Shown: positions 1 through 64,000, counted from the first letter of the stretch. The stretch: DNA of 64,000 bases from a virus (IMGVR_UViG_3300049427_000004:62001-126000), one strand, 5' to 3'. The notes: a model not told the origin generated them from the letters alone. Numbers and translations: made by a program.

Positions 1-270
1 GATAATTTCTTCTCTAGATTTACCTAGCAGATCAAGGCAATGGTTGAGTAAAGTTAAATCAGAATGCTCTTCTTTTCTACAAAATCCACAACTGGTCTCC
101 TGACTCCATCGGGAGCCTTCTGGAGTGTATCCCTCTTCCTCTCGTCTATATCCTTCTGATTCAGCACATTTGTCACTACACCAGTGTTCACCACATTCGC
201 AGCCTACGTAATCACCACAATCAGGAAACGTATCGCTACATTTACTACACGCATACCAATCTACTCCCAT
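1..270 (-). CDS. Cysteine-rich protein, C-terminus outside window
   Basis: Open from the ATG at 270 to the window edge (90 codons, no stop reached). An AGGAGA site lies upstream of the start. The N-terminal 50 residues carry many CxxC-type pairs (ACSKC, GCECG, WCSDKC) and a later CGFC, so this is probably a zinc-binding protein. Family not recognised. Last gene of a minus-strand run in this window. Confidence 0.6.
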   Translation of the reverse strand, partial: MGVDWYACSKCSDTFPDCGDYVGCECGEHWCSDKCAESEGYRREEEGYTPEGSRWSQETSCGFCRKEEHSDLTLLNHCLDLLGKSREEII

Positions 271-319
271 TTACCTATCTCCTCTCATATTTACCTAATA
301 AACTTCCAGTTTCAATGCC

Positions 320-808
320 TTAATAATTGTACATTTTCCAAATTACATCCATTCTGTTCTTATCATTAATCTCTGAATTATTTAAAACATCTTCAACTTT
401 TTTATTTTTATTAATAACCAAGAATAGATCTCCAAACTCATTCTCATATGTATTTTGACATTCATTTGAGTAATCCAATTCGCCTTCCCATGGCACATAG
501 AAATCTTCACTAGTACCATCCTCGTAATGAACACCAACTGAGACAATATCTCTGGATTGTGTTATGCGTTCAAATTTATTCATCTCCCATTCTTCTTGAT
601 CAAATGGCAGATATGATATATTATCATTCCTATTTATTGAAAGTGAAAAGTGTTCACAGCATCTCATTTTGCTAACTGAATTTACTGCAATCCTTCGAAT
701 GCTGTCTTTGATTTCATCAATATGCAGATGACCTATTGACTTGCAGTCAATGGACATCACCTCGCAATTTTCAAACCCTAAATCGATATTTTTTATTTGT
801 TTAAACAA
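320..808 (-). CDS. Hypothetical protein, 162 aa
   Basis: TTG start chosen because AGGAGG lies about 10 bases upstream. No signal peptide or membrane segment. The second half is acidic and rich in Asn, Glu and Asp. Function unknown; it follows the metallopeptidase-like gene with a gap of about 45 bases and is probably co-transcribed. Confidence 0.65.
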   Translation of the reverse strand: MFKQIKNIDLGFENCEVMSIDCKSIGHLHIDEIKDSIRRIAVNSVSKMRCCEHFSLSINRNDNISYLPFDQEEWEMNKFERITQSRDIVSVGVHYEDGTSEDFYVPWEGELDYSNECQNTYENEFGDLFLVINKNKKVEDVLNNSEINDKNRMDVIWKMYNY

Positions 809-853
809 TATTTATTAGCCTCCTTTTTCCTCATAAATGTCAAGTTTCATTGC

Positions 854-1405
854 TTATTCTTCAAGCTTCTTAAGTACTACTGGAAACATAAAGGTTGCAA
901 ATTTCTCCGAATATAGCTCTTGAAAATGATACTTATGTTCTGCATTAATTTCCGAATTACCTTTGAATATGATGTCTAGGAAATGATTGTTGATCTCATC
1001 TAATTTTAGAATACTTGCATATTCGCCTGAATCTTGTTTAAATTCCTCATAAAGTAGAATATGCCCTAATTCATGAATGAAATTATAAATAAGTAATGTT
1101 CCATCTGAAAATTCAACATCTATAGCTTTGAAAAATGCTAATACTTCTTCATTTGAGCCTGTGTATATTTCATCTCCAAAATATTCAAACATATTGGAGA
1201 ACAGCATAATTTCGTAAGAAAATGACTTATCTCTTTTAGTTTTAGGCCTCTTGACGGACATTTGAGCAAAAGGAGGATTAGATTTATTACTGTCATACCT
1301 CTGCTCTTTAGGATATTCATAAACGCCATAAGTTATATTTGCTTCCTGAAGGATAGGTTTTATTTCTCTTATTTGCTTTAAGACATTATCTAATACTGGT
1401 GTCAC
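854..1405 (-). CDS. ImmA/IrrE-like zinc metallopeptidase
   Basis: 183 aa, GTG start behind GAGGGG. It has a gluzincin motif HELGH at residues 111-115, preceded by a hydrophobic stretch, and a likely third zinc ligand Glu about 50 residues later (LYSEKFATFMF, around residue 167). This arrangement is typical of ImmA/IrrE proteins, which in mobile elements cleave Cro/CI-type repressors to trigger induction. No XRE repressor is directly adjacent, so the substrate is unknown. The order HExxH...ExxFA is visible in the sequence; the repressor-cleaving role is inferred from the family. Confidence 0.65.
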   Translation of the reverse strand: MTPVLDNVLKQIREIKPILQEANITYGVYEYPKEQRYDSNKSNPPFAQMSVKRPKTKRDKSFSYEIMLFSNMFEYFGDEIYTGSNEEVLAFFKAIDVEFSDGTLLIYNFIHELGHILLYEEFKQDSGEYASILKLDEINNHFLDIIFKGNSEINAEHKYHFQELYSEKFATFMFPVVLKKLEE

Positions 1406-1445
1406 TCGATCCCCTCTTTCTAATCCATATGAAAGACAAATTTTA

Positions 1446-1577
1446 TCACCTAAAAATAAGAAACAATCCTCCTGCTGATATTGCGGTAAAAAGGAATCCT
1501 AAAAACAAACCTTCTAATAATCCCTTGGCATGAGCTTGATGTTCGGTGAAAGTCCAATCTTCTATTTTCTTAATCAA
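1446..1577 (-). CDS. Small single-span membrane protein, 43 aa
   Basis: TTG start with GGAGGAG upstream; the start overlaps the stop of the preceding gene (TTGA), indicating translational coupling. A short polar N-terminus is followed by about 22 hydrophobic residues and an Arg end. Function unknown. Confidence 0.55.
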   Translation of the reverse strand: MIKKIEDWTFTEHQAHAKGLLEGLFLGFLFTAISAGGLFLIFR

Positions 1578-1762
1578 ACAAACTCCTCCATTCCACGCCA
1601 TAATACGTGATCATCTTCAACACATCTAAAATACTCATTCAGGGGTGCATGATCATTCAACGAACATGAAATTCGATCTCCCCAATATTCACTTACGTTC
1701 ATGGCAACTAATACATCAGCAATAGATTCTCTGCCATAACTGTCTACACATATAATCTTCAT
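1574..1762 (-). CDS. Hypothetical protein, 62 aa
   Basis: ATG with AAAGGAGATG upstream. Small acidic protein beginning MKIICVDSYGRES. Unrecognised. Coupled by overlap to the 43-aa membrane protein. Confidence 0.6.
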   Translation of the reverse strand: MKIICVDSYGRESIADVLVAMNVSEYWGDRISCSLNDHAPLNEYFRCVEDDHVLWRGMEEFV

Positions 1763-1790
1763 AAGTGCATCTCCTTTTAAAATTGATGAT

Positions 1791-2006
1791 TCAACGCCTC
1801 TTCTTCATACGACCAACATAATCCAAGGCAATAAATACCCAAAAGAAACTCCACAAAATTATCTTATTTCTAATTCCGATATTAAACACTTCTGAGTCGT
1901 CCTTGGTGGTTCGTTTAAAATGCCAACTTAGAATGCTCATAACGATCCAACCAAGGGCAATGTATGCTACTACATTGACTGCAATATTAATTAATATGGA
2001 TATCAT
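1791..2006 (-). CDS. Two-span membrane protein, 71 aa
   Basis: ATG behind TTGGAGAAAG. Hydrophobic segments at about residues 3-25 and 48-62, separated by a charged loop, with a basic C-terminus (GRMKKRR). Holin-like size and topology, but also common for uncharacterised phage membrane proteins. Confidence 0.6.
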   Translation of the reverse strand: MISILINIAVNVVAYIALGWIVMSILSWHFKRTTKDDSEVFNIGIRNKIILWSFFWVFIALDYVGRMKKRR

Positions 2007-2042
2007 ATTTTCACTTTCTCCAATCCTGATAAATGGTTCGAT

Positions 2043-2204
2043 TTATTGGCTTTGATTCGGAAAGAAACTATCTAACTTGCTATGTTCTTCGCAAGCTACC
2101 ACTGGTATGAAGGTATCTTTAGCATTTTCGCTTTCGTAGTGTCCATAAGTACAACCGCTAACCGTTGCTTCATTTTGACACTTTCCATAATTGCATCTTT
2201 CCAT
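2043..2204 (-). CDS. Small zinc-binding-like protein, 53 aa
   Basis: ATG with CAGGAGGAATT upstream. Four cysteines in CNYGKCQ, GCTYGH and ACEEH suggest one zinc site. Function unknown. Confidence 0.55.
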   Translation of the reverse strand: MERCNYGKCQNEATVSGCTYGHYESENAKDTFIPVVACEEHSKLDSFFPNQSQ

Positions 2205-2265
2205 TTTTAATTCCTCCTGTTTTTCCGATGAAAAGTTAGTTTTATGCTCTATAAAGTCTTTACAT

Positions 2266-2460
2266 TTAAACTTTCTCTGTCTTCCTTTTCATAACATATT
2301 TAACTACCATGTAAGCACCAAAGAATATAACTACGTAGGATATGGAACCAGACAATTCAATAACTGTATGAAGTAGCGGATGTGCGTCTGCCCACTTCCA
2401 GAAATAAAAAGTCTCCATGTTACTTTCTTTACCGAGATCACCAATCAATTTTTCTAACAT
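2266..2460 (-). CDS. Small membrane protein, 64 aa
   Basis: ATG with GAGGAGG about 7 bases upstream. One transmembrane segment around residues 33-55 followed by a basic tail (KYVMKRKTEKV). Unrecognised. Confidence 0.6.
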   Translation of the reverse strand: MLEKLIGDLGKESNMETFYFWKWADAHPLLHTVIELSGSISYVVIFFGAYMVVKYVMKRKTEKV

Positions 2461-2567
2461 TTAATAATCCTCCTCATTATCTCTTGATAACAACTCAATG
2501 AGGATATATTCTGTTGTGATTAAGAGAAAATGAGTACTGTAACTGAGTCGATCAATTCATATGTATT

Positions 2568-2885
2568 TTATATTTTTACTTTTTTACGTTCTTCTAATGT
2601 CTTCAAATAATAATCTTGATTCAAGCAGCCTCTACTTATCAACTCATCGACCATTGCTATGTATGTTGGTGCGTTATTCAAGTATTTAATACCTTTGTTA
2701 CCCTCTCTACGTTCGCAGAGATGAATACAATTCAGTAAGTGACTGTCCTCCATATTATGTGGTTCATAAACCACTCCAGTTGATGTTGTCCATGTGGCTT
2801 TTTTCTTTTGATTGAATTGATTAAACTTTGGATATTTACTACCATCAAGCATCCTATCTATGTAATGATCGGCTATTTCTCCCAT
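2568..2885 (-). CDS. Hypothetical protein, 105 aa
   Basis: ATG with GGAGG upstream. Contains a motif-like stretch HLLNCIHLCERREGNKGIKYL. Cytosolic by composition. Family not recognised with certainty. Separated by about 110 bases from the next gene downstream. Confidence 0.6.
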   Translation of the reverse strand: MGEIADHYIDRMLDGSKYPKFNQFNQKKKATWTTSTGVVYEPHNMEDSHLLNCIHLCERREGNKGIKYLNNAPTYIAMVDELISRGCLNQDYYLKTLEERKKVKI

Positions 2886-2939
2886 GTGATTAAAGATCCC
2901 TCCTTTCTATGGGTAATGAATGATGACTTTCAAGGACAG

Positions 2940-3164
2940 TTAATGACTCAAATGTTCATGCATTCCTTGACTAAAACAAGCAGCAGGATCATCGTCATAT
3001 CTTGGATGTTCATCTAGGAAATTAATTGCTGCATTCACACAATCATCAATTGTGAAACCTTGTAACAAATAATAAGATACATCACTTTCAATTGAGTCGA
3101 AATCCCTGTCATTAACTGAGTATGGATACTTTTCCGTTAAGACATCATATAACGTTTTCCTCAA
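2940..3164 (-). CDS. Hypothetical protein, 74 aa
   Basis: TTG start with GGGGTGAG upstream. Acidic, helical small protein. Unrecognised. Confidence 0.6.
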   Translation of the reverse strand: MRKTLYDVLTEKYPYSVNDRDFDSIESDVSYYLLQGFTIDDCVNAAINFLDEHPRYDDDPAACFSQGMHEHLSH

Positions 3165-3203
3165 TAACTCACCCCATAGTAAATAATTTTCATTGCCTAT
3201 GCA

Positions 3204-3437
3204 TTAGTCTCCAACTGGCTTAAATTCCTTTATGTAATCCACTTTAAGAGAATCACCCTCGCGAACACGATAGTGATTCATATGGCGTTCTAGAGCTTTA
3301 TGCGCTGCCTCAGAACTAACATCCTCGATAAACTTGTGAATGTTGATATTTTCTTCATCCACTTCTGTATGAATGATATTTGTTGTTACTTTTACATCTT
3401 TTATATCTTTATGTGTAATGGAAACTTCGTACTTCAT
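3204..3437 (-). CDS. Hypothetical protein, 77 aa
   Basis: The ATG at 3437 is preferred over an upstream start because GGAGTTGAGAAG lies just before it. Beta-rich start (KYEVSITHKDI) then a helical acidic middle. Overlaps the end of the upstream 54-aa gene region without a gap. Confidence 0.6.
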   Translation of the reverse strand: MKYEVSITHKDIKDVKVTTNIIHTEVDEENINIHKFIEDVSSEAAHKALERHMNHYRVREGDSLKVDYIKEFKPVGD

Positions 3438-3450
3438 CTTCTCAACTCCT

Positions 3451-3615
3451 TTAGTAATCAATCATCTCTTCTCGGCCATTTTCAGTCAAAGCAAGATGTT
3501 CATCATATTTGAATTCTCTGGCTTTGTAGTCTTTCTTTGGCTTAGTGAATTTACCACTTGTGAATTTACGATCCTTCTGCATATATTGTTTCTTATTACG
3601 TTCGTCTTGTTTCAT
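3451..3615 (-). CDS. Hypothetical basic protein, 54 aa
   Basis: ATG with GGGAGGAAAT upstream. Lys/Arg-rich first 35 residues, acidic end. Lies between the nucleotidase and the 77-aa gene in the same direction. Unrecognised. Confidence 0.55.
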   Translation of the reverse strand: MKQDERNKKQYMQKDRKFTSGKFTKPKKDYKAREFKYDEHLALTENGREEMIDY

Positions 3616-3624
3616 ATTTCCTCC

Positions 3625-4152
3625 CTAGACTCCAAAAAAGTTAGCAATGTCATTCCAGTTTTTCACTCGCTTAAAACGATTTTCATCTTTATTATGAGAA
3701 GCATCAAAAAGAAGTTTATTATCTCCCTTAAAGGTCTCTAAGTTGTGAGGCGCATCATCGATTAGGCTATCAGCCAAACAAATGCTTTTATTAACTGCAT
3801 AGACTACATTCTCTCTTTTTATGAATGGAAAATGTGTTTTGATCCATTTTGCTTTTGCAGGAATAACAGAAGCATTCCTTGCTGCTGTGACAATAAAGAC
3901 GTCATATTTTTCAGTAAGTTTTTTTACAATTTCTTGTGAGCCGTGAATCACAGGTAGGTTTTCAAACATATCTGGAGTTAGCATCTGATAAATCTTCTTC
4001 CCACACTCAGGCCTTGTAAGTACATGCCAATCCCACATCGTAATATCAGACACGTTTAAAGTATCATTGTATGTATTGTTATATCTATCAACCCAAGGTG
4101 TAATTAAATCAGCTAAGACATGATCTTGATCAACACAAATTCTTTCTTTCAC
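3625..4152 (-). CDS. 5'(3')-deoxyribonucleotidase-like HAD phosphatase
   Basis: 175 aa, GTG start behind GGAGGTTAAAA. The N-terminus carries a HAD-type motif I (ICVDQDHVLAD, the two catalytic Asp near residues 7 and 9), then VFIVTAARN as motif II and ICLADSLIDDAPHN as motif IV, the order of the NT5C nucleotidases. It would remove phosphate from deoxynucleoside monophosphates. It sits directly downstream of a guanylate kinase and near an Nmad1-like gene, which together suggest a phage nucleotide-pool or nucleotide-modification module. Confidence 0.8.
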   Translation of the reverse strand: MKERICVDQDHVLADLITPWVDRYNNTYNDTLNVSDITMWDWHVLTRPECGKKIYQMLTPDMFENLPVIHGSQEIVKKLTEKYDVFIVTAARNASVIPAKAKWIKTHFPFIKRENVVYAVNKSICLADSLIDDAPHNLETFKGDNKLLFDASHNKDENRFKRVKNWNDIANFFGV

Positions 4153-4154
4153 TT

Positions 4155-4685
4155 TTAACCTCCAATAATATCTCTGACATCCTCAACAGCATCCTCTAGA
4201 AATCCTAGTTTGTTTGTCACAACATAGTCATAGTACACAAGATTATTAACTTCATCGTCGTATGTTTTAAGACGTTTAGATATATCTTCTTCTGTATCTC
4301 CTCGTTGTCTCATATTGGACTCTACTGTTTCACGATCACAATAAATGAAAATTGACACGCAATTACTATGTATAGCTTTCATTTGACGCATTCCTTTGTT
4401 ATCACAGATGAAAAATGTATCGCCTTTTCCTAATTTGGATTCATATTCTTCACGAGTTACTCCATAAAAATTTCCACTATAATTTGTATGTTCAATCAGT
4501 CCATTATTATTGAGCAGTCTATCGAATTCAGATTGTTCTATGAAGATATAATCTACTCCATCAATTTCACCTTCGCGTGGCTTTCTGGTTGTGAAAGAAA
4601 CAATTTCTCGATCCATGATAGATCGTAGGACTGTTGTTTTGCCTGAACCAGATGCTCCTGAAACTAAGATTAGCTTATTCTGCAA
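4155..4685 (-). CDS. gmk: Guanylate kinase
   Basis: About 176-179 aa. P-loop GASGSGKT near the N-terminus, followed by the GMP-binding signature FTTRKPREGEIDGVDY and the ...NYSGNFYGV segment of guanylate kinases. It would convert GMP or dGMP to the diphosphate. Start uncertain: GTG at 4694 has AAAGG too close, so the TTG at 4685, with GGGTGA at normal spacing, is preferred. Its end is 2 bases from the nucleotidase start. Confidence 0.82.
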   Translation of the reverse strand: MQNKLILVSGASGSGKTTVLRSIMDREIVSFTTRKPREGEIDGVDYIFIEQSEFDRLLNNNGLIEHTNYSGNFYGVTREEYESKLGKGDTFFICDNKGMRQMKAIHSNCVSIFIYCDRETVESNMRQRGDTEEDISKRLKTYDDEVNNLVYYDYVVTNKLGFLEDAVEDVRDIIGG

Positions 4686-4690
4686 GAAGT

Positions 4691-5446
4691 TCACCCTTTC
4701 ATTTGTGAGATGATATTAGAAATGTCAACACTATCATCATAATTAACCTCATAATATCTGTTGTTTAAATTAATTTGCAGGACTAAGCTTCTCGATATTC
4801 TATATTGCCTTGCAATTACTTTTTGATAATAACCTAACTTAAGCAACTTCTTTATTTCTTTGACTTGAACATTGGTGAGAACAGCATCACTTCTCTTATT
4901 TTTTCTGTTATCGATATAAGGGATTTCGATGTCATCATCTGACATAACACTAGTCCAACTAATATTATTGTTGATTGAATTGATTGCACTTCTTGATACA
5001 TTAAAATGTTCAGCAATTTTATGTTGCTTGAAACCCTGTTTTAATAGCTTTCGTATCTTCTTGACCGATTCTTCATTCAATATTGACTGTGCGCACTCTC
5101 CCCCCACTGGAGTCAAACCAATTTGATGTTGATGTTGTGAATTTTCAGATAGAGACATACCTTCCAAATTGTTCATAAGATTATTTAACTTGTTACCATC
5201 AATATGGTTGACACTCTCATATTTTACTAATTCATTTACTCCAAAATAATAGGCGAACAATACTTGATGAAGATACACTTTTTTACTATTGATACTTAAT
5301 TGAACGTATCCATTCTTGCCAACATATCCTATTGAACGCCTTTTTTTGTTAACAAGTTTCCCATTTTCAACAATATATTGGCAGCTATCTATCAAGTCTA
5401 AATATAAATTAACTGTTTTTATCGTACTTTCTTTAATTCTTTTCAT
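4691..5446 (-). CDS. HNH homing endonuclease with two HTH repeats
   Basis: 251 aa. The HNH core is readable at about residues 60-105 (LHQVLFAYYFG..., VNHIDGNKLNN, NNLEGMSLSENSQHQH), as in free-standing phage HNH endonucleases. Two related helix-turn-helix modules follow (KIAEHFNVSRSAINSI and VIARQYRISRSLVLQI). It overlaps the gene upstream by 14 bases and the guanylate kinase downstream by 4 bases or less, so it looks like a mobile gene inserted into a nucleotide-metabolism operon without interrupting either neighbour. Confidence 0.75.
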   Translation of the reverse strand: MKRIKESTIKTVNLYLDLIDSCQYIVENGKLVNKKRRSIGYVGKNGYVQLSINSKKVYLHQVLFAYYFGVNELVKYESVNHIDGNKLNNLMNNLEGMSLSENSQHQHQIGLTPVGGECAQSILNEESVKKIRKLLKQGFKQHKIAEHFNVSRSAINSINNNISWTSVMSDDDIEIPYIDNRKNKRSDAVLTNVQVKEIKKLLKLGYYQKVIARQYRISRSLVLQINLNNRYYEVNYDDSVDISNIISQMKG

Positions 5447-5717
5447 TGGTTTCCTTTTTCAATTCAGTAAGCAATAGCATTGCATATCCACACAAGTCAA
5501 GACAGGTATCTTCTGAACTTTCTTTAACTTTTATTTCAGATCCTTTTATAATGTTCTTCAGACGTTTAATCTTATCGTCCATACGCATTACGCCAGAAAC
5601 GATGCCATACTCCTTGTATGATTCACTGAAAGAAGATCCATAATCATGATCTTTCTTAATCAATAATTCAATTACTTCTTGACCTACTTCGCGAATCCAT
5701 TCTTCTTGAGTTTTCAA
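5433..5717 (-). CDS. Nmad1/DUF1599-like protein
   Basis: 94 aa, TTG start with AGGTG upstream. Contains KKDHDYGSSF, a DKIKRLKN segment and ESSEDTCLDLCGYAMLLLTEL, the core pattern of nucleotide-modification-associated domain 1 (DUF1599) proteins common in phages. MazG-like all-alpha fold expected, possibly acting on nucleotides. Adjacent kinase and nucleotidase support such a role. Confidence 0.7.
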   Translation of the reverse strand: MKTQEEWIREVGQEVIELLIKKDHDYGSSFSESYKEYGIVSGVMRMDDKIKRLKNIIKGSEIKVKESSEDTCLDLCGYAMLLLTELKKETNEKN

Positions 5718-5725
5718 ATATACAC

Positions 5726-6295
5726 CTAGCTTTCATTTTTCTTTATTACTTTTACCACTAATTTTTTTCTACCAAACTCCAGCGCCTCTTCAACTGTTTC
5801 CATATAAATATCTAATTTACCAGCCTTAATTGCCCCTCCACGGTCTTCACAGACGAATGTGGTGTCAAAGTAAGGTACGAATAGCTCAGTGCCAAATGGC
5901 ATTGATTTTGGGCAAGCAGCTGTGTGCATTGCTTTGGTTTTAACTCCACTCGCAGTGATACCATAGCCCTTTTCACCTTTGCGCTTTTGTGTGCTCTCAT
6001 ATCCGTTTGTGTAAGCCGTTAAAACATATATTTCAAAGCCCTTTTCATCCTCAAACCTGAGAATTTTGACCTCTGATTTAACTTTTAAGTCTAATCTCTC
6101 TTTAAGAAAACCTCTTTTTATTGCATTATGTATTTTCACATTTCTTTTTTTAATACCCTCGATCAATTGAACAGTGAATATAGATGAATCTTTATATGTA
6201 TGTGTATTTGCCTCAATACTCACATTGCTGGTTTTAACATCTGAGAATGAAGTTAAGACAACCAACAGGAATATTGAAAGAATAACTCTTCCCAT
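5726..6295 (-). CDS. Secreted 3D-domain (double-psi barrel) protein
   Basis: 189 aa, ATG behind TAGGAGGTATGA. Hydrophobic N-terminus (residues 3-18) looks like a signal peptide or anchor. The C-terminal 100 residues match the 3D domain: TAYTNGYES, YGITASGVKT, PFGTELFVPYF, FVCEDRGGAIKAGKLDIYMET. Family members (YabE, YocH, YuiC) remodel peptidoglycan. It could help phage entry, exit or cell-wall changes; the substrate is not shown by sequence. Confidence 0.78.
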   Translation of the reverse strand: MGRVILSIFLLVVLTSFSDVKTSNVSIEANTHTYKDSSIFTVQLIEGIKKRNVKIHNAIKRGFLKERLDLKVKSEVKILRFEDEKGFEIYVLTAYTNGYESTQKRKGEKGYGITASGVKTKAMHTAACPKSMPFGTELFVPYFDTTFVCEDRGGAIKAGKLDIYMETVEEALEFGRKKLVVKVIKKNES

Positions 6296-6328
6296 TCATA
6301 CCTCCTAGATATTCGTATTAATAAAGAT

Positions 6329-6368
6329 ACCTCCAGAGTATTGCTTATTATGACTTTCCTCTGGAGGT
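6329..6368 (-). terminator. Hairpin between operons
   Basis: A 10-bp perfect inverted repeat ACCTCCAGAG / CTCTGGAGGT with a 20-base loop. It lies between the stop of the 6393 gene and the start of the 3D-domain gene. No good U-run follows, so it may be a weak terminator or a processing site. Confidence 0.4.
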
Positions 6369-6392
6369 TGACTGTATAACTTATTAATTTAA

Positions 6393-6773
6393 TTATTCTT
6401 CCACTTCTACTGACCCTATCTCTTTAACAATAATTGTAACATTTTCAATTGAAAGATCGTTTGCAATAAGATATTTATGCGCAACTTCAAATTCTGCACT
6501 TTTTGCGTTTTTAGCAACAACCTTTTTGTCTACCAAAATTTCTCGTCTCTTACCTACTACAAGCACGTTATACAATGTTTCCATATTGTCTTCAGTCTCC
6601 TTTTTTAATTTACTTTCATACAAGCGTAAACGTAAATTTTTAATAAAGTTCTGTTCTCTGCTAAGTGGCATAGTATCACTTTCTTTCAAGTAACTTAAAC
6701 CTATTATCACTGTATTGACTGGTAGTGGTTTAGCTAAGCTATGTATATCAGTATTTTTACCTATGATCTCCAT
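6393..6773 (-). CDS. Hypothetical protein, 126 aa
   Basis: ATG at 6773 chosen because GGAGGATTTT precedes it directly. Begins MEIIGKNTDIHSLAKPLPVNT. Unrecognised; bounded by hairpins on both sides, so it may be a monocistronic unit. Confidence 0.6.
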   Translation of the reverse strand: MEIIGKNTDIHSLAKPLPVNTVIIGLSYLKESDTMPLSREQNFIKNLRLRLYESKLKKETEDNMETLYNVLVVGKRREILVDKKVVAKNAKSAEFEVAHKYLIANDLSIENVTIIVKEIGSVEVEE

Positions 6774-6790
6774 AAAATCCTCCAATCATT

Positions 6791-6840
6791 AAAAAACTAG
6801 ACTCTGAAAAGTCAATGTTTATATAGGTTTTTCAGAGTCT
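6791..6840 (-). terminator. Rho-independent terminator
   Basis: A 12-bp stem (AGACTCTGAAAA with TTTTCAGAGTCT) followed on the minus strand by a T-run (A6 at 6791-6796 on plus). It ends transcription of the SSB/ATPase operon. The loop contains one copy of the repeated AAAGTCAATGTTTAT sequence (6808-6822). Confidence 0.8.
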
Positions 6841-6876
6841 GTAAGGCATTAAAATATCTCTTTCATGACCTATGTA

Positions 6877-8133
6877 TTAAACAGTTACTTTAGGTAGTTC
6901 TTTCACATAATTAAGCCCAACGGTTAATTTATCTACGTCTTCAACTTTTCGATAATCTCCCCCAAAGATCTCTTTGAATTTTGGCACAATAACTTTATTA
7001 ATAGTTACACCATCAAACAATTTAATCTCAGCAGTGATTGTTTCAATCAATTCTTTTGCAGTCTCAATCAATGCCTGTGCTTTTTCTTCTTCTTGCTCTT
7101 GCTCAATCTCTTTGATCACTTCTTCAGAAAACGCTTGAGCCTTTTCTTCACGTTGCTCAATCTCAACTTTACGCAATTCCTCAATGGATTCATTACCATC
7201 CAACTGACCTTCAACAGCTTCCTTAAACACATCTACAAACTCTTTGATGCCATAGGGAACTTTTTCAGGAAGATTTACAAAGCGACCACCAGCAATACTG
7301 ATGTAGTTTGACTCACGGAAATACATGAATGTTTGAGACTCATGGAAATTAGTTGCGATCTCTTTACCGCTTTTACTTTCAGCATTTTTCGTGAGCTCTT
7401 TCCCTGTTTTATCAGTAGCTTTAACTTCGTTATGCAAGCAGCAAATCAAGTCAGCCTGAGATTGAAAAACTTTACGACAAGTAGCATTCATCATAAGCTC
7501 GATTGAGTTGTATTTTACTCCATCAATCAATTCAGTAGTTTTCTCTTTAGTCCATGCCAAGTTAATAATACCGTAGCCTGAACCTCGAAGATTATCTACA
7601 GGACGCTTCAACTCATCATAAAGGTTGTTCCAAACGTTCTCCTTGTAGATCTTTGATTCTGATAGCTCTTGAATAGAAGTAAACCCATTGTTTGGATACT
7701 TGATATTCGCTTCGTTTACAATATAAGCTGAAGCACAATCGATTAGTCTATCTACTGTATCGAATCCAATAACTTTTGATGTTCTACCTTCTTTAGATTC
7801 CTGAACCAAACCACCAACAATATCCTTTTTGAAATAAACCCATTTGTCTGCGTCCATCTCGATTTCTGTCTTAACTTTTACCTTTCCGTTTCTACCGATC
7901 TCATCAGGTGCTCTATACTCAGCCATATCGATGAATGATTTCAACTTCCATGATTTATAACCTGTTTCAAAAGCAATTAGCAATCCAGCATCAGGTTCAT
8001 CAGGATACATGTATTCGAGCAGCTCTTTCCAAAGTCGTGTTTTACCAGCTTTATAAGTACCTGCGATAAGAAGAATATACGATTGTAAATCTACACGCGG
8101 AATATTTTGTTTAACATTTTTACGAAATGACAT
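6877..8133 (-). CDS. RecA-fold P-loop ATPase, phage recombination type (Sak4-like)
   Basis: 418 aa. Walker A GTYKAGKT at residues 25-32, a following acidic FETGYKSWKL segment, and a Walker-B-like KVIGFDTVDRLID near residue 120. A long charged, Glu-rich coiled-coil-like region covers about residues 300-370. This matches phage ATP-binding proteins that work with single-strand annealing or as RecA-like (Sak4) recombinases. It follows an SSB-like gene in the same operon, which is the usual pairing. Exact family uncertain. Confidence 0.68.
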   Translation of the reverse strand: MSFRKNVKQNIPRVDLQSYILLIAGTYKAGKTRLWKELLEYMYPDEPDAGLLIAFETGYKSWKLKSFIDMAEYRAPDEIGRNGKVKVKTEIEMDADKWVYFKKDIVGGLVQESKEGRTSKVIGFDTVDRLIDCASAYIVNEANIKYPNNGFTSIQELSESKIYKENVWNNLYDELKRPVDNLRGSGYGIINLAWTKEKTTELIDGVKYNSIELMMNATCRKVFQSQADLICCLHNEVKATDKTGKELTKNAESKSGKEIATNFHESQTFMYFRESNYISIAGGRFVNLPEKVPYGIKEFVDVFKEAVEGQLDGNESIEELRKVEIEQREEKAQAFSEEVIKEIEQEQEEEKAQALIETAKELIETITAEIKLFDGVTINKVIVPKFKEIFGGDYRKVEDVDKLTVGLNYVKELPKVTV

Positions 8134-8237
8134 TTTTATTAAATCTCTCCCTTAAGTTAAGTTTTTTTGTCTGCACCTATTTCTAGATGCAGAACGTATT
8201 ATATGTATTTCATTTTTTATTAATATGTATTTAATTA

Positions 8238-9347
8238 TTAAAAAGGAAGGCTATCTTCTGCAAATGGATCTGAGGAATCAGAAGCAAATGGATCAGAACT
8301 CTCATTTACAAACGGACTATCTTCTTTAGGATTAGACATTTCTTCATCCTTTAGATACTCGATTAGTTTTGTCTTTTGCACATAGCTAACAATTTCAAGA
8401 CCTTTCTTTTCTCCAGTCACAACTTTTTCTTGGCGAATTGTTTTATCGCCTTCTTCAATGTCTGCGAATGGATCATCACTTTCGAAACTATCAACTACAT
8501 CAACATAACTAATAATTGCACGATTGTTATCTGCTCCGATTACTTCAATAAAGTCACGATATTCAAGTGTTGCGAATGCATCTGCAAGTGATTTTTTACC
8601 TTCTGCCACTTCTTTCTGATATACAACAAGTTCAGCGTCTTCGACCTTACTACGTTCTTTTCCATAAGAAAGCACTACTGCTTTCACTGTTGTATTACCA
8701 GTGTTCTCATTCTGTGTTGCACTTTTAACTCCAATTTGCAAATTAAAATAATTTACTTCTTTGAAATCAGGTGAATTGAAGTCACAGACATAGTTAACCT
8801 TAGTATCTTTATCAATTTTAATTTCTTGACCGTCTTCTACAGCATTGAGACTCTTAATCATGCGCTTAGTGATGATCATTGGAGTGCCATCATCTGTGGT
8901 GAAGCTGCTGAATTCATAGAACCCTTTTACTTCAACCCATTTGTCTGTATCAACGAGTTTTCCATACTCTTCTGTATTATCCCAATCCGTACCACCCAAA
9001 ACGTTATATGTATTGTCAGGAAACTTTTCTTTGTCAAAGCGGTCAGCCCAAGGCACTTCAACTGATTTACCAGTTGCACTACTATAAGGATATACAGACT
9101 TCATTTCCATTCCGTTTAGTTCAAGCTTCAGATCGTTACTATAAGCTGTCTCTAGGCTGAATGTTAGAACTCGACGAGGTTTCTTGGTTTGTGTAAGGCT
9201 TTCTTTAAAGTAAGGAACATCTTGCCACTCTTTATTCTCATCTTGCTTACGAACTGGTTTTACTTTACCTACAAAATGAAAATAATTTTTAAACTCTTTG
9301 CCACCATGTTTCTTATTCAACTTCACCAACGGTTTTTCTTTAGCCAT
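8238..9347 (-). CDS. SSB-like single-strand DNA-binding protein
   Basis: 369 aa, ATG behind AGGGAGTAG. The body is beta-rich and resembles no SSB I can align by eye, but the C-terminus is a typical SSB tail: a disordered acidic stretch with three repeated SDPFA-type units ending DSLPF, similar to the DDDIPF tip used by bacterial SSB to recruit partner proteins. Position directly upstream of a recombination-type ATPase supports a single-strand DNA role. Confidence 0.6.
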   Translation of the reverse strand: MAKEKPLVKLNKKHGGKEFKNYFHFVGKVKPVRKQDENKEWQDVPYFKESLTQTKKPRRVLTFSLETAYSNDLKLELNGMEMKSVYPYSSATGKSVEVPWADRFDKEKFPDNTYNVLGGTDWDNTEEYGKLVDTDKWVEVKGFYEFSSFTTDDGTPMIITKRMIKSLNAVEDGQEIKIDKDTKVNYVCDFNSPDFKEVNYFNLQIGVKSATQNENTGNTTVKAVVLSYGKERSKVEDAELVVYQKEVAEGKKSLADAFATLEYRDFIEVIGADNNRAIISYVDVVDSFESDDPFADIEEGDKTIRQEKVVTGEKKGLEIVSYVQKTKLIEYLKDEEMSNPKEDSPFVNESSDPFASDSSDPFAEDSLPF

Positions 9348-9511
9348 TATTATTATCTACTCCCTTATTTTTGTTTCTAATTTTTTATGTATAACACTAT
9401 TATGAGGTAAGGGAGTAACAAGGTGGATCTCGACCATAATCTATGGTTCATCACATCCTTTCAATATTGCGTTTCTATGTCATCACTCAGTTTCAAGTGT
9501 TGATTTATTAA

Positions 9512-9589
9512 TGGTGGACTCTGTGGGGCACGATCCCACAACCTACCGCTTATGAGACGGTTGCTGCTAACCAGTTGAGCTAAGAGTCC
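9512..9589 (-). tRNA. tRNA-Ile2 (CAU anticodon, lysidine type)
   Basis: Cloverleaf: 7-bp acceptor GGACTCT/AGAGTCC, encoded CCA end, anticodon stem ACCGT/GCGGT with loop CTCATAA (anticodon CAU), T stem GTGGG/CCCAC. The acceptor start and CTCATAA loop resemble bacillar tRNA-Ile(CAU), which needs TilS lysidine modification to read AUA, rather than tRNA-Met. The D stem appears shortened to 3 bp. The T loop is ATCGTGC instead of the usual TTCGANN: positions 54 and 58 look swapped (A and T). Confidence 0.8.
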
Positions 9590-9595
9590 TTAATT

Positions 9596-9689
9596 TGAGG
9601 ACGGAAGGGATTGAACCTTCCCAACGCACCAGCGTCAATACAGGATTCGAACCTGAGTGATCCGTCGATCTTGGCCTTCCAGCATCCTC
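9596..9689 (-). tRNA. Class II tRNA-like gene, possibly tRNA-Ser(CGA)
   Basis: 94 nt. Acceptor GAGGATG/CGTCCTC (one G-U pair), T arm GAAGG-TTCAATC-CCTTC directly before the 3' acceptor strand, long variable hairpin CGC-TGGT-GCG with extended pairing, and a CAGG-TTCGAAT-CCTG arm whose loop would place CGA as anticodon. No CCA is encoded. The D-arm region is 26 nt and does not fold normally, so this could be an unusual or decayed tRNA. Confidence 0.5.
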
Positions 9690-9763
9690 ATGAAATGTAC
9701 GATTTATTATCTTTTGCTTTATAAGATGCAGCTACATCTCAATCAGCTCCTTTCGGTAGGATC

Positions 9764-9793
9764 AATTTATCACTTTGAATTAATAATTGTCAA
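9764..9793 (-). promoter_or_regulatory. Sigma-A-type promoter for the tRNA pair
   Basis: Minus-strand TTGACA, 18-base spacer, TAAATT, about 75 bases upstream of the tRNA-like gene at 9689. Confidence 0.55.
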
Positions 9794-9849
9794 CGTTTTT
9801 ATTTTTTCTTTTTATTATCTATACTTCAACCTTTTACACTCAGATGCTT

Positions 9850-10014
9850 CTAGATAATAATGACACGAAACACTCCTTCAATCAGTTCCACTTCTTTTTT
9901 CTCAATATCAGAAACGAAAGTAATCCAACTCCTATATGCCTCTGATTCAAACACTTCACCATACTGCTTCAGAGTTTCAATATCTATGGTATATACTCTG
10001 TAACGATGACTCAT
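9850..10014 (-). CDS. Hypothetical protein, 54 aa
   Basis: ATG behind GGAGGATTCACGC. Begins MSHRYRVYTIDIETLKQYGEV and ends with a hydrophobic FRVIII. Unrecognised. Confidence 0.55.
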   Translation of the reverse strand: MSHRYRVYTIDIETLKQYGEVFESEAYRSWITFVSDIEKKEVELIEGVFRVIII

Positions 10015-10083
10015 GCGTGAATCCTCCATTCTCTTAAGGCTTCCTACCTATGCAGAGAAGCCTTGTAATTGAAATAAAATTGT

Positions 10084-10332
10084 TTAGCTTTTAACTGACA
10101 TGTATTCATTTGTAGTCGATTCAATTGCATCTATATCACCTCTGAAAACAGTGATCCATTTCGATAATTCATGCATATTTATTACATTTTCTTTTAAAAC
10201 TGAGTATGTATTTGAAGCTTTATCAATTCCACAGCAATGTTCAATCCACAACAGAAAGCTATCAGGATCATCTTCCCATTTCTCTAGTAAATCATCAATA
10301 TTAATCAAAATTGCTTCCCCCTCTGAATTCAC
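10084..10332 (-). CDS. Hypothetical protein, possible LytTR target
   Basis: About 82 aa from a GTG at 10332 with AGGAAA upstream; the frame stays open to an ATG at 10425 that lacks a ribosome site. Acidic N-terminal half (LLEKWEDDPDSFLLWIEHCCG). It is the first gene downstream of three TGTCGA repeats and lies next to the LytTR regulator, so it may be the regulated output. Function unknown. Confidence 0.5.
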   Translation of the reverse strand: MNSEGEAILINIDDLLEKWEDDPDSFLLWIEHCCGIDKASNTYSVLKENVINMHELSKWITVFRGDIDAIESTTNEYMSVKS

Positions 10333-10438
10333 TAGACAATATTTCCTATATATGTAGTATATAAGATCTATATATGGAAATGAATGATCAATTGCTATTA
10401 AAATTATGTATTGACACATAAGCATTTTTTTGCTCTTG

Positions 10439-10507
10439 TGTCGACAAAAAAAGGATAAAGTGTCGAAAAAGACTCAATCCATTGTAATGAACAGAATACT
10501 TTGTCGA
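10439..10507 (-). promoter_or_regulatory. Spaced TGTCGA repeats, candidate LytTR operator
   Basis: TGTCGA occurs at 10439, 10461 and 10502. The first two are in the longer context TGTCGAMAAAA and exactly 22 bp apart, the spacing of the paired direct repeats bound by LytTR dimers. They lie between the LytTR gene and the next gene downstream. No binding data; inference from spacing and position. Confidence 0.4.
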
Positions 10508-10567
10508 ATACTGTAGATTACTGATATTTTTCTTTTGTGATCACGCAAATCCAACGCAAAAACTAAA

Positions 10568-11071
10568 CTATCTGCTCCCTAATGGCGAATATTCAAATAC
10601 GTCTCTTACTGACTTATTGAGGTATAGATCTCTTTCTTTACCTAATTCAGATTTTAGTACACCTCTAATCGCAGCTCCAGATACAGGAATAGAATGCTCT
10701 TTTGTGAAGTAAACACGATGTAAATTAGAGTGATACCATTGAATCATTTTCATATTAACCAATAATCCATTATCTAATTTCTTAAACTTGAAATTATCTA
10801 CAAGATGATCCTGCATGAACTCTAGATTCACATTAGAAGTTATCACCTCTCCAGTAACGAGAAAGATATTCGTTACATTATTTTTAGGATTGATAGCGTA
10901 TAGAATGGCTTCTACATCTACATTTTTTGCTCTATCTATTTTAACGGGAATGGAAATAAATTGTCCATTCTCCAGATTTTCCGAAATCCAATCACCTAAC
11001 TCCGCAAACTCATACTGCATAAAATTCTGCTCGTTGATTGTTTCTTTAATAAAATCTCTTCTAGTTTTCAT
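10568..11071 (-). CDS. LytTR-domain transcription regulator without receiver domain
   Basis: 167 aa, ATG at 11071 with GAGGTG upstream. The last about 105 residues match the LytTR DNA-binding domain (NIFLVTGEVITSN, KKLDNGLLVNMKMIQ, VYFTKEHSIPVSGAAIRGVL). The first about 60 residues do not resemble a response-regulator receiver: no conserved Asp/Lys pattern. This makes it unlike AgrA and more like HdrR/BrsR, LytTR regulators held in check by a partner membrane protein. It is the last gene of the agr-like cluster. Confidence 0.75.
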   Translation of the reverse strand: MKTRRDFIKETINEQNFMQYEFAELGDWISENLENGQFISIPVKIDRAKNVDVEAILYAINPKNNVTNIFLVTGEVITSNVNLEFMQDHLVDNFKFKKLDNGLLVNMKMIQWYHSNLHRVYFTKEHSIPVSGAAIRGVLKSELGKERDLYLNKSVRDVFEYSPLGSR

Positions 11072-11119
11072 TAAAGTACACCTCATTTCGTTTAATTGAT
11101 GTTAATCGGGTTGTGATTT

Positions 11120-11151
11120 GCTTGAGTGTACCCCATAAGGCACACCCAAGC
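11120..11151 (-). terminator. Hairpin between signal peptide gene and LytTR gene
   Basis: GCTTGAGTGT pairs with ACACCCAAGC (9 of 10) around a 12-base loop. No U-run follows, so it could stabilise the upstream mRNA or set the ratio of peptide to regulator rather than terminate fully. Confidence 0.4.
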
Positions 11152-11181
11152 ATAGTTATGTATTGTTATAAAAATTATGTA

Positions 11182-11322
11182 TTACTTACGCGGATCTAAA
11201 AACCAAACAATTTTTGATGTTGTGATGACAGTTGGGATTGCTAGAATGAGCGCTAACAAAGCTGTTGCGACAGATGACTTTTTAATATTTCTCACCTCCA
11301 TTATAAAATTAACGATACTCAT
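11182..11322 (-). CDS. AgrD-like cyclic autoinducer peptide precursor
   Basis: About 46 aa. Layout as in AgrD precursors: short amphipathic, basic N-terminus (IMEVRNIKKSS), hydrophobic helix, then a conserved-length C-terminus TTSKIVWFLDPRK. No cysteine is present, so a Ser would have to form a lactone ring, as in GBAP of Enterococcus. Start unclear: ATG at 11322 (GAGATAACT upstream), ATG at 11301, or an unusual ATT placed ideally behind GGAGGTGAGAAAT. Overlaps the membrane protein gene and is adjacent to an AgrB. Confidence 0.65.
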   Translation of the reverse strand: MSIVNFIMEVRNIKKSSVATALLALILAIPTVITTSKIVWFLDPRK

Positions 11323-11977
11323 AGTTATCTCTTCTAAAAGAAAGATATAGCAGAATGAGAGTTGAAACAATTAATACGAAAACAAAGATAAGTATTAAGT
11401 GAACATTATTATCATGATGCATACAAATATAGAGAACTCCACTTATAATTAAGATCAATGATACAGTAGCTGTTAGAAATTTTGTGTGTCCACCTTTATC
11501 CAAAGTAAAAGAAAAACCACTTTTACTCCAAATAATGTACAAAGATATTGTTGTTATAAGTGCAGCGTTAATGCTTTGTGTGAAGTAAGCTTTAGTTGAA
11601 AAGGAAGACATTAAATCATTTTCCGTTAGAACTCCGTAATGTAAAAATAATAATACAAGTACTGTTTGAATTAATGTAACTATAACTATTCCTACAGAAG
11701 AAGTGATAAGCATATGTAACTTCTTTTTCTTTGTGATTATAAACAAGAGAATCCAAATTATAAGAAGGTTTATGATTATTGGAGAGACAAAATCGTAAAC
11801 ATTAAATACTACTAGAAGGTATGTGAGAAATGTTGAACCGAGTGTGAGTATTACTAGTTCTTTTTTATAATAAGCAGGATACATATTAAAAAACGCTAAG
11901 ATAAAGAGAAACAAACTAAAATACTCTAGAGAGCTAAAAAACATATACCCTGCAAAATTCACAAAATGATCAACCAT
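11309..11977 (-). CDS. Multi-span membrane protein, candidate peptide receptor without kinase
   Basis: 222 aa with about six to seven hydrophobic segments (roughly 10-30, 40-60, 65-82, 88-112, 133-150, 170-186, 192-212) and a short charged C-terminus. Size and topology match the sensor half of AgrC, but no histidine-kinase domain follows. Located between agrB-like and agrD-like genes, the normal agrC slot in some orders. It could act as receptor, as an HdrM/BrsM-like inhibitor of the LytTR protein, or as an exporter. Role inferred from context. Confidence 0.6.
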   Translation of the reverse strand: MVDHFVNFAGYMFFSSLEYFSLFLFILAFFNMYPAYYKKELVILTLGSTFLTYLLVVFNVYDFVSPIIINLLIIWILLFIITKKKKLHMLITSSVGIVIVTLIQTVLVLLFLHYGVLTENDLMSSFSTKAYFTQSINAALITTISLYIIWSKSGFSFTLDKGGHTKFLTATVSLILIISGVLYICMHHDNNVHLILIFVFVLIVSTLILLYLSFRRDNYEYR

Positions 11978-11983
11978 CTTCTT

Positions 11984-12508
11984 CTACCGCCTCTTCACTC
12001 TTATTAAATCAAACCCTAAAACTAACCACATTGAAAGAAGGATTTCATTAACATAAAACGACATAACACAAAGTAATAAAGATATTATTTTCTTTGTGTA
12101 GAAGTGTTTTGATTCGTCATTGAAAGGTGCAAATATACTGTGCAAAACAATTGCAGTTATGAATGAAATAGTTGGATAATCTTGAACTATGTAGGATAAT
12201 GGAATCACTCCTAGTATAACTCCTATAGTTAAAAAGTAACAGATATCAACTGAAAAATGATGCCCACCATTCCACCATCTAATAAATGCAAATGAGATAA
12301 ATGACAAGAAAAGCTCTAACCATAATCCTGTTATCCACCCAAAGATTAAAAGTGTTAATGTAACTGCTATGTATAGAAGAATAATTTTCAATCTGTTTTG
12401 AATTTCCGTTAAGTCATTATTTTGTTTTTTTATATTTTCTTTTGTTTCATTTTCTAATTGATTCCAGATCCAACTTCCTATGTGTAAAGCTGCTCTTTTT
12501 AGTAGCAA
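11984..12508 (-). CDS. agrB: AgrB-like peptide-processing membrane endopeptidase
   Basis: 174 aa, TTG start behind GGGGATGC. The AgrB signature is clear: RWWNGGHHFSVDIC with the catalytic His and Cys placed as in AgrB, followed by several membrane spans. Known AgrB cuts the C-terminal tail of AgrD and forms the thiolactone or lactone. First gene of the signalling operon, with its own promoter. Confidence 0.85.
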   Translation of the reverse strand: MLLKRAALHIGSWIWNQLENETKENIKKQNNDLTEIQNRLKIILLYIAVTLTLLIFGWITGLWLELFLSFISFAFIRWWNGGHHFSVDICYFLTIGVILGVIPLSYIVQDYPTISFITAIVLHSIFAPFNDESKHFYTKKIISLLLCVMSFYVNEILLSMWLVLGFDLIRVKRR

Positions 12509-12533
12509 TTTTGCATCCCCTTCCGATGTACCT

Positions 12534-12563
12534 AATATATCATGTATTTACTATTCAAGTCAA
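12534..12563 (-). promoter_or_regulatory. Promoter of the agr-like operon
   Basis: Minus-strand TTGACT, 18-base spacer, TATATT, about 25 bases upstream of agrB. The plus-strand promoter at 41117-41146 has the same -35, spacer length and -10. Confidence 0.65.
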
Positions 12564-12600
12564 CGTTTTTTATTTAAATATATCATATTTTGTTTATATA

Positions 12601-12631
12601 AAAAAAGAAAACCCTAGATCAATATCTAGGG
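12601..12631 (-). terminator. Terminator of the MrpR-like gene
   Basis: CCCTAGAT / ATCTAGGG hairpin with a 4-base loop followed on the minus strand by TTTTCTTTTTTT. It overlaps the stop codon region of the upstream gene and separates it from the agr promoter. Confidence 0.8.
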
Positions 12632-13600
12632 CAATTGATAAACACTTTTCAGAACTTCTTCATTTAAAACGTCCTGTTTTAGACGATATAAATCACCCTC
12701 GGTCTTGTCGTTAAATCGATCCATAATCATGTCATAGTGCTCATCCACTATTTGATTATTATTGGACACGTATAGCTCTTTTAAATAATAGAGCATACCG
12801 CTCTTCGCAATATTAGCTGGTGTGAATGCAGGTTCGTCGATGCTTTTTGCAATTCTAGCCAGTGCGCTATATACAATGCTTACTCTGGCTTCATTGAAGC
12901 TTTTTACGCGAGTTTTTGCTGTACGAATTATATAATTATTTTCAACTAAAGTTGTGAATTCTGACTTTATATCAGCTGCTGGATCTCCATTTGCTTTGTG
13001 ATACCGTTCTTCATTGTAAGCGTTCATACAGATATCAATAGTTTCTTCTGGAACAGGTATGGTTCTACTAAGAGTGTTATCATCATGTAGATGAAGTCTG
13101 TGATTCGCAATATCTATGCTTTCTCTTTGTAAATTTAGTAATTCAGAACCACCTGTGCCCATCACGCCCTGAAAAATCAATTCAATTATCGCTTTATCTC
13201 GATGATTTACTCTGCCTCTGATTATTTTATTGATTTCGTCTCTAGTCCAAAACCTTTTCAGTACTTTGTTCGCGAACATTTGCTTCCACTCAGTATCAAC
13301 GAAGTCTAAAGGGTTAGTTCCAGTCTTATATCCAAGTTCTAAATTCCAATCAATATATTTCGATACATATGCTACGTTTGCCCCACTGGAAGCTTTTGTG
13401 GCTGGTCTAAAGAGATAAAATAGCTTCAATAGATCATCACGATTGAAATCAGCTAAGTCCTTATCGAGTTGTTCTTCAAGAGGTTGAGACACTTTAAAGA
13501 TTCTTGCGTTAATTTCTCTCGTTCCCTTGCTTTTAGTTGCCAGATATTCAAATTTGCGGTCTTGATTATATAGTCGGTCTTCATAGACAACATTAGACAT
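12626..13600 (-). CDS. Integrase-fold regulator, MrpR/YopR-like
   Basis: 324 aa, ATG behind GAGGAGAAATTT. It has the architecture of a tyrosine recombinase (N-terminal core-binding helices, C-terminal domain), but I cannot find the catalytic R...HxxR...Y set: the R-I region reads GTGGSELLNL. Its length and catalytic loss resemble SPbeta YopR (MrpR), the master repressor of lytic genes. The upstream DndB/YopQ-like partner supports that. If correct, this is the lysogeny repressor of the element. Confidence 0.65.
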   Translation of the reverse strand: MSNVVYEDRLYNQDRKFEYLATKSKGTREINARIFKVSQPLEEQLDKDLADFNRDDLLKLFYLFRPATKASSGANVAYVSKYIDWNLELGYKTGTNPLDFVDTEWKQMFANKVLKRFWTRDEINKIIRGRVNHRDKAIIELIFQGVMGTGGSELLNLQRESIDIANHRLHLHDDNTLSRTIPVPEETIDICMNAYNEERYHKANGDPAADIKSEFTTLVENNYIIRTAKTRVKSFNEARVSIVYSALARIAKSIDEPAFTPANIAKSGMLYYLKELYVSNNNQIVDEHYDMIMDRFNDKTEGDLYRLKQDVLNEEVLKSVYQLP

Positions 13601-13621
13601 TTAAATTTCTCCTCACGAAAT

Positions 13622-14968
13622 TTATTCAAACATGCTTCTTAATTCTTCTTGAAAATACTTTCTAATCAATTCTTTACTTTGGTTGGAATTTCTATTTCCT
13701 TGCTCTAGCATAATTTTGTCTAGTTTATTACCAGTTCCTTTTGTATAGTCAATCGTTTCAATTCCTTGAGTAATTAGACTAACAGGAAATTCTAATGATC
13801 CATTATATTTGTCGTAAATCAATTTTGCTAAAATCATAAATCCGCAGTGCATATTGTGATGATTAAACCAGCTTACAGAACGTCTTTTTTTCATGTCTGT
13901 TTTAAAATCTTCTGGGTATGCAGACAAGAAATATCCATAAAACTTTTTCAAGAAATCAGAAATCTCATACATCTCTTTTGTGCTTTCTGGTTTAAAGGTA
14001 ATATTTATTGAGTCAGCAAGTATTGAGTAGTTTGTGATCATATTCAAAGTCTTGCTTACAGTAGTCTTATCTGTTTCTACTCTATCTCTTAGTTCTGGAA
14101 TTTGAATCAAGTTTTTGGTTACTAGACCACCGAAAGAGTCATCTGTATTAAATCTTACTAAGTTCTTATCAAAGCGATTGACAGTATTCAATAATCCGAT
14201 ATGGTAACGAGCCATATTTAAATCATAATTACGAATCGAAACTTCAAATGATCCTTCTAAATCAGGATTCTCTTCCAAAGCTGCCATGGTTCCCATCAAA
14301 CGGTGCATGCCGTCTACAATGTTGAGGTTCGTTCCCTCTTCAATAATCAAATCCCCATCTTCGTATTCATAATTGTCATTTCCATCTGCAAGTATGTTGA
14401 AAGTTAATGTTGACTTAAGAAATTTACCTTCAAGCATTAATCTTGCGATATTATTCACGCTCTTTTTTATTACTGTAGGAGTTTTTTTGATGTTTCCTTT
14501 TGCCATTAACTTTTTCTTAGGTGCTCTTTGTGTTTCATAGTTATACGTCAAAAGACCTGCGTTCCATATCTTTTTAAGTTCTTGGTAAGTGATTAATGTT
14601 AAAAATTCATTGTGAGATGCTCTCAGTACACCTTCAATGACATAGGGAAATTCAAACCTGTCCTCTTGTTTCAGTTTAAGTTTTAATCCTTTTTGAATTT
14701 CTTTCTCGCTAAAAAATAATGTTGGAGCAATTCTTTCGTCTTTAGCAATCACATGCATTGCATGAATAATACAAATTAATTCTTCTTGGGTCAAGAAATT
14801 CAGTTTTTCATTATCATTCATGACTTGATCAAAAGTACCAAAAGTCATTTTGTGCTTCTGTGCGAGATATTCATCGATTTCTCTCAATTTGTCCTTATCT
14901 TTTGTCAAATCTGCAAACACTTCATTTATTGATTCTAAGATGTCTTTCTCTTGTGCTACTTCGCTCAT
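13622..14968 (-). CDS. DndB/DGQHR-like protein, YopQ-type
   Basis: 448 aa, ATG behind GAGGAGATGTTT. Contains VDGMHRLMGTMAAL near residue 220, the DGQHR-type signature of DndB-like proteins. SPbeta carries a similar-sized gene (yopQ) next to yopR, and the same order is seen here, with a 21-base gap before the integrase-fold regulator. Molecular function unclear; in DNA phosphorothioation systems DndB is regulatory. Confidence 0.6.
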   Translation of the reverse strand: MSEVAQEKDILESINEVFADLTKDKDKLREIDEYLAQKHKMTFGTFDQVMNDNEKLNFLTQEELICIIHAMHVIAKDERIAPTLFFSEKEIQKGLKLKLKQEDRFEFPYVIEGVLRASHNEFLTLITYQELKKIWNAGLLTYNYETQRAPKKKLMAKGNIKKTPTVIKKSVNNIARLMLEGKFLKSTLTFNILADGNDNYEYEDGDLIIEEGTNLNIVDGMHRLMGTMAALEENPDLEGSFEVSIRNYDLNMARYHIGLLNTVNRFDKNLVRFNTDDSFGGLVTKNLIQIPELRDRVETDKTTVSKTLNMITNYSILADSINITFKPESTKEMYEISDFLKKFYGYFLSAYPEDFKTDMKKRRSVSWFNHHNMHCGFMILAKLIYDKYNGSLEFPVSLITQGIETIDYTKGTGNKLDKIMLEQGNRNSNQSKELIRKYFQEELRSMFE

Positions 14969-15157
14969 TTAAACATCTCCTCTGGTTTCACATTTATACG
15001 TTCATTAAACTGCGCAAACATTCTTACTTTAAATATTAACATATTAAGTGCAAAAAATACATAGCTGTTGCTTTGATTAAAAGCAAAAACTACATATTCT
15101 CTAACCACACATTCATTTTTGAGTCTTATACATAAAGTCCTAAAAAGTAACTCTGAT

Positions 15158-15172
15158 AAAGTCAATGTTTAT
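15158..15172. promoter_or_regulatory. AAAGTCAATGTTTAT repeat in the leader of the MrpR-like operon
   Basis: One of three exact copies in the window (also 6808-6822 and 41574-41588). Here its reverse complement supplies TTGACT, which could serve as a -35 for the operon starting at 14968 (17-base spacer to TAGGAC). Candidate operator of the element's repressor. Confidence 0.5.
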
Positions 15173-15217
15173 TAAGGGTTTTACGAAGACAAAAAGACGA
15201 TGAATTTCCTCTTTCAT

Positions 15218-16072
15218 CTACTCAAGAAACTCCACAAACACTGGAGTCATCATATTCCCACTTCTCAAAAATCCTCTATGCTTTACTCTACACTTTATCA
15301 CTGGTTGAATCCAAACACTATTTTCGTTCTCACCAGTTTTCAATGTTTCAGCTAAAGGATAAAACTCCTTTTTCTGTTTTGGCGAAATTCCAAACTCAAC
15401 AAAACCTTTTCCTTCATCATTTTTTAGATACCAACCTACACTATCTTTCCTATAACCAGTTATTACACAGTCTGAGTAATACCAGTTAATAATCTTGTAG
15501 AAAACGTCTTTTGGTCTTTTACCAGCCTGATATCGTGAATCTAGACGTTTGGCTACCATACCCTCCAGTTCATGCTGTTTGATTATCTCAAAAAGTATTT
15601 TCCCTTTCTCTGCTACATAAACAACTTTAGTCATATGTGGTTGATTCTCAACAACTTTATCTAAAATTTGTTTGCGCTCCAATAAAGGTAAATTCAAAAT
15701 AGACTTATTTTTATTAAATAGAATATCAAAAACAATAAATGTCGTTGGAAACTTTTTTACTGCAAATTCAACACTGATACTCTTCTTACTTGTTATTCGA
15801 CTCATTACAGCTTCGAAATCCTCTTTTAATGGGTTTTCTGGATCATAACAGACTAATTCTCCATCCAAAATAATACCCTTATCAACCTTAAGAGAAGTGA
15901 TTTCAGGTAAACTTGAAGTTATGTCATTACCATGACGAGTAAAGAGTTTAATTCCATTTTCAGAACTAATCAATTCCAGTCTAACTCCATTTGCTTTGGG
16001 TTCAAAAATAAATTTACTTGAATCAAAAGGAGTTTCACGACTATCAAGTAGCATAGGTTCAATGAACTTCAT
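15218..16072 (-). CDS. ATP-dependent DNA ligase (LigB/LigD type)
   Basis: 284 aa. The nucleotidyltransferase motif I is EPKANGVRLE (catalytic Lys near residue 27), followed by FTRHGNDITSSLPE, ILDGELVCYD (motif III), FDILF, EGMVAKRLDSRY (motif IV) and KIINWYYSDCVITGY (motif V), then an OB-fold C-terminus. Length is that of a minimal ligase; no polymerase or nuclease domain. It starts within the Ku stop (ATGA overlap), so the two are coupled for end joining. Confidence 0.88.
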   Translation of the reverse strand: MKFIEPMLLDSRETPFDSSKFIFEPKANGVRLELISSENGIKLFTRHGNDITSSLPEITSLKVDKGIILDGELVCYDPENPLKEDFEAVMSRITSKKSISVEFAVKKFPTTFIVFDILFNKNKSILNLPLLERKQILDKVVENQPHMTKVVYVAEKGKILFEIIKQHELEGMVAKRLDSRYQAGKRPKDVFYKIINWYYSDCVITGYRKDSVGWYLKNDEGKGFVEFGISPKQKKEFYPLAETLKTGENENSVWIQPVIKCRVKHRGFLRSGNMMTPVFVEFLE

Positions 16073-16908
16073 ATAGTTGCTTTCCTTTGTGTTAATTTCT
16101 TCTTAGTTCTTGGCGCTGTTTCTTCAGAAGGGACTATGAGAGGTTTCTTTGTTTTTTCAATTGAAGCCTGAAGCATATCCATTAAATTCGAACCTTCAGA
16201 CTCATTAGAACCAATTTTATCGACTTGATCATCTTCAATTTTTGCATTAATCAAAGTCATCAAATCTGACCTATATTCATTTTGATATTTTGTTGGATCA
16301 AATGAAACTGTCAGCTGCTCTATTAATAACTTTGCTACACTAAGTTCTCTTTCATCAACAGCTTCCTCGGAAATGTTAGGTACATTCTCTACTGGTCTTA
16401 CTTCATCTGGAAAATGAATGGTTTCTAGAATGATTGATTTTTTATATGTCCGTATAACGGCTAGTTGCTGATTTGAGCGCATTGTAATCTTGGCTATACC
16501 AACCTTGTTTGTGTCAGTTAAAACTCTCCTCAAGAGCGAATAGGCACGTTTATGACCATCTTCTGGTGATAGGTAATAACTGTTGTTGAAGTATATAGGA
16601 TCGATCTCTTCAATTTTAATAAAATCAACAACTTCTACATTCTTAGCCTCATATTTATTTTTAAGTTCTTGAATCTCACTATCATCAATAACAACATACT
16701 TATCTTTTGCATATTCATATCCTTTAACTACATTTCCGTCAGCAATAATTATATCTTTTTCAGATGTGGTTTTTACTTGTTTTATTGGTTCGAGCGTGTC
16801 CTTTTGGAGATTTTTAAATTTTATGTCCTTGTCCTCAACAGCACTATGTAACTTCACACTTATGTTTAGAAGACCAAAAGAAATATTCCCTTTCCAAAAT
16901 GTGTGCAT
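16069..16908 (-). CDS. ku: Ku protein for non-homologous end joining
   Basis: 279 aa. ATG at 16908 chosen because AAGGGTGG lies upstream and the family start MHTFWKGNISFGLLNISVKL begins there. Bacterial Ku beta-barrel features: YEYAKDKYVVIDDSEI, YFNNSYYLSPEDGHKRAYSLLRRVL, LAVIRTYKKSIILETIHFPDEVR. The C-terminus is Lys-rich. It would bind DNA ends and recruit the overlapping ligase, possibly to circularise the genome or repair breaks. Confidence 0.9.
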   Translation of the reverse strand: MHTFWKGNISFGLLNISVKLHSAVEDKDIKFKNLQKDTLEPIKQVKTTSEKDIIIADGNVVKGYEYAKDKYVVIDDSEIQELKNKYEAKNVEVVDFIKIEEIDPIYFNNSYYLSPEDGHKRAYSLLRRVLTDTNKVGIAKITMRSNQQLAVIRTYKKSIILETIHFPDEVRPVENVPNISEEAVDERELSVAKLLIEQLTVSFDPTKYQNEYRSDLMTLINAKIEDDQVDKIGSNESEGSNLMDMLQASIEKTKKPLIVPSEETAPRTKKKLTQRKATI

Positions 16909-17020
16909 AAAAATACCACCCTTCAGTTTTACATTTAGGATGGTCTGGTTTTTTATCAAATATTCAATTACGCCTTTATTAATTCTTAATACATTTCTTT
17001 ATTTCAAAGTTACTCAAATA

Positions 17021-17857
17021 TCAATTACTTTGGAAAAAAGTAAAAGAATAATCTGGCTTATTCTTAAAGTTCTTTTTATCGTTCTTCTTTAAGTGTTCCC
17101 AATCCTCGTTCGGATAGAGAAAATTCAAAACTTTGAAAGGGCTGCCTCGGAAAAAATAATGATAAAATTGACTAAGGCCATTTTCTTCAAACACTCTTTT
17201 GGTTGTTCCTGTTTTAATTTGGTCATCTGTCCAAATTAACTTTTCCTTAAATAGCCAGTGAAGTGCCGACTTAATATCTTCTTCACTCCAGTGTTCCATT
17301 GTACCACCAGTGAATTCCCAAATTTTTAGATGGTACTCGGGAAAACAGTATATGAGTAATGAAAATGCACTTGAGCGCATTCTGCCAGTTGCTTTATAGA
17401 GTTCCTGTTTTCTAAATTGAACCATTGCCTCATTGTAGCGTGTTTCTTTTATCATTCCACTATTGAAATTTTCAACTAAATCCTCTCGACTCCACTTCAA
17501 TTCCTCAACAATAAAAAACCTAATAGCTTCTTTAATTGTATTCTCATCCCAGTAAGTTGGGGGAACAGCTCTCAATTCCCAAGCCTTAATTTCCCACTCT
17601 GGAAAAACATCATTTACAATATTTAATGTGTGGTAATTGTAAAATATTTGAGCAGGAGTTGCCAGCCTCCACTTTTTTAAAAATTGGAAGCTCATTTCAT
17701 TAACAAATTCATTTCTGTCATATTTCAACTTCTCAAAAACAAGATATCGTAAACATCTATGAAAATTATCAAGCCCCCCATTTTCCCAAGTTCCCTGAGT
17801 AAATTTAATTCGCTCTTTGTTTATTATTTGCTCGTACATATCAATTAAAGTTAACAT
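17021..17857 (-). CDS. DUF4046-like repeat protein
   Basis: 278 aa, ATG behind GGGAGCGAATA. Contains about three imperfect repeats of 60-70 residues with the pattern FPEWEIKAWEL..VP..YWDENTIKEAIRFFI, FPEYHLKIWEFTGGTMEHWSEEDIKSALHW, YPNEDWEHL. This pattern resembles DUF4046 proteins of Bacillus and their phages. Function unknown. Confidence 0.55.
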   Translation of the reverse strand: MLTLIDMYEQIINKERIKFTQGTWENGGLDNFHRCLRYLVFEKLKYDRNEFVNEMSFQFLKKWRLATPAQIFYNYHTLNIVNDVFPEWEIKAWELRAVPPTYWDENTIKEAIRFFIVEELKWSREDLVENFNSGMIKETRYNEAMVQFRKQELYKATGRMRSSAFSLLIYCFPEYHLKIWEFTGGTMEHWSEEDIKSALHWLFKEKLIWTDDQIKTGTTKRVFEENGLSQFYHYFFRGSPFKVLNFLYPNEDWEHLKKNDKKNFKNKPDYSFTFFQSN

Positions 17858-17892
17858 ACATATTCGCTCCCAACACGAACTACTTCGTCATT

Positions 17893-18222
17893 TTATTCAA
17901 AGTAATCATCTAGAGCATTTTTGATTACATTCATAGCCTCTTTTATAGACCTCTGTACGAGAAGATTTGATTTCATTTCTTCATAATCTTCTCCGCAATA
18001 TTCAACTTGAATTTGCCCCTTATCATTTCGAACTACTCCTGATACTGTCGCGACAACTTCCCAATTTTCATTAAATCTCGTCCAGTTTTCATGCTCTATA
18101 TCACATTCTTCATCATATATTTCCCATGCCTGTATCGCAATAGAACATTTGAATTCAAACTCATCTGATTCACTATAGTAGTCTAGTGAATCAGATATTT
18201 CAACTTTAGTCCATACTTTCAA
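17893..18222 (-). CDS. Hypothetical acidic protein, 109 aa
   Basis: TTG start behind AGGAGGAAATAA. Rich in Glu, Asp and Trp; beta-strand-like with a helical end. Unrecognised. Confidence 0.6.
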   Translation of the reverse strand: MKVWTKVEISDSLDYYSESDEFEFKCSIAIQAWEIYDEECDIEHENWTRFNENWEVVATVSGVVRNDKGQIQVEYCGEDYEEMKSNLLVQRSIKEAMNVIKNALDDYFE

Positions 18223-18249
18223 ATTATTTCCTCCTACGAAATCATCGTT

Positions 18250-18477
18250 TCAACAACTTCTAATTGAGTCTAGAATTATCATACTCCCTCCAAAAGCATC
18301 CATATCATCGTCCCAATAGATAGCACCAATTTTTGTTTCATTTTCCCAAGCCTCAATGCTAAAATTACATTCTTTTTCTAAAACACTCATTTTCATTGAT
18401 AGAGCCTTTGAGATATCTTTTGTCACTAGTTCAATAAAAGTCTCATCTGCTCCGTCCGCTCTTACTAAGTAAATCAA
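18250..18477 (-). CDS. Hypothetical protein, about 75 aa
   Basis: TTG at 18477 preferred: AGGAT is 9 bases upstream. Pattern YLVRADGADETFIELVTKD then IGAIYWDDDMDAFG. Unrecognised. Confidence 0.55.
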   Translation of the reverse strand: MIYLVRADGADETFIELVTKDISKALSMKMSVLEKECNFSIEAWENETKIGAIYWDDDMDAFGGSMIILDSIRSC

Positions 18478-18500
18478 TATTATCACATCCTATAAATCCG

Positions 18501-18740
18501 TTATTTAATTGCCTGTATGTTTGTGACTGACAAAATAAAAGCAGCATAATTAAATATTCGATTCTTCTGTTCAGGGCTGATAGATTTTCCTTTATAGGAA
18601 AAATTAATATGAGTTACAGGTGTAGATAATTCACTATGACCCTGTGCTTCCACAACTTTAAAATCATCAAGTGATTCAATAAATCTGTATCCATTGTCAT
18701 ATAGTTTGTCAAATGATTCTAACAACAGGTCATCACTCAT
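18501..18740 (-). CDS. Hypothetical protein, 79 aa
   Basis: ATG at 18740 chosen for the GGAGTGATCAT before it. Begins MSDDLLLESFDKLYDNG. Starts 5 bases after the stop of the gene upstream. Unrecognised. Confidence 0.6.
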   Translation of the reverse strand: MSDDLLLESFDKLYDNGYRFIESLDDFKVVEAQGHSELSTPVTHINFSYKGKSISPEQKNRIFNYAAFILSVTNIQAIK

Positions 18741-18744
18741 ATGA

Positions 18745-18996
18745 TCACTCCTTCTTCTTTCTTGGTTTCTTAAATAATGTTTTAGATAAGTCATACGGAT
18801 CGACATCTCTTCTCGTTGTCTTGTGATCTTTTGTATAAATCAAAAGTTTCATCTCACAGTTAATTACTTTCACTTGAAATTCACTCATATACTTCTTACA
18901 CCAAATAAGCCCTGATTCTTCCCTTGGGTTATAGTGTGTTGTAATTTTAAAGTCATTGACGTAAATTTCAAATCTCAAGTTGTAATTAAAACTCAA
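18745..18996 (-). CDS. Hypothetical protein, 83 aa
   Basis: TTG at 18996 chosen because AAGGAGG lies 9 bases upstream. Beta-rich with a very basic C-terminus (KKPRKKKE), which suggests nucleic-acid contact. Unrecognised. Confidence 0.55.
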   Translation of the reverse strand: MSFNYNLRFEIYVNDFKITTHYNPREESGLIWCKKYMSEFQVKVINCEMKLLIYTKDHKTTRRDVDPYDLSKTLFKKPRKKKE

Positions 18997-19054
18997 ATTA
19001 CTATTTCCTCCTTGGAGCTTCGTCGCGAATTTATTATGCAATCCTTGATTCTAT

Positions 19055-19083
19055 TTGATTAAATTACGCAATTGATTTATACT
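19055..19083 (+). promoter_or_regulatory. Plus-strand promoter of a predicted ncRNA
   Basis: TTGATT, 17-base spacer, TATACT, in a region where all flanking genes are on the minus strand. Predicted start near 19090. Confidence 0.6.
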
Positions 19084-19089
19084 ACTATA

Positions 19090-19215
19090 CGCCACTCTCG
19101 TCTGAGAGCCGCCAAAAGATTTTTCCATACTACCATAAGCCATGGTTATGGTTTTTATCCTTTTGGAAAGTTAGCTGGGTTGCAGATAAGTTGCAATCTG
19201 GCTTTCTTTTATTAT
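19090..19215 (+). ncRNA. Predicted structured small RNA, about 125 nt
   Basis: Own promoter, then a 5' hairpin CTCTC-GTCT-GAGAG (19095-19108), a long-range stem CCAAAAG (19112-19118) with CTTTTGG (19160-19166) enclosing CCATAA...TTATGG, and a strong terminator AGCTGGGTTGCA / TGCAATCTGGCT (19173-19203) with a following T-rich run. No convincing ORF of its own. No known RNA family recognised. It could be an antisense or trans-acting regulator. Confidence 0.6.
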
Positions 19216-19236
19216 TGGAAGTTCTATCTTAAAGCT

Positions 19237-19731
19237 TTACAATTTTTTAAGTAGATAATTTTGCTGACTAACTGGCATATTCTTAAATAATGTAACCAGA
19301 AGTTTTTTCATTTCTTCTGTGTCCATTTTTTCTACGTTTTTAGTAAACAGATTATGATTAATCTCTCTTTGTTTAGAATTTGGTGCTATCTCTCCTAAAT
19401 CGAAATAATTTAAAATGTGGTTAATGATTAATGTCTGTGCTCCTTCTCCTATTGATCTAAGACGCACCAAATCAAAAAATCTAAGGTTTAATAATCCTTC
19501 TAGAGTTTTAACAGGTTGGACATCATTGACTCCAGACATGAGTGAACCTAGTGCTCGATTTTCATTTGGTGTTCTATTTTCACCAAACAAGTCAACCAGA
19601 GTAATATGTGAATATTCTCCTTGTATATCCAATAGCTCTTTAAATGTTTTATTATCGTAGTTCTTATAAAAATAATTAAAAGTGTAATTGCCCAATGTTG
19701 TCATTCTCCTTTGAATAAAATTCATAATCAT
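19237..19731 (-). CDS. Hypothetical helical protein
   Basis: 164 aa from ATG 19731, or about 152 aa from a TTG 36 bases inside that has AAAGGAG at ideal spacing. All-helical composition, Asn-rich. Its stop lies about 20 bases beyond the ncRNA terminator on the other strand. Unrecognised. Confidence 0.55.
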   Translation of the reverse strand: MIMNFIQRRMTTLGNYTFNYFYKNYDNKTFKELLDIQGEYSHITLVDLFGENRTPNENRALGSLMSGVNDVQPVKTLEGLLNLRFFDLVRLRSIGEGAQTLIINHILNYFDLGEIAPNSKQREINHNLFTKNVEKMDTEEMKKLLVTLFKNMPVSQQNYLLKKL

Positions 19732-19799
19732 TTAATTTTTCAAGAACATCATCAAGATTTTTCGAATCATTCATAGCTGCTTTCATTGAAAGTCAGTTA

Positions 19800-19970
19800 T
19801 TAATGCACATTACGTTGAGATCCCTGCAAATTCTTAATCTCAAGATTCAGTTGTTTTACACGTTCGTTGATCAATCGTTCGATATATATGTTATCATGCT
19901 TGAAATTAATTAGTGAGTCCAATTCTCTTAGGCATTCATTTAATTTAACTTGCGTATAATTTATGCTCAT
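19800..19970 (-). CDS. Small coiled-coil protein, 56 aa
   Basis: ATG behind GAGGTGACAGA. Heptad-like helical sequence with many Leu, Asn and Glu. Unrecognised. Confidence 0.55.
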   Translation of the reverse strand: MSINYTQVKLNECLRELDSLINFKHDNIYIERLINERVKQLNLEIKNLQGSQRNVH

Positions 19971-19987
19971 TCTGTCACCTCGTAAAT

Positions 19988-20431
19988 TCAGGTTTTCTTT
20001 TGTTTAGACAATTCAAGTAGAATATTGTCATATATATTTCTTAGTCTTACCGAGTTGTAAGCTGGATAAGATTCAAAGTCATTTTTACTCTTATTTTGTA
20101 TTGCTATAGCATCATACCAATTCCTACGTTTGGTTATTACGACTTCTTCATTTACATCTGGAAATTGATCGGCAGTCAAATCTATAATAATATCATGATA
20201 CTCAAGCCATGCATGCGACTGTTCTCCTTTAAATCCCCAGACATAAATCACTTCAATTCCCTTTGAATTTAGATATTTAGAAAATAAATCACTTGTGTCA
20301 CCGCAGCACCCACGAGGATAATTATTGAACCAAGATGAATTGATAAACTTCTCTGATGGAATAGAAAGAATTGCTCTACGGAATGATATCCCTAACTCTC
20401 TTAAAGATTGAATTGTTACTTCATTGTTCAA
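19988..20431 (-). CDS. Transglutaminase/papain-fold cysteine hydrolase-like protein
   Basis: 147 aa, TTG start. A Cys-His-Asp triad is readable in order: YPRGCCGDTSDLF, GEQSHAWLEY and IIIDLTADQF. This spacing is typical of small papain-like or transglutaminase-like domains found in phages and toxin-like genes. Enzymatic target unknown. Confidence 0.6.
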   Translation of the reverse strand: MNNEVTIQSLRELGISFRRAILSIPSEKFINSSWFNNYPRGCCGDTSDLFSKYLNSKGIEVIYVWGFKGEQSHAWLEYHDIIIDLTADQFPDVNEEVVITKRRNWYDAIAIQNKSKNDFESYPAYNSVRLRNIYDNILLELSKQKKT

Positions 20432-20467
20432 TATTGATCAGTCCTCTTTTTGTACTGATAAAACAAC

Positions 20468-20674
20468 TCATTTATTGTAACTTTTTAATTGCTCGATAAT
20501 TCCAGCTATCTCATTTTGTAATGACAGGAAGTCATTCAAATCCCCAGTCAGAGACACTGTACCATCTTCCAAGATTTTAAGTTCAGCAGCATTGATATCG
20601 AGATAGTTGTCAGTATTAACATTCAAATATGTAATATCATAATCTGCATGATTCAGTTCAACTTTTACTTTCAT
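20468..20674 (-). CDS. Hypothetical protein, 68 aa
   Basis: ATG at 20674, preceded by GGAAGGAGGATGG. Beta-strand repeats (KVKVELNHADYDITYL) then a helix. Unrecognised. Confidence 0.55.
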   Translation of the reverse strand: MKVKVELNHADYDITYLNVNTDNYLDINAAELKILEDGTVSLTGDLNDFLSLQNEIAGIIEQLKSYNK

Positions 20675-20707
20675 TTTTCCATCCTCCTTCCTCATGGAAC
20701 TAGTATT

Positions 20708-20941
20708 TCATTCAGATTCCTCATTGTTGGAATCGATATCAATCTTTACTTGTCGTTTCAACCAATCCAAAACTTTTCTGCCATCAGATGCTTTGTAGAA
20801 ATCTAGAAAATCATCAATTTGAACATGGAAAAAATGATCATTAAGATACTCTTCCAGTTTGGAAGCTGTAATATAAAAATAGAAGTCACTAAATTGATTG
20901 TTCGCTATTAACTGGATCTTATCTGACTTATTTCTGCCCAT
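20708..20941 (-). CDS. Hypothetical protein, about 77 aa
   Basis: ATG at 20941 has GGGAG 12 bases upstream; an upstream in-frame start near 20995 would overlap the sigma-like gene. Contains a helical, acidic C-terminus. Unrecognised. Confidence 0.45.
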   Translation of the reverse strand: MGRNKSDKIQLIANNQFSDFYFYITASKLEEYLNDHFFHVQIDDFLDFYKASDGRKVLDWLKRQVKIDIDSNNEESE

Positions 20942-20981
20942 GTTGTTATGTATCTCCCTGTTGTCAGTAATGAAACCTTTT

Positions 20982-21413
20982 TTATGTACTTCCATTATTA
21001 TTACGAACATAATTGTATAATATTTGAGTCTGCCTTTTAGTTAATTTTCTAATACCACACATCAACTGCTCTTGATTGCATAATTCCATGTAATTAATCA
21101 TTTCTTCGTAAGACGCAGGTAGTAGTTCTTCTTTCTTAAATGTAATATGTTTAGATAACTTTGAATAAACTGAATCTCTTTTACTAGTAAGTATTGCATA
21201 GACTCTTCCACTACTAAGATTACAGATCCTTGATATCTCATCAACCGATTTGCATTCAATATAATATAGCCTAAGAATTCCTCTTTGCTCTTCGCTTAAA
21301 TAATCGTTGAAATAGAACAAGTTAATTTGCATTTCATCCCAGTAACGATTGATTAAATTTTGAACCGATCCTAACATCCTACCTTTAGTCTTTCTTCTCA
21401 TGTCTGGGTTCAT
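20982..21413 (-). CDS. Sigma-70-like HTH protein
   Basis: 143 aa, ATG behind AAGGAGAAG. The middle reads LSEEQRGILRLYYIECKSVDEISRICNLSSGRVYAILTSKR, a sigma region-4-type helix-turn-helix; a second related segment near the end reads LTKRQTQILYNYVRN. No region 2 is present, so it is more likely a phage transcription regulator (ArpU or RinA class) than a full sigma factor. Confidence 0.6.
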   Translation of the reverse strand: MNPDMRRKTKGRMLGSVQNLINRYWDEMQINLFYFNDYLSEEQRGILRLYYIECKSVDEISRICNLSSGRVYAILTSKRDSVYSKLSKHITFKKEELLPASYEEMINYMELCNQEQLMCGIRKLTKRQTQILYNYVRNNNGST

Positions 21414-21460
21414 GTTGACTTCTCCTTAAATAATCATTTCCTACCTTTGAAATCCGTGTT

Positions 21461-21604
21461 TTATCGTATTTTAAATTCTCTATAAAAAGGCCTGCTTGTT
21501 CGCCAGAAACCTTCCATTCCAGAACAAGTGATGAATAGTCCTTCAGTCCGCTTCTCCATTGAAATTCCGAAAATGTAAAAAATAATATTGAACATTTTAA
21601 TCAT
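21461..21604 (-). CDS. Possible small protein, 47 aa
   Basis: ATG behind AAAAGGTGTG. Hydrophobic first 15 residues then a basic aromatic end. Fills an otherwise empty 250-base gap; weak support. Confidence 0.35.
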   Translation of the reverse strand: MIKMFNIIFYIFGISMEKRTEGLFITCSGMEGFWRTSRPFYREFKIR

Positions 21605-21665
21605 ATCTTTATCACACCTTTTAATCAGATAAATTCAGACTTTTAACCACTCATCTAATGAGTCT

Positions 21666-21947
21666 TTAACTCCCACTATATAAAGCTGTATCACTTCTTA
21701 AATCAATATCGAGTTCAACTTCACCTTTGTAAAAATCCTTCTTGGTCTTCTTATCCGTCAAATACATTTTAATTGTGCTTCCCTCTCTTACTATGAATAG
21801 ATCATAACCACGCTCACTGAAGCCATCTTCTAACTCATCTAAATCTTTTCCTTTATGCAAAACTCCTAGATTATTTGCCCATCTCCTCAAGTTCTTCATC
21901 ATTTCTTTTTCTAGCTTCTTTAAACTGCTTTCCATTCTTGTTGTCAT
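21666..21947 (-). CDS. Hypothetical protein, 93 aa
   Basis: ATG behind GAGGAGATG. Helical basic N-terminus, then beta-rich (YDLFIVREGSTIKMYLTDKKTKKDFYKG). Unrecognised. Confidence 0.6.
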   Translation of the reverse strand: MTTRMESSLKKLEKEMMKNLRRWANNLGVLHKGKDLDELEDGFSERGYDLFIVREGSTIKMYLTDKKTKKDFYKGEVELDIDLRSDTALYSGS

Positions 21948-21996
21948 ATAAACATCTCCTCAAATTTAAGTGCATGAAATTAGGTTTTCATTATCC

Positions 21997-22218
21997 TTAA
22001 TTCTCATTAATTTCTGGTGGTGCTTCTGGATGTGCTTTGATAAAAGCAATGTAACGCTCGATCTTATCTTCAGCCATCGGTGCCTTTGACCGTTCGTACA
22101 TATTTATTAGGTTATATGTGCAGCCAACGTATTTGTTAAGATCCCCTCTTAATGGAATTTCCTTTTCTCTTCTTATTTTTCTCCAATAAACATTATCGTA
22201 CTTTGGTGTTTCGCTCAT
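21997..22218 (-). CDS. Small HTH-type protein, 73 aa
   Basis: ATG at 22218 behind AGGAGTAAACG. The segment KYVGCTYNLINMYERSKAPMAEDKIERYIAFI resembles an XRE-like DNA-binding core. Promoter with the shared spacer motif lies directly upstream. Confidence 0.5.
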   Translation of the reverse strand: MSETPKYDNVYWRKIRREKEIPLRGDLNKYVGCTYNLINMYERSKAPMAEDKIERYIAFIKAHPEAPPEINEN

Positions 22219-22246
22219 GTCGTTTACTCCTATTTCTAATATCCTC

Positions 22247-22276
22247 ATATTACCACTTTATACATATAAAACGCAA
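22247..22276 (-). promoter_or_regulatory. Promoter with shared spacer operator
   Basis: Minus-strand TTGCGT, 18-base spacer, TAATAT. The spacer contains TTTATACATATAAA (22257-22270), a variant of the 14-bp motif found in five other promoters of the window. Confidence 0.55.
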
Positions 22277-22346
22277 GAAAAAGATTGCGAATTTTTTAAA
22301 GATTTTTATATTTTATTTTAATATTCGACAACCGCTTTATAAAAAG

Positions 22347-22388
22347 CGAACATGCGTTCTTGATATTTAAAATACCCTATGCTATACT
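22347..22388 (+). promoter_or_regulatory. LexA box overlapping a plus-strand promoter
   Basis: CGAACATGCGTTCT at 22347-22360 fits the Bacillus LexA/DinR consensus CGAACRNRYGTTYC in 13 of 14 positions, with perfect GAAC-N4-GTTC. It overlaps the -35 TTGATA (22360-22365), followed by a 17-base spacer and TATACT (22383-22388). This predicts SOS induction of the next gene. Confidence 0.7.
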
Positions 22389-22443
22389 CTGTACATCGCT
22401 AGTCCTTCACAAAACACATACGTCATTGGGAGATGATACTGGA

Positions 22444-22653
22444 ATGGAAAGAAAAATGTATACAGTAAAAGGAACACTTTCGCTGCCTCTTGAATTTATG
22501 GTAAAAGCAGATTCTCAACAAGCAGCGAATGAATACGCAGAAACAATTTTTAACGATGAATCAATTGCAAAAATGGAAGCAGATTTATATGATAAGAGAG
22601 ATAAAGTACATTATCTACTAGCCGATTCTTGTAAATTCTCTTGGTTTAAATAA
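22444..22653 (+). CDS. Small SOS-controlled protein, 69 aa
   Basis: The only plus-strand gene in this part of the window, with its own promoter and terminator. ATG at 22444 (a second ATG is 12 bases later) behind GGGAGATG. Sequence YTVKGTLSLPLEFMVKADSQQAANEYAETIF has a ferredoxin-like beta-alpha pattern. Function unknown; LexA control suggests a role in damage response or induction. Confidence 0.6.
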   Translation: MERKMYTVKGTLSLPLEFMVKADSQQAANEYAETIFNDESIAKMEADLYDKRDKVHYLLADSCKFSWFK

Positions 22654-22664
22654 TCCATCTCCCC

Positions 22665-22701
22665 AACCTGTTATGAGTCGCCCTACTCTGACAGGTTTTT
22701 T
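22665..22701 (+). terminator. Terminator of the 22444 gene
   Basis: AACCTGT / ACAGGTT stem with a 19-base loop followed by TTTTTTA. Confidence 0.65.
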
Positions 22702-22876
22702 ATCGTTTATAGACTACTTCACCCGTTTCCCTGTTAAAAACCCTTTGGTTTCTCGCGCATATTATTTTTAACGCTTCTAGGTCATTACTACACCTTTTTG
22801 TATTTATCCAAATGTCTAATCGAGCTTTTTCATCTTTCTCCAATCTCTGAATGCAATACTTCAATTGCTTATTCAT
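22700..22876 (-). CDS. Hypothetical protein, 58 aa
   Basis: ATG at 22876 (GTG 12 bases upstream also possible). Basic helical protein (KQLKYCIQRLEKDEKARLDIW). Convergent with the SOS-controlled gene. Confidence 0.5.
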   Translation of the reverse strand: MNKQLKYCIQRLEKDEKARLDIWINTKRCSNDLEALKIICARNQRVFNRETGEVVYKR

Positions 22877-22975
22877 CTTCTCGCCCACTTTCTTTAGTCT
22901 TATCTAGGCTGACTGTTGTTATGTATAAAGTAGGTAATTTAATGGAATTAATTTTAATATTTCATTTAATTGTGA

Positions 22976-23428
22976 TTAAAAAATGACAGCTTTAAACACT
23001 TCTAATACTACGTTTGTCATTCCGTCAGCGAATGTTTTAATGTACTTTAAGGCTTCCTGTGGGTCAATATAGCGACCAATAGTATTAATCACACTAAGAT
23101 GCAAATGACTTCCAAAACTTCTGCCACTAGCCCCACAAAGCCCAATAATATCACCTTTATCAACAACTTCTCCAACCTTGACAGTAATCTTAATCAAATG
23201 ACCATATATAAATTGATAACCCTGATCTGTTTTAATGAAGATTCCATTACCAAGGCCGACACCTTTAGGGGTGTTTACTATCTTATCAACAATTCCATTA
23301 GTAAGAGAATGGATCGGATTTCCTGTTTTGCAAGCAAAATCTATTCCTTTATGCCCATAAGGATGATACTTATCTATTGAACCCCATTCCGAGGTAACTG
23401 TGCCAGTTGGTGATAAAATAAACTTCAT
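22976..23428 (-). CDS. M23-family metallopeptidase (LytM domain)
   Basis: 150 aa. Zinc site signature HKGIDFA (HxxxD) and HLHLSV (HxH), with QFIYGHLIK and GEVVDKGDIIGLCGASGRS between them, as in M23 endopeptidases that cut peptidoglycan cross-bridges. No signal peptide visible, so it may act at lysis, as a tail-associated enzyme or in the cytoplasm. ATG at 23428; a start 3 codons upstream is also open. Confidence 0.8.
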   Translation of the reverse strand: MKFILSPTGTVTSEWGSIDKYHPYGHKGIDFACKTGNPIHSLTNGIVDKIVNTPKGVGLGNGIFIKTDQGYQFIYGHLIKITVKVGEVVDKGDIIGLCGASGRSFGSHLHLSVINTIGRYIDPQEALKYIKTFADGMTNVVLEVFKAVIF

Positions 23429-23429
23429 C

Positions 23430-23681
23430 TCAGTCACCTCTTATTCTAATTTTTCCGTTATGATAATTCATTTTTAATATTTTCACTTGATGGAAAGTAT
23501 ACCTGTAACTACACAAGCCGTAATTAGAAACCCAAAATTCTTCGCCCAAATCATCAATAATTGCAAATTCATACTCATCATCAAAGAAATCAAAATCCAC
23601 AACTCGATAAATTCTATCATTAGAAATAAACTTTTCTTTTGATCCATTGTAAACATCTCTAAAAGCTTTAAAGAAAGGCAT
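23430..23681 (-). CDS. Hypothetical protein, 83 aa
   Basis: Contains repeated beta strands with FDFFDDEYEFAIIDDLGEEFWV; small SH3-like barrel possible. Directly upstream of the M23 peptidase gene. Unrecognised. Confidence 0.6.
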   Translation of the reverse strand: MPFFKAFRDVYNGSKEKFISNDRIYRVVDFDFFDDEYEFAIIDDLGEEFWVSNYGLCSYRYTFHQVKILKMNYHNGKIRIRGD

Positions 23682-23766
23682 ACTATTGTCACCCTTTCCC
23701 TATTAAATGTGTCATTTATTTGGTTAGAGGAATACCTTTTTCTATTTTCATTTGAATAATTTTATT

Positions 23767-23925
23767 TTAAATTTCTTTATACCCCTTTGCTCTCCACCTA
23801 ACAACTTCAGAATTCCCATCGGTGTCCTCTGCTTCTGCAAGTGCTTCACAGGTGTGCTGAATATCATCCAAGATATCTGCATATGACTGCAATTCTTCGT
23901 AAGTTTCCTGTACTTTTTCTGGCAT
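23767..23925 (-). CDS. Small acidic protein, 52 aa
   Basis: ATG behind GAGAGGAGAAAAT. Acidic helix (EETYEELQSY style) then a basic C-terminus. This frame has the ribosome site; an overlapping frame does not. Confidence 0.6.
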   Translation of the reverse strand: MPEKVQETYEELQSYADILDDIQHTCEALAEAEDTDGNSEVVRWRAKGYKEI

Positions 23926-23957
23926 ATTTTCTCCTCTCGAAATGCGGATTTCATTTG

Positions 23958-24125
23958 CTAATCTGCCGCGACATGTGCCGAAAGTTTGTAGTCGAATGCC
24001 TGAATGACTAAATTAGAACCATCCTTAAAACTTATAACTATTGATCGTTTCTCAATATTAATGTTATCGATAGTTGCATTTGTTAAATGGTCAATGATTT
24101 CTTGGTTATCTTCAATTCTGAACAT
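23958..24125 (-). CDS. Hypothetical protein, 55 aa
   Basis: ATG at 24125 chosen for GGGAGGAAACT directly before it. Begins MFRIEDNQEIIDHL. Unrecognised. Confidence 0.55.
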   Translation of the reverse strand: MFRIEDNQEIIDHLTNATIDNINIEKRSIVISFKDGSNLVIQAFDYKLSAHVAAD

Positions 24126-24159
24126 AGTTTCCTCCCTATTAAATACCGATTTTAACACC

Positions 24160-24411
24160 TTATTTTTCAGAATGGGCAATCAGTTTGCCAAGAATACCGC
24201 CAGCCCAATGTATGTTGCTTTTCAATTGTTCGTTATGCATGTCATCAATTACCTTCAGACGATCTTGCAACCTTCTATTTTCTCTTCGCAGTCTAACATT
24301 TTCCTCAATCATACTTACAGTTGCAGTTGCATTAATATACAGCTGCTCTTCATCTGGTGTTAACTCCATAGAATCAATAATATCGTAACGGTTTAATTTG
24401 AACATTTTCAT
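24160..24411 (-). CDS. Coiled-coil protein, 83 aa
   Basis: ATG behind GGAGAA. Residues 30-65 form a strongly charged helix (ENVRLRRENRRLQDRLKVID), likely a coiled coil. Unrecognised. Confidence 0.6.
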   Translation of the reverse strand: MKMFKLNRYDIIDSMELTPDEEQLYINATATVSMIEENVRLRRENRRLQDRLKVIDDMHNEQLKSNIHWAGGILGKLIAHSEK

Positions 24412-24421
24412 TTCTCCTTTT

Positions 24422-24601
24422 TTATAAATTATTGTTGTATGATTCGATTAGTCCATTAACAATTTCTCGTTCTTTAATCCAATTTCTTATCTCTTGACCA
24501 GTGTGCTCACACAGATCACAGGTTTCTTCATCTTCTGGGATTCCTCCGTATGAACATGCTTGACAATTCCAAGTTTGAGGTAATTTAAATCTTATTCTCA
24601 T
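24422..24601 (-). CDS. Zinc-ribbon protein, 59 aa
   Basis: ATG behind AAGGAGAATTGAC. Two CxxC pairs (WNCQACSY, TCDLCEH) form one zinc ribbon, followed by a helix. Unrecognised. Confidence 0.6.
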   Translation of the reverse strand: MRIRFKLPQTWNCQACSYGGIPEDEETCDLCEHTGQEIRNWIKEREIVNGLIESYNNNL

Positions 24602-24632
24602 GTCAATTCTCCTTATAAAGTAGTGATTTCAT

Positions 24633-24809
24633 CTAAACAGAATCTCTTGCCTTTTTCACTGCTGAGTATACATCAAATGCATAATCATCTTTCATATCTG
24701 AGTACCCCCACGTTCTCTCATCCAGCATATCTCTAGCCAGCTCAAGACATTTGCTAAGTTTTTCGCGTAATTCGTTTCTTCTTTCATCATAACTCGTTAC
24801 AACACCCAT
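24633..24809 (-). CDS. Hypothetical protein, 58 aa
   Basis: ATG behind AAAAGGAGATAAGG. All-helical. Unrecognised. Confidence 0.55.
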   Translation of the reverse strand: MGVVTSYDERRNELREKLSKCLELARDMLDERTWGYSDMKDDYAFDVYSAVKKARDSV

Positions 24810-24865
24810 TTGCCTTATCTCCTTTTGTATATTAATTTAGTGAATAAAAGAACAATTTTAATACC

Positions 24866-25093
24866 TTATTCCGTTGCTTCCATTGATTCTTCTTCGATTA
24901 TTTCAAGACACAAACCAACGCACTCATTGCAAATATACACGTTGTTTCCTGCGACTAATTTCTTAACATCGTTCTGCGTTTTGCCGCAAAAAGAACATCT
25001 TAGTAAATCATCGGGAATAAGAAAAGTTAATTTATCATACTTCTTTGCTTTCTCAATTGATTCGTAAAATTGATCCAACATTTCTTTGCTCAT
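24866..25093 (-). CDS. Standalone ClpX-type C4 zinc-binding domain protein
   Basis: 75 aa, ATG at 25093 behind GAGAGGAGATGAC. Residues after about 30 read [21 protein letters not shown] then ICNECVGLC, almost the consensus of the ClpX N-terminal zinc domain, which dimerises and binds adaptors and substrates. There is no AAA+ domain. Could bind host ClpX or its adaptors and change proteolysis; that role is inference. Confidence 0.8.
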
Positions 25094-25114
25094 CTTAGTC
25101 ATCTCCTCTCTCTT

Positions 25115-25309
25115 TTAACAAGCTACAGGGCTATTCTGACACTCTTTCCATTTCGTATAGATATCTAACACCATTTTGACTTCATGAGTCGCTGGTTTCA
25201 ATTTAGGATGCCATGCGTCTGAATCATTCTCAAGAAGCACTAGCAAATCAAGTTGAAAGTTAGAAATGGATACTTTTAATTCAGTTTCAGCAAATTTGAT
25301 AATATTCAT
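25115..25309 (-). CDS. Hypothetical protein, 64 aa
   Basis: ATG at 25309 with GGGGAATT upstream. The pattern FAETELKVSISNFQLDLLVLLEN resembles the small helical start of terminase-like or phage replication proteins, too short to assign. Confidence 0.5.
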   Translation of the reverse strand: MNIIKFAETELKVSISNFQLDLLVLLENDSDAWHPKLKPATHEVKMVLDIYTKWKECQNSPVAC

Positions 25310-25346
25310 TTTTATTAATTCCCCATTCGTTTTATGATAATTAGTT

Positions 25347-25766
25347 TTAATGTAGTGTTTGGTATTTGCCAGTGTTGTTATCATAATTCATATCGTACAA
25401 TTTATCCTTGATCTTTTTGATACATGCAGCCACTCGCTCATCTATGCTTTGTTCTTTTTCAAGTTCCTTTCGGGCTTTTTCTTGTGATACTGAAATCAAT
25501 GTCGCTTGGCTGATGTAGAAATCAAAAGCAAATGTATTGAGATCATCTACTGTTATCTTAGTGTTTGTGATATTATCGAAAATTTGTGTCGCAAAACCTT
25601 TACCAAATGGATAGAAAACAAATGACACATCGCATAATTCATTTTGTTCAGCAAGGATTAAATCAATTTCTACTTCGGTTATGTATTTGTTTTCTGCTTT
25701 GATTTTGTTCCGTAAGAAGTCCTCTTCAATAAATCTTACACGCATTCCGAAATCACTAACTTTCAT
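25347..25766 (-). CDS. Hypothetical protein, 139 aa
   Basis: ATG at 25766 chosen for GGAGATGATAACA. Mixed alpha/beta with a Lys/Glu-rich helical middle. Unrecognised. Confidence 0.6.
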   Translation of the reverse strand: MKVSDFGMRVRFIEEDFLRNKIKAENKYITEVEIDLILAEQNELCDVSFVFYPFGKGFATQIFDNITNTKITVDDLNTFAFDFYISQATLISVSQEKARKELEKEQSIDERVAACIKKIKDKLYDMNYDNNTGKYQTLH

Positions 25767-25812
25767 TGTTATCATCTCCATTTTTATTTTTAAAGTACTT
25801 GAAAATCACTAT

Positions 25813-26061
25813 TTATTGCTCTTCTCGTTGCATCTCAAGCCATTTACTATATCGGATACATCTCGTTTCTGCGTTTGAACCAATAAAAACTAAGTCACCC
25901 CAATTTTTAGACAATGGCTCAATCCCTTTAGGAACTTGCTCTGTGAACACTTGCCATTTGCCATCAATCAAAGCTTCATTGACTGCTTCATCTTCCCAAC
26001 TTTCAACCTTTAAAAACTGAAAAGCATTATTTGAATAATAGAAATTCTTTTCTTTAGTCAC
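25813..26061 (-). CDS. Hypothetical protein, 82 aa
   Basis: GTG start behind AAAAGGAGATG. Contains WEDEAVNEALIDGKWQVF. Unrecognised. Confidence 0.55.
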   Translation of the reverse strand: MTKEKNFYYSNNAFQFLKVESWEDEAVNEALIDGKWQVFTEQVPKGIEPLSKNWGDLVFIGSNAETRCIRYSKWLEMQREEQ

Positions 26062-26095
26062 TGTAAACTCATCTCCTTTTAATTCTGCTTTTCAT

Positions 26096-26365
26096 TTACT
26101 GCTTCAAGATTGCTCTTGCATGTAGGACTTCATAAAATTTTACCTCAGTAATTTCTTCAATCTCAATTAATTCATTTTTATAATTCCAAAATCCATCAAC
26201 TTTATCGTGCCAGATGCAGCAAATAGCTCTGTTGAATTCGTCCTTTGAATCAAGAAAATAGGTAAGTCCATTATCAGAACTTAACTTGAATCCCCTACAT
26301 TCTTTTTCAAGATAACGCTTTTGATTGTGTGTTTGATTTAGATCCCCTTTTATATAATAATTCAT
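26096..26365 (-). CDS. Hypothetical protein, 89 aa
   Basis: ATG behind AGGAGGAATAAAC. Aromatic-rich mixed fold. Unrecognised. Confidence 0.6.
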   Translation of the reverse strand: MNYYIKGDLNQTHNQKRYLEKECRGFKLSSDNGLTYFLDSKDEFNRAICCIWHDKVDGFWNYKNELIEIEEITEVKFYEVLHARAILKQ

Positions 26366-26403
26366 GTTTATTCCTCCTCTTACAATCGCTCTTTCATAGT
26401 CTG

Positions 26404-26550
26404 TTATTCATATCTGCTTTGGATCTTCCATCCAGTTAATTGACCTTCCCTATACAAAGGTAACGCCTCATTGTAATTATGTGGTAACTTTTGAACATTT
26501 AGTTTAAAATCGTCTTCTTCACTTCTGTTATATTCTCTTTTGATAATCAC
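26404..26550 (-). CDS. Hypothetical protein, 48 aa
   Basis: GTG start behind GGGGGTAGATAAG. Acidic N-terminus, then LPLYREGQLTGWKIQ. Unrecognised. Confidence 0.5.
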   Translation of the reverse strand: MIIKREYNRSEEDDFKLNVQKLPHNYNEALPLYREGQLTGWKIQSRYE

Positions 26551-26581
26551 TACTTATCTACCCCCTTATCCGATAAATGAC

Positions 26582-26821
26582 TTATTTCATCAGGATTGCA
26601 TCAATAATTTTCTGACAAGAATTATTGTAATGCGCCTGAGCCAGTTCCATACTTTTCTCTAAAGTATACACATCTCTCGCAATATCATTACCATCAAACC
26701 AAATCATATATGTATCATTATTTCCTTTTGAAATGAGATAATGACTTCTCTTAATTCAAAAGTCAACCCATGTCTCGTATTTATGTAACAAGGTTGGCTT
26801 AAGCTCCAATTTCTTAAACAT
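26582..26821 (-). pseudogene. Small gene interrupted by an in-frame TGA
   Basis: ATG at 26821 behind AAAAGGAGAAAAT opens a frame that reads 21 codons to a TGA (26756-26758) and then continues in the same frame for 57 more sense codons (…RSHYLISKGNNDTYMIWFDGND…) to a TAA at 26582. The downstream half has no ribosome site of its own near its first ATG. Looks like one 79-codon gene with a nonsense codon. Unrecognised family. Confidence 0.5.
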
Positions 26822-26868
26822 ATTATTTTCTCCTTTTCACTTTAAAATAAAATACTTCTTTTATCACC

Positions 26869-26949
26869 CTACACATATTCATTTTCAATTACCTTCACGA
26901 TAACTATCTTCCCATCTACTCCTACTGCTTTGAATCCGAGTGTTTTCAT
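26869..26949 (-). CDS. Very small protein, 26 aa
   Basis: ATG behind AATAGGAGATGAG. Sequence alternates hydrophobic and charged residues and ends in VIENEYV. Only the ribosome site and open frame support it. Confidence 0.4.
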   Translation of the reverse strand: MKTLGFKAVGVDGKIVIVKVIENEYV

Positions 26950-26985
26950 TTTTCTCATCTCCTATTATATGAATCCTTTCATTAC

Positions 26986-27585
26986 CTAACAAGCAAACTT
27001 ATTTTTCCATCTTTCTGTAAATATTACAGCCATATGATGAATAGACCCAATACTATTCAGACCGCTCAAGCACTGTCCGATTATATAACCAGCGAAATTT
27101 CCCTTGTCTTCTTCATTGAAATTTTCTTTGGTGTTCATGTTAGCTTCGTACCCATGCTGTTCAAAACCATTAATTACTGCTTCTCTATCAAATAATACAC
27201 CAATTCGATCAGACAAAGGCTGTAATTTAACCAGCCACTCAAGAACACAATTCAGATCCGAAAAGTCTAAGGAGTTAATACTTTCTACATGATGCTGTGC
27301 CTCGATACTCATTTTTTTAACTTCTTCTTCACGCTTACGCTCTCTTTCTTTGTATTCTGGGGAGTTAACCCATGCTTCTCGACGCTGCTCACACTGATTA
27401 TCATAATCTTTCAAAATTTCTTCAACAGTTGTTTGTGTAGTGACTTTCATGACAACTTCATTAAATTCGCCTTCAATGTCATGATTTTTATTTTTCCGAA
27501 TTTCAACCAACCGATTCGCAAAATCGGAAATGTGATCTCCAATCATACCACTAAATCTAACGTTTTTCATATTTATCATTATCAT
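26986..27585 (-). CDS. Hypothetical protein, about 199 aa
   Basis: The start region has a duplicated TGATAATGATAAA stretch, giving several closely spaced ATGs; 27585 fits the AAAGGTGAT site. Long charged helix (YKERERKREEEVKKMSIEAQ) in the middle, then a globular end. Unrecognised. Confidence 0.6.
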   Translation of the reverse strand: MIMINMKNVRFSGMIGDHISDFANRLVEIRKNKNHDIEGEFNEVVMKVTTQTTVEEILKDYDNQCEQRREAWVNSPEYKERERKREEEVKKMSIEAQHHVESINSLDFSDLNCVLEWLVKLQPLSDRIGVLFDREAVINGFEQHGYEANMNTKENFNEEDKGNFAGYIIGQCLSGLNSIGSIHHMAVIFTERWKNKFAC

Positions 27586-27623
27586 TTATCATTATCACCT
27601 TTCTGCTATTAGTTATAAAATAT

Positions 27624-27797
27624 TCATTTTATGTACTTAGTAAACTGCTCAGTCACTTCATTTCCTTTATCGAAAATCGCTCCATTCTCCTTCACCTCAA
27701 AACCAGATAATTTGAGCAATTCAATAATTTCATCCTTTGTTTTACTAAAGTAAAAATCATCAGTGTCTTTTTGGAACTTTTCTAATTTTGATGACAC
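27624..27797 (-). CDS. Hypothetical protein, about 57 aa
   Basis: GTG start behind AAAGGTGG; an in-frame GTG 12 bases upstream is also possible. Acidic, with KTKDEIIELLKLSGFEVKENG. Unrecognised. Confidence 0.5.
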   Translation of the reverse strand: MSSKLEKFQKDTDDFYFSKTKDEIIELLKLSGFEVKENGAIFDKGNEVTEQFTKYIK

Positions 27798-27829
27798 ACT
27801 TACCACCACCTTATGAAAGGATCAATTTA

Positions 27830-28072
27830 TTAGCCGATAGCAACAATTTGTCTAACTAAGTTCATTCTATAATTCGGTTCGCTCCACATAATTTTTTTTC
27901 TTTCTTCTACCTCATATTCAGCAGCATCTTTTTCTTCTTTCAGTTTATCAATATTATCATTCAGTATCATGTAATTTCGTTGAATCTCCAGAAAGATTTC
28001 TTCCAACTCTGAGTTAGGATTTTTGAGTACAAACGATTCAAGTTTATCAATTGATTGTTCTAACTTCATCAT
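27830..28072 (-). CDS. Coiled-coil protein, 80 aa
   Basis: ATG at 28072 behind GGGGGTTGAAT. Long charged helix (DNIDKLKEEKDAAEYEVEER). First gene of its operon behind a promoter with the shared spacer motif. Confidence 0.6.
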   Translation of the reverse strand: MMKLEQSIDKLESFVLKNPNSELEEIFLEIQRNYMILNDNIDKLKEEKDAAEYEVEERKKIMWSEPNYRMNLVRQIVAIG

Positions 28073-28142
28073 ATTCAACCCCCAATGAAAATATAGATTC
28101 ATGTGCTTTCTTTATGTATTACTGCTTCTTTTTGATAAGTTC

Positions 28143-28171
28143 ATCTTATCATTTATATATGTAAACTGCAA
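28143..28171 (-). promoter_or_regulatory. Promoter with shared spacer operator
   Basis: Minus-strand TTGCAG, 17-base spacer, TAAGAT. Spacer holds the exact 14-mer TTTATATATGTAAA (plus strand 28152-28165). Confidence 0.65.
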
Positions 28172-28204
28172 CAACTATTTTACATTTTTTCGTTTTGTTA
28201 TTGA

Positions 28205-28247
28205 TATATAAAAAAGTCCAACATGATCACTCGGATCATACTGGACT
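28205..28247 (-). terminator. Terminator of the mazF-like operon
   Basis: AGTCCA...TGGACT outer stem with inner CATGATC/GATCATA pairing, followed on the minus strand by TTTTTTATA. Confidence 0.8.
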
Positions 28248-28274
28248 ATGTGGGTTCATTCTTCAGAATGTTTC

Positions 28275-28448
28275 TCATATTTTAAAGAGCATAACTTTTT
28301 TATCACCGATCTTCACACTGGCCTTTCTTGTTCTTTCAGCTTCAGTAAGTATTGATATCACATTACCAAATCCCAAATTTTCAAAAAATTCCGCAATGCC
28401 TTCTTTGCTAAACATTGCATCACGAGTACCCCAAATTTTATAACTCAT
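28275..28448 (-). CDS. Small protein coupled to MazF-like toxin, 57 aa
   Basis: Its ATG overlaps the mazF-like stop (ATGA at 28445-28448), so translation is coupled. Sequence [17 protein letters not shown] then [13 protein letters not shown]. It lies downstream of the toxin, unlike classical mazE antitoxins, and has no RHH or AbrB signature. It could be an unusual antitoxin or accessory factor; unrecognised. Confidence 0.55.
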
Positions 28449-28870
28449 CTATATATCCCCTCTTTTATTAAATTTTTTATGTATTGTATTTTTTCTTCCG
28501 ATTTAAATATATCCAGTAACCCAGATGAGACTAAAAGCGCAAGATCTACTTTCATCATATCTTCATCATCTAATACTGTTATTTTATTTTCATAATCTAA
28601 ACGTTCTTTGTCTACAGTCCTCACTTGCTCCAGAAGGATAACTGAGTCACGTTCAATTTTGTATTTTTCAGTTTTTATTTCAACATGAGTTGGAAGTTTA
28701 GCTTTTTGTATCTGAGAAGTAATAGCTGCCACTGCTACAGTAGGACTAAATCGGTTTCCAACGTTATTTTGATACACGAGTACAGGTCGTAGCCCACCTT
28801 GCTCTGATCCCGTTACAGGAGATAAATCTGCTAAGTAAATATCCCCTCTTTTAATCCATGAAGACGACAT
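28445..28870 (-). CDS. MazF/PemK-type mRNA interferase toxin
   Basis: 141 aa, ATG at 28870 behind GAGGAGTGAGAG. Family features: [65 protein letters not shown]. These include the Arg and Thr positions used for RNA cleavage. No RHH antitoxin gene lies upstream, where EndoAI/MazE normally sits; the upstream 350 bases hold only a LexA-box promoter. The C-terminal about 25 residues extend beyond the usual 115-aa fold. Confidence 0.85.
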
Positions 28871-29013
28871 CTCTCTCACTCCTCAAAATACTATTAATTT
28901 TAATTTTATATAATTCCCTTTATTGTTCACTATTTAAATTCAATGTAATTAGACCATTCGAACAAACTACTTTATTTGGCATTCGTATAATTCACTTTTT
29001 ATCTTATAAATGA

Positions 29014-29057
29014 ATTATAAGACTATGTACCTAATACTACAAGCGAACATACGTTTC
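29014..29057 (-). promoter_or_regulatory. LexA box and promoter of the MazF-like gene
   Basis: Minus-strand TTGTAG (29037-29042), 17-base spacer, TATAAT (29014-29019). The sequence CGAACATACGTTTC at 29044-29057 matches the Bacillus LexA consensus at every position and ends 1 bp from the -35. The rest of 28871-29230 shows no gene. Confidence 0.75.
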
Positions 29058-29230
29058 ATTTCACAACTTTATTTAAATTACAAGCAATAATTTTTCAGCA
29101 AATCTTTACTTGACAGGCTGTTAATTTTGTGTTTAATTCGATTATTTGTTTTTATGTATATTGTCAGTATGCACGTCTTATTCTTATTTTATACAAAAAA
29201 ATAGAAAACGAAACAAAAAGAAGCCTATCT

Positions 29231-29440
29231 CTACTGAGAAGGCTCCTTTATCGTCCATATTTCGTACACAGTAACCCCTAGAGCCTCTGCAATCAAATAT
29301 GCCCTATATAATGATGGTTCACTATTGTTGTTCGCCAGCATCGTTATGGTCGTTCTACTGATCCCTGTGAGCTGTGCTAACGTCTTCTGATCCATCTTAT
29401 TGCGCCAAAGCAGTATCTTAAGATTGTTTTCAATTTCCAT
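29231..29440 (-). CDS. XRE-family repressor-like protein, 69 aa
   Basis: ATG behind GAGGTGAGTC. Complete HTH_3 domain (QKTLAQLTGISRTTITMLANN...EALGVTVYEIW), close to the short Cro/CI class. Divergent from a plus-strand gene pair, so it probably controls the 60-base intergenic switch. Confidence 0.8.
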   Translation of the reverse strand: MEIENNLKILLWRNKMDQKTLAQLTGISRTTITMLANNNSEPSLYRAYLIAEALGVTVYEIWTIKEPSQ

Positions 29441-29538
29441 TGACTCACCTCATTCTAAGTTGTTAACAAAATTCAATTCAACTTTGCACAATTCAGGATG
29501 CTTTGCATATGTTATGGTATGAGACACGAAGAAAGGAT

Positions 29539-29733
29539 ATGACAAACAAAATGAAGAAATGTGACTATTGCAATGAAGTGAAAGTTGTAAATTTAACCGA
29601 CGAGGAACATGACTTATGTTTAAACTGCTTAGAGGGATTACAAATTAATTGGCTGGAGGTGATTGAGATTGATGCACATACATTGGAGATTAGCGGAGTT
29701 GTGGACAATACAATTAAAAAGAGAATTATCTGA
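29539..29733 (+). CDS. Zinc-ribbon protein, 64 aa
   Basis: ATG at 29539 behind AGAAAGGAT. Two CxxC pairs (CDYCNE, CLNCLE). Divergent from the XRE gene. Function unknown. Confidence 0.6.
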   Translation: MTNKMKKCDYCNEVKVVNLTDEEHDLCLNCLEGLQINWLEVIEIDAHTLEISGVVDNTIKKRII

Positions 29734-29926
29734 AAATGAATTAGAGGAAATGAAACTGTGTATGCAATTGAATGCTTCTTTTGCTTACAAAATGGCTGAT
29801 CTCTACAATTTAGCGCTAATTGCTAATATGACTGATGACATAGATTATTTACATGAGGTTTGCAGCTCAATAGATAAACTGGAGATTGAATACAAATTAA
29901 AGAAGCCAACGCTTAAGGAACGTTGA
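29672..29926 (+). CDS. Hypothetical helical protein, 84 aa
   Basis: Overlaps the previous gene; GGAGGTGA at 29655 fits either TTG 29669 or ATG 29672. All-helical with Leu/Met-rich middle. Unrecognised. Confidence 0.55.
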   Translation: MHIHWRLAELWTIQLKRELSENELEEMKLCMQLNASFAYKMADLYNLALIANMTDDIDYLHEVCSSIDKLEIEYKLKKPTLKER

Positions 29927-29964
29927 CTTCGTGAGAAAAGGATAAGTCGAATATAATATATGCG

Positions 29965-29992
29965 CCTTCATTGAAATTGATGAAGGTTTTTT
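29965..29992 (+). terminator. Terminator of the plus-strand pair
   Basis: CCTTCA / TGAAGG stem-loop followed by TTTTTTG. Confidence 0.75.
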
Positions 29993-30019
29993 GTAATTGA
30001 AATCAACATTTCAATGACC

Positions 30020-30196
30020 TTATTCGTATCCTAGCTCAATGATTCCAACAACACTTCCTAAAGTGTCGCCTGCGACATCTAAAGCGGTTCGTATGTCAAC
30101 AGCCTCCACTTCATCCTCTTCAAAAATAATTGCGTTTTCCAATGTTCCATCTTGGTTAAGTGGTACTTTGAAATAAGTAATCTTGAATTTTTTCAT
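30020..30196 (-). CDS. Hypothetical protein, 58 aa
   Basis: ATG at 30196 behind AAAGGAGGTG. Pattern KFKITYFKVPLNQDGTLENAIIFEEDEVEA. Unrecognised. Last gene of the 31.5 kb promoter operon. Confidence 0.6.
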   Translation of the reverse strand: MKKFKITYFKVPLNQDGTLENAIIFEEDEVEAVDIRTALDVAGDTLGSVVGIIELGYE

Positions 30197-30231
30197 ATTT
30201 AATTTCACCTCCTTTAATTTGCAAACAACAG

Positions 30232-30480
30232 TCATTTTATTATCTCATCAATTTCATCAGCCTCTATATACTCCCATTCATATAAATCTCTAGGATTGCA
30301 GTTAAGAGCATCTGAAAGGCAAACTGCTACAGATAATGTCATATTATCTCTTCGACCAGTACAATAAAATGATATTATTCTGAAATCAATTCCTGATTTA
30401 TGAGCCAACATAGTCTGGTTCATGCTTCTTGATTTGATTACTTCTTTGAGGAGACACTTGCCTTGAACCAATTTCTTCAT
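30232..30480 (-). CDS. XRE-family DNA-binding protein, 82 aa
   Basis: ATG at 30480 behind GAGGTGACAATT. HTH_3 pattern (NQTMLAHKSGIDFRIISFYCTGRRDNMTL...LNCNPRDLYEWEY). Probably a repressor or Cro-like partner in this operon. Confidence 0.75.
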   Translation of the reverse strand: MKKLVQGKCLLKEVIKSRSMNQTMLAHKSGIDFRIISFYCTGRRDNMTLSVAVCLSDALNCNPRDLYEWEYIEADEIDEIIK

Positions 30481-30509
30481 AATTGTCACCTCATAAATTA
30501 CTTGATTCA

Positions 30510-30728
30510 TTAGCTCTTTGAATGTGATATTAATTCTACTTTGTTAAATCCCGATCTTTTTAGTTCACTTAGATCTATAAATTTATGATTCGTTGTAGGT
30601 TTAGGACATTCTTCTGTTGGCATTAATTCAACTGGGATATAATTAAAATATTGTTTAACCTTTGTCTCAAAACCAAGTTCGCACCGATCACCATCGTAAG
30701 CCCTACATCCATTACATGATTTTTTCAT
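30510..30728 (-). CDS. Cysteine-rich protein, 72 aa
   Basis: ATG overlaps the upstream stop (coupled). CNGCRAYDGDRCELG near the start and a later CPKP suggest a metal site as seen in short phage proteins. Unrecognised. Confidence 0.55.
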   Translation of the reverse strand: MKKSCNGCRAYDGDRCELGFETKVKQYFNYIPVELMPTEECPKPTTNHKFIDLSELKRSGFNKVELISHSKS

Positions 30729-30976
30729 TGGCTTTTTATTCTCTTTCGATGTTCTCTGCGTTTCTTTAGACTGTATGAGTGGACTATATTATGCTTTGTC
30801 TCCCATTCCTTTTCAAACATTTCAGCACCTGCTTTAGTACAGTAATGTGATTCAACCTCATTTCCTTCATCAGTCATTAATTGAGCCACATACATACGTT
30901 CACTTCTGTTGTACCAGATTTCAACCCATGTAGGAGTGTTATCGACTGTTGTATAAGGTAATTGAAATTTGAACAA
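30725..30976 (-). CDS. Hypothetical protein, 83 aa
   Basis: TTG at 30976 with GAGGAGG 8 bases upstream. Very basic C-terminus (LKKRREHRKRIKSQ). Unrecognised. Confidence 0.55.
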   Translation of the reverse strand: MFKFQLPYTTVDNTPTWVEIWYNRSERMYVAQLMTDEGNEVESHYCTKAGAEMFEKEWETKHNIVHSYSLKKRREHRKRIKSQ

Positions 30977-31005
30977 TTGAAACACCTCCTCTTGAAAGAC
31001 TGGTT

Positions 31006-31452
31006 TTAACGTCTTAGAAAATTATATGCCTTGGATCGAATTGTACTATAATCTTTTTCATTACACACTGCACTTGAATTGACACAATCATTAAGTATTT
31101 CTTTAGCCAGCTTTAATTCATCTAGAAGAGTATTAATGTGCTCGATATACTCTCTTTGAGTTAAAAGTACATTACTTCCTAACCCTTTTTCATCTAATTT
31201 TTCAACATGATCCTGACTGATTTTAGCTATGCGCTCAATCTCACTGATTGCAGTCATCTCTTCATCTCCCTTTAACTTTCCGAATATATTCTCCATACCT
31301 TCTCGTGTAACTGCCCAACTTGTTCCGATTTTACGTATGCTGCCTTCTGGAAAATCATCTTTCCGTTTACGTAGCGTTGAATCATCAATACCCCATTTTG
31401 TGACAGCTTCTTTTGAGTCCATGATGTCAGGATCGTTTAAGTTGATTCTCAT
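31006..31452 (-). CDS. Helix-turn-helix protein, 148 aa
   Basis: ATG behind CGAGGTGACTTA. N-terminal DNA-binding segment (MDSKEAVTKWGIDDSTLRKRKDDFPEGSIRKIGTSW… type, like MerR/excisionase-style phage HTH), then a long helix. First gene behind a consensus promoter whose spacer is a palindrome. Confidence 0.6.
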   Translation of the reverse strand: MRINLNDPDIMDSKEAVTKWGIDDSTLRKRKDDFPEGSIRKIGTSWAVTREGMENIFGKLKGDEEMTAISEIERIAKISQDHVEKLDEKGLGSNVLLTQREYIEHINTLLDELKLAKEILNDCVNSSAVCNEKDYSTIRSKAYNFLRR

Positions 31453-31486
31453 TTAAGTCACCTCGTAATGTTTATCTCTTGATCTC

Positions 31487-31516
31487 ATTATAGCATTCAC
31501 GCCAGCGTGATGTCAA
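31487..31516 (-). promoter_or_regulatory. Consensus promoter with palindromic spacer
   Basis: Minus-strand TTGACA, 18-base spacer, TATAAT, both hexamers at full consensus. The spacer contains the perfect inverted repeat TCACGC-CA-GCGTGA (31497-31510), a natural repressor site blocking RNA polymerase. Confidence 0.8.
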
Positions 31517-31584
31517 TACATAAAAAATTAAAAATCATCCTATAGACTTACAATAAAGCAAGGCTATAACATAATCATTTTAAC

Positions 31585-31755
31585 TTACTCTTCATCAATC
31601 CTTAGGGTGCTCATATCTGCTTCTCTAACATTCAAAGTCTTAAGAACACCTTTTACCAGCTCAACTTCTGTTGATGCATACGTGCCATGATTTACTCCAT
31701 CAATGTAAAGAACAGCCCCACCATCTTTCTTGATTAGCAACTGAACTTGTTTCAT
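31585..31755 (-). CDS. Hypothetical protein, 56 aa
   Basis: ATG behind GAGGGAGGTGTAAG. Beta-hairpin-like N-terminus (LIKKDGGAVLYIDGVNHGTY). Unrecognised. Confidence 0.6.
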   Translation of the reverse strand: MKQVQLLIKKDGGAVLYIDGVNHGTYASTEVELVKGVLKTLNVREADMSTLRIDEE

Positions 31756-31883
31756 AAACTTACACCTCCCTCTTTAATTCTATAATTGTATTATACCACA
31801 ATTTTCAATTTTTCTCAACTGAACACAATCATAATGATTATTTGGTTTTAAAGTAACGGTGATGAAACGGCTCTTTAATTGGG

Positions 31884-31916
31884 TAAAAGAAAAGCCCTGA
31901 GTTAAGCCCTCAGAGC
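31884..31916 (-). terminator. Terminator overlapping the 51-aa gene stop
   Basis: CTGAG...CTCAG stem extended by GC pairs, followed on the minus strand by TTTTCTTTT. The stop codon of the 51-aa gene lies in its loop. Confidence 0.7.
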
Positions 31917-32057
31917 CGCTCTAACACGGTAAACCAGTGTTCTCCATACTTTACGCATAGAGCGTTTCTTCTCCGTTCTAAAGACTACTACAACCTTCGT
32001 AGGGCACGAAATAACGACTGGCTTACCTTTTTGCATTTCAATTATGACTCTCTTCAA
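31902..32057 (-). CDS. Small very basic protein, 51 aa
   Basis: TTG start behind AAGAGGAG. About one quarter Lys and Arg, mostly in the C-terminal half (KKRSMRKVWRTLVYRVRAALR), so probable nucleic-acid binder. Unrecognised. Confidence 0.5.
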   Translation of the reverse strand: MKRVIIEMQKGKPVVISCPTKVVVVFRTEKKRSMRKVWRTLVYRVRAALRA

Positions 32058-32142
32058 ATCTATCAACTCCTCTTGTGTTATTGATAGATTATATGCTAGA
32101 GTTGATTTTATTATTCATCAAATTATATTTTTCATTTTTAAT

Positions 32143-32541
32143 TTACATTTGAAGCAACTTTATTAAAATATCTCGGCTAACTTTTGATGTGCAATTCTTG
32201 ATGTTTTCAGTTATCAAGAATGTTAAAAATGATTTAATGTGCGCTGCCTTATTTCCTTTTGTAACACTATTGTCATATGACGAAAGAAAAGTATCAATAT
32301 CTTCTCGTTTGCACATGGCAACATCTTTTCCTAAACCCTCTAGAAAATTGCTTATTGTACATTTATATTGGTAATAAGATGAACGTTGACTCTTATTGTT
32401 ATCGATATCTGGATACTTGGCAGTTTGGAAAGAATCTAAGTAAGATCGGTTAAGTTCAGAAATTTTGTAAACTTTCATTTTGCTTACTTTGCTATCCAGC
32501 GTTTCAACATCATCGATTGACATTTGAATCAACTCTCCCAC
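32143..32541 (-). CDS. Orphan core-binding (SAM-like) domain of a tyrosine recombinase
   Basis: 132 aa, GTG behind GGAGGTAATATT. Residues 30-132 match the N-terminal core-binding domain of phage integrases (YYQYKCTISNFLEGLGKDVAMCKREDIDTFLSS…NKAAHIKSFLTFL). It stops before any catalytic domain, and no remnant follows. It may be a DNA-binding regulator, as some SPbeta-type integrase-like proteins are. Confidence 0.65.
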   Translation of the reverse strand: MGELIQMSIDDVETLDSKVSKMKVYKISELNRSYLDSFQTAKYPDIDNNKSQRSSYYQYKCTISNFLEGLGKDVAMCKREDIDTFLSSYDNSVTKGNKAAHIKSFLTFLITENIKNCTSKVSRDILIKLLQM

Positions 32542-32561
32542 AATATTACCTCCAATTCAAC

Positions 32562-32669
32562 CTATGTATTTTTAATTTCGTTATAAAGTTCAATTGCTAA
32601 TTTGAAGTCAATCAAATTTCCATTACGAGTAATGATGTAAGGTTTTCCCTGAACAACACGAGCTTTCAT
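32562..32669 (-). CDS. Very small protein, 35 aa
   Basis: ATG behind a near-perfect AAAGGAGGT. Beta hairpin then helix (KPYIITRNGNLIDFKLAIEL). Unrecognised. Confidence 0.55.
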   Translation of the reverse strand: MKARVVQGKPYIITRNGNLIDFKLAIELYNEIKNT

Positions 32670-32729
32670 CAATTTTACCTCCTTTATTAATGAATTAGTG
32701 TTTAAAACAATATTTTCATCGTGATAAAA

Positions 32730-33065
32730 CTAACAAGCTAAAGCTATTTGATTATTTCCTATAACAGAAATTGCTCCCTTGGTAACAGCGTGAACAGACT
32801 TTACATTGAATTGAGAGAAATCAAATATGAATCCTTCATGAATAAAAGTAGGTTTGATTTCTGATACTTGGCTCAATTTATTTAGAAGCTTGTAAAGATT
32901 TTTGAATGATACACAGCTAATCACACTCATTCCTTCTTCAAACTCTTGAGTTATTGGTTCTCCGATAATTGCAGAGGGATCAATATGAAGCAGCTTCAAT
33001 GTTATAGCTAGAGGACTTACAAGAATAGTTCCATGTCCGAAGATAATTTTGTTTCCTTCAATCAT
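32730..33065 (-). CDS. Hypothetical protein, 111 aa
   Basis: ATG at 33065 chosen for GGAGTGATAAAA. Hydrophobic beta-rich protein without a membrane segment. Unrecognised. Confidence 0.6.
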   Translation of the reverse strand: MIEGNKIIFGHGTILVSPLAITLKLLHIDPSAIIGEPITQEFEEGMSVISCVSFKNLYKLLNKLSQVSEIKPTFIHEGFIFDFSQFNVKSVHAVTKGAISVIGNNQIALAC

Positions 33066-33110
33066 TTTTATCACTCCATTATTTTATAATTTATTGATAA
33101 AATAGATATT

Positions 33111-33311
33111 TTACTGGCTGTATTTTATGAGATGTGCGTAGTATTCATAATCATTGTCAGTCGCACTCATAATGCAAGAATTAACTTTCATTCTTCTAAC
33201 TTTCCCATTGTCTACCCAACCTTCCTTACTTAAAGCTTCTACATGATTATCTCGTTCTTCAATGGTGCCATATGTGTATTCAACTACCTCATAATTATTT
33301 ATCTTTTTCAT
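33111..33311 (-). CDS. Hypothetical protein, 66 aa
   Basis: ATG behind AAAAGGAGATTAAT. Unrecognised. Confidence 0.6.
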   Translation of the reverse strand: MKKINNYEVVEYTYGTIEERDNHVEALSKEGWVDNGKVRRMKVNSCIMSATDNDYEYYAHLIKYSQ

Positions 33312-33350
33312 CTTATTAATCTCCTTTTAGGTATTGAAATGGTCATTTGA

Positions 33351-33596
33351 TTACCCTATAACTTGCTGCCACTCGTCAACACATTCAGAACATTCTTTAG
33401 TCTCTTCGATTACTTGACCTTTGCTATTTACAGTGTATTTAATTGTAGAGTGTACACCACAAATATAGCACTTTCCGAAACCTTCTTTTTGCTCATACTC
33501 TCCTGTAAATATGGAGACATCTGGTTCAATAATTATGATTGACACATACATCATCCTTCCATAGATATGTGTATTTAGACCGTAAACCTTTGTCAA
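33351..33596 (-). CDS. Zinc-finger-like protein, up to 81 aa
   Basis: CYICG and CSECVDE pairs define a zinc ribbon. The start is uncertain: GGAAGG near codon 13 favours a shorter product beginning at codon 18 (GTG). Unrecognised. Confidence 0.5.
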   Translation of the reverse strand: MTKVYGLNTHIYGRMMYVSIIIIEPDVSIFTGEYEQKEGFGKCYICGVHSTIKYTVNSKGQVIEETKECSECVDEWQQVIG

Positions 33597-33614
33597 ATAT
33601 ACGGTCTTGTTCCC

Positions 33615-33779
33615 TTAAGCCATTTGAGCCTTAATGAATGTCCCTGTAATCATTCCAGCCTGTTCGGTAGCAGCTTCTTCTGTCATTTGCAGTCTAACCA
33701 TTAAATCATTTTTTAGTTTGTTGAACAGTTTATCAGCGTTCAATTTTTTAACCTCTGTTACAACGTTTTGATTTTTCAT
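33615..33779 (-). CDS. Hypothetical helical protein, 54 aa
   Basis: ATG behind ACGGAGCGATG. Directly downstream of a promoter with the shared spacer motif. Unrecognised. Confidence 0.6.
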   Translation of the reverse strand: MKNQNVVTEVKKLNADKLFNKLKNDLMVRLQMTEEAATEQAGMITGTFIKAQMA

Positions 33780-33816
33780 TCATCATCGCTCCGTTTCGGT
33801 CGTTTTGTATATCCTT

Positions 33817-33845
33817 ATTCTAATACTTTACATATATAAAGTCAA
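33817..33845 (-). promoter_or_regulatory. Promoter with shared spacer operator
   Basis: Minus-strand TTGACT, 17-base spacer, TAGAAT; the 14-mer TTTACATATATAAA (33827-33840) fills the spacer. Confidence 0.7.
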
Positions 33846-33909
33846 CTGAATTATTAAAATTTCTATTTTTATCTTTTACCCTATAAAGTCTTAGTTTCAA
33901 GGGCTATGA

Positions 33910-34060
33910 GGCCACGATATTTAAGTGCTGCTGTTATAGTGAAATCTTGAACACTCAAAAAAAGTCGCCGTGATTAAAAGTGTCGGCTGTTATAGTAAAG
34001 TAATCCGTTTTTTGAAAAGTTGCTGGTGATAATTAACACTGGCTGTTATATGATCTTTGC
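33910..34060. repeat. Three degenerate 56-bp direct repeats
   Basis: GCTGTTATA at 33930, 33986 and 34042, exactly 56 bp apart, each preceded by a related AAAGTYGCYG.. / GTGATWA-type stretch. Lies just past the 3' end of the 34079 gene. Further GCTGTTATA copies occur inside the methyltransferase gene (35045, 35341, 35689). Confidence 0.6.
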
Positions 34061-34078
34061 AAAAATCAAAAAGTGGAA

Positions 34079-34555
34079 TTATAGCACCTTTTGCTTTACC
34101 CCTATAATTAAGTTAAATGGTCGAGCTTCCCTATAACCGCTTTTTGTCTCTATTGTTAAGGTTTTTTTATTTACTCTTGCAACCTTTACTTCTCCATATG
34201 CTGAATCGATAACTAAATCACCAACTTGAGCGGATAGAACTTGATTCTTCATGATCTCTTTTAAATTGTCTTGTCTTACTTTTTTACCTGACACAATAAA
34301 TTCTATACGTTTTAATAGAAAGTCTTTTTCTTCAATCAATTTTGTATATATTTTTGCCTGTTCAATTGATTTATTTACACTTCTTTCGCGTCTTAGGTTA
34401 AGCTTGTTTAGGTTCTTCCGATTGCCAGAACCGCCAACCATCCCCAAATGAAAATGTTCTTTTACTTGATCCAAATAGGGATCACTATTGTTAAGTTTAT
34501 CTATTTTTTGTTGAATTTCAACTAATTTAAAATTTAATGTTTCTAATTCATCCAT
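34079..34555 (-). CDS. Coiled-coil protein with possible KOW-like end, 158 aa
   Basis: ATG behind AGAGGTGTTT. Two helical stretches (1-30 and 60-100) with a small beta-rich C-terminus (QVGDLVIDSAYGEVKVARVNKKTLTI) similar to a KOW or SH3-type barrel. Unrecognised family. Confidence 0.55.
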   Translation of the reverse strand: MDELETLNFKLVEIQQKIDKLNNSDPYLDQVKEHFHLGMVGGSGNRKNLNKLNLRRERSVNKSIEQAKIYTKLIEEKDFLLKRIEFIVSGKKVRQDNLKEIMKNQVLSAQVGDLVIDSAYGEVKVARVNKKTLTIETKSGYREARPFNLIIGVKQKVL

Positions 34556-34583
34556 AATAAAACACCTCTTCTGTTATATTGAG

Positions 34584-34624
34584 ATATCAGACCGTCACCG
34601 TTACAATGTAACGGCCTGATATTG
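34584..34624 (-). terminator. Nested hairpin after the methyltransferase gene
   Basis: GATATCAG/CTGATATT outer stem and CCGTTACA/TGTAACGG inner stem. No strong U-run, so partial termination or mRNA protection is possible. Confidence 0.5.
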
Positions 34625-34626
34625 TT

Positions 34627-36933
34627 TTAAATAGCTTCCGCTGCCGTTTCTTCAAGTTTATCAATCACAACCATTACAGTATTTACATTCGTTCCAGACT
34701 CTTTAAATGCTCCTTCTGGAAGCTTTTCATAATATCCCCTACCATCTAGCCATTCACGGAAATTAACGCTTGCTGTGTCATTTGCAAAGGTGAAATGAGG
34801 TGACATAATAGCAACCAATCGACCACCATCCTTTAGACATTTATAAGCATGTTGCACATGTTGGATATCTTGGTTTTTTTCAAATGGTGGATTCATTATG
34901 ATTTTATCGTAATGATTATATTTTGCATATTCCATAAAATCATTTGAAACAAGATTATAATTCTTTAGTTCTAAAATTTCACGCAAACTATAGTTCCATT
35001 CTACGGCCTCAATTGTTGCTGTTATGCCGTTCGCTTGAATGTACGCTGTTATACTATCTAATATATTTCCGTTCCCTGCTGAAGGCTCTAGGATCTTTTC
35101 ACCTTCTCGAATATCTGCATGATTCAGCATTTGTTCAATTATATTTTTAGGAGTAGGGAAATACCCTGCAATTTTACGGAATTTTACATCAGACTCTAGT
35201 TTTTTAATCTTTTGCATTATTGGATTAACTGGTTTTTTAATCTCATCTTTAATTGCTTTATATTCTTCAACTGCTGCTGTTAATTGAGTTATATTATATA
35301 GTCCAGCCTTATGCAATCGCTTCTGCTTCTTTGGTACTTCGCTGTTATACCATCCCTTTAAATCATAACGAGTGTCAATTTCGGGATAAATAAAATCGTT
35401 TCTTGAAATTGAGTAATTATGAAGTTGATCCCGAAAAGCTCCAACTAATAAAGCCTGTTCTAATTTTGTCATGCTGTTATTGAATGCTTTATCCTTTAGG
35501 TATTCAAGAAGAGTAATATCAAAACGTAGTGATTCACGTTTCATTTCTCTACTTGCTTCCTCTTGTTGTCGTTTCCAAGTATTTGTTAAATGATTGCCCG
35601 ATAAAGATTCGAGTTTATTTTGTGCTGATTCGATTTGCTTATCAATCTTATCAATGAATTGTGTTTGATCCTGTTCTTTTTCTTGCTTGCTGTTATATGA
35701 TGTTTCTGTTTCTTGTGCCTTTTCTTTTACTTTTTCTGATTCACCGTTCAACATTGCTTTAATTTCATCAATGATGTTATTACCTGCTTTTGATTTAGTG
35801 ATTAATTCCGATGCTTTTTCCTTGCTTATAACTAGGTTAGTTGTGTTTAGTTTAGTTGCACAATGTAGCGCCCATAATTGGCGTTTAGTTGCTTGATCCT
35901 CATTTGCTGTATCATTGCTTGTTGTTTCCGTTTGTACTGCTTCTGTTGCCTGTTCTGGTTGTTCTGTTACAACTTCTTTAGTTTCAAGCTGTACAGCGTC
36001 TGAAGCCTTTACAGTGCGTTTGGTTTTCTTGAAAACTGTTTTTTCTACATACTCTGTTACCTCTTGCAATGTGTATACTTTAACTTTTCCTTCTGTCATT
36101 TCTTTTTCAAGTCTAGCCAATGGTTGATAATATCTCTTTGCATTATTTTTACGTTGATATCCTCTTTTTTCACTTCCTAGAAGTTCATATGTTACGCGCA
36201 CTTGTTCGCCTACAGTGTAAACCTTAGTAACGATCCAAAAATGTCCATGATACGAGAATGAAAGCAGATCACCTTCATTAATTGTGCTATTGTCTTTTTG
36301 TACTGGCTTGATAACTTGCTTAGCAACTTTTACAACTTCTGCTTTCAATGCATCCGAATCAGTCAAAATCTTTTCAATTTTATTGATAAACTTTTTCAAT
36401 TTTTCAGCTTTTTGATCTGCTGCACTTACTTCTTCATTCTCCCAATCATACGAGTTAACCGCAAAAGCTCCGCTACCTTTTGCAACAATTTGACCATCTT
36501 TCTCAATGTGCCAATTATTATGTTTTGGGTTTCCGTGTGCGAATGTGGGGTAAACTTCTTCAATTGTGTATGTTGGTGCAATTCCTTGCTTTTCTTTTTC
36601 TTTCTCAATCAATACAGCACAAGAAGCCTTTTCATTCTCTGTTGATGCTGCATCATTCATCATTGCCTCTAGTTTAGAGATACGGTCAGATGCTTTATAT
36701 GATGTTTTGTTGTAATTGTATTTTTTTACTTCATAACCAGAATAGCGAGTATTATTATTATCAATAACGAGTACATAACCGTTTTTAGTAGCGATTCCAT
36801 CCCAAGAAGCCGGATTCCAATAATCTGTCATCATATCGGATGTATCTGCTTTATATCCGAAAATAGTCCAACCATTGTCAACGAGTGCTCCAGCGATTTG
36901 AACAAGTGCTTCACGGTTTTGGTAGTAACTCAT
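34627..36933 (-). CDS. Large SAM-dependent DNA methyltransferase
   Basis: 768 aa, ATG behind AAAGGAGCG. The C-terminal about 200 residues have SAM motif I (LEPSAGNGNILDSI), an acidic strand (IEAVEWNYSLREIL) and the N6-adenine catalytic motif IMNPPFEKN. The N-terminal part holds a helical, Glu/Gln/Thr-rich linker (about 290-430) and an unknown region. No restriction gene is adjacent, so it is probably an orphan methylase protecting the element or modifying its gene control. Own promoter with the shared spacer motif. Confidence 0.75.
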   Translation of the reverse strand: MSYYQNREALVQIAGALVDNGWTIFGYKADTSDMMTDYWNPASWDGIATKNGYVLVIDNNNTRYSGYEVKKYNYNKTSYKASDRISKLEAMMNDAASTENEKASCAVLIEKEKEKQGIAPTYTIEEVYPTFAHGNPKHNNWHIEKDGQIVAKGSGAFAVNSYDWENEEVSAADQKAEKLKKFINKIEKILTDSDALKAEVVKVAKQVIKPVQKDNSTINEGDLLSFSYHGHFWIVTKVYTVGEQVRVTYELLGSEKRGYQRKNNAKRYYQPLARLEKEMTEGKVKVYTLQEVTEYVEKTVFKKTKRTVKASDAVQLETKEVVTEQPEQATEAVQTETTSNDTANEDQATKRQLWALHCATKLNTTNLVISKEKASELITKSKAGNNIIDEIKAMLNGESEKVKEKAQETETSYNSKQEKEQDQTQFIDKIDKQIESAQNKLESLSGNHLTNTWKRQQEEASREMKRESLRFDITLLEYLKDKAFNNSMTKLEQALLVGAFRDQLHNYSISRNDFIYPEIDTRYDLKGWYNSEVPKKQKRLHKAGLYNITQLTAAVEEYKAIKDEIKKPVNPIMQKIKKLESDVKFRKIAGYFPTPKNIIEQMLNHADIREGEKILEPSAGNGNILDSITAYIQANGITATIEAVEWNYSLREILELKNYNLVSNDFMEYAKYNHYDKIIMNPPFEKNQDIQHVQHAYKCLKDGGRLVAIMSPHFTFANDTASVNFREWLDGRGYYEKLPEGAFKESGTNVNTVMVVIDKLEETAAEAI

Positions 36934-36992
36934 TATTGATTCGCTCCTTTGCGCTTAATGCGCTATGTATTATTGTCTTCCTCTTGTTTCTA

Positions 36993-37021
36993 ATTATAAA
37001 GGTTTATATATGTAAAGTCAA
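36993..37021 (-). promoter_or_regulatory. Promoter of the methyltransferase gene with shared operator
   Basis: Minus-strand TTGACT, 17-base spacer, TATAAT; exact 14-mer TTTATATATGTAAA at 37003-37016. Confidence 0.75.
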
Positions 37022-37102
37022 TTAAATCATTTCCTTTTTCAATATTTTGTTTTTAATGAGTTCTGCCCAATAAAGCAGCAAATTTAATACCCATAGACAG
37101 AG

Positions 37103-37125
37103 AAAAAAGCGGATCGGCTCCGCTC
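37103..37125 (-). terminator. Terminator of the 37146 gene
   Basis: AGCGGA-GCCGA-TCCGCT hairpin followed on the minus strand by TTTTTTC. Confidence 0.8.
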
Positions 37126-37145
37126 TGGTTTGTTTATTTAGTTCT

Positions 37146-37460
37146 CTATTCAAATTTAAAGCAAACCGTAGCACCTTTTAAATAAACTTCTAATGTTGCG
37201 CCCATGTCTGGATACACTTGCATCAACTCTTGATCATCTTCAAGCGCTTCCAGCTCGTTAACTAGCAATTCAAATTGTTGTTTATTTTCTTTATTCTTGA
37301 TGTAGATGTAAAACGAATCAGCCGACACCTGCCATTCATTAAGAGTGCAGTATGTTGCAAAACCTCCTGCATGAACACCAATTGTCATCTGTTTACTTTG
37401 ATTGTTTTCCAAAGTATTTACGATTTCTTTAACCATTTGTTCATGTGTAATTGTTTGCAT
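37146..37460 (-). CDS. Hypothetical protein, 104 aa
   Basis: ATG behind AAGGAGCGG. Alpha-beta protein with KQQFELLVNELEALEDDQELM helix. Monocistronic: promoter at 37505, terminator at 37103. Unrecognised. Confidence 0.65.
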   Translation of the reverse strand: MQTITHEQMVKEIVNTLENNQSKQMTIGVHAGGFATYCTLNEWQVSADSFYIYIKNKENKQQFELLVNELEALEDDQELMQVYPDMGATLEVYLKGATVCFKFE

Positions 37461-37504
37461 AATAACCGCTCCTTATTGGATATGTATTTTCTTTCCTTAC
37501 CTTT

Positions 37505-37532
37505 ATTATACACTTTATACATTTAAATACAA
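37505..37532 (-). promoter_or_regulatory. Promoter with variant shared operator
   Basis: Minus-strand TTGTAT, 16-base spacer, TATAAT; spacer carries TTTATACATTTAAA (37514-37527). Confidence 0.55.
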
Positions 37533-37638
37533 GTGTTATTTTTGATATTTCGCTTTTATTTTAAGGCTCATAAATGTTACATTTCATAACCTGCCACCTA
37601 GAGAAGTTTTACCCTCTCTAGGCTTCTCAGAATCATTT

Positions 37639-38709
37639 TTAAGCTGCTTTCTTTGCGTTTCTATACGGTAACACTAGATAATTATAGTCAATCATTGCAG
37701 GTGTGTATTCACCTGTCATTTTAAACACAATGTATTCATTCTTATTGTTTTTTAATCCATCAAGTAACAATTCAAGGTTGAAGCATATTGACAAGTCTTC
37801 ACCTATTTTTTTTACATCCAATTCACTTGTAAGTGTGTTTTTCGAATCTTTAGAACCAACTTTAATATATAGTTTATCATTTTTAACGTCTATGTTTATT
37901 GTCCCAGTTTTATCAGCAATTTCTTTCATGAGCTGCAATTCCTCAACCAGTTCTTTTTTATTGATTTTAACTTCACTTTTAAAGTGTTGCGGAATGATTT
38001 TCGTTGTATCTGGATACGTCCCCTCAATCAATCGTAAAAGCATAGTAACATTATCAAAAACTATTCTAACATGTCTATTGTGACTATCAACGGTGAAAGT
38101 AAACCCACCTTTGTATTGTTTATCAATGAACGAAGAAATTAGGTTTAGAGACGTTGAAGCGATGACCATATCATTGGTATTCTCATTGCTTTCAATAGTC
38201 GCTAGAGCTAATCTATGGCGGTCACACGCTGTCACAGCCTTACCTTTGAATAGTAAACCTTGCAACACTGGAGTTGATTCCGAAACAGCACAAGCATAAG
38301 TAATTGAAATTACTTCTAACATCTTTTCTTTTGAAATTGTAAACGCTGGTTGAGTGAATTCAGTTGACGGGATGTCTGGGTAGTTGACTGGATCTAGTCC
38401 TATGTATTTAATATTTCGTTTACCTGATTCGATTTTATCAGATGCGATAGTCATATATGTATCGTTTAATTTTTGGATAAGTTTCAATGTTTCTTTGGTG
38501 AGGACAATCGAACCAGATTCAATAACTTCAGCTTCTTTTAATTCAATGATAGTGGGCATTACTTCATGATTAACTGCAATCAATCTAACTGATTCTGTTG
38601 CGATAATTTTGATGCCATTTAACATTTCTAATTTTGATTTACTTGGTGTCACCTTTAAAAGATTTTTGATTGCAGTTTGGATTTCTTTAGTCATGACGTT
38701 AATTTTCAT
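37639..38709 (-). CDS. dnaN: DNA polymerase III beta subunit-like sliding clamp
   Basis: 356 aa, ATG at 38709 behind GGAGAGTGTAATA. Clamp features: SESTPVLQGLLFKGKAVTACDRHRLALA in domain 2 and a C-terminus YNYLVLPYRN, close to the conserved LVLPVR end. It would form a ring that tethers a polymerase. A clamp encoded by the element suggests its own or a modified replisome; no polymerase gene is in the window. Confidence 0.85.
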   Translation of the reverse strand: MKINVMTKEIQTAIKNLLKVTPSKSKLEMLNGIKIIATESVRLIAVNHEVMPTIIELKEAEVIESGSIVLTKETLKLIQKLNDTYMTIASDKIESGKRNIKYIGLDPVNYPDIPSTEFTQPAFTISKEKMLEVISITYACAVSESTPVLQGLLFKGKAVTACDRHRLALATIESNENTNDMVIASTSLNLISSFIDKQYKGGFTFTVDSHNRHVRIVFDNVTMLLRLIEGTYPDTTKIIPQHFKSEVKINKKELVEELQLMKEIADKTGTINIDVKNDKLYIKVGSKDSKNTLTSELDVKKIGEDLSICFNLELLLDGLKNNKNEYIVFKMTGEYTPAMIDYNYLVLPYRNAKKAA

Positions 38710-38773
38710 TATTACACTCTCCATTTATATTATTTGTTTTAATACAGTTTTGATAAAATTAAAATTTCGTAGG

Positions 38774-38944
38774 CTAATTTAGCTCAACATAGTATGGTTC
38801 ATTTGGATAATTTGGATCAATATCTCCGCTCACATAATCAACATTTTTTTTATTTAACATTTCGCAAAGTGTATTATATACTTCCTTATCAAAAGTTGTT
38901 ACTGTTTCTCCTGCTAAAACTCTTTTATAAAGTTTGTTTACCAT
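38774..38944 (-). CDS. Small hypothetical protein, 56 aa
   Basis: ATG behind GGAGAGTGGATATA. Immediately upstream of the clamp gene in the same direction. Unrecognised. Confidence 0.55.
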   Translation of the reverse strand: MVNKLYKRVLAGETVTTFDKEVYNTLCEMLNKKNVDYVSGDIDPNYPNEPYYVELN

Positions 38945-38979
38945 TATATCCACTCTCCATTATCATATTTTTTATTATT

Positions 38980-39180
38980 TTAACGTCTTACATTGATTAA
39001 GCAATTTTCATGTCCAAAAGTTTGATTTATTTGTGCTAATCCTTTTGTTCCTTCTGGTCTATCGAATTCTTTACTTTTTGTTTGAATAAATACCTCAGAA
39101 ACATCTTTATTGCAAAGTTCACATTTTCCGTATTTGGCACTCGATCCACCAGTTGAACTCAATTTATATTGAAATATCAT
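38980..39180 (-). CDS. Zinc-binding-like protein, 66 aa
   Basis: ATG at 39180 behind GGAGTGATAGTA. CELCNKDVSEVF plus GHENCLINV suggest one CxxC...HxxxC zinc site. Unrecognised. Confidence 0.6.
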   Translation of the reverse strand: MIFQYKLSSTGGSSAKYGKCELCNKDVSEVFIQTKSKEFDRPEGTKGLAQINQTFGHENCLINVRR

Positions 39181-39248
39181 TACTATCACTCCAATTATCA
39201 TATTTAATTCATTAATTTCCCTTGAATTCAATCTTTCAAGGGGAATGG

Positions 39249-39473
39249 CTAGTTCTCCTTTTGCTGCTCATCTTCAAGGAATAATTTATATGTGCGTTCA
39301 ATTGCATTTTTTGTATATTCATTTAAGTTGGAAAGTGATTCAACAAATTTTTTAGCTGTAGTCAATCGGATGTTTGCGCTTAGACATTCATCGAAGAATC
39401 TTTCTAAAGCTGTAACCGTGAAAGATTGAGGAGAATCAGCACAAACTTTGAATATCAATTCAATTTTTTTCAT
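39249..39473 (-). CDS. Hypothetical helical protein, 74 aa
   Basis: ATG behind TGGAGCGC. First gene behind the promoter at 39521. Unrecognised. Confidence 0.6.
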   Translation of the reverse strand: MKKIELIFKVCADSPQSFTVTALERFFDECLSANIRLTTAKKFVESLSNLNEYTKNAIERTYKLFLEDEQQKEN

Positions 39474-39520
39474 TTTAAGCGCTCCATTCGCGAATATGTA
39501 TTGTTTACTTCCTTAATTCA

Positions 39521-39550
39521 ATAATACACTTTACATATATAAACTGTCAA
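39521..39550 (-). promoter_or_regulatory. Promoter with shared spacer operator
   Basis: Minus-strand TTGACA, 18-base spacer, TATTAT; exact 14-mer TTTACATATATAAA at 39530-39543. Confidence 0.7.
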
Positions 39551-39593
39551 TAAAAACGTCACGTTTTCTATTTTTCATTTTAAACTATCCCTT

Positions 39594-39902
39594 TCATTGT
39601 ATAACCGTCTTCACAATCTCCTCTTCTCCATCAACCAATTCATAATAAATATCAATCTTATGACCAATTAAACGCTTTTGAAGCTGTGCCAGTGTTTCCC
39701 CTTTGCTTAGTTCAACATCTAACACCCAAAATGAACCGTCTGCTGCTTTTGCCGTATAAGCATATAGTTTGCCGTCATACTTATCATAGACAACGTTAGA
39801 GACGATCTGAGACGTTTTAAGAGTAGTTGAAGCATGAGCAAATGAATTAAGAGTGAAGAAGATTGACAGAGCGATTAAAAGAGCAGATAAACGTTTTAAC
39901 AT
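39594..39902 (-). CDS. Secreted protein, 102 aa
   Basis: ATG behind GGAGGCCATACC. Clear signal peptide: basic MLKR, hydrophobic core, AHAS cleavage site near residue 24. The mature part is a small beta-rich domain. Unrecognised; could act at the cell surface, for example as a superinfection or wall factor. Confidence 0.7.
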   Translation of the reverse strand: MLKRLSALLIALSIFFTLNSFAHASTTLKTSQIVSNVVYDKYDGKLYAYTAKAADGSFWVLDVELSKGETLAQLQKRLIGHKIDIYYELVDGEEEIVKTVIQ

Positions 39903-39922
39903 GGTATGGCCTCCATTTGATT

Positions 39923-40084
39923 TTAGTTTGTTTTTATAGTTACATGCGAATGCTTCATAATTGATTCACCGTATACACGTTTGAATCGTTCAACAATAGC
40001 AGTTCTACGCTCAACAGATTCTTTGCGGTCAGATCCGAATTCATATTGCATCCAATAGGATAGTTCATTGAATGCTTTAATCAT
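39923..40084 (-). CDS. Hypothetical protein, 53 aa
   Basis: ATG 4 bases after the stop of the upstream gene; ribosome site weak (GGGAG about 20 bases up), consistent with coupling. Helical, basic. Unrecognised. Confidence 0.45.
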   Translation of the reverse strand: MIKAFNELSYWMQYEFGSDRKESVERRTAIVERFKRVYGESIMKHSHVTIKTN

Positions 40085-40087
40085 GAG

Positions 40088-40423
40088 TTACTTCATTTTG
40101 TTGTAGCTCCCTTCTATTTTTCTAATTGCAGATACTACGTACTTTGGAACTATTTTATCATTTTCATCATATTGAATGCCTAGCCCATTATAATTGCTTT
40201 CCAATATCCTACGATACGTTAGACGACCAGAAAGATATAATATAAATTCAAATGCTTTTCCATTCATATTTTCTACTGTTCCTTGTAAAGTATAATTTGA
40301 AGATTTTCCAGTTGAATCAAACCATACAAATATAGACCACTTTTCACCGATATATACATATGAAGGAATCCCCCATACATCAGTAGATTCCCCTTCATAC
40401 TTGAATGATTTGTCTTTACTCAT
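40088..40423 (-). CDS. Hypothetical protein, 111 aa
   Basis: ATG overlaps the end of the gene upstream. Beta-rich (KWSIFVWFDSTGKSSNYTL). Unrecognised. Confidence 0.6.
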   Translation of the reverse strand: MSKDKSFKYEGESTDVWGIPSYVYIGEKWSIFVWFDSTGKSSNYTLQGTVENMNGKAFEFILYLSGRLTYRRILESNYNGLGIQYDENDKIVPKYVVSAIRKIEGSYNKMK

Positions 40424-40598
40424 TTACTTTCACAATCTCCAGTTCATCACTCCAATAATATTCTAAGAGGATTTTTTCATCAACTAATCTAACGTGATTG
40501 TGCCACTTCCCATTATGACATTCACTACTTAGTACATTAGCTATGTTTCCTGATGGAGTTACAACTTGAGACATCTTTTCATATTTTACATTTTTCAT
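40416..40598 (-). CDS. Hypothetical protein, 60 aa
   Basis: ATG behind GGAGAGATTAAAC. Coupled by overlap to the 111-aa gene. Divergent from the RHH gene. Unrecognised. Confidence 0.6.
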   Translation of the reverse strand: MKNVKYEKMSQVVTPSGNIANVLSSECHNGKWHNHVRLVDEKILLEYYWSDELEIVKVNE

Positions 40599-40649
40599 GT
40601 TTAATCTCTCCGTTTCATTGTTTGGTTTCTTTGATAAATCTAATATAAC

Positions 40650-40723
40650 ATGCTTTTAAATGCTTTGCAATAGGTGTTTTTGTATATTGCAAAATACTTT
40701 TAAATGCTTTAAAATACCTTTAT
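40650..40723. repeat. 10-bp tandem repeats upstream of an RHH gene
   Basis: ATRCTTTWAA-type units at 40650, 40660, 40694, 40704 and 40714: two, then three in head-to-tail 10-bp phase. They fill the divergent promoter region. Spacing of one helical turn suits cooperative binding of RHH dimers along one DNA face. Confidence 0.65.
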
Positions 40724-40749
40724 AAAGTGTTCACAGGGAGATGTTAATA

Positions 40750-40914
40750 ATGGCAGGTAGACCATCTAAACTAGACAAAAAAATTCGTGAAGCTATCTAC
40801 TTCGAGCCTGATTTGTTAGATTGGATAAGGCAACAAGCAGAAGAAAAGAAAACTACAACATCAACAATTATCAATTTATTAGTTGAGAAAGAAATGAAAC
40901 AGTCATCTGTTTAA
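40750..40914 (+). CDS. Ribbon-helix-helix (CopG/Arc-like) regulator, 54 aa
   Basis: ATG behind GGGAGATG. A beta strand AIYFEPDLLDWI is followed by two helices with TTTSTIINLLVEKEM, the RHH pattern. Likely represses itself and the divergent genes through the tandem repeats just upstream; a copy-control role is possible. Confidence 0.75.
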   Translation: MAGRPSKLDKKIREAIYFEPDLLDWIRQQAEEKKTTTSTIINLLVEKEMKQSSV

Positions 40915-40949
40915 TTTTCAGTTGAATCTGCAAATAACCTATATCAATG

Positions 40950-40984
40950 TATCCTTAGTCGTAACTTTGGCTAGGGATTTTTAT
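40950..40984 (+). terminator. Terminator of the RHH gene
   Basis: ATCCTTAGTC pairs imperfectly with GGCTAGGGAT, followed by TTTTTATTG. The following 130 bases to 41116 contain no gene I can support. Confidence 0.55.
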
Positions 40985-41116
40985 TGTCTAACACAAAAGG
41001 ACTGTTGCTATTGGAACAATGAGCAGACGAAATCCTGAATTCATTCGGTGGTGAAATCTTGTTATAGATGAAGGTAAAATAAATAAACAAATTATCCAAA
41101 AAGATTAATAAATAAG

Positions 41117-41146
41117 TTGACTTGTATAAGTGAAATATGATATATT
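41117..41146 (+). promoter_or_regulatory. Promoter of the 41192 gene
   Basis: TTGACT, 18-base spacer, TATATT. Same -35, spacing and -10 as the agrB promoter on the other strand. Confidence 0.65.
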
Positions 41147-41191
41147 TACATTAGGTATTTCTATGTCCATACATATGAAAGGAGTAAGAAA

Positions 41192-41398
41192 ATGAATCAA
41201 AAACATTATTTTTACTGCTATGACATGAAGCTATTTAATCATTTAAATCAAAACGGGATGAGATTCATTACTAAAGCAAGACATCATAAAACTGGAGATC
41301 TATTCAGTCTATATGAGCATACAGACGAATTATCTGCATTATTATCCGAATGGCAATCATCCAGCCTTGAAAAAGTAGTCCAAAAACAGGATGGATAA
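41192..41398 (+). CDS. DUF5659-like small protein, 68 aa
   Basis: ATG behind AAAGGAG. The order YFYCYDMKLFNHLNQNGMRF...GDLFSLYEHTDELSALLSEW resembles DUF5659 proteins found near replication genes on mobile elements. Function unknown. Confidence 0.55.
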   Translation: MNQKHYFYCYDMKLFNHLNQNGMRFITKARHHKTGDLFSLYEHTDELSALLSEWQSSSLEKVVQKQDG

Positions 41399-41536
41399 AA
41401 GTTATATGATTGTTGAGTTTTCCTCTCTTCTACTGTAATAAATGTATGTTTGCATATAGCCGATATTGACCACACCTTGCATTTTATATGTCCTGCATAC
41501 ACTTTTTTATTATCATACCTTGAACTTTTGCATCAA

Positions 41537-41755
41537 AAACGGGATATACCAGAGATTCTATAAAGGAGGTGAAAAAGTCAATGTTTATATGTGAAATATG
41601 GCTATTGCACAAAAATTGATGCTTGCACAAATGGTATATTGCATATGCCTGTTTTTGTGAAAGCCTTGAAATTATAGTCAAAAAACGGGATATACTTAAC
41701 TAAGATAAGTATTTGAAAGAACTAAAGTTAATATCTCATAAACGGGAAAATAAAT
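41537..41755 (+). repeat. ACGGGATATAC repeats in the leader of a Rep-like gene
   Basis: ACGGGATATAC at 41539-41549 and 41685-41695, with a shorter AAACGGGA at 41740. Between them is a perfect AAAGGAGGTG followed by a 12-codon ORF (41581-41619) and one copy of AAAGTCAATGTTTAT (41574-41588). The 41400-41920 gap has no other gene; it is probably a control region for the Rep-like gene. Confidence 0.5.
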
Positions 41756-41933
41756 TTCCCATTTATCTAGTAAAATATTTCACTACTTTTAAAGATTAAA
41801 ATCAAAGGAAAAAGTTAAGTTCAAAAGATAAGAACACTTGAAACATAGGATATTTTTATTCTACTTTATATTCAATATTATTTATGATTATTAATTATGA
41901 GAGTACTCAATGGAAAGCTAGGAGATGGTTTAT

Positions 41934-42755
41934 TTGTTATTTAATTATACGATGAAAAATATTAAAGTTAAGCAGAATTGGTTTGATTTAGATTCAGATA
42001 ATAAGTATAAAAAATTAGGTTATAAAGGTTTCTACATATACATATCTATGTTCAAATTTAGATTATACAGTCAGGAACAAAATTATATGTTTGTTACCTC
42101 TATTGCACTATTGAGAAAAGAAACAGGATACAAAACAGAGGAAATATTCGAATTATTGAAACTGCTTAAAACTTTAGGAATATTAACGTTTGATGGCTTA
42201 TCTAGATGGAGTTTATTGATTGATGATAATGGAAAAATAAAGGATAAAGAATTGATTGTCTGCTATGGTTCTGATGTCCCAATAGTTGATATTGTACCAG
42301 ATCCAAATAGAGAAGGTAAAACAAAAGAAATGCCCAGAACGGAAAAAGATAAATATATAAATGTTAGCTTAGACATTTTTCAATATTACAAGGATATTGG
42401 ATTGAGTGAACGCTATTACGGTTTATATTGTTTATTGCGCTTCTTTGGTGACATTAACACAGAAAATAAATCCTATATGAGTATTGAGAAAATGTCTGAT
42501 ACTCTAGGATATAATAAAGACAGTTTAAATAAGATGATCCATGAAATGAATAGAAAATATGTTTTGTATAGCAATAAGCGGAAGAATGGAAAAGGTGATT
42601 TTTACTTTGAACATCATTTGTGCAACAATGTAAAGAATTTAGCAATATTTCAACAGGATTGGATTAAGGATGGAATAGATAAGAATATAAAACAATGGGA
42701 CAAAAAGAAAGACCGAGAAAACAAGAGTAGAAAAACGAAAAAGAAAACAGAATAG
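41934..42755 (+). CDS. Winged-helix replication-initiator-like protein
   Basis: About 273 aa. TTG at 41934 is preferred (CTAGGAG 8 bases upstream; the ATG at 41925 touches it). N-terminal winged-helix-like segment (KLGYKGFYIYISMFKFRL...LLRKETGYKTEEIFELLKLLKTLGIL) and a second one (MSIEKMSDTLGYNKDSLNKMIHEM), with a Lys-rich tail. Two winged helices in tandem suit a plasmid or phage Rep or DnaD-like protein. Family not certain. Confidence 0.6.
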   Translation: MLFNYTMKNIKVKQNWFDLDSDNKYKKLGYKGFYIYISMFKFRLYSQEQNYMFVTSIALLRKETGYKTEEIFELLKLLKTLGILTFDGLSRWSLLIDDNGKIKDKELIVCYGSDVPIVDIVPDPNREGKTKEMPRTEKDKYINVSLDIFQYYKDIGLSERYYGLYCLLRFFGDINTENKSYMSIEKMSDTLGYNKDSLNKMIHEMNRKYVLYSNKRKNGKGDFYFEHHLCNNVKNLAIFQQDWIKDGIDKNIKQWDKKKDRENKSRKTKKKTE

Positions 42756-42764
42756 GATTATATG

Positions 42765-42793
42765 AGGATTGGCTTAATGCTGATCCTTTTTTT
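42765..42793 (+). terminator. Terminator of the Rep-like gene
   Basis: AGGATtgGC / GCtgATCCT hairpin followed by T7. Confidence 0.8.
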
Positions 42794-42956
42794 GTTTTGG
42801 CTGCTCAAAATGGATTGTAAGAGGTTTTAATGTGAGTTGTGGGATAATGTGAGGAATGAGGAGAAAAGGAAAAGAGAAGCCTTATGAGCTTCCCTCTGCT
42901 CTTATTATTTTGATTGCAGCTTAATATTTGTATAGATGTTTAAACGTCTTAGATCA

Positions 42957-43124
42957 TTAATGTGACCGTCTAATCATGATTGAGTAAGTAAATCCAACAA
43001 TACTAATTATACTCACTGTAATGGCTGTTATTCGCATGTATGATGGATCACTGTCGGTAATCATGAATAGATATATGATGGATAATATTAAGGTGACAAG
43101 TGAGATATATCGAAGAGCTTTCAT
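42957..43124 (-). CDS. Small two-span membrane protein, 55 aa
   Basis: ATG behind AAGGGAGTTGGC. Hydrophobic residues about 5-21 and 32-48, basic end (IRRSH). A GAAGC/GCTTC hairpin with TCTTTT (42872-42886) lies downstream. Unrecognised. Confidence 0.6.
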   Translation of the reverse strand: MKALRYISLVTLILSIIYLFMITDSDPSYMRITAITVSIISIVGFTYSIMIRRSH

Positions 43125-43163
43125 TTTTGCCAACTCCCTTCATTCCTTATGTAATAAAAATAG

Positions 43164-43185
43164 GAAGCTTATTAAGCTTCCCTTA
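43164..43185 (-). terminator. Terminator of the toxin-antitoxin operon
   Basis: GGAAGCTT-aat-AAGCTTCC hairpin followed on the minus strand by TATTTTTAT; it abuts the antitoxin stop. Confidence 0.75.
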
Positions 43186-43614
43186 TTCATTCTCAATATA
43201 GAATTTACTATCCTTTTGAGTGATCCGATTAAATGAGAATACATTCTGTACAGGTTCATCTATAGCGTTAGCAATTTTATACATGGTTTTGACATCTAGG
43301 TTATCATCTTTAAATATTTGATTGATGCGCTGTTTAGTAACTCCAATCATATTTCCTAACTCCTCCTGAGTTATCCCTTTTGACTTTACAACCTCTTTAG
43401 ATCGATTCTCAAACCCTTCAGCTTTGAATATCGCTATTTGTTTATCAATGTATTTATCAGCTTCATTATCATAGTGTATCTCGTTACAATCGTTGCATTT
43501 TGTTGCAGGTATGTTTGGGATAACTAAAGCTTTATTATCGATGATTTTTTCTAAAGTATCTGTATATGAAATTAGATTTGAAGATCCACAGTATGAGCAG
43601 AATGGAATTTTCAT
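43183..43614 (-). CDS. MqsA-type antitoxin (zinc domain plus XRE HTH)
   Basis: 143 aa, ATG behind AAGGAGTG. N-terminal zinc module (CSYCGSS...CNDCNE) as in MqsA, then an XRE HTH (GITQEELGNMIGVTKQRINQIF). Paired with a DUF4258 protein upstream. It likely binds both the toxin and the operon promoter. Confidence 0.8.
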   Translation of the reverse strand: MKIPFCSYCGSSNLISYTDTLEKIIDNKALVIPNIPATKCNDCNEIHYDNEADKYIDKQIAIFKAEGFENRSKEVVKSKGITQEELGNMIGVTKQRINQIFKDDNLDVKTMYKIANAIDEPVQNVFSFNRITQKDSKFYIENE

Positions 43615-43659
43615 TTGTTAACACTCCTTTAATTTTAGTTTTGCGAGAAGCTATGGACA

Positions 43660-43947
43660 TTATTCCTTGTCCATAGCTGTAATGATTGAAATCCATTTAT
43701 CGGTATGTAGTATTTTGATGGCTAATCTATGATTGTTTGAGCCTCCTTCAATTTTGTATGATGTTATTCCATCTGGATTATCATCGTTTGTTCTTAGGAT
43801 TGTATGAGCGTTAACCAGTATGTCATGAACATCTTCACCTGTCAGGTTACGGTCAATCATTTGGTCTTTAGCGTGTTTGGTACGTGAGTACTTGTTTTCA
43901 GTTGCTAATCGATGTATTAGCGAAAGTATTTCTGACTGTGTAGCCAT
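43660..43947 (-). CDS. DUF4258 toxin-like protein
   Basis: 95 aa, ATG behind GGAGATGATTT. Matches DUF4258: SRTKHAKDQMIDRNLTGEDVHDIL, then IEGGSNNHRLAIKILHTDKWISIITAM. Such proteins sit with MqsA-type antitoxins and have an RNase-like fold. The toxin gene comes first, as in mqsRA. Would help stable maintenance of the element. Confidence 0.75.
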   Translation of the reverse strand: MATQSEILSLIHRLATENKYSRTKHAKDQMIDRNLTGEDVHDILVNAHTILRTNDDNPDGITSYKIEGGSNNHRLAIKILHTDKWISIITAMDKE

Positions 43948-43974
43948 TATAAATCATCTCCTCTCTATAAGTCA

Positions 43975-44003
43975 ATTATACACTTTACTTTATGGAGATA
44001 CAA
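43975..44003 (-). promoter_or_regulatory. Promoter of the toxin-antitoxin pair
   Basis: Minus-strand TTGTAT, 17-base spacer, TATAAT. Confidence 0.65.
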
Positions 44004-44033
44004 GAAAAAATTATTGATTAATATATTTTATTT

Positions 44034-45011
44034 TTAAGAGCCTATTTTGTAATAGGCTCTGTCTGTCTGTTTATTTTGGTTAGATATAATTGATTGATAC
44101 CACTCCTTGTTAATGTATTGGCTTATTGGTTTGTTGACATATGAAAATGTAAGACTAATTAATATTTGATTATCCTTTTTATATGGTGTCTCGTTTATTA
44201 CTTTAATCCAGAATGAATAATCAGAATCAATGAGTTCGCCTATTATAGTTTCGCTTATCGTGTTGCCATTCTTTAGTTTATTGTAAGCACCCATATGTTT
44301 ATTAACATCTCGTTGCCATTCGTTGTGTGACATGTCAAGATCGTAGTTTGTATTGTAGTATAGGAATGTATAACCTTCACTATTAACGCTTATTTCAGGC
44401 TGATTGGATTCTGAAGCAAATAGTTGTAAGTCTAATTGTAAGGAGTGTTGAGAAGCCTCTGAAGGCTCCTCAGTGACTATGTAAGCTAGATCTAGGTCTG
44501 ATTGTTCACAATAGTTATATGCTTCATTATAGGATAAGAATGAACGGTTATAGGCTATGTATGATTGTTCGGTTTGTACTGATTGTACTGGTTTTTCTTG
44601 AGTTTCTTGTTCATTTTCATTATTTACTTCATTGATTACTTCAACTGTTTGTGCTACTTGAATTTCTTCTACTTTAGTTTCATCAATAATATTGAAATGA
44701 GCTTTTAAACGTTGAATATAGTTCATTACTTTTTCTGCATCTTCATGAGTCTTAAGCATTCTATAAGCTACCTTCAACTGTTGTAGACCGTTTTGCTTAT
44801 TTACTTCTGATTGAACGGATTTAGTAGTGGATTCAAAAGTAATAGTGGATACAATCGTTTCACCTGCTTTGATAGCTGCTTGACGGTTATCGGCATAGAT
44901 TAGGAATTCTTCGATTTTACCGAACATGTCAACATTTAATTCATATGTGTAACCCATTTCAATAAAGTTGTAACCTTTACGTCCTTTTTTGGAAATAGTG
45001 AAGTATCTCAT
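44034..45011 (-). CDS. Hypothetical protein, 325 aa
   Basis: ATG behind GAGAAGAGG. A Gln/Glu/Val-rich flexible linker at about 115-150 separates two globular parts; the second is aromatic-rich (YTFLYYNTNYDLDMSHNEWQRDV). An extended -10 (TGCTATAAT, 45049-45057) lies upstream. Located beside the putative origin. Unrecognised. Confidence 0.6.
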   Translation of the reverse strand: MRYFTISKKGRKGYNFIEMGYTYELNVDMFGKIEEFLIYADNRQAAIKAGETIVSTITFESTTKSVQSEVNKQNGLQQLKVAYRMLKTHEDAEKVMNYIQRLKAHFNIIDETKVEEIQVAQTVEVINEVNNENEQETQEKPVQSVQTEQSYIAYNRSFLSYNEAYNYCEQSDLDLAYIVTEEPSEASQHSLQLDLQLFASESNQPEISVNSEGYTFLYYNTNYDLDMSHNEWQRDVNKHMGAYNKLKNGNTISETIIGELIDSDYSFWIKVINETPYKKDNQILISLTFSYVNKPISQYINKEWYQSIISNQNKQTDRAYYKIGS

Positions 45012-45039
45012 AGTGAAAACCTCTTCTCAATGTTTTATT

Positions 45040-45560
45040 TTATAATTCATTATAGCATGGATGGATTGAGTAAGTAAAGTGATTAGTTTACTTTAATTGA
45101 ATGAAATATTGATATGGATATGTGTGATTGATATGATGCTATAGTGTTCTATTGTGATAGGATATAAGGCTATTGTATGACCGTGTAAGACGTTGTGAGA
45201 CATTATGAGATAATGAGAATAGATATAGTGTAATGTGATGTATGATTGATTAGAGTTGATTGTGGGTAGTGTGAAGCGTTATAGAGTGTATGTAGAGAGA
45301 TCGTGAAAAGATAGATAATAATATGGATGTGATAAGTTATATTAATAAGATATAGATAGTGATAGATAATAGTTATAAGTTGTGTTGAGCATTGTTAATG
45401 GGACATTATACGTCCCGATTATAGAGTTATATGGATATGATAAGTTATTCTTATTGATATGACATATTGATAGATAAAACTTATCTGTTGTCATGTAGTT
45501 GATGGTTAGATAATTATGTGATATCTATTTGATGTGGTAGTATAGGGTTAATAATACAGT
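45040..45560. other. Gene-free, C-poor segment next to the iterons
   Basis: About 500 bases in which the plus strand has very few C and many GAT/GTA steps. It holds a 20-bp direct repeat ATATGGATRTGATAAGTTAT (45321 and 45429, 19 of 20 identical) and a palindrome-like GGGACATTATACGTCCC (45400-45416). No ORF with a ribosome site. Probably part of the origin or a control region. Confidence 0.55.
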
Positions 45561-45583
45561 ATAGCAGAATGATACAGATTTTT

Positions 45584-45670
45584 GTTAACCTAATATAGAT
45601 TGTTTCAGTTAACATATATAGATGATTGTTAACTAACATTGAATATACAAGGTTAACATATATAGATATG
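45584..45670. repeat. Iteron-like GTTAAC repeats
   Basis: GTTAAC starts at 45584, 45608, 45628 and 45652 (spacing 24, 20, 24). The 2nd and 4th share GTTAACATATATAGAT exactly, the 1st is GTTAACCTAATATAGAT, the 3rd is looser. About two helical turns apart, as for iterons bound by Rep proteins. The 45671-46040 stretch after it holds an inverted repeat ACGAAT-GTAT-ATTCGT (45921-45936) and a G-run near 46001. Confidence 0.65.
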
Positions 45671-46049
45671 ACTAAATGACCAAATTAGAATTCTAGTCAC
45701 TTAACAATTCGGTGCTATGTTACTATAGCGATTTGGAGCTAAGAAGAAAACTTTTATTTTTTTTACTGGTCAATGCTGTTTCATCTGTCCTCCCTCTGAC
45801 CTCACTGGATCGTGGATATCAGTGGCAGACTATACCCTAATCAGTATGTCATTAATAAAGATAGGGTGATGAAATCGGAGTTTTAATTGATGAATATTAG
45901 GCTCATTTCCTCTATTCCGTACGAATGTATATTCGTTGGGAGTGAAAATGTATAGTAATGACAAGGGATGGACGGTCATGGAGTGAGTACCATGCATAGG
46001 TGGGGGGGATGGTTTACATCCAAAAATTGTAAAATATTGAGCAATGGGC

Positions 46050-46545
46050 GGCTATCTGTTCATCTTCCACACTCAACTTATAATCTCATTCGATATCCAT
46101 TTCATTTCTATTTTTACCTCCATCCACTCTATTCCTATCCATCTACTCAACTTTTCATCCCCACTCAAATCCCACTCAATTTCACCTCTCTCACACCCTC
46201 CTGCTATCGTATTTGCTATCGATCACCTATCGTTAAAACTCAATGTTTATCTACATTTTCACTTTCACCTTATCTCCTCTAATCATCACATTTTCACCAA
46301 TTCCTACCTACATTCACCCATTATCCACCTATCCAATCACCTCTACTCTCAATTTTCCCTTATTTTATCTACCTTTTCACGATACACTCTACTCTTCAGC
46401 AAATCACCTACCATATACAATATCTCCTAATCGCTCTCAATCCCATATAAACTCTACACTTTCCATCTATTCACAGCTCCCAATTCAAACTCTACCGATA
46501 GCACAATTTTCCCTCATCGATAACATATCCTATATATCACCTTTA
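46050..46545. other. Gene-free, G-poor segment
   Basis: About 500 bases in which the plus strand is dominated by C, T and A with very few G. Contains TTATCCACC (46321-46329), one mismatch from the DnaA box. Apparent plus-strand frames here are artefacts of the composition (no ribosome sites, Ser/Pro/His/Leu/Ile only). Ends at a GGGGAGGGGG run (46546-46557). Confidence 0.55.
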
Positions 46546-46595
46546 CAGGGGAGGGGGATACTTTAACATCAAAAAATAAAGCAGCTACCCATATA

Positions 46596-47525
46596 CTAGG
46601 TAACTGCCAATTTTTCATTTATATATTTCTCTTCGTATCTCTCAAACATCCCATCATATGTATAGCTATCCTTTTTCTTTTTTATAATAGCCTCACATTT
46701 AACAATAAACTTAGGAAACAAATAATGATCCTTGCACATTTTATAGATATTATAATCATATTGCTCAATTTCACTAAACATGTTAATTGCCTCTTCTATA
46801 TTCCCCCATGCATTACACTCAACTTTTTCTCTAATTTCTAGTACTGTAAATTCACCTTCAACTGTACTGATAACATCATTATCTCCATATACAGAAGAGT
46901 AATCATTTACCTCTTGTATATATCTGTTCAATTTATCATGATAATAAAACTTACCAGAGTCTATTTTAATTCTGCCATCAGACTCCATCCTCTTTAGCAA
47001 CTTCTCTACTCCCTGTGATTTATATCCCATTTGATTTGCCCACTCAGAAATAGATATCCTATGCTCAGAATTTTTCCATTTTGCTATATATGAGAATATA
47101 AAAAACTCCTTAGCATTAACTGATCTATCAAACATCCAATGCTCTATTACAGTAAATCGTTTAGGAGTTGTTTTCAGTAGATATATCTTCATAGGCTGCA
47201 TAAATTTATTAGTAACCTTTTCATCTAATACTTTCATATGTATAAAGCCTTTATCTTGCAAACCAATCAATGCATTATAAACACTAACAAAATTCTTGCT
47301 GGACACCTTCTGTAATTGTGCAGATATGGATAGCATATGAACATTAGTAAACACAATACTCTTATGTATATCATGATTCAATCTGCTGATACAATATAGA
47401 ACATATAACTCATCAATTTTATTCTTATCCTCTAACCAATCCTCAAAAAATGAATTATCAACTTTTATATTATACTCATATAGATTATACATACACTCCA
47501 AATCCAACTGTCGAATCAAATCCAA
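46596..47525 (-). CDS. Winged-helix Rep-like protein
   Basis: 309 aa, TTG behind AAGGGAGTGAG. Two winged-helix-like segments (FTNVHMLSISAQLQKVSSKNFVSVYNALIGLQDKGFI and ISISEWANQMGYKSQGVEKLLKRMESDGRIKI), the second similar to the Rep-like protein at 41.9 kb. A gene-free, repeat-rich region lies downstream and four palindromes upstream, so it is the better candidate initiator of this replicon. Confidence 0.6.
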   Translation of the reverse strand: MDLIRQLDLECMYNLYEYNIKVDNSFFEDWLEDKNKIDELYVLYCISRLNHDIHKSIVFTNVHMLSISAQLQKVSSKNFVSVYNALIGLQDKGFIHMKVLDEKVTNKFMQPMKIYLLKTTPKRFTVIEHWMFDRSVNAKEFFIFSYIAKWKNSEHRISISEWANQMGYKSQGVEKLLKRMESDGRIKIDSGKFYYHDKLNRYIQEVNDYSSVYGDNDVISTVEGEFTVLEIREKVECNAWGNIEEAINMFSEIEQYDYNIYKMCKDHYLFPKFIVKCEAIIKKKKDSYTYDGMFERYEEKYINEKLAVT

Positions 47526-47617
47526 AAAATCTCACTCCCTTCCCTTTCGTTCTTGAATTTTAAAGTTTTTTATTTTTAAGTTCTTTCTTTTAAAGACATT
47601 TATATCTCCCCACTTTT

Positions 47618-47747
47618 GGTAAAAATTTTTACCTGAAATCAGTACTTTTTATTACTTTAGGTAAGATTTTTTACCTAAAATATTTCTTTCTGGTGAATTT
47701 TCTTACCTAAAATATAATCTTTATTATTTGAGGTAAAAATTTTCACC
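47618..47747. repeat. Four 16-bp palindromes, candidate Rep operator or origin
   Basis: GGTAAAAATTTTTACC (47618), GGTAAGATTTTTTACC (47660), GGTGAATTTTCTTACC (47692) and GGTAAAAATTTTCACC (47732). Consensus GGTRARAWTTTTYACC. Starts are 42, 32 and 40 bp apart, near whole helical turns. Each is followed by RAAAT. They lie between the Rep-like start and the RecD2-like stop. Confidence 0.75.
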
Positions 47748-47758
47748 AGAAATATATC

Positions 47759-49999
47759 CTACTCATTCTTCAACATGCTCTCCAAAAATGTCTGTCTTCT
47801 CAAATTATCCACCTTACGCATAGCATAATTCAATGTCTCAGCTTGAGTTAAAATGATACAATAGTCAACAGCTCTCGTGATCGCAGTATAGATTAAGTTG
47901 CAGCTTAACTGGAATTTATGAGATCTGTCTGCAATAATCAAAACAGCCTTACTACTACTCCCTTGACTCTTGTGACAGGTTATACTCCAAGCATGGATCA
48001 ACTGGTTCATCTCATCTAATGACAATTTAACTGTATCATCATCAAATTCAATGATAGTTCCTCTAGGGTCAACCATTATCTCATCTTCATTTCCTTCTTC
48101 ATCTTGAACATACTTTATGTATTTTTCACCTTCTAGGACAATGTTCTGTATTGTTCCACTATCTCCATTTACAATCGTGACTGCTTCGCCTTCATCATTT
48201 TCAATTCCATATGTATTTTTTACATTCATAACATAATCATCTTGTCTAAAGGTCATATAGTCACCGTACTGATATTCAACCTTGGCTTCTGTTTTAGGAT
48301 TAACAAGTTCTTGAACGTACTTGTTAATTTCCACCGTACCGATTTCCCCTTTTTTCGTGGGAGTTAATACCATGATATCCATAGGGTCAAATTTATTGAG
48401 ATATTTTTTGTAATAATGTTTGTATCCATCTTGCATATGATTTTGATCAACACAATGAATGATTAGATTTTCGCCAAACTTCTTCACACCTGAGAAATTG
48501 TCGTCAATGAATTTCTGCTTCATTCGCACACGGCTTGCTATATCAAGAATGCCACCTTCACTTTGGCGAAACACAATATCCAACATAGTCGCTGGAATCA
48601 CTTTGCTTTCAATTGCATCGTGCAATATATTTCCGCCCATGACCGCAGCAAGCTGAGCAGAGTCACCGCAAAATAATATCCTTGCTTTTGGATTAGTTAT
48701 TTTAGATAATAGCATCTGCATTATGAAGATATCAGTCATCGACATCTCGTCTACCACAATTACATCAGCGTCAACTTATATCAATTGTCTTTGCTCTTTG
48801 TCTTTTCCATATCCAATAGCTCTATGTATAGTTTGTGCTTGCCTTCCTGTATAACTTGACAATAGTTTGGCAGCTTTACCTGTAGGAGATAGTAAAACAT
48901 AACTCATTCCTAACTCCTCTAATAATTCAACAAGCAATCTTTGCATCTGAGTTTTCCCTGTACCAGCATATCCTACTAATAGTGAGGCAGAATGCTTTTT
49001 AACATTATGAAAAAATTCCTTCTGTTGCTCAGACAAACCATGTTTTAAGGTATCTTTATATTTGACTTCCATGCGATGTATAAATTCATTTGGGTCAAAA
49101 TTTAATTCCATAGAATTATGAAGCATTTGTTTTAGTTTTGTTGCTATGTGTTTTTCAGCTTGATAAGTTTTCAATAAGGCAATCTTATCACCAATAACAA
49201 TAATTCCTTCTGTATTTTTAATTTGTTCGTTTATTAAATTTTCATTGATATCTAAGTTGTCGATAGCTGCTTTAACCATTTTGTCAATTATCATATATGT
49301 ATGACCTTCTTGCTGATTGTTCTCTAGTGTATATTTGATTCCAGATTGAATTCTGAATGGATGATCGAAAACAAACCCCATCTTACGTGCAATGATATCT
49401 GCTTTCTTGAATCCTATTCCACTCACTAGCTCACAAAGGCAGTAAGGATTGTCTTCAATCTTTTGAATAGCTAATTGCACACTTTCAAACTTCTCTGCAA
49501 TTTTCATAACTACATTGTATGTAATTCCATATCGACCAAGTTTAGATAGTAAGTCTCTATGTTCGATATTTTCTAAAACTTTTTTACGTATCTGTTTATA
49601 TGTCTTTTCACCTATACCCTTAACCAATTTAGAATTGAACTTGTCATCCACAATCATTTGGATAATATCCTCGTTTAGATACACTTTAAATAATTCTTCA
49701 ACCTGTTTATCTGTTAAAAGATACCTAAAGAATGATTTTTGATCCTCACCTGAAGATGGCATATCTTGATATATGGAATGACACTCATAACTTGCACCGT
49801 ATTGTGGATGAACCTCGGTTAACTCTACATTGGCAACATACTCCACTCCTAAATCTAAACGCTGCATGACTCCCTTTATTGATGCATTACTGTATTTATT
49901 AAGTTGTATCGCATGGTCTTTGGTGGTACATGAATAAATGCGAAAATCACCTTTATTGAATATCATTTTAATTGGTGTTAATTTAGTTTCAATTATCAT
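47759..49999 (-). pseudogene. RecD2-like helicase interrupted by one in-frame TAA
   Basis: One continuous frame of 747 codons. Before the stop: N-terminal OB and helix-hairpin-helix region (GIGEKTYKQIRKKV, SGIGFKKADIIARKMG), Walker A GYAGTGKT (residues 343-350) and motif Ia LSPTGKAAKLL. A TAA at 48776-48778 (codon 408) follows RQLI. After it the frame reads on through VDADVIVVDEMSM (Walker B), GDSAQLAAVMGG, TCHKSQGSS and YTAITRA, all RecD2/TraA-type motifs. A GTG at 48757 could restart but has no ribosome site. A TCA-to-TAA change would explain it. Confidence 0.75.
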
Positions 50000-50059
50000 T
50001 TTTCATCTCCTTATTATGTTTATTAATTTTCACATAAACAAAATGTATATTTCCCTTTT

Positions 50060-50851
50060 TTATTTTTGATTTAACTTTCCTAAGTATTCATATTTGAATA
50101 TTATAGCATCTTTAACATCTTTAAATAATGCAATATCTTTTTGTTTTCCATTAATTCTAAAGCGAACAATCCATCGCTGTTCACTTTTACTCCAAATGAC
50201 ATTCTTTTCTCCAGATTGCTTTTCTGCTATTCGTTTTAATTTCGGAGCAATTATATCTTTACCTGTCACACCTTTTTTAAATCTATTAGTTATAATATGT
50301 ATTTCCACACCTGATTCATCTGACCACTGTGTTGCTGTTTTTGTAATGCCCTCAATCTCTATGTATAAATTGTTTCGTCTATTATTTTGTTGAATTTTCA
50401 TCGTTTCCCATCTGCAATTGCTTGGCTCGTAGTTACCGTTCACATCTTTTCGATCAATCGTCAGTTCATCTGTATAACCATTTTTCATCGACCACTCATA
50501 AAAATTTTGAAATCCATTTCTACCTAACCAATCGTCGCAAATCTTAATTCCTCTGCCCCCATAATTATGATAGTTTTCACAGTATTCTTTATAACACCTT
50601 TCTTTCATACCCTTCCATATCTTATACAGCCTTGTATTTTTCCTCCCATGCGTAGATACTATGTCTGCGTGTAAGCAGCCGCAACTTCTAGTGTTTCCGT
50701 TAATTAAACCACTACATCTAACGATTTTCTCATTTCCACAGTCGCAAATGCACATCCACATAATATGTGATTTTTCACTTTCGACGCGCTTAATGGCTGT
50801 TAGTCGACCGAATTTTTGTTTCGTTATATCTTTAGTTTTATTCAATATCAT
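50060..50851 (-). CDS. HNH endonuclease with AP2-like domain
   Basis: About 263 aa; ATG 50851 or TTG 50845 behind AAAAGGTGG. N-terminal Cys-containing module (CICDCGNEKIVRC...SCGCL), HNH core (RCYKEYCENYHNYGGRGIKICDDW...LTIDRKDVNGNYEPSNCRWET), and an AP2-type C-terminus (VIWSKSEQRWIVRFRINGKQKDIALFKD). A typical free-standing phage homing endonuclease, lodged beside the helicase gene; no intron borders seen. Confidence 0.75.
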   Translation of the reverse strand: MILNKTKDITKQKFGRLTAIKRVESEKSHIMWMCICDCGNEKIVRCSGLINGNTRSCGCLHADIVSTHGRKNTRLYKIWKGMKERCYKEYCENYHNYGGRGIKICDDWLGRNGFQNFYEWSMKNGYTDELTIDRKDVNGNYEPSNCRWETMKIQQNNRRNNLYIEIEGITKTATQWSDESGVEIHIITNRFKKGVTGKDIIAPKLKRIAEKQSGEKNVIWSKSEQRWIVRFRINGKQKDIALFKDVKDAIIFKYEYLGKLNQK

Positions 50852-51029
50852 TACCACCTTTTATTTTTAAAAAATATGTCCATTTCCTGTAAATATGTTC
50901 AGGTATTCTTTGTTTTCCATTTTCCAACATAGATACATATGCCTTTGTAACATTTAAACTTTCAGATATTTCTTTCGCCATAATATCATTTTTGATTCTT
51001 TTAATTTTTAATTCTTTACCAGTTAGCAA
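50838..51029 (-). CDS. XRE-family DNA-binding protein, 63 aa
   Basis: TTG start behind GGGGGTG. HTH_3 core (MAKEISESLNVTKAYVSMLENGKQRIPEHI). Overlaps the HNH gene start by about 14 bases and may control it. Confidence 0.7.
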   Translation of the reverse strand: MLTGKELKIKRIKNDIMAKEISESLNVTKAYVSMLENGKQRIPEHIYRKWTYFLKIKGGNDIE

Positions 51030-51155
51030 ATTTCACACCCCCATTAAATAGTTAATAAAAACAAAGCACTGCCGACATAAGTTAATCGACAATGCTAATA
51101 TATCAAACTACATATTAATAAGTCAATACTTTTATGAATTTACATATTTTTGTTT

Positions 51156-52208
51156 TTAAGCGTCAATCATGTCTTGTATGGTTAATCCTAGTTTCCGATA
51201 AGCATTAGGATCATGTTCTTTTAATAATTTAAGCAATTCATCTTTATCGACTAGACTGAATACTGCCTCATCAAAGCTTTTCATCATTCTTATTCCTGCT
51301 AGACGACCCTGATCCACATTCTTATCAGTGTAATGATCTACGAGAACCTGAATAGACCTATGTCCCGTTTGGCGAGCAGCCATATAAACATCTCCGCTAC
51401 TTTCTAATTCATAACATGCTCCAACTTTTCTCAAACTATGGGTTGTAATTCTATCCTCTTTAGGAATACCCATCTTCTCAGCGAGACGTTTAACACAATC
51501 ATTTACACTATCAACAGTAAGATTAACAAACACTTTATCAGTGTTTACTGTATTCTCAGTCTTAAGTTGAATCAATTTCTCGTAAAGGTCTTTTTCAAAT
51601 GGAGAAACTGAATACTCATCTCCTTTGTCTAATACTTTTACATTGTAGAAGTCAGTCTTCTTATTGAATTTAATATCTGCCCATGTTGCGGATAACAAAG
51701 CATCAACACGAACACTTGTGATAGCTGCTAAAAGTATGTACAAGTGTTTTTCGAATCCATGGAATTTTTCTTCCAATGCAAGTTCTGCCATAACCTTTAC
51801 TTGCTCTACGCTTAACACACCATAGCTTTTAAAATTAACCTTAAGCGGTTTAACTGCAAAGGCAATATGCTCAACATCATATCCGTAACCTTGAAGCTTC
51901 TTATATACAGTTTTTAGTCCTGCCATTTTCTTATTCACTGTTGCTGGTGCTTCAGGATGCTTCTTTTTAAGGTGATTTCTGTATTTTGTAGTGTGCTTGA
52001 GTGTGATTTTCTCTTTAATTGTACCGTCAGTGATAAATTCCACTTCGTCTTTTGTCATTTCGTTAATTTCTTTGCCATGATAAAACTTAAAAAACTCAGT
52101 CACACACCTGTAGTATTCTTTTTTAGTTTCATCTTTGTAGTCATTCAATACAGTCATAATATCCGTGTACACATTGTTTACTCCAATATTTTGTACTTCT
52201 GCTAACAT
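51156..52208 (-). CDS. Tyrosine recombinase (phage integrase family)
   Basis: 350 aa, ATG at 52208 behind GGGAGATGG. The core-binding domain covers about residues 1-115; the catalytic residues are visible: R in AITSVRVDALLSATW, THSLRKVGA (HxxR), TGHRS (H) and the nucleophile in VDHYTDK. It may integrate the element or resolve multimers. Own consensus promoter. No attachment site could be identified. Confidence 0.85.
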   Translation of the reverse strand: MLAEVQNIGVNNVYTDIMTVLNDYKDETKKEYYRCVTEFFKFYHGKEINEMTKDEVEFITDGTIKEKITLKHTTKYRNHLKKKHPEAPATVNKKMAGLKTVYKKLQGYGYDVEHIAFAVKPLKVNFKSYGVLSVEQVKVMAELALEEKFHGFEKHLYILLAAITSVRVDALLSATWADIKFNKKTDFYNVKVLDKGDEYSVSPFEKDLYEKLIQLKTENTVNTDKVFVNLTVDSVNDCVKRLAEKMGIPKEDRITTHSLRKVGACYELESSGDVYMAARQTGHRSIQVLVDHYTDKNVDQGRLAGIRMMKSFDEAVFSLVDKDELLKLLKEHDPNAYRKLGLTIQDMIDA

Positions 52209-52262
52209 TTCAACCATCTCCCATTCCCAACGTTATATTTTCCAATTTCTTCTTGTGTCTTT

Positions 52263-52291
52263 ATTATATATTCGTCGGGAATAGATGTCAA
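52263..52291 (-). promoter_or_regulatory. Consensus promoter of the recombinase
   Basis: Minus-strand TTGACA, 17-base spacer, TATAAT. The 52295-52450 stretch upstream is pyrimidine-rich on plus and has no gene. Confidence 0.8.
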
Positions 52292-52458
52292 CACATTACC
52301 ATCTATATTTAAATATTTTATTTATATACCCACTCATACAAATTCCCTTCTCCATTTTCAGCTCTCCACTAATTCAACCTTACCCTGTTCCATCTAAATT
52401 TATATATCCACTTACACAAAATCAGACTCGAAATTGAAATTAGCCTCTTACTCAATCC

Positions 52459-52665
52459 TCACCAGAAATCCCTAATCCGAACATCATACCCTTTACCGCG
52501 AAGATAACTTATTACCCTCACGATGGTTTCTTCGTATGGCTCGTAATCATTGTCGCTACATAACCTTGTCGCTGTGTTTTTATTGATGGGCAGCTCACCC
52601 TGTTTGACACCATTCGAATTGCACCACTTACCAAATTTGGTTTGTTGTTTTCCTAATCCATACAT
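52459..52665 (-). CDS. XRE-like HTH protein, 68 aa
   Basis: ATG behind GGGGTGGATATTAG. The pattern LGKQQTKFGKWCNSNGVKQGELPINKNTATRLCSD matches short HTH repressors. Divergent from the TubR-like gene; a GATATA-tgc-TATATC inverted repeat (52760-52774) and an ACAACA-rich stretch lie in the 187-base gap between them and may be operator or centromere. Confidence 0.6.
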   Translation of the reverse strand: MYGLGKQQTKFGKWCNSNGVKQGELPINKNTATRLCSDNDYEPYEETIVRVISYLRGKGYDVRIRDFW

Positions 52666-52852
52666 CTAATATCCACCCCTTCATACAACTAGGATGGACA
52701 TTCTTTGAAAAATTTATACGCTAATATAAAAAACCACAGGAATAATGACCAAGCATGTCGATATATGCTATATCATCAAGCGCAAACAACACGACACAAC
52801 ATCAAACAAGAGCATCCACTCAAAGAAAATATCTCAAAGGAGGATTGAATAT

Positions 52853-53137
52853 ATGCAAGACTATTTTCAACACGTTGCTAATTCATTGACTCATGACGAC
52901 ATGAAGGTTTTGGCTATTCTCATGGACAACGAAGCAAATGCTGGATTCAAAGCAATGAAGAACGCCGATGTCTTACCTGCCACGCAGTTATCGGAAGCAA
53001 CTTATCGTCGAATTATCTACCGTCTTAGTGCCAACAAATTTGTCGAAATTGTCACTCAACAAAAAATGCACATGCTTTACATTACTGAATTTGGAATGAA
53101 TGCAATTCGAACCACAGTGAATGGAGTTGGTGCTTAG
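52853..53137 (+). CDS. TubR-like winged-helix DNA-binding protein
   Basis: 94 aa, ATG at 52853 behind AAAGGAGGATTG. A winged-helix reading HDDMKVLAILMDNE...ATQLSEATYRRIIYRLSANKFVEIVTQQKMHMLYITEFGM. Directly coupled to the tubulin-like gene (TAGTG overlap), the tubR-tubZ order of Bacillus plasmids. It would bind centromere repeats and link DNA to the filament. Confidence 0.7.
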   Translation: MQDYFQHVANSLTHDDMKVLAILMDNEANAGFKAMKNADVLPATQLSEATYRRIIYRLSANKFVEIVTQQKMHMLYITEFGMNAIRTTVNGVGA

Positions 53138-54234
53138 TGCTTGCTGTAATTGGCTTAGGTCAGGCAGGATCAAACATTTCCGAAGAGGTTGGTAAATACG
53201 GAATATTGAATGGAGCAATAAATTACAGTCAGAAGGATCTCGATGCAGTTGAGGTTAAGCACAAACTCAGACTACTCGGCTCTGAGGGCGTAGGAAAACA
53301 GAGGTTTGATGCAATTAGTCTATTTCAACACCAATGGGAAACTGCAATTAACTTCATTCGTGACAACTTCAGTAATTCAAAGGTCATTGCATTCGCATTC
53401 TCTTCATCAGGAGGATCTGGTTCAGGAATTAGCCCAATACTGCTCGACATGGCTATCCAGATGTTCCCTGATAAAGTGTTCATTTCTCTAGTGGTTATCC
53501 CTGAGATAAAAGAAGCAGAGTCTAGCCAAGTAAATTGTGTTTCGACATTTGAGGAGTTATCTGCTTTAGATGTCGCGGTCTTTCCTGTCGACAACCAACA
53601 AATCCGTAATCAAAATCCTACTGTTGGAAAAAATCGACTTTATGAAATCTCAAATCAAGAAGCTGCTTCCCTCATTTGTAAATTGGCTGAATATACAAGT
53701 AAACATTCTAAAAACGGGAATTTCGATGAAAAGGATCTCTTAACTGTACTAAGAACACGAGGATTAGCAACAATTTCTGAAACACAACTATCATCATCTC
53801 TCCAAAGTATCAATCTCACATCTGAGGGTGTAGCAGATAAAGTCATCCAATCATGGGATAATTCAGTTTTTGCCCCACTTTCATCAGACAGTGTTCAAAA
53901 AGCAGCTGTCATATTTGACGGATCAGAATCTCTTATGGATTTCATTCGAGTAGAGACCTTATTTGAATCCTTTCAAAATCAACCAGTAGATATTTTCGAG
54001 GGATATTATCACGAAGGTAAAGGAAAGATACTGACGGTCTTAACAGGGCTTAAATGGTCATTTAAGAGGTTAGATGATATTGAAAAATCACTTATTAACA
54101 AGCAAAATCATGATGAAAGTGGGATTTCATCTGATATCGGTTACAAGGTTGATTCAAGCATTATTAGAGCATCTGCTAAGAAACAAGAAAAGAAAGTATC
54201 AGTAATGGATATTCTAAGCAAATACAATCGCTAA
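53137..54234 (+). CDS. TubZ-like tubulin/FtsZ GTPase
   Basis: 365 aa, GTG start overlapping the TubR stop. GTP-binding signatures: GLGQAGSN at residues 6-13 (loop T1) and SSSGGSGSG ending at 97 (T4, the tubulin signature). NFDEKD at 195-200 fits the NxDxxD T7 loop needed for GTP hydrolysis in filaments. The basic C-terminus resembles TubZ tails that bind TubR-DNA. Expected role: filament-based partition of a low-copy replicon, or DNA positioning in a phage. Confidence 0.85.
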   Translation: MLAVIGLGQAGSNISEEVGKYGILNGAINYSQKDLDAVEVKHKLRLLGSEGVGKQRFDAISLFQHQWETAINFIRDNFSNSKVIAFAFSSSGGSGSGISPILLDMAIQMFPDKVFISLVVIPEIKEAESSQVNCVSTFEELSALDVAVFPVDNQQIRNQNPTVGKNRLYEISNQEAASLICKLAEYTSKHSKNGNFDEKDLLTVLRTRGLATISETQLSSSLQSINLTSEGVADKVIQSWDNSVFAPLSSDSVQKAAVIFDGSESLMDFIRVETLFESFQNQPVDIFEGYYHEGKGKILTVLTGLKWSFKRLDDIEKSLINKQNHDESGISSDIGYKVDSSIIRASAKKQEKKVSVMDILSKYNR

Positions 54235-54260
54235 AACAAAATTAGAGGAGCGTGTTTATT

Positions 54261-54419
54261 ATGACAATGAAACAAACTATGAAAACTTTGATGGATCTTA
54301 AAAATAACGGAGTAGATATTTTCTTAACAGATGCTGGTTGGTCTTTATTAGTGAGGATTACTGCTGAACTGGAGAAGAACGAGGAAATTTCGGGAGAAGA
54401 TACAGATCAAGCGGTATAG
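54261..54419 (+). CDS. Small helical protein, 52 aa
   Basis: ATG behind AGAGGAGCG. Follows TubZ by 26 bases in the same operon. Acidic end. Unrecognised. Confidence 0.55.
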   Translation: MTMKQTMKTLMDLKNNGVDIFLTDAGWSLLVRITAELEKNEEISGEDTDQAV

Positions 54420-54431
54420 GACGGTGATAAC

Positions 54432-54602
54432 ATGAAAAAAAGAAATATATTGATCGCTGCAATCATGGTTGGTGTATATATTACTCTCCCTGCTTATCGC
54501 TATTATGCCATTGGAAGCTATATTGGTTATAAAATCTTAGCTGATAAACAAAATGGCTATAAAGTTGTTGCAAGAAAGCAAAAGAAACTCATTAAGGCTT
54601 AA
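54432..54602 (+). CDS. Small membrane protein, 56 aa
   Basis: ATG behind ACGGTGATAA. One hydrophobic segment (ILIAAIMVGVYITLP) and a Lys-rich tail. Follows the 52-aa gene by 12 bases. Could anchor or tune the TubZ system; unrecognised. Confidence 0.55.
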   Translation: MKKRNILIAAIMVGVYITLPAYRYYAIGSYIGYKILADKQNGYKVVARKQKKLIKA

Positions 54603-54615
54603 TGATAAGTCATTT

Positions 54616-54654
54616 GAGGGTAGAAAACGACAAAAGGACATCCTTTCTACCCTC
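54616..54654 (+). terminator. Long hairpin after the TubRZ operon
   Basis: Perfect 11-bp stem GAGGGTAGAAA / TTTCTACCCTC with a 17-base loop, no T-run. Probably separates the partition operon from the membrane-protein operon, or stabilises the upstream mRNA. The next 120 bases hold no gene. Confidence 0.5.
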
Positions 54655-54777
54655 TAGAACTCAAGAGTAGACTGTGGGCTATGTTATTGGGTCATCTCTT
54701 CCCCCAATATATTCGCATCCGTCAAAAAAAATGCATGTCATGCTTGTAACATTAGAAATTATATAGGAGTGATAACA

Positions 54778-55176
54778 ATGGCTAGGATTGAGTCAATGAC
54801 AATCAGCCAATTTATGAACCCTAATTACAATACTGAAAAAATATTAGATCCTCTCATCCGATTTTTAGATAAACACAAAGTAGTCTTTAGAGTTGTGGGC
54901 GTTACATTGATAATCTTTTCATCTGGTCTATTGGATACATCAGTATTTGCAGCAACAGGTATTGATGAAGGAGCAACAAAAATATATGAGAAGCTTATTA
55001 ATGTTGGAAAATGGGTCATTATCATTAAAGGTGGATGGGAGACCATCAATAACACCATCAAAGGAGATTTTGATACTGCTAAAAAATCATTTCTCCAGTA
55101 TTTAATTATATATGTAATACTTCTTGCTTTTCCTTGGGCTATGTCAGAGGTTGATGTTCTATTTCGTGATATATAG
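54778..55176 (+). CDS. VirB2/TrbC-like membrane protein
   Basis: 132 aa, ATG at 54778 behind ATAGGAGTGATAAC. Long N-terminus with a hydrophobic signal-like segment (about 38-55, ending FAATG), then two membrane segments separated by a polar loop. This is the layout of VirB2-type pilins and similar proteins. Followed by another membrane protein and an ATPase, so a secretion- or translocation-like set is possible. Confidence 0.5.
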   Translation: MARIESMTISQFMNPNYNTEKILDPLIRFLDKHKVVFRVVGVTLIIFSSGLLDTSVFAATGIDEGATKIYEKLINVGKWVIIIKGGWETINNTIKGDFDTAKKSFLQYLIIYVILLAFPWAMSEVDVLFRDI

Positions 55177-55187
55177 GGGGTATCCAA

Positions 55188-55484
55188 ATGATTATTAAAA
55201 TAAATCACATTCCCCTATCTGATATTGCAGATTCATTGTTCTTTCCTGAAGAAGCAAAAGAAACCGTTAAAGAATGGGCGAAAGAACAAGTGCAGGAAGC
55301 CATTATGGGAGCATTAGAAGCCATAAAAGAAGTTCTAGTCGATTTGAGTTTTAGCTTAGCATTAGTAGGAGGTGTATTATGTGTCCTGTTCTGGGTTGTA
55401 GGCTGGAAGGACGGTAAGAGGTGGGCAGCAATACTATTCCTTGCTAATGTGTTAATAAAATTACTTCTTGGTGGTGCTGCATAA
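55188..55484 (+). CDS. Membrane protein, 98 aa
   Basis: ATG behind AGGGGGTATCC. Amphipathic acidic helix (EEAKETVKEWAKEQVQEAIMGALEAIKEVL) then two membrane segments in the last 45 residues. Its stop overlaps the ATPase start (TAATG). Unrecognised. Confidence 0.6.
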   Translation: MIIKINHIPLSDIADSLFFPEEAKETVKEWAKEQVQEAIMGALEAIKEVLVDLSFSLALVGGVLCVLFWVVGWKDGKRWAAILFLANVLIKLLLGGAA

Positions 55485-57883
55485 TGAAAAAATCAATAAA
55501 ATTGAGCGATTATATTCAAATTATTAGGCCAGAATACGTCTTTCTTAAGCTTAAACCTAATAATTCCATCAGAAATAATGGAACCCATAAGGTCGCAAGA
55601 GCCATTAGTGGATTGTATAGGAATGTTTTTGAAAGCATTAAGCGTGAAGAAGAGAAACTGGTAAAGTTGTTTGGCAAAGAATTTATATTACCTACCAAGA
55701 TCAGTATCCACCCAAATATAAAAGTAGGATACTTAATATACATGGAAAAGAAAAAAGTGGATTTTTATCTAATTGTGCCAAAAACTCAATTATCATTTAT
55801 CAAAGAAAAAATTAGTGATGTCTGGACTAATATTACTATTGATCAGATTGCAGTACTCCCCTGTTTTACTGACAATTCAACTAAGCACCAAATTATATAT
55901 AAAAAAGAAGACGGATTGAGTTTAGCAGTAGATAGAAGAAATAACGAATTATTGAACAGTAATCTGAATGTTGTTGAGATGCTGGAGGAAGGTGATCGAG
56001 TTGGCGTTTTTTACAACTTCCTCCCTTCAACTCAACATGGTTGGAAGTTTAAACACAAAGCAACAATTGATAAATATAAAAGTGGTAAACCTGTGGATCG
56101 CAATAAAGCTGGTTGGTCTTATATTCTTAGGTGGGGTGCAGCTACTATCGATGGAGTCTTAGCGTCTTTCGCGGAAGCAATATCAGGCAGTGATGGTAAA
56201 TCCAAAAGTAAAGATGAAGATGACGTAGGATTGTTAACAAAATTATTTGAGGGAATGAACGGACAAAAGAAACTAAGCGATTGGTCATTAAAAAAGGGGA
56301 ACTCTTCTACCCTTCCGCTACAAATTGTGACCATGACAGATAGCACAGACAAAATTCGCGAGAGAAATATTTCAAGAAGTCTAGCTCAAAGCTTTGATAC
56401 AATCAGTGAGGATAATGAATTAATTTATAAACCCTTTAAAAAAACATTTAACTATACAGATTATTCTATTGGCGCAGAACGTAACTGCATAGGTGATGAG
56501 GAAGCTCAAAATTTCCTGTCTTTGGCAGGAAGAGATGTGCTAGAGAGATATAATTTTATTGAAAAAGTAGAAACAAATGAAACAGAAGTTCCAGAAGATC
56601 TACAACAAGGAGTGATGTGTATTGGTGAAAATATATATCGAGGCAAAAAACAACGAGCCTTTTTAAGCAATGATATTGAATTTAGAAATCTCCTACTATT
56701 ACTCATTGGCCCCACTCGCGCAGGTAAAAGTAATTTAATTAGCCATTTAAGTATAGATGCAATTGAAAATGGCGAGTGCGTGATTATTTTCGACTTTATT
56801 GAAAACTGTGAATTAAGTGATAGTGTCGCAAAGCTTTTTCCAAAAGAAAAAGTATTGGAAATAAGGTGTGATGATTTTAACGCTATGCAAGGACTCGGAT
56901 ACAATGAAGTCGGTAAAAGCAATGACACTTTCAAGCAATATGAAAACGCTAAGCGTCAAACTACAAATGTGCTCACATTAGTCAATTCAATTAATGCGGA
57001 TGAAAGTCGATTAAGTCCTAAGATGGAACGATATTTAGAAAGTGCTAGTCTAATCGTTTTTATTAGCAATGGAAGCATAAAGGATGTATTTGGTGTTCTT
57101 ACTAATTTTAAAATCAGATATCAGTATCTTAAAAAAGTTCCCATGACTCAGTTTGAAAATTTAGAAGAATACATTGATAACTTGCATGAGCTTGATGAAA
57201 CTGATAAAGAGGGATTGGTTACTGGAACAAAAACAAATCTTATCGTAGGAATTATTGACCGACTAAACACACTTAAGCGAAATACCTATATGGAACTCAT
57301 GCTTAAAAAAGATACATCGAAGAACATTGACCTTAGCGAAGAAATGCAAAAAAATCAATTAATTGTTGTTCGGATGCCTCAATCGATGTTCACTGTTGAT
57401 AGCGAACGAGATGTCTACACTCTCTTCTGGTTAAGTAAACTCTGGCTTGCAGCTCAGGTTCGAGCGGAAAGAATCAAGGATAAGACTAAGAGAACAAAAA
57501 TTAATCTTGTTATTGATGAATTGTATCAAGTGTCGAATACCGAGAAATTTCTAACAACCAAACTATCTCAAATGGCTAAATTCATTGTGAAGCCAATAGT
57601 TAGTTGTCACTATATAAACCAGTTAAAACATATGAGAGATGAATTAAGAAGTGCTAATACTTCATACATGCTCTTAGCTGGATCAGATAAGAAAAATTAT
57701 GACGAATTAAAAAACGAACTATTTCCATTTACTGATGAAGATCTTAAAGATATGAAACGATATTACTCGATGAACTATGTAAAAAACAAAGACGGATACT
57801 CTCGGTTCATTACTGCTTTACCAGATAAAGTAGAAAAAAGAATCAAAAAAGGAACGGTGAAAACAGATGATATTAAAAATTAA
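55484..57883 (+). CDS. Large HerA/FtsK/VirD4-like P-loop ATPase
   Basis: 799 aa. Walker A GPTRAGKS near residues 408-415, Walker B INLVIDELYQVS near 674-685, and a late SCHYINQLKHMRDELRSANTSYMLLAG that fits the motor ATPases of conjugation and DNA-packing (VirD4/TraG, HerA). The first 400 residues have no family I recognise. Coupled to two membrane proteins, it may drive DNA or protein transport, or act on TubZ-positioned DNA. Exact class undecided. Confidence 0.65.
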   Translation: MKKSIKLSDYIQIIRPEYVFLKLKPNNSIRNNGTHKVARAISGLYRNVFESIKREEEKLVKLFGKEFILPTKISIHPNIKVGYLIYMEKKKVDFYLIVPKTQLSFIKEKISDVWTNITIDQIAVLPCFTDNSTKHQIIYKKEDGLSLAVDRRNNELLNSNLNVVEMLEEGDRVGVFYNFLPSTQHGWKFKHKATIDKYKSGKPVDRNKAGWSYILRWGAATIDGVLASFAEAISGSDGKSKSKDEDDVGLLTKLFEGMNGQKKLSDWSLKKGNSSTLPLQIVTMTDSTDKIRERNISRSLAQSFDTISEDNELIYKPFKKTFNYTDYSIGAERNCIGDEEAQNFLSLAGRDVLERYNFIEKVETNETEVPEDLQQGVMCIGENIYRGKKQRAFLSNDIEFRNLLLLLIGPTRAGKSNLISHLSIDAIENGECVIIFDFIENCELSDSVAKLFPKEKVLEIRCDDFNAMQGLGYNEVGKSNDTFKQYENAKRQTTNVLTLVNSINADESRLSPKMERYLESASLIVFISNGSIKDVFGVLTNFKIRYQYLKKVPMTQFENLEEYIDNLHELDETDKEGLVTGTKTNLIVGIIDRLNTLKRNTYMELMLKKDTSKNIDLSEEMQKNQLIVVRMPQSMFTVDSERDVYTLFWLSKLWLAAQVRAERIKDKTKRTKINLVIDELYQVSNTEKFLTTKLSQMAKFIVKPIVSCHYINQLKHMRDELRSANTSYMLLAGSDKKNYDELKNELFPFTDEDLKDMKRYYSMNYVKNKDGYSRFITALPDKVEKRIKKGTVKTDDIKN

Positions 57884-58106
57884 CGGCTCACCAATTAGTG
57901 AATCTATCAGTGTATGTGAGGACGGTTTGAATTTCAACTTGGATCTTTGTGATTTGTATGATATTGTTCACACACCTGTTAATGTGGACATCTCTTATAA
58001 TGGTCATAATATTATCAATGGAGACATCAATACATTTAATTGGGCGCAGTCTGGAGTTGAAAAAATTGGTGACGGAATAGGATTAATAATCGATCATTTA
58101 TTCTGA
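57867..58106 (+). CDS. Hypothetical protein, 79 aa
   Basis: ATG overlaps the ATPase end. Beta-rich (NFNLDLCDLYDIVHTPVNVDISYNG). Unrecognised. Confidence 0.5.
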   Translation: MILKINGSPISESISVCEDGLNFNLDLCDLYDIVHTPVNVDISYNGHNIINGDINTFNWAQSGVEKIGDGIGLIIDHLF

Positions 58107-58158
58107 GGAGTCCCAAAAGGACTTCTCTTCCCTTTTTAAAAGCGAAAAATTAAAATCA

Positions 58159-58187
58159 TTGACAAATCTTTGGAAATGATGTTACAT
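58159..58187 (+). promoter_or_regulatory. Possible promoter of the polymerase operon
   Basis: TTGACA, 17-base spacer, TTACAT, about 90 bases upstream of the next gene. -35 perfect, -10 weak, so it may need an activator. Confidence 0.45.
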
Positions 58188-58280
58188 TGATCTTGCAAAC
58201 AAGAGATAAATATTCTTGATTTGCCGAATCTTATTAGAGAGGGTTGATTAAATAAAAAATATGAAAAAGGTGATTTTAAG

Positions 58281-58493
58281 ATGGGGAATCTATCAAGGTT
58301 GACGTGGCAGGACGCTTACTATGACGGTAATATTGACGAACGTTATGAAGTATTTTGCGAAGAGAATCAGAATACATATGCAAGAAAAGGGAATGACGGA
58401 TGGGACACACATACCAGCAGCGACAAGAGGTATGAAGATGATTTTTCATATGAACGAAAGTTGATGAGTGGAGAAATAAAACGGATTAGGTAG
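58281..58493 (+). CDS. Small acidic protein, 70 aa
   Basis: ATG behind AAAAAGGTGATT. Very rich in Asp, Glu, Tyr and Arg, probably disordered. Unrecognised. First gene of the operon leading to the RNA polymerase. Confidence 0.6.
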   Translation: MGNLSRLTWQDAYYDGNIDERYEVFCEENQNTYARKGNDGWDTHTSSDKRYEDDFSYERKLMSGEIKRIR

Positions 58494-58505
58494 GTGAAAC
58501 TATAG

Positions 58506-59795
58506 TTGGAAAGCAATTATGTTAAATTGTGGTTTGCATATGATATTAATAACCAAATAACCTACATATCAAGTATTAATGAATCTAACAAATACAATAC
58601 ATATAATTGTCCTATTTGCTCATCTACCGTCATACCAAAAGCGCTTAATTCATCAAAAGTTGCATCTCATTTCGCCCATGACGATTCGACTCAGTGTAAT
58701 TCAGAGACAATGATTCACTGGTGGTTTAAAAACAAATTTATTGAATGTGGCGATAGAATAATAATCCATGGACAAGATAAAACATACATCTGTTCTGAAG
58801 TAATTGTTGAACAATCAATACATACTTCTCATGGCATTTATCGCCCTGACATTACGATCAAAACAAAATGTAGCGAAATTATATATTTTGAAATGAATTA
58901 TCGAAATAAGAAGAAAACTGAAGATTATATAGATAAATGGTTAGAGTTAAAGAAAACAGTTGTAGAAGTAGACATTAAAGACTTGTTGTTAGGTAATGAA
59001 GCATCTAGCTTTACTCCCCTTTTCTCCAATGGAAAGATAATTAATTCTAAGAAGAATGATACATATTACAATACCATCGGTAAGTATAAAGAAATTGTTC
59101 TGTATGATTTTGTCACAGATGAGCAAAAGAAAAGAATTGAAAAATTGGATTGGTTATGGCGTGAAATAACAAATTATAAACTCGGAACCATTTCAATAGA
59201 TCGTATTTCCCTAATTATCGATTCCATTGATCAGGAAGGCAGAGGCGTTGTAGATGAGGTGCTAAAGTCAGCAAAATGCAGTAAACTTTATAAAGATTAT
59301 AAAAACTATAAAAAACAATTTGAAGAACTCCAACTAGATTTTACTCCAGAAGACCTAACTAATAAAGTATCATTTGTGAATGAAAATCAATGCATTAATC
59401 CTTACGAATTAAAATTAGTTAGTACCAAAAAATACAAATCAGAAAGTTATTATAATGGCAGCAGAAAGCATATGTATAAAACAAGACAATATTTTAGCCA
59501 CTACACTTTTTCAGTGGTACTGAAGTGTAAAGAAAAAATAATTAATCGTATTTCAGTATTAAATAAAGATTATGAGAAACTTGTTAATACAAATTTTCTC
59601 ACTGAATGGACTATTCAAATTACAAAAAACCATAAGATTGGTAACAGATGCGTAGAATGCAATAAGGTATTTAATATGGAGTTTAAAGAGTTGAAGTATT
59701 ATTCAGACAAAAATTTTAAAATTCCAAAACGTTGCCCTGTATGTAAAAGTAAAAGAAAAAACAATCAAGATCGGAGGACTTCTATTATTGAGTAA
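58506..59795 (+). CDS. CoiA-like nuclease-fold protein with zinc modules
   Basis: 429 aa, TTG start behind AGGTGAAAC. N-terminal CPICSSTVIPK...SHFAHDD zinc-associated module as in CoiA, then HWWFKNKF and GIYRPDITIKTKCSEIIYFEMN, a PD-(D/E)xK-type core in which the last Lys is replaced by Asn, as CoiA uses Gln. A second zinc ribbon sits at the end (RCVECNK...KRCPVCKS). Its stop overlaps the polymerase start. Possibly a branched-DNA or recombination-related protein. Confidence 0.65.
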   Translation: MESNYVKLWFAYDINNQITYISSINESNKYNTYNCPICSSTVIPKALNSSKVASHFAHDDSTQCNSETMIHWWFKNKFIECGDRIIIHGQDKTYICSEVIVEQSIHTSHGIYRPDITIKTKCSEIIYFEMNYRNKKKTEDYIDKWLELKKTVVEVDIKDLLLGNEASSFTPLFSNGKIINSKKNDTYYNTIGKYKEIVLYDFVTDEQKKRIEKLDWLWREITNYKLGTISIDRISLIIDSIDQEGRGVVDEVLKSAKCSKLYKDYKNYKKQFEELQLDFTPEDLTNKVSFVNENQCINPYELKLVSTKKYKSESYYNGSRKHMYKTRQYFSHYTFSVVLKCKEKIINRISVLNKDYEKLVNTNFLTEWTIQITKNHKIGNRCVECNKVFNMEFKELKYYSDKNFKIPKRCPVCKSKRKNNQDRRTSIIE

Positions 59796-62568
59796 ACAAA
59801 AATCCAGTTTAAAATACATATTTAAAATCAACTCGTCGCGAATAAGAAGTGCGAATTGGAATCTTAACCTATCCTCTTCTGAAGCATTTAAAAACGAGGA
59901 AATTGTTTCATTAGCTGATAGCACAACTCTTAGATTCATAAGGAATATCAAAGGTCTTAATGATGATGAAATTGAAAATCAAGTTAAAGTAACAAAAAAA
60001 CAAATTAAAATATTAAAATCATATCCTACAACACCTGAACATAGAAAGAATATCAGAAAACAGTACGATTTATTGTTCGATTTGACGTTTGTCAAGGATT
60101 ATATATGCATTGTTATGGACAGCAATAAAGACTTTGACAGGTTGAATAGCAAAAAAGGATTCTATATAAACGGCGTTAAATTTAAACGACTCTTGGCTAC
60201 AACAGGAGGAGCAAAAAATAGCACCGTTGTATACGTAAGTGATTTGATACATAGCGAGTTAAATATACGTCTAGAAAACGGTAGAGATGCAAGCAAACCT
60301 TTTGTTCCAGCTAAGCTTGAGGCCTACAAGTCTCTAGCATGCAGCGCAAGCGTCACAGTACCAAATCCAACAGGAATTTTAGTTGTGAATGACTGCGTAA
60401 CAAATTTCACTTCGGACATAGTCAAGATTGATGACACCTATGGTGAGTATCCTTCAATGACATATGAAAAAGACAGCATAGTAGAGTTAAATGATAGTGA
60501 TGGATATGGTTTGATCCTCCCTTCTCTCAGCAAGCATTGGGCCGAATTTTTAGGAGAAGATTACACCCCAAGTGGTTATTGTTTGAGGGGATCATTTACA
60601 AAGGGTATGGTTTTTAGTTTTGACTTTCTTGATTTTGCGAATAAAATATCTGGAACAACTAAAGTCATAGATGCTTGGGGAAATATGAAGGATTTAATTG
60701 ATGATCAGATTCAATTAATTCTAACAACTTCTATGTTAAAACTGTGGGACAGTTACAACAACATTGAACATTACCTGCGTTGTTGTGATGAAAACGGTTA
60801 TGAATGGAGTGTCACCAAGGTAATACCGAAGCAGCTTGAAAATGAAAGAAATTTAAACTACCAATTCATACAATCTTTAAATCTCAGTGACAATGATATT
60901 GATGAATTAATTGAGCCTACAATTACAGAAATCAAAGATGTTCTAAGTGAAGATTGGAGAAAAAGTCTGCTGTTCTTAAAAGGATCGCATTTACATGATA
61001 AGAGCTTTACACAATCGGATAGTGATTTCTCAAAAGCACTAATGGTAGACAAAGAAATGATAAAAGATCCATTTGTAAGAACAAGAATACATAATATGAC
61101 TAAAAAAAGAATAAACGATGCCAAAACAGGAGTTCTCAGAGTAAAAGGAAATTTTTCTATTGTTTCAGGAGACCCGTATAGCCTCTGTCAGTCGATTTTT
61201 GGTATGGAGGTTACGGGATTACTCAAGGCAGGAGAATTTTATTCGAATTACTGGAATGAAAAGAATATTGATAAGGTGGCATGCTTTAGAGCGCCAATGA
61301 CATGTCACAATAACATACGAATACTTAGATTTAAAAATACTGAAGTTATGAACTATTGGTATCAGTATATGAGCACTGTTACAATTTTTAACTCATGGGA
61401 TACGACAGCTCACGCCTTAAATGGTTTGGATAAAGATGGCGATTCAGTAATGACTACCCCATCCCCTGTCATCCTTAGGGCAATTAGAGAGTTAGAAGCA
61501 ATCTTATGTGTACAAAAAACAGCAAATAAAATCATTGCCACAGAAGATGATTTTATAAAAGCAAACAAGAACAGTTTTGGAGATGCCATAGGTTCTATAA
61601 CCAATCGAATCACATCTATGTTCGACGTTCAAGCAAAGTATGACAGAGCAAGTGAAGAGTACAAGGAATTAGAATACAGAATTATCTGTGGTCAGAATTA
61701 TCAGCAAAACGCAATAGACAAGTCTAAAGGAATCGTAAGTAAAGCGATGCCAAAAGATTGGTATGATTACAAATCAAATATGCCTTCTAATGATGAAGAA
61801 GAAGATATTAATGAGCAAAGGGATTTTAATATAAGCATCTTAGCTGATAAAAAACCGTATTTCTTCTCATACATATATCCACATTTGATGAAGCAGCATA
61901 GACTATACATAGCAAATACAACCAAGAATGCTTACAAACGATTCGATCTAAGTGTTGAAGAATTAATTGCAAAAGAAGGTAAAAATGAAGATGAAGAGAA
62001 TTTTCTAAAGTTTTATCATTATAAAACTCCTCTTTCAATGGCTGATTCAGTAATGAATAATATTTGTCGTAAAATTGAGGGTGAGTTTGATAACGTTAGA
62101 GTCACCCTCAAGAAAGTTGAATTTGATCATACAATACTTATGAGTAACGCTACTTATACTAAGGGTCGGTTTGCAGCTATAAAGGAACTTTATAAGCAAT
62201 ACCTCACTCAGGTTAGGGAATATGTAAAATCATCTAAGTCGATGAAAATTGATAAAGATGAGCGACAAAGTAAACGTGCTGAATTTGTGGAATCCTTTAA
62301 AAAAGAAGCATCAATGCTTTGTAATTGTATAGAGGAGCTAACCAATATTGTAGTTGAAGTTTGCTACAGCAACGGAAGCGATAATTCTAAGCAATTTGCT
62401 TGGGACATATGTGGAGAACAAATGATCAAAAATTTACTTAAGAGGAATAATAATACGATCCACTACCCCGTATTGGATTCACTTGGAGACATCGAATTTG
62501 GTGGAGAAAAATTTAAATTAGTTTCTAATGTATTGGAGGATTGCGATATTGAAAGTAGTTTTAAATGA
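59788..62568 (+). CDS. YonO-like single-chain two-barrel RNA polymerase
   Basis: 926 aa, TTG start behind CGGAGGACTT. The catalytic metal motif DKDGD at residues 548-552 in AHALNGLDKDGDSV fits the DxDGD signature of double-psi-beta-barrel RNA polymerases. Upstream, YCLRGSFTKGMVFSFD resembles the conserved Lys-Gly strand of YonO and eukaryotic RdRPs, and SVTVPNPTGILVVND an earlier conserved strand. Length matches SPbeta YonO (about 900 aa), a phage RNA polymerase that transcribes late genes without sigma. It likely transcribes a gene set outside this window. Confidence 0.8.
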   Translation: MSKQKSSLKYIFKINSSRIRSANWNLNLSSSEAFKNEEIVSLADSTTLRFIRNIKGLNDDEIENQVKVTKKQIKILKSYPTTPEHRKNIRKQYDLLFDLTFVKDYICIVMDSNKDFDRLNSKKGFYINGVKFKRLLATTGGAKNSTVVYVSDLIHSELNIRLENGRDASKPFVPAKLEAYKSLACSASVTVPNPTGILVVNDCVTNFTSDIVKIDDTYGEYPSMTYEKDSIVELNDSDGYGLILPSLSKHWAEFLGEDYTPSGYCLRGSFTKGMVFSFDFLDFANKISGTTKVIDAWGNMKDLIDDQIQLILTTSMLKLWDSYNNIEHYLRCCDENGYEWSVTKVIPKQLENERNLNYQFIQSLNLSDNDIDELIEPTITEIKDVLSEDWRKSLLFLKGSHLHDKSFTQSDSDFSKALMVDKEMIKDPFVRTRIHNMTKKRINDAKTGVLRVKGNFSIVSGDPYSLCQSIFGMEVTGLLKAGEFYSNYWNEKNIDKVACFRAPMTCHNNIRILRFKNTEVMNYWYQYMSTVTIFNSWDTTAHALNGLDKDGDSVMTTPSPVILRAIRELEAILCVQKTANKIIATEDDFIKANKNSFGDAIGSITNRITSMFDVQAKYDRASEEYKELEYRIICGQNYQQNAIDKSKGIVSKAMPKDWYDYKSNMPSNDEEEDINEQRDFNISILADKKPYFFSYIYPHLMKQHRLYIANTTKNAYKRFDLSVEELIAKEGKNEDEENFLKFYHYKTPLSMADSVMNNICRKIEGEFDNVRVTLKKVEFDHTILMSNATYTKGRFAAIKELYKQYLTQVREYVKSSKSMKIDKDERQSKRAEFVESFKKEASMLCNCIEELTNIVVEVCYSNGSDNSKQFAWDICGEQMIKNLLKRNNNTIHYPVLDSLGDIEFGGEKFKLVSNVLEDCDIESSFK

Positions 62569-63322
62569 ACAAGAGTTAATTGATCAGTCTCTTCTAAATA
62601 AGACATTCGATGAAAATAATTATGGGACTATTCTTAGAGTCCTAGCCAAACATTATTTCTCAATTGGCATGGATCAACAACAGGTCAAGGATACTTTGGT
62701 TTCTCATATAAGAGTTCGAGTAAAACAATACATACATAAGGAATGGAATAATCGTATTGATTATGCAGTAAAATCCGTAAAAAAATATGGCTATGAATTG
62801 GTTGATATTCGTGAGGTCATTATTACCATGAGTGAATTAACCACTCTTAAAAGCATCAATGACAATGATCTTGAGAAAATTGCATTTGTATATCTAATTT
62901 ATGGTAAGATATTTAATCAAATAAAAAAGACAAACGACAATTGGGTAAACATTAAAATTAAAGAAGTACTGGTTGATGCAAAAATAAATAAAGGCTATAA
63001 ATCAACAAGAGAACAACAAAGAGCCTTGCGAATATTAAATGAGCTAGGAATATTGAGAAGTTCAAGGAAAGTGGATAACACCAGTGAGCGAGTGTGTTTT
63101 ATTGATGAAGCAAGTGAGCCTGTAATCAAGATCAGTGATTTCAGGGATTACGTTCTAGAATATTTAAAATGGAAAGGTGAAAATGTAGGTAGTTGTGAAT
63201 CGTGTTTCAAGCTAATTCAAGTGCAAAGTAATCGGAAAAAATACTGTAACATTTGCTGGAAAGATAAGTGGAAACAGTATAATGCAGAAAAACAGAGAGA
63301 ATATAGAAACAAAAAATTGTAA
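62549..63322 (+). CDS. Hypothetical protein with C-terminal zinc ribbon
   Basis: About 257 aa; TTG at 62549 chosen for GGAGG 9 bases upstream, overlapping the polymerase gene by 20 bases. Mostly helical, with a winged-helix-like ELGILRSSRKVDNTSERVCFI segment and a final CESCFKLIQ...YCNICWKDKW zinc ribbon rich in basic residues. Position behind the polymerase suggests an accessory transcription factor. Confidence 0.6.
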   Translation: MKVVLNEQELIDQSLLNKTFDENNYGTILRVLAKHYFSIGMDQQQVKDTLVSHIRVRVKQYIHKEWNNRIDYAVKSVKKYGYELVDIREVIITMSELTTLKSINDNDLEKIAFVYLIYGKIFNQIKKTNDNWVNIKIKEVLVDAKINKGYKSTREQQRALRILNELGILRSSRKVDNTSERVCFIDEASEPVIKISDFRDYVLEYLKWKGENVGSCESCFKLIQVQSNRKKYCNICWKDKWKQYNAEKQREYRNKKL

Positions 63323-63479
63323 TTCGTGTATTTTTAGAAATAGCTATTAAACCATTGCAAACACTAGCTTTTGAACAATGTTCGGAATTTACTAGTATGA
63401 GGAGAAAAACGTTATTATATAAGACTTTTTCAAATCAAACCACAAACCAAAAACAAAATCAAAGGGAGAAAATAAAAAA

Positions 63480-63803
63480 ATGAATAAACAAGAACTAATA
63501 AATAAGGTTGTAGAACTATCCGAACTTACAAAGAAAGATTCCACTAAAGCAGTAGATGCAGTATTTGATGCAATTACTGAGGCACTAGCATCTGGCGACA
63601 ATGTGAAAATAATCGGTTTCGGAAACTTCGAAGTTCGTGAACGTGCTGCTCGTAAAGGACAGAATCCTAAGCTGTTGAAGCAACTTAAAGAGCAAGGTGT
63701 AGATGTAGAAACTGCCAAAGCACAAGCTGCTATTGATATCGCATCGAGTAAAGCTCCTGCATTCAAACCAGCTAAAAATCTAAAATCGCAAGTTAATGGT
63801 TAA
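63480..63803 (+). CDS. HU-like DNA-bending protein with inserted arm
   Basis: 107 aa, ATG behind AAAGGGAG. Typical HU start ([26 protein letters not shown]) and [17 protein letters not shown], but the normally short arm is replaced by about 15 extra residues ([20 protein letters not shown]) before [13 protein letters not shown]. SPbeta phages carry an HU-like gene near yonO. It would compact or bend phage DNA. Confidence 0.85.
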
Positions 63804-63925
63804 TACATATAACTAAAATATAATTATCCTCATACATATATCAATAATTTTTTATAGTGGATTGAACTCTGATTAAGGGTCTCTCCACTCCCCTATTCTA
63901 CCTTAAATGAGAAAGGTAATTGCCG

Positions 63926-64000
63926 ATGAAAAAAATCTATGTGCTCGATACAAATGTCTTGCTTCACGATCCAAATGCCTTGTACTCATTCGGTGAAAAT
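63926..64000 (+). CDS. PhoH-like/PIN-domain protein, truncated by window end
   Basis: Opens at ATG 63926 behind GAGAAAGG. The 25 visible residues (MKKIYVLDTNVLLHDPNALYS) are the conserved PIN-domain start (DTNVLL) of PhoH2-type proteins, RNase plus helicase/ATPase, common in large phages. The rest lies outside the window. Confidence 0.7.
   Translation, partial: MKKIYVLDTNVLLHDPNALYSFGEN

What the first reader, a model, noticed from the sequence alone, without database searches (positions are those of the whole stretch)
10084..12563. Agr-type quorum module with a LytTR regulator but no histidine kinase, next to a phage master-regulator-like gene
Seen: AgrB signature, an AgrD-like peptide, a 222-aa multi-span protein in the agrC position with no kinase domain, a LytTR protein with no receiver domain, and spaced repeats before the next gene. 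Known: agr signalling normally uses AgrC/AgrA phosphotransfer; HdrRM/BrsRM use a membrane inhibitor plus LytTR regulator; SPbeta phages control lysis-lysogeny by the arbitrium peptide near yopR. Inference: this is a kinase-less peptide switch, possibly taking the arbitrium role because it abuts the MrpR/YopR-like gene.
Basis: partly seen in the sequence, partly recalled or inferred. Interest (0 to 1): 0.85.

Follow-up and report, generated by a model that had tools for sequence, protein, structure and literature searches.

The report
Kinase-less peptide switch in phages
Large temperate phages of spore-forming bacteria carry, right next to their master repressor gene, a bacterial-style peptide signalling cassette whose receptor has lost its kinase and whose regulator has lost its phosphate-receiving part; it is found only in phages that lack the known 'arbitrium' signalling genes, so it may be a second way for phages to talk about lysis and lysogeny.

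Summary
Downstream of an MrpR/YopR-like repressor lie AgrB, a 222-aa seven-helix membrane protein, a small atypical AgrD-like peptide, and a LytTR protein with no receiver domain. No histidine-kinase ATPase domain was found in the 178.9-kb viral record or in the module-bearing virus records searched. The membrane protein family matches, along its whole length, the N-terminal sensor domain of AgrC-type kinases, so it reads as an AgrC receptor without its kinase. The same block (mrpR, agrB and receptor in either order, AgrD, LytTR) follows mrpR in 11 distinct phage or prophage lineages. Among 42 MrpR-bearing virus records, 10 have this module, 18 have arbitrium AimR, and none has both. The module is not a phage invention: receptor-AgrB-LytTR cassettes without a kinase are common in Paenibacillus chromosomes, sometimes with LytTR fused to GGDEF. 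One implied reading failed: the spaced repeats before the next gene (TTCGACA) match Spo0A boxes and also lie directly after mrpR in many phages without the module, so they are probably not LytTR sites. A role in lysis-lysogeny is inferred from position, exclusivity with arbitrium and an SPBRE-like operator at one module's promoter. It is not shown.

The parts
12626..13600 (-). MrpR/YopR-like master repressor (degenerate tyrosine recombinase fold), upstream neighbour of the module
   Evidence: Pfam MrpR_N_CB 3e-22, MrpR_C_cat 1.5e-19; PHROG 5830 6.5e-71; nearest relative 46% identical in a Paenibacillus prophage
12534..12563 (-). Predicted sigma-A promoter of the module (TTGACT at 12563-12558, TATATT at 12539-12534), just after mrpR
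   Evidence: Sequence; a similar TGTTGAC promoter lies between mrpR and the first module gene in the other phages
11984..12508 (-). AgrB-like peptide-processing protease (TTG start after GGAAGGGGATG)
   Evidence: PF04647 7.3e-13; catalytic His83/Cys89 invariant in 12 relatives
11309..11977 (-). 222-aa seven-helix membrane protein: AgrC-type sensor (receptor) domain without kinase
   Evidence: AF2 seven long helices, pLDDT 72; family HMM matches residues 3-228 of an AgrC-type kinase beside AgrB, E 1.3e-7, and hhalign to AgrC sensors 95.9%
11182..11301 (-). AgrD-like signal precursor, 39 aa (start codon uncertain), C-terminus TTSKIVWFLDPRK
   Evidence: Position between receptor and LytTR as in L014, L018 and L078; C-terminus like the L018 peptide; canonical AgrD tails in other phages
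10568..11086 (-). LytTR DNA-binding regulator without receiver domain
   Evidence: PF04397 8.6e-5; profile matches AgrA/ComE LytTR in PDB; fold match to AgrA LytTR TMt 0.82
10439..10508 (-). TTCGACA repeats (three copies), Spo0A-box-like, upstream of the next gene
   Evidence: same box directly after mrpR in phages without the module; core TGTCGAA = Spo0A box (PMC3485338)
10084..10425 (-). Next gene (fam1; true start probably an internal TTG after GAGGGGG), homologous in L014 and L078; the L078 copy's C-terminal half weakly resembles phrog_32520, the family of a gene that follows mrpR in module-free phages
13622..14968 (-). YopQ/DndB-like gene upstream of mrpR (SPbeta-type synteny yopQ-yopR)
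   Evidence: PF14072 4.4e-17, phrog_5732 1.3e-78; same order in SPbeta, Perkons, Geobacillus E3

Best explanation
This is a phage-borne Agr-type peptide communication module from which the phosphorelay has been cut out. AgrB processes and exports the small peptide. The 222-aa protein is the AgrC receptor domain without its kinase. The LytTR protein is an AgrA DNA-binding domain without its receiver. The signal most likely passes by direct contact: the receptor holds or releases the LytTR protein depending on peptide binding. The phage uses the module, placed between the MrpR repressor and the gene that normally follows it, to bias lysis against lysogeny by phage or lysogen density, in the place arbitrium (AimR/AimP) holds in other SPbeta-like phages. 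Shown by sequence: the parts, the missing kinase and receiver, the receptor homology, the recurrent synteny and the exclusivity with AimR. Inferred: peptide production and sensing, direct receptor-LytTR contact, the target promoter, and the lysis-lysogeny role.
For: Domain and fold evidence: AgrB, LytTR without receiver, receptor homologous to AgrC sensors (decoy check 102; five of 61 family matches lie in 412-453 aa frames, the size of AgrC kinases). No kinase ATPase domain in the records. Same block after mrpR in 11 distinct lineages. Among 42 MrpR-bearing records 10 have the module, 18 AimR, none both (hypergeometric P 0.0013 without correction for relatedness). At least two changes of the module label are forced by well-supported branches of the MrpR tree. 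In the L014 phage the best match to the SPbeta MrpR operator (SPBRE) in about 148 of 164 kb lies at the module promoter just upstream of the -35 box, as at PaimR (PMC10516654 for MrpR at PaimR). In chromosomes the same receptor-AgrB cassette feeds either a LytTR-only protein or a LytTR-GGDEF fusion, which suggests that the LytTR domain is what the receptor talks to.
Against: No experiment and no co-complex model. The window's AgrD is atypical. The SPbeta-type operator is not detectable at the window's own module promoter (p 0.54) and is only suggestive in L078, L016 and L017. The LytTR binding site is unknown: the TTCGACA repeats look like Spo0A boxes. The exclusivity with AimR may partly reflect host range, since the module-bearing phages form few lineages. 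Module cassettes are common in host chromosomes, so a phage copy could serve a host-type function.
Confidence: 0.55

Rival explanations
1. The module works as a kinase-less peptide switch but controls something other than lysis-lysogeny: a lysogenic-conversion cargo taken from the host (sporulation, biofilm or competition traits), with its place beside mrpR being a convenient insertion site.
For: Several such cassettes per genome lie in Paenibacillus chromosomes far from phages; the chromosome-like copy in G040 is beside collagen-like genes; some outputs are LytTR-GGDEF.
Against: Eleven lineages keep it at the same spot after mrpR, with more than one gain or loss there; exclusive with AimR; unrelated Paenibacillus and Brevibacillus phages (Paisley, Davies) also keep it near integrase/repressor genes.
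Confidence: 0.27
2. The module interferes with host Agr-type signalling: AgrB/AgrD make a foreign peptide and the kinase-less receptor soaks up host peptide, with LytTR competing for host promoters.
For: The receptor lacks a kinase; hosts of this group carry related cassettes.
Against: Kinase-less receptors are paired with their own AgrB and LytTR genes in chromosomes too, so loss of the kinase is the normal state of this family, not a decoy.
Confidence: 0.1
3. AgrB and the membrane protein make and give immunity to a cyclic antimicrobial peptide, and the LytTR protein only regulates it.
For: AgrB-type proteases can process peptides; the window peptide lacks the canonical AgrD tail.
Against: Other phage copies have typical AgrD tails (ASWTLIHGEAVPEELK, NSTWFVHRPEAPKSLLK), no bacteriocin exporter was seen beside the module, and the membrane protein matches AgrC sensors.
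Confidence: 0.05

Closest known systems
agrBDCA quorum sensing (Staphylococcus and relatives)
   Same: AgrB with catalytic His/Cys, AgrD-type precursors in the relatives, the AgrC sensor domain and the AgrA LytTR DNA-binding domain
   Different: no kinase and no receiver found in the element, so no phosphorelay; small, atypical peptide in the window's own copy
LytTR regulatory systems HdrRM/BrsRM (Streptococcus mutans; PMC6193735)
   Same: LytTR-only regulator paired with a small multi-span membrane protein without enzymatic domain
   Different: AgrB and AgrD are not part of the described LRS; the membrane protein here is related to AgrC sensors and matches no DUF3021 or DUF2154
Arbitrium (AimR-AimP-AimX) of SPbeta/phi3T
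   Same: peptide-signal gene set a short distance from mrpR in a SPbeta-like phage
   Different: no AimR; membrane receptor for an exported peptide instead of an imported linear peptide bound in the cytosol; lies downstream of mrpR, whereas aimR lies upstream of it
agr genes of Clostridioides difficile phage phiCDHM1 (PMC3901668)
   Same: agrB and agrD in a phage
   Different: phiCDHM1 has an AgrC histidine kinase and no reported regulator; the window has receptor and regulator but no kinase
Paenibacillus phages Paisley/Harrison and Brevibacillus phage Davies (unexplained annotated genes)
   Same: the same cassette: ~220-aa membrane protein, AgrB, ~40-aa peptide, LytTR-like protein
   Different: small 44-46 kb phages with no MrpR seen; the regulator is annotated as an aminopeptidase or hypothetical protein

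Membership tests
agrBDCA quorum sensing | AgrB cysteine protease with catalytic His and Cys | tested here: met
   PF04647 7e-13, H83/C89 invariant
agrBDCA quorum sensing | AgrD with Cys/Ser ring and charged P-x-P-x-E-L tail | tested here: inconclusive
   Window peptide atypical (TTSKIVWFLDPRK); canonical tails with Ser in most relatives
agrBDCA quorum sensing | AgrC sensor domain | tested here: met
   Family HMM versus AgrC-type kinase sensor E 1.3e-7; hhalign 95.9% against controls of 0.1-3.4%
agrBDCA quorum sensing | AgrC histidine kinase domain | tested here: not met
   No HATPase_c_5 in 42 records, no HATPase_c in G000 and nine module-bearing virus records
agrBDCA quorum sensing | AgrA receiver domain plus LytTR domain | tested here: not met
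   LytTR present, no receiver
LytTR regulatory system (HdrRM/BrsRM) | LytTR-only regulator with co-encoded membrane protein lacking enzymatic domains | tested here: met
LytTR regulatory system (HdrRM/BrsRM) | membrane protein of the known LRS types (DUF3021/DUF2154) | tested here: not met
   No such Pfam match in 13 members; one of the five S. mutans LRS proteins also lacks both DUFs
LytTR regulatory system (HdrRM/BrsRM) | membrane protein inhibits the regulator | not testable with these tools
   needs genetics or binding assay
Arbitrium | AimR receptor | tested here: not met
   No AimR in G000 or the nine other module-bearing virus records searched; found in 18 other records
SPbeta-like phage with MrpR control | MrpR/YopR protein next to YopQ/DndB-like gene | tested here: met
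SPbeta-like phage with MrpR control | SPBRE operators at MrpR-controlled promoters | tested here: inconclusive
   Best site of the L014 phage at the module promoter; not detected in the window

The most novel reading that the evidence does not exclude
A separate class of signal transduction: an Agr peptide receptor cut off from its kinase passes its signal straight to a LytTR domain (DNA-binding, or fused to GGDEF). It is widespread in Paenibacillus, and phages have taken it up more than once beside mrpR as a second extracellular lysis-lysogeny communication system in place of arbitrium.
Probability: 0.45. Interest if true: 0.92.

Novelty: new variant of a known kind. Interest (0 to 1): 0.8.

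Why it matters
If true, phages have at least two unrelated peptide languages at the same control point, and Agr signalling can work with its phosphorelay removed. That gives a simple system for asking how a membrane peptide receptor can act on a transcription factor without phosphate. It also explains a group of unannotated or misannotated genes in Paenibacillus and Brevibacillus phages (a LytTR protein labelled as a peptidase) and predicts many kinase-less quorum-sensing cassettes in Paenibacillus chromosomes, including ones feeding cyclic-di-GMP enzymes.

Tried and rejected
Repeats as LytTR sites: TCGACA was the most enriched of all hexamers in the 300 bp after lytTR (9 of 11 lineages, P 1.3e-7 after correction for 4096 hexamers), which first looked like a LytTR site. 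It fell when the same 10-bp-spaced TTCGACA box turned up about 75-250 bp after mrpR in many phages without the module, SPbeta included; TTCGACA is the reverse complement of the Spo0A box core TGTCGAA. It is absent within 300 bp of mrpR in the Staphylococcus and Mammaliicoccus phages tested, whose hosts do not sporulate (own knowledge). Single-protein scans for AgrB, LytTR and MrpR of the window found no relatives; alignment-based scans did. The nine-row MrpR alignment had no usable stretch. PDB fold search with the membrane protein gave nothing significant, and its AF2 model is only moderate (pLDDT 72). The SPbeta operator is not detectable at the window's module promoter. Direct BLAST of the window membrane protein against Paisley's and the window LytTR protein against Davies' gave nothing; profiles were needed. 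Paper searches found no description of this module, but only open-licence PMC papers are held.

Full report
What is there. The window is bases 62001-126000 of a 178,866-base viral record. On the minus strand the order is: a YopQ/DndB-like gene (13622-14968), an MrpR/YopR-like gene (12626-13600), a promoter (-35 at 12563-12558), agrB (11984-12508), a 222-aa membrane protein (11309-11977), a small peptide ORF (11182-11301), a LytTR gene (10568-11086), three TTCGACA-type repeats (10508-10439), a small gene (10084-10425) and a tRNA-Met (9512-9589). The yopQ-yopR order is that of SPbeta and other large SPbeta-like phages.

The proteins. AgrB is over its Pfam cut-off, and the catalytic His and Cys are invariant with two other residues in 12 relatives. 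The LytTR protein is just over the Pfam cut-off. A profile of 13 relatives finds the AgrA and ComE LytTR domains in the PDB, and the AF2 model matches the AgrA LytTR domain over about 100 residues with TM 0.82. Its first 41 residues are low-confidence and are not a receiver. The 222-aa protein has no Pfam or PDB relative by sequence and is modelled with seven long helices.

The key link: what the membrane protein is. A profile of 13 such membrane proteins matches the N-terminal 228 residues of a 437-aa kinase that sits beside an AgrB gene (E 1.3e-7, 3.7e-7 against 2407 ORFs), with weaker matches in two more kinases. Pfam finds the kinase domains behind that region. Profile-profile comparison with eight AgrC-type sensor domains gives 95.9% probability, against 0.1% and 3.4% in AgrB controls. 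In a sample of 400 Bacilli genomes, five of 61 family matches lie in frames of 412-453 aa, the size of AgrC kinases. So the protein is best read as an AgrC receptor without its kinase.

No kinase elsewhere. HATPase_c_5 is absent from 42 virus records, while 9 of 14 control genomes ring. HATPase_c is absent from G000, nine other module-bearing virus records and G001; the one bacterial genome in that search had 136 matches. The viral records may be incomplete, so a kinase outside them cannot be excluded.

Recurrence. A scan with an MrpR alignment gave 56 viral loci and three bacterial genomes. AgrB lies directly after mrpR in nine of the viral loci, with the membrane protein, an AgrD-like peptide and a LytTR-only protein in those read gene by gene. 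It also does so in a Paenibacillus oleatilyticus prophage and in three further lineages (L220, L221, L222). Counting near-identical copies once, that is 11 lineages. The order is AgrB then receptor in the window, L014, L018 and L078, and receptor then AgrB in the others. AgrD tails such as ASWTLIHGEAVPEELK and NSTWFVHRPEAPKSLLK are canonical with Ser in place of Cys. The window (TTSKIVWFLDPRK) and L018 (TMKILWFGDVRK) share an unusual tail. On the MrpR tree the module label needs three changes, at least two of them forced by well-supported branches.

Arbitrium and the module exclude each other. AimR is found in 18 of 42 records and the module in 10; none has both (hypergeometric P 0.0013). The records are related, so this P is optimistic, but AimR-bearing and module-bearing phages fall in separate parts of the tree.

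Where the module sits. In phages without the module, a ~125-aa gene of unknown function lies a few hundred bases after mrpR (L015, L019, L021, L056, L058, vB_BcoS-136, FADO). In module-bearing phages of the L016 and L057 type the same gene follows the LytTR gene. There the module is thus inserted between mrpR and its usual neighbour. In the window, L014 and L078 another small gene holds that place; the C-terminal half of the L078 copy weakly resembles phrog_32520, to which the FADO copy of the first family belongs.

Control by MrpR. From SPbeta I recovered the repeated element CAAATACAAATAATATGTATA, including the site upstream of aimR, which fits the published SPBRE bound by MrpR (PMC10516654). 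In the L014 phage the best match in the roughly 148 kb scanned lies at the module promoter, directly upstream of the -35 box, as at PaimR; a pattern search gave 3 hits there against 0 for the reversed control. L078, L016 and L017 show weaker matches and the window none. This is suggestive, and mainly for one phage.

The repeats. The TTCGACA repeats were first taken for LytTR sites because they are strongly enriched after lytTR. They are the reverse complement of the Spo0A box core TGTCGAA (PMC3485338, PMC5295017), and a TTCGACA-N3-TARGACA-like tandem with 10-bp spacing lies about 74-253 bases after mrpR in SPbeta and many other phages without the module. It is absent there in the Staphylococcus and Mammaliicoccus phages tested. 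The repeats are therefore older than the module and are better read as Spo0A boxes; who binds them is untested. A few chromosomal or MrpR-free cassettes (Paisley, L104, L132, L133) also have the box after lytTR, so a tie to LytTR is not fully excluded.

Not only in phages. The receptor family is in 25 of 25 genomes of the Paenibacillus oleatilyticus genus group, one to seven copies each, and in 40 of 400 Bacilli genomes at E 1e-10. In most of the 30 loci read, receptor, AgrB and a LytTR protein are adjacent. In four the LytTR domain is followed by a GGDEF domain in one protein (Pfam GGDEF 2.6e-22 and LytTR 2.7e-8 in L127). Paisley, Harrison and Davies phages carry the cassette or its AgrB too.

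How it most likely works. The peptide made by AgrB builds up outside and binds the kinase-less receptor. The receptor, whose only likely partner in the cassette is LytTR, changes its hold on that protein. LytTR then changes transcription near mrpR and tilts the repressor circuit. The first step follows from established AgrB/AgrC biology; the second is inferred from co-occurrence and the LytTR-GGDEF fusions; the third is inferred from position and exclusivity with arbitrium. The direction of the switch cannot be told.

Limits.

Noticed in passing
SPbeta L007:7053 and many loci 74-253 bases after mrpR (L002, L003, L020, L022-L036, L049, L051, L053-L055, L061, L062, L064, L079, L080); window 10439-10508: A TTCGACA box, mostly with a second TARGACA-like box 10 bp away, matching Spo0A boxes, lies right after the mrpR master repressor gene in most SPbeta-like phages of spore formers. 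It suggests that the host sporulation regulator may act at the lysogeny locus.
   Followed up: partly
L125, L127, L130, L131 (Paenibacillus chromosomes): Receptor-AgrB-AgrD cassettes feed a LytTR-GGDEF fusion protein, i.e. a peptide signal apparently wired to a diguanylate cyclase without a kinase.
   Followed up: partly
window 9512-9589; L016:9649-9724; L057:9640-9716: A tRNA-Met (CAT) gene lies just after the module and before a shared large early gene in several of these phages.
   Followed up: no
window 15218-16959: Two adjacent genes that look like a Ku protein (16069-16959) and an ATP-dependent DNA ligase (15218-16072), i.e. a phage-borne end-joining pair, by eye from the translation only.
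   Followed up: no
window 47759-49999: RecD2 helicase split into two adjacent ORFs in the same direction (47759-48757 and 48776-49999): a split gene, frameshift or sequencing error.
   Followed up: no
window 53137-54234: Tubulin/FtsZ-family GTPase (TubZ or PhuZ-like) beside an integrase gene (51156-52217).
   Followed up: no
L100 (reverse complement 3485-3820), L101 (reverse complement 3974-4309), L078:12580-13044, L014:9559-10041: A second LytTR-only protein in several module-bearing phages, either several kb upstream of mrpR or just before the small gene after the module.
   Followed up: partly
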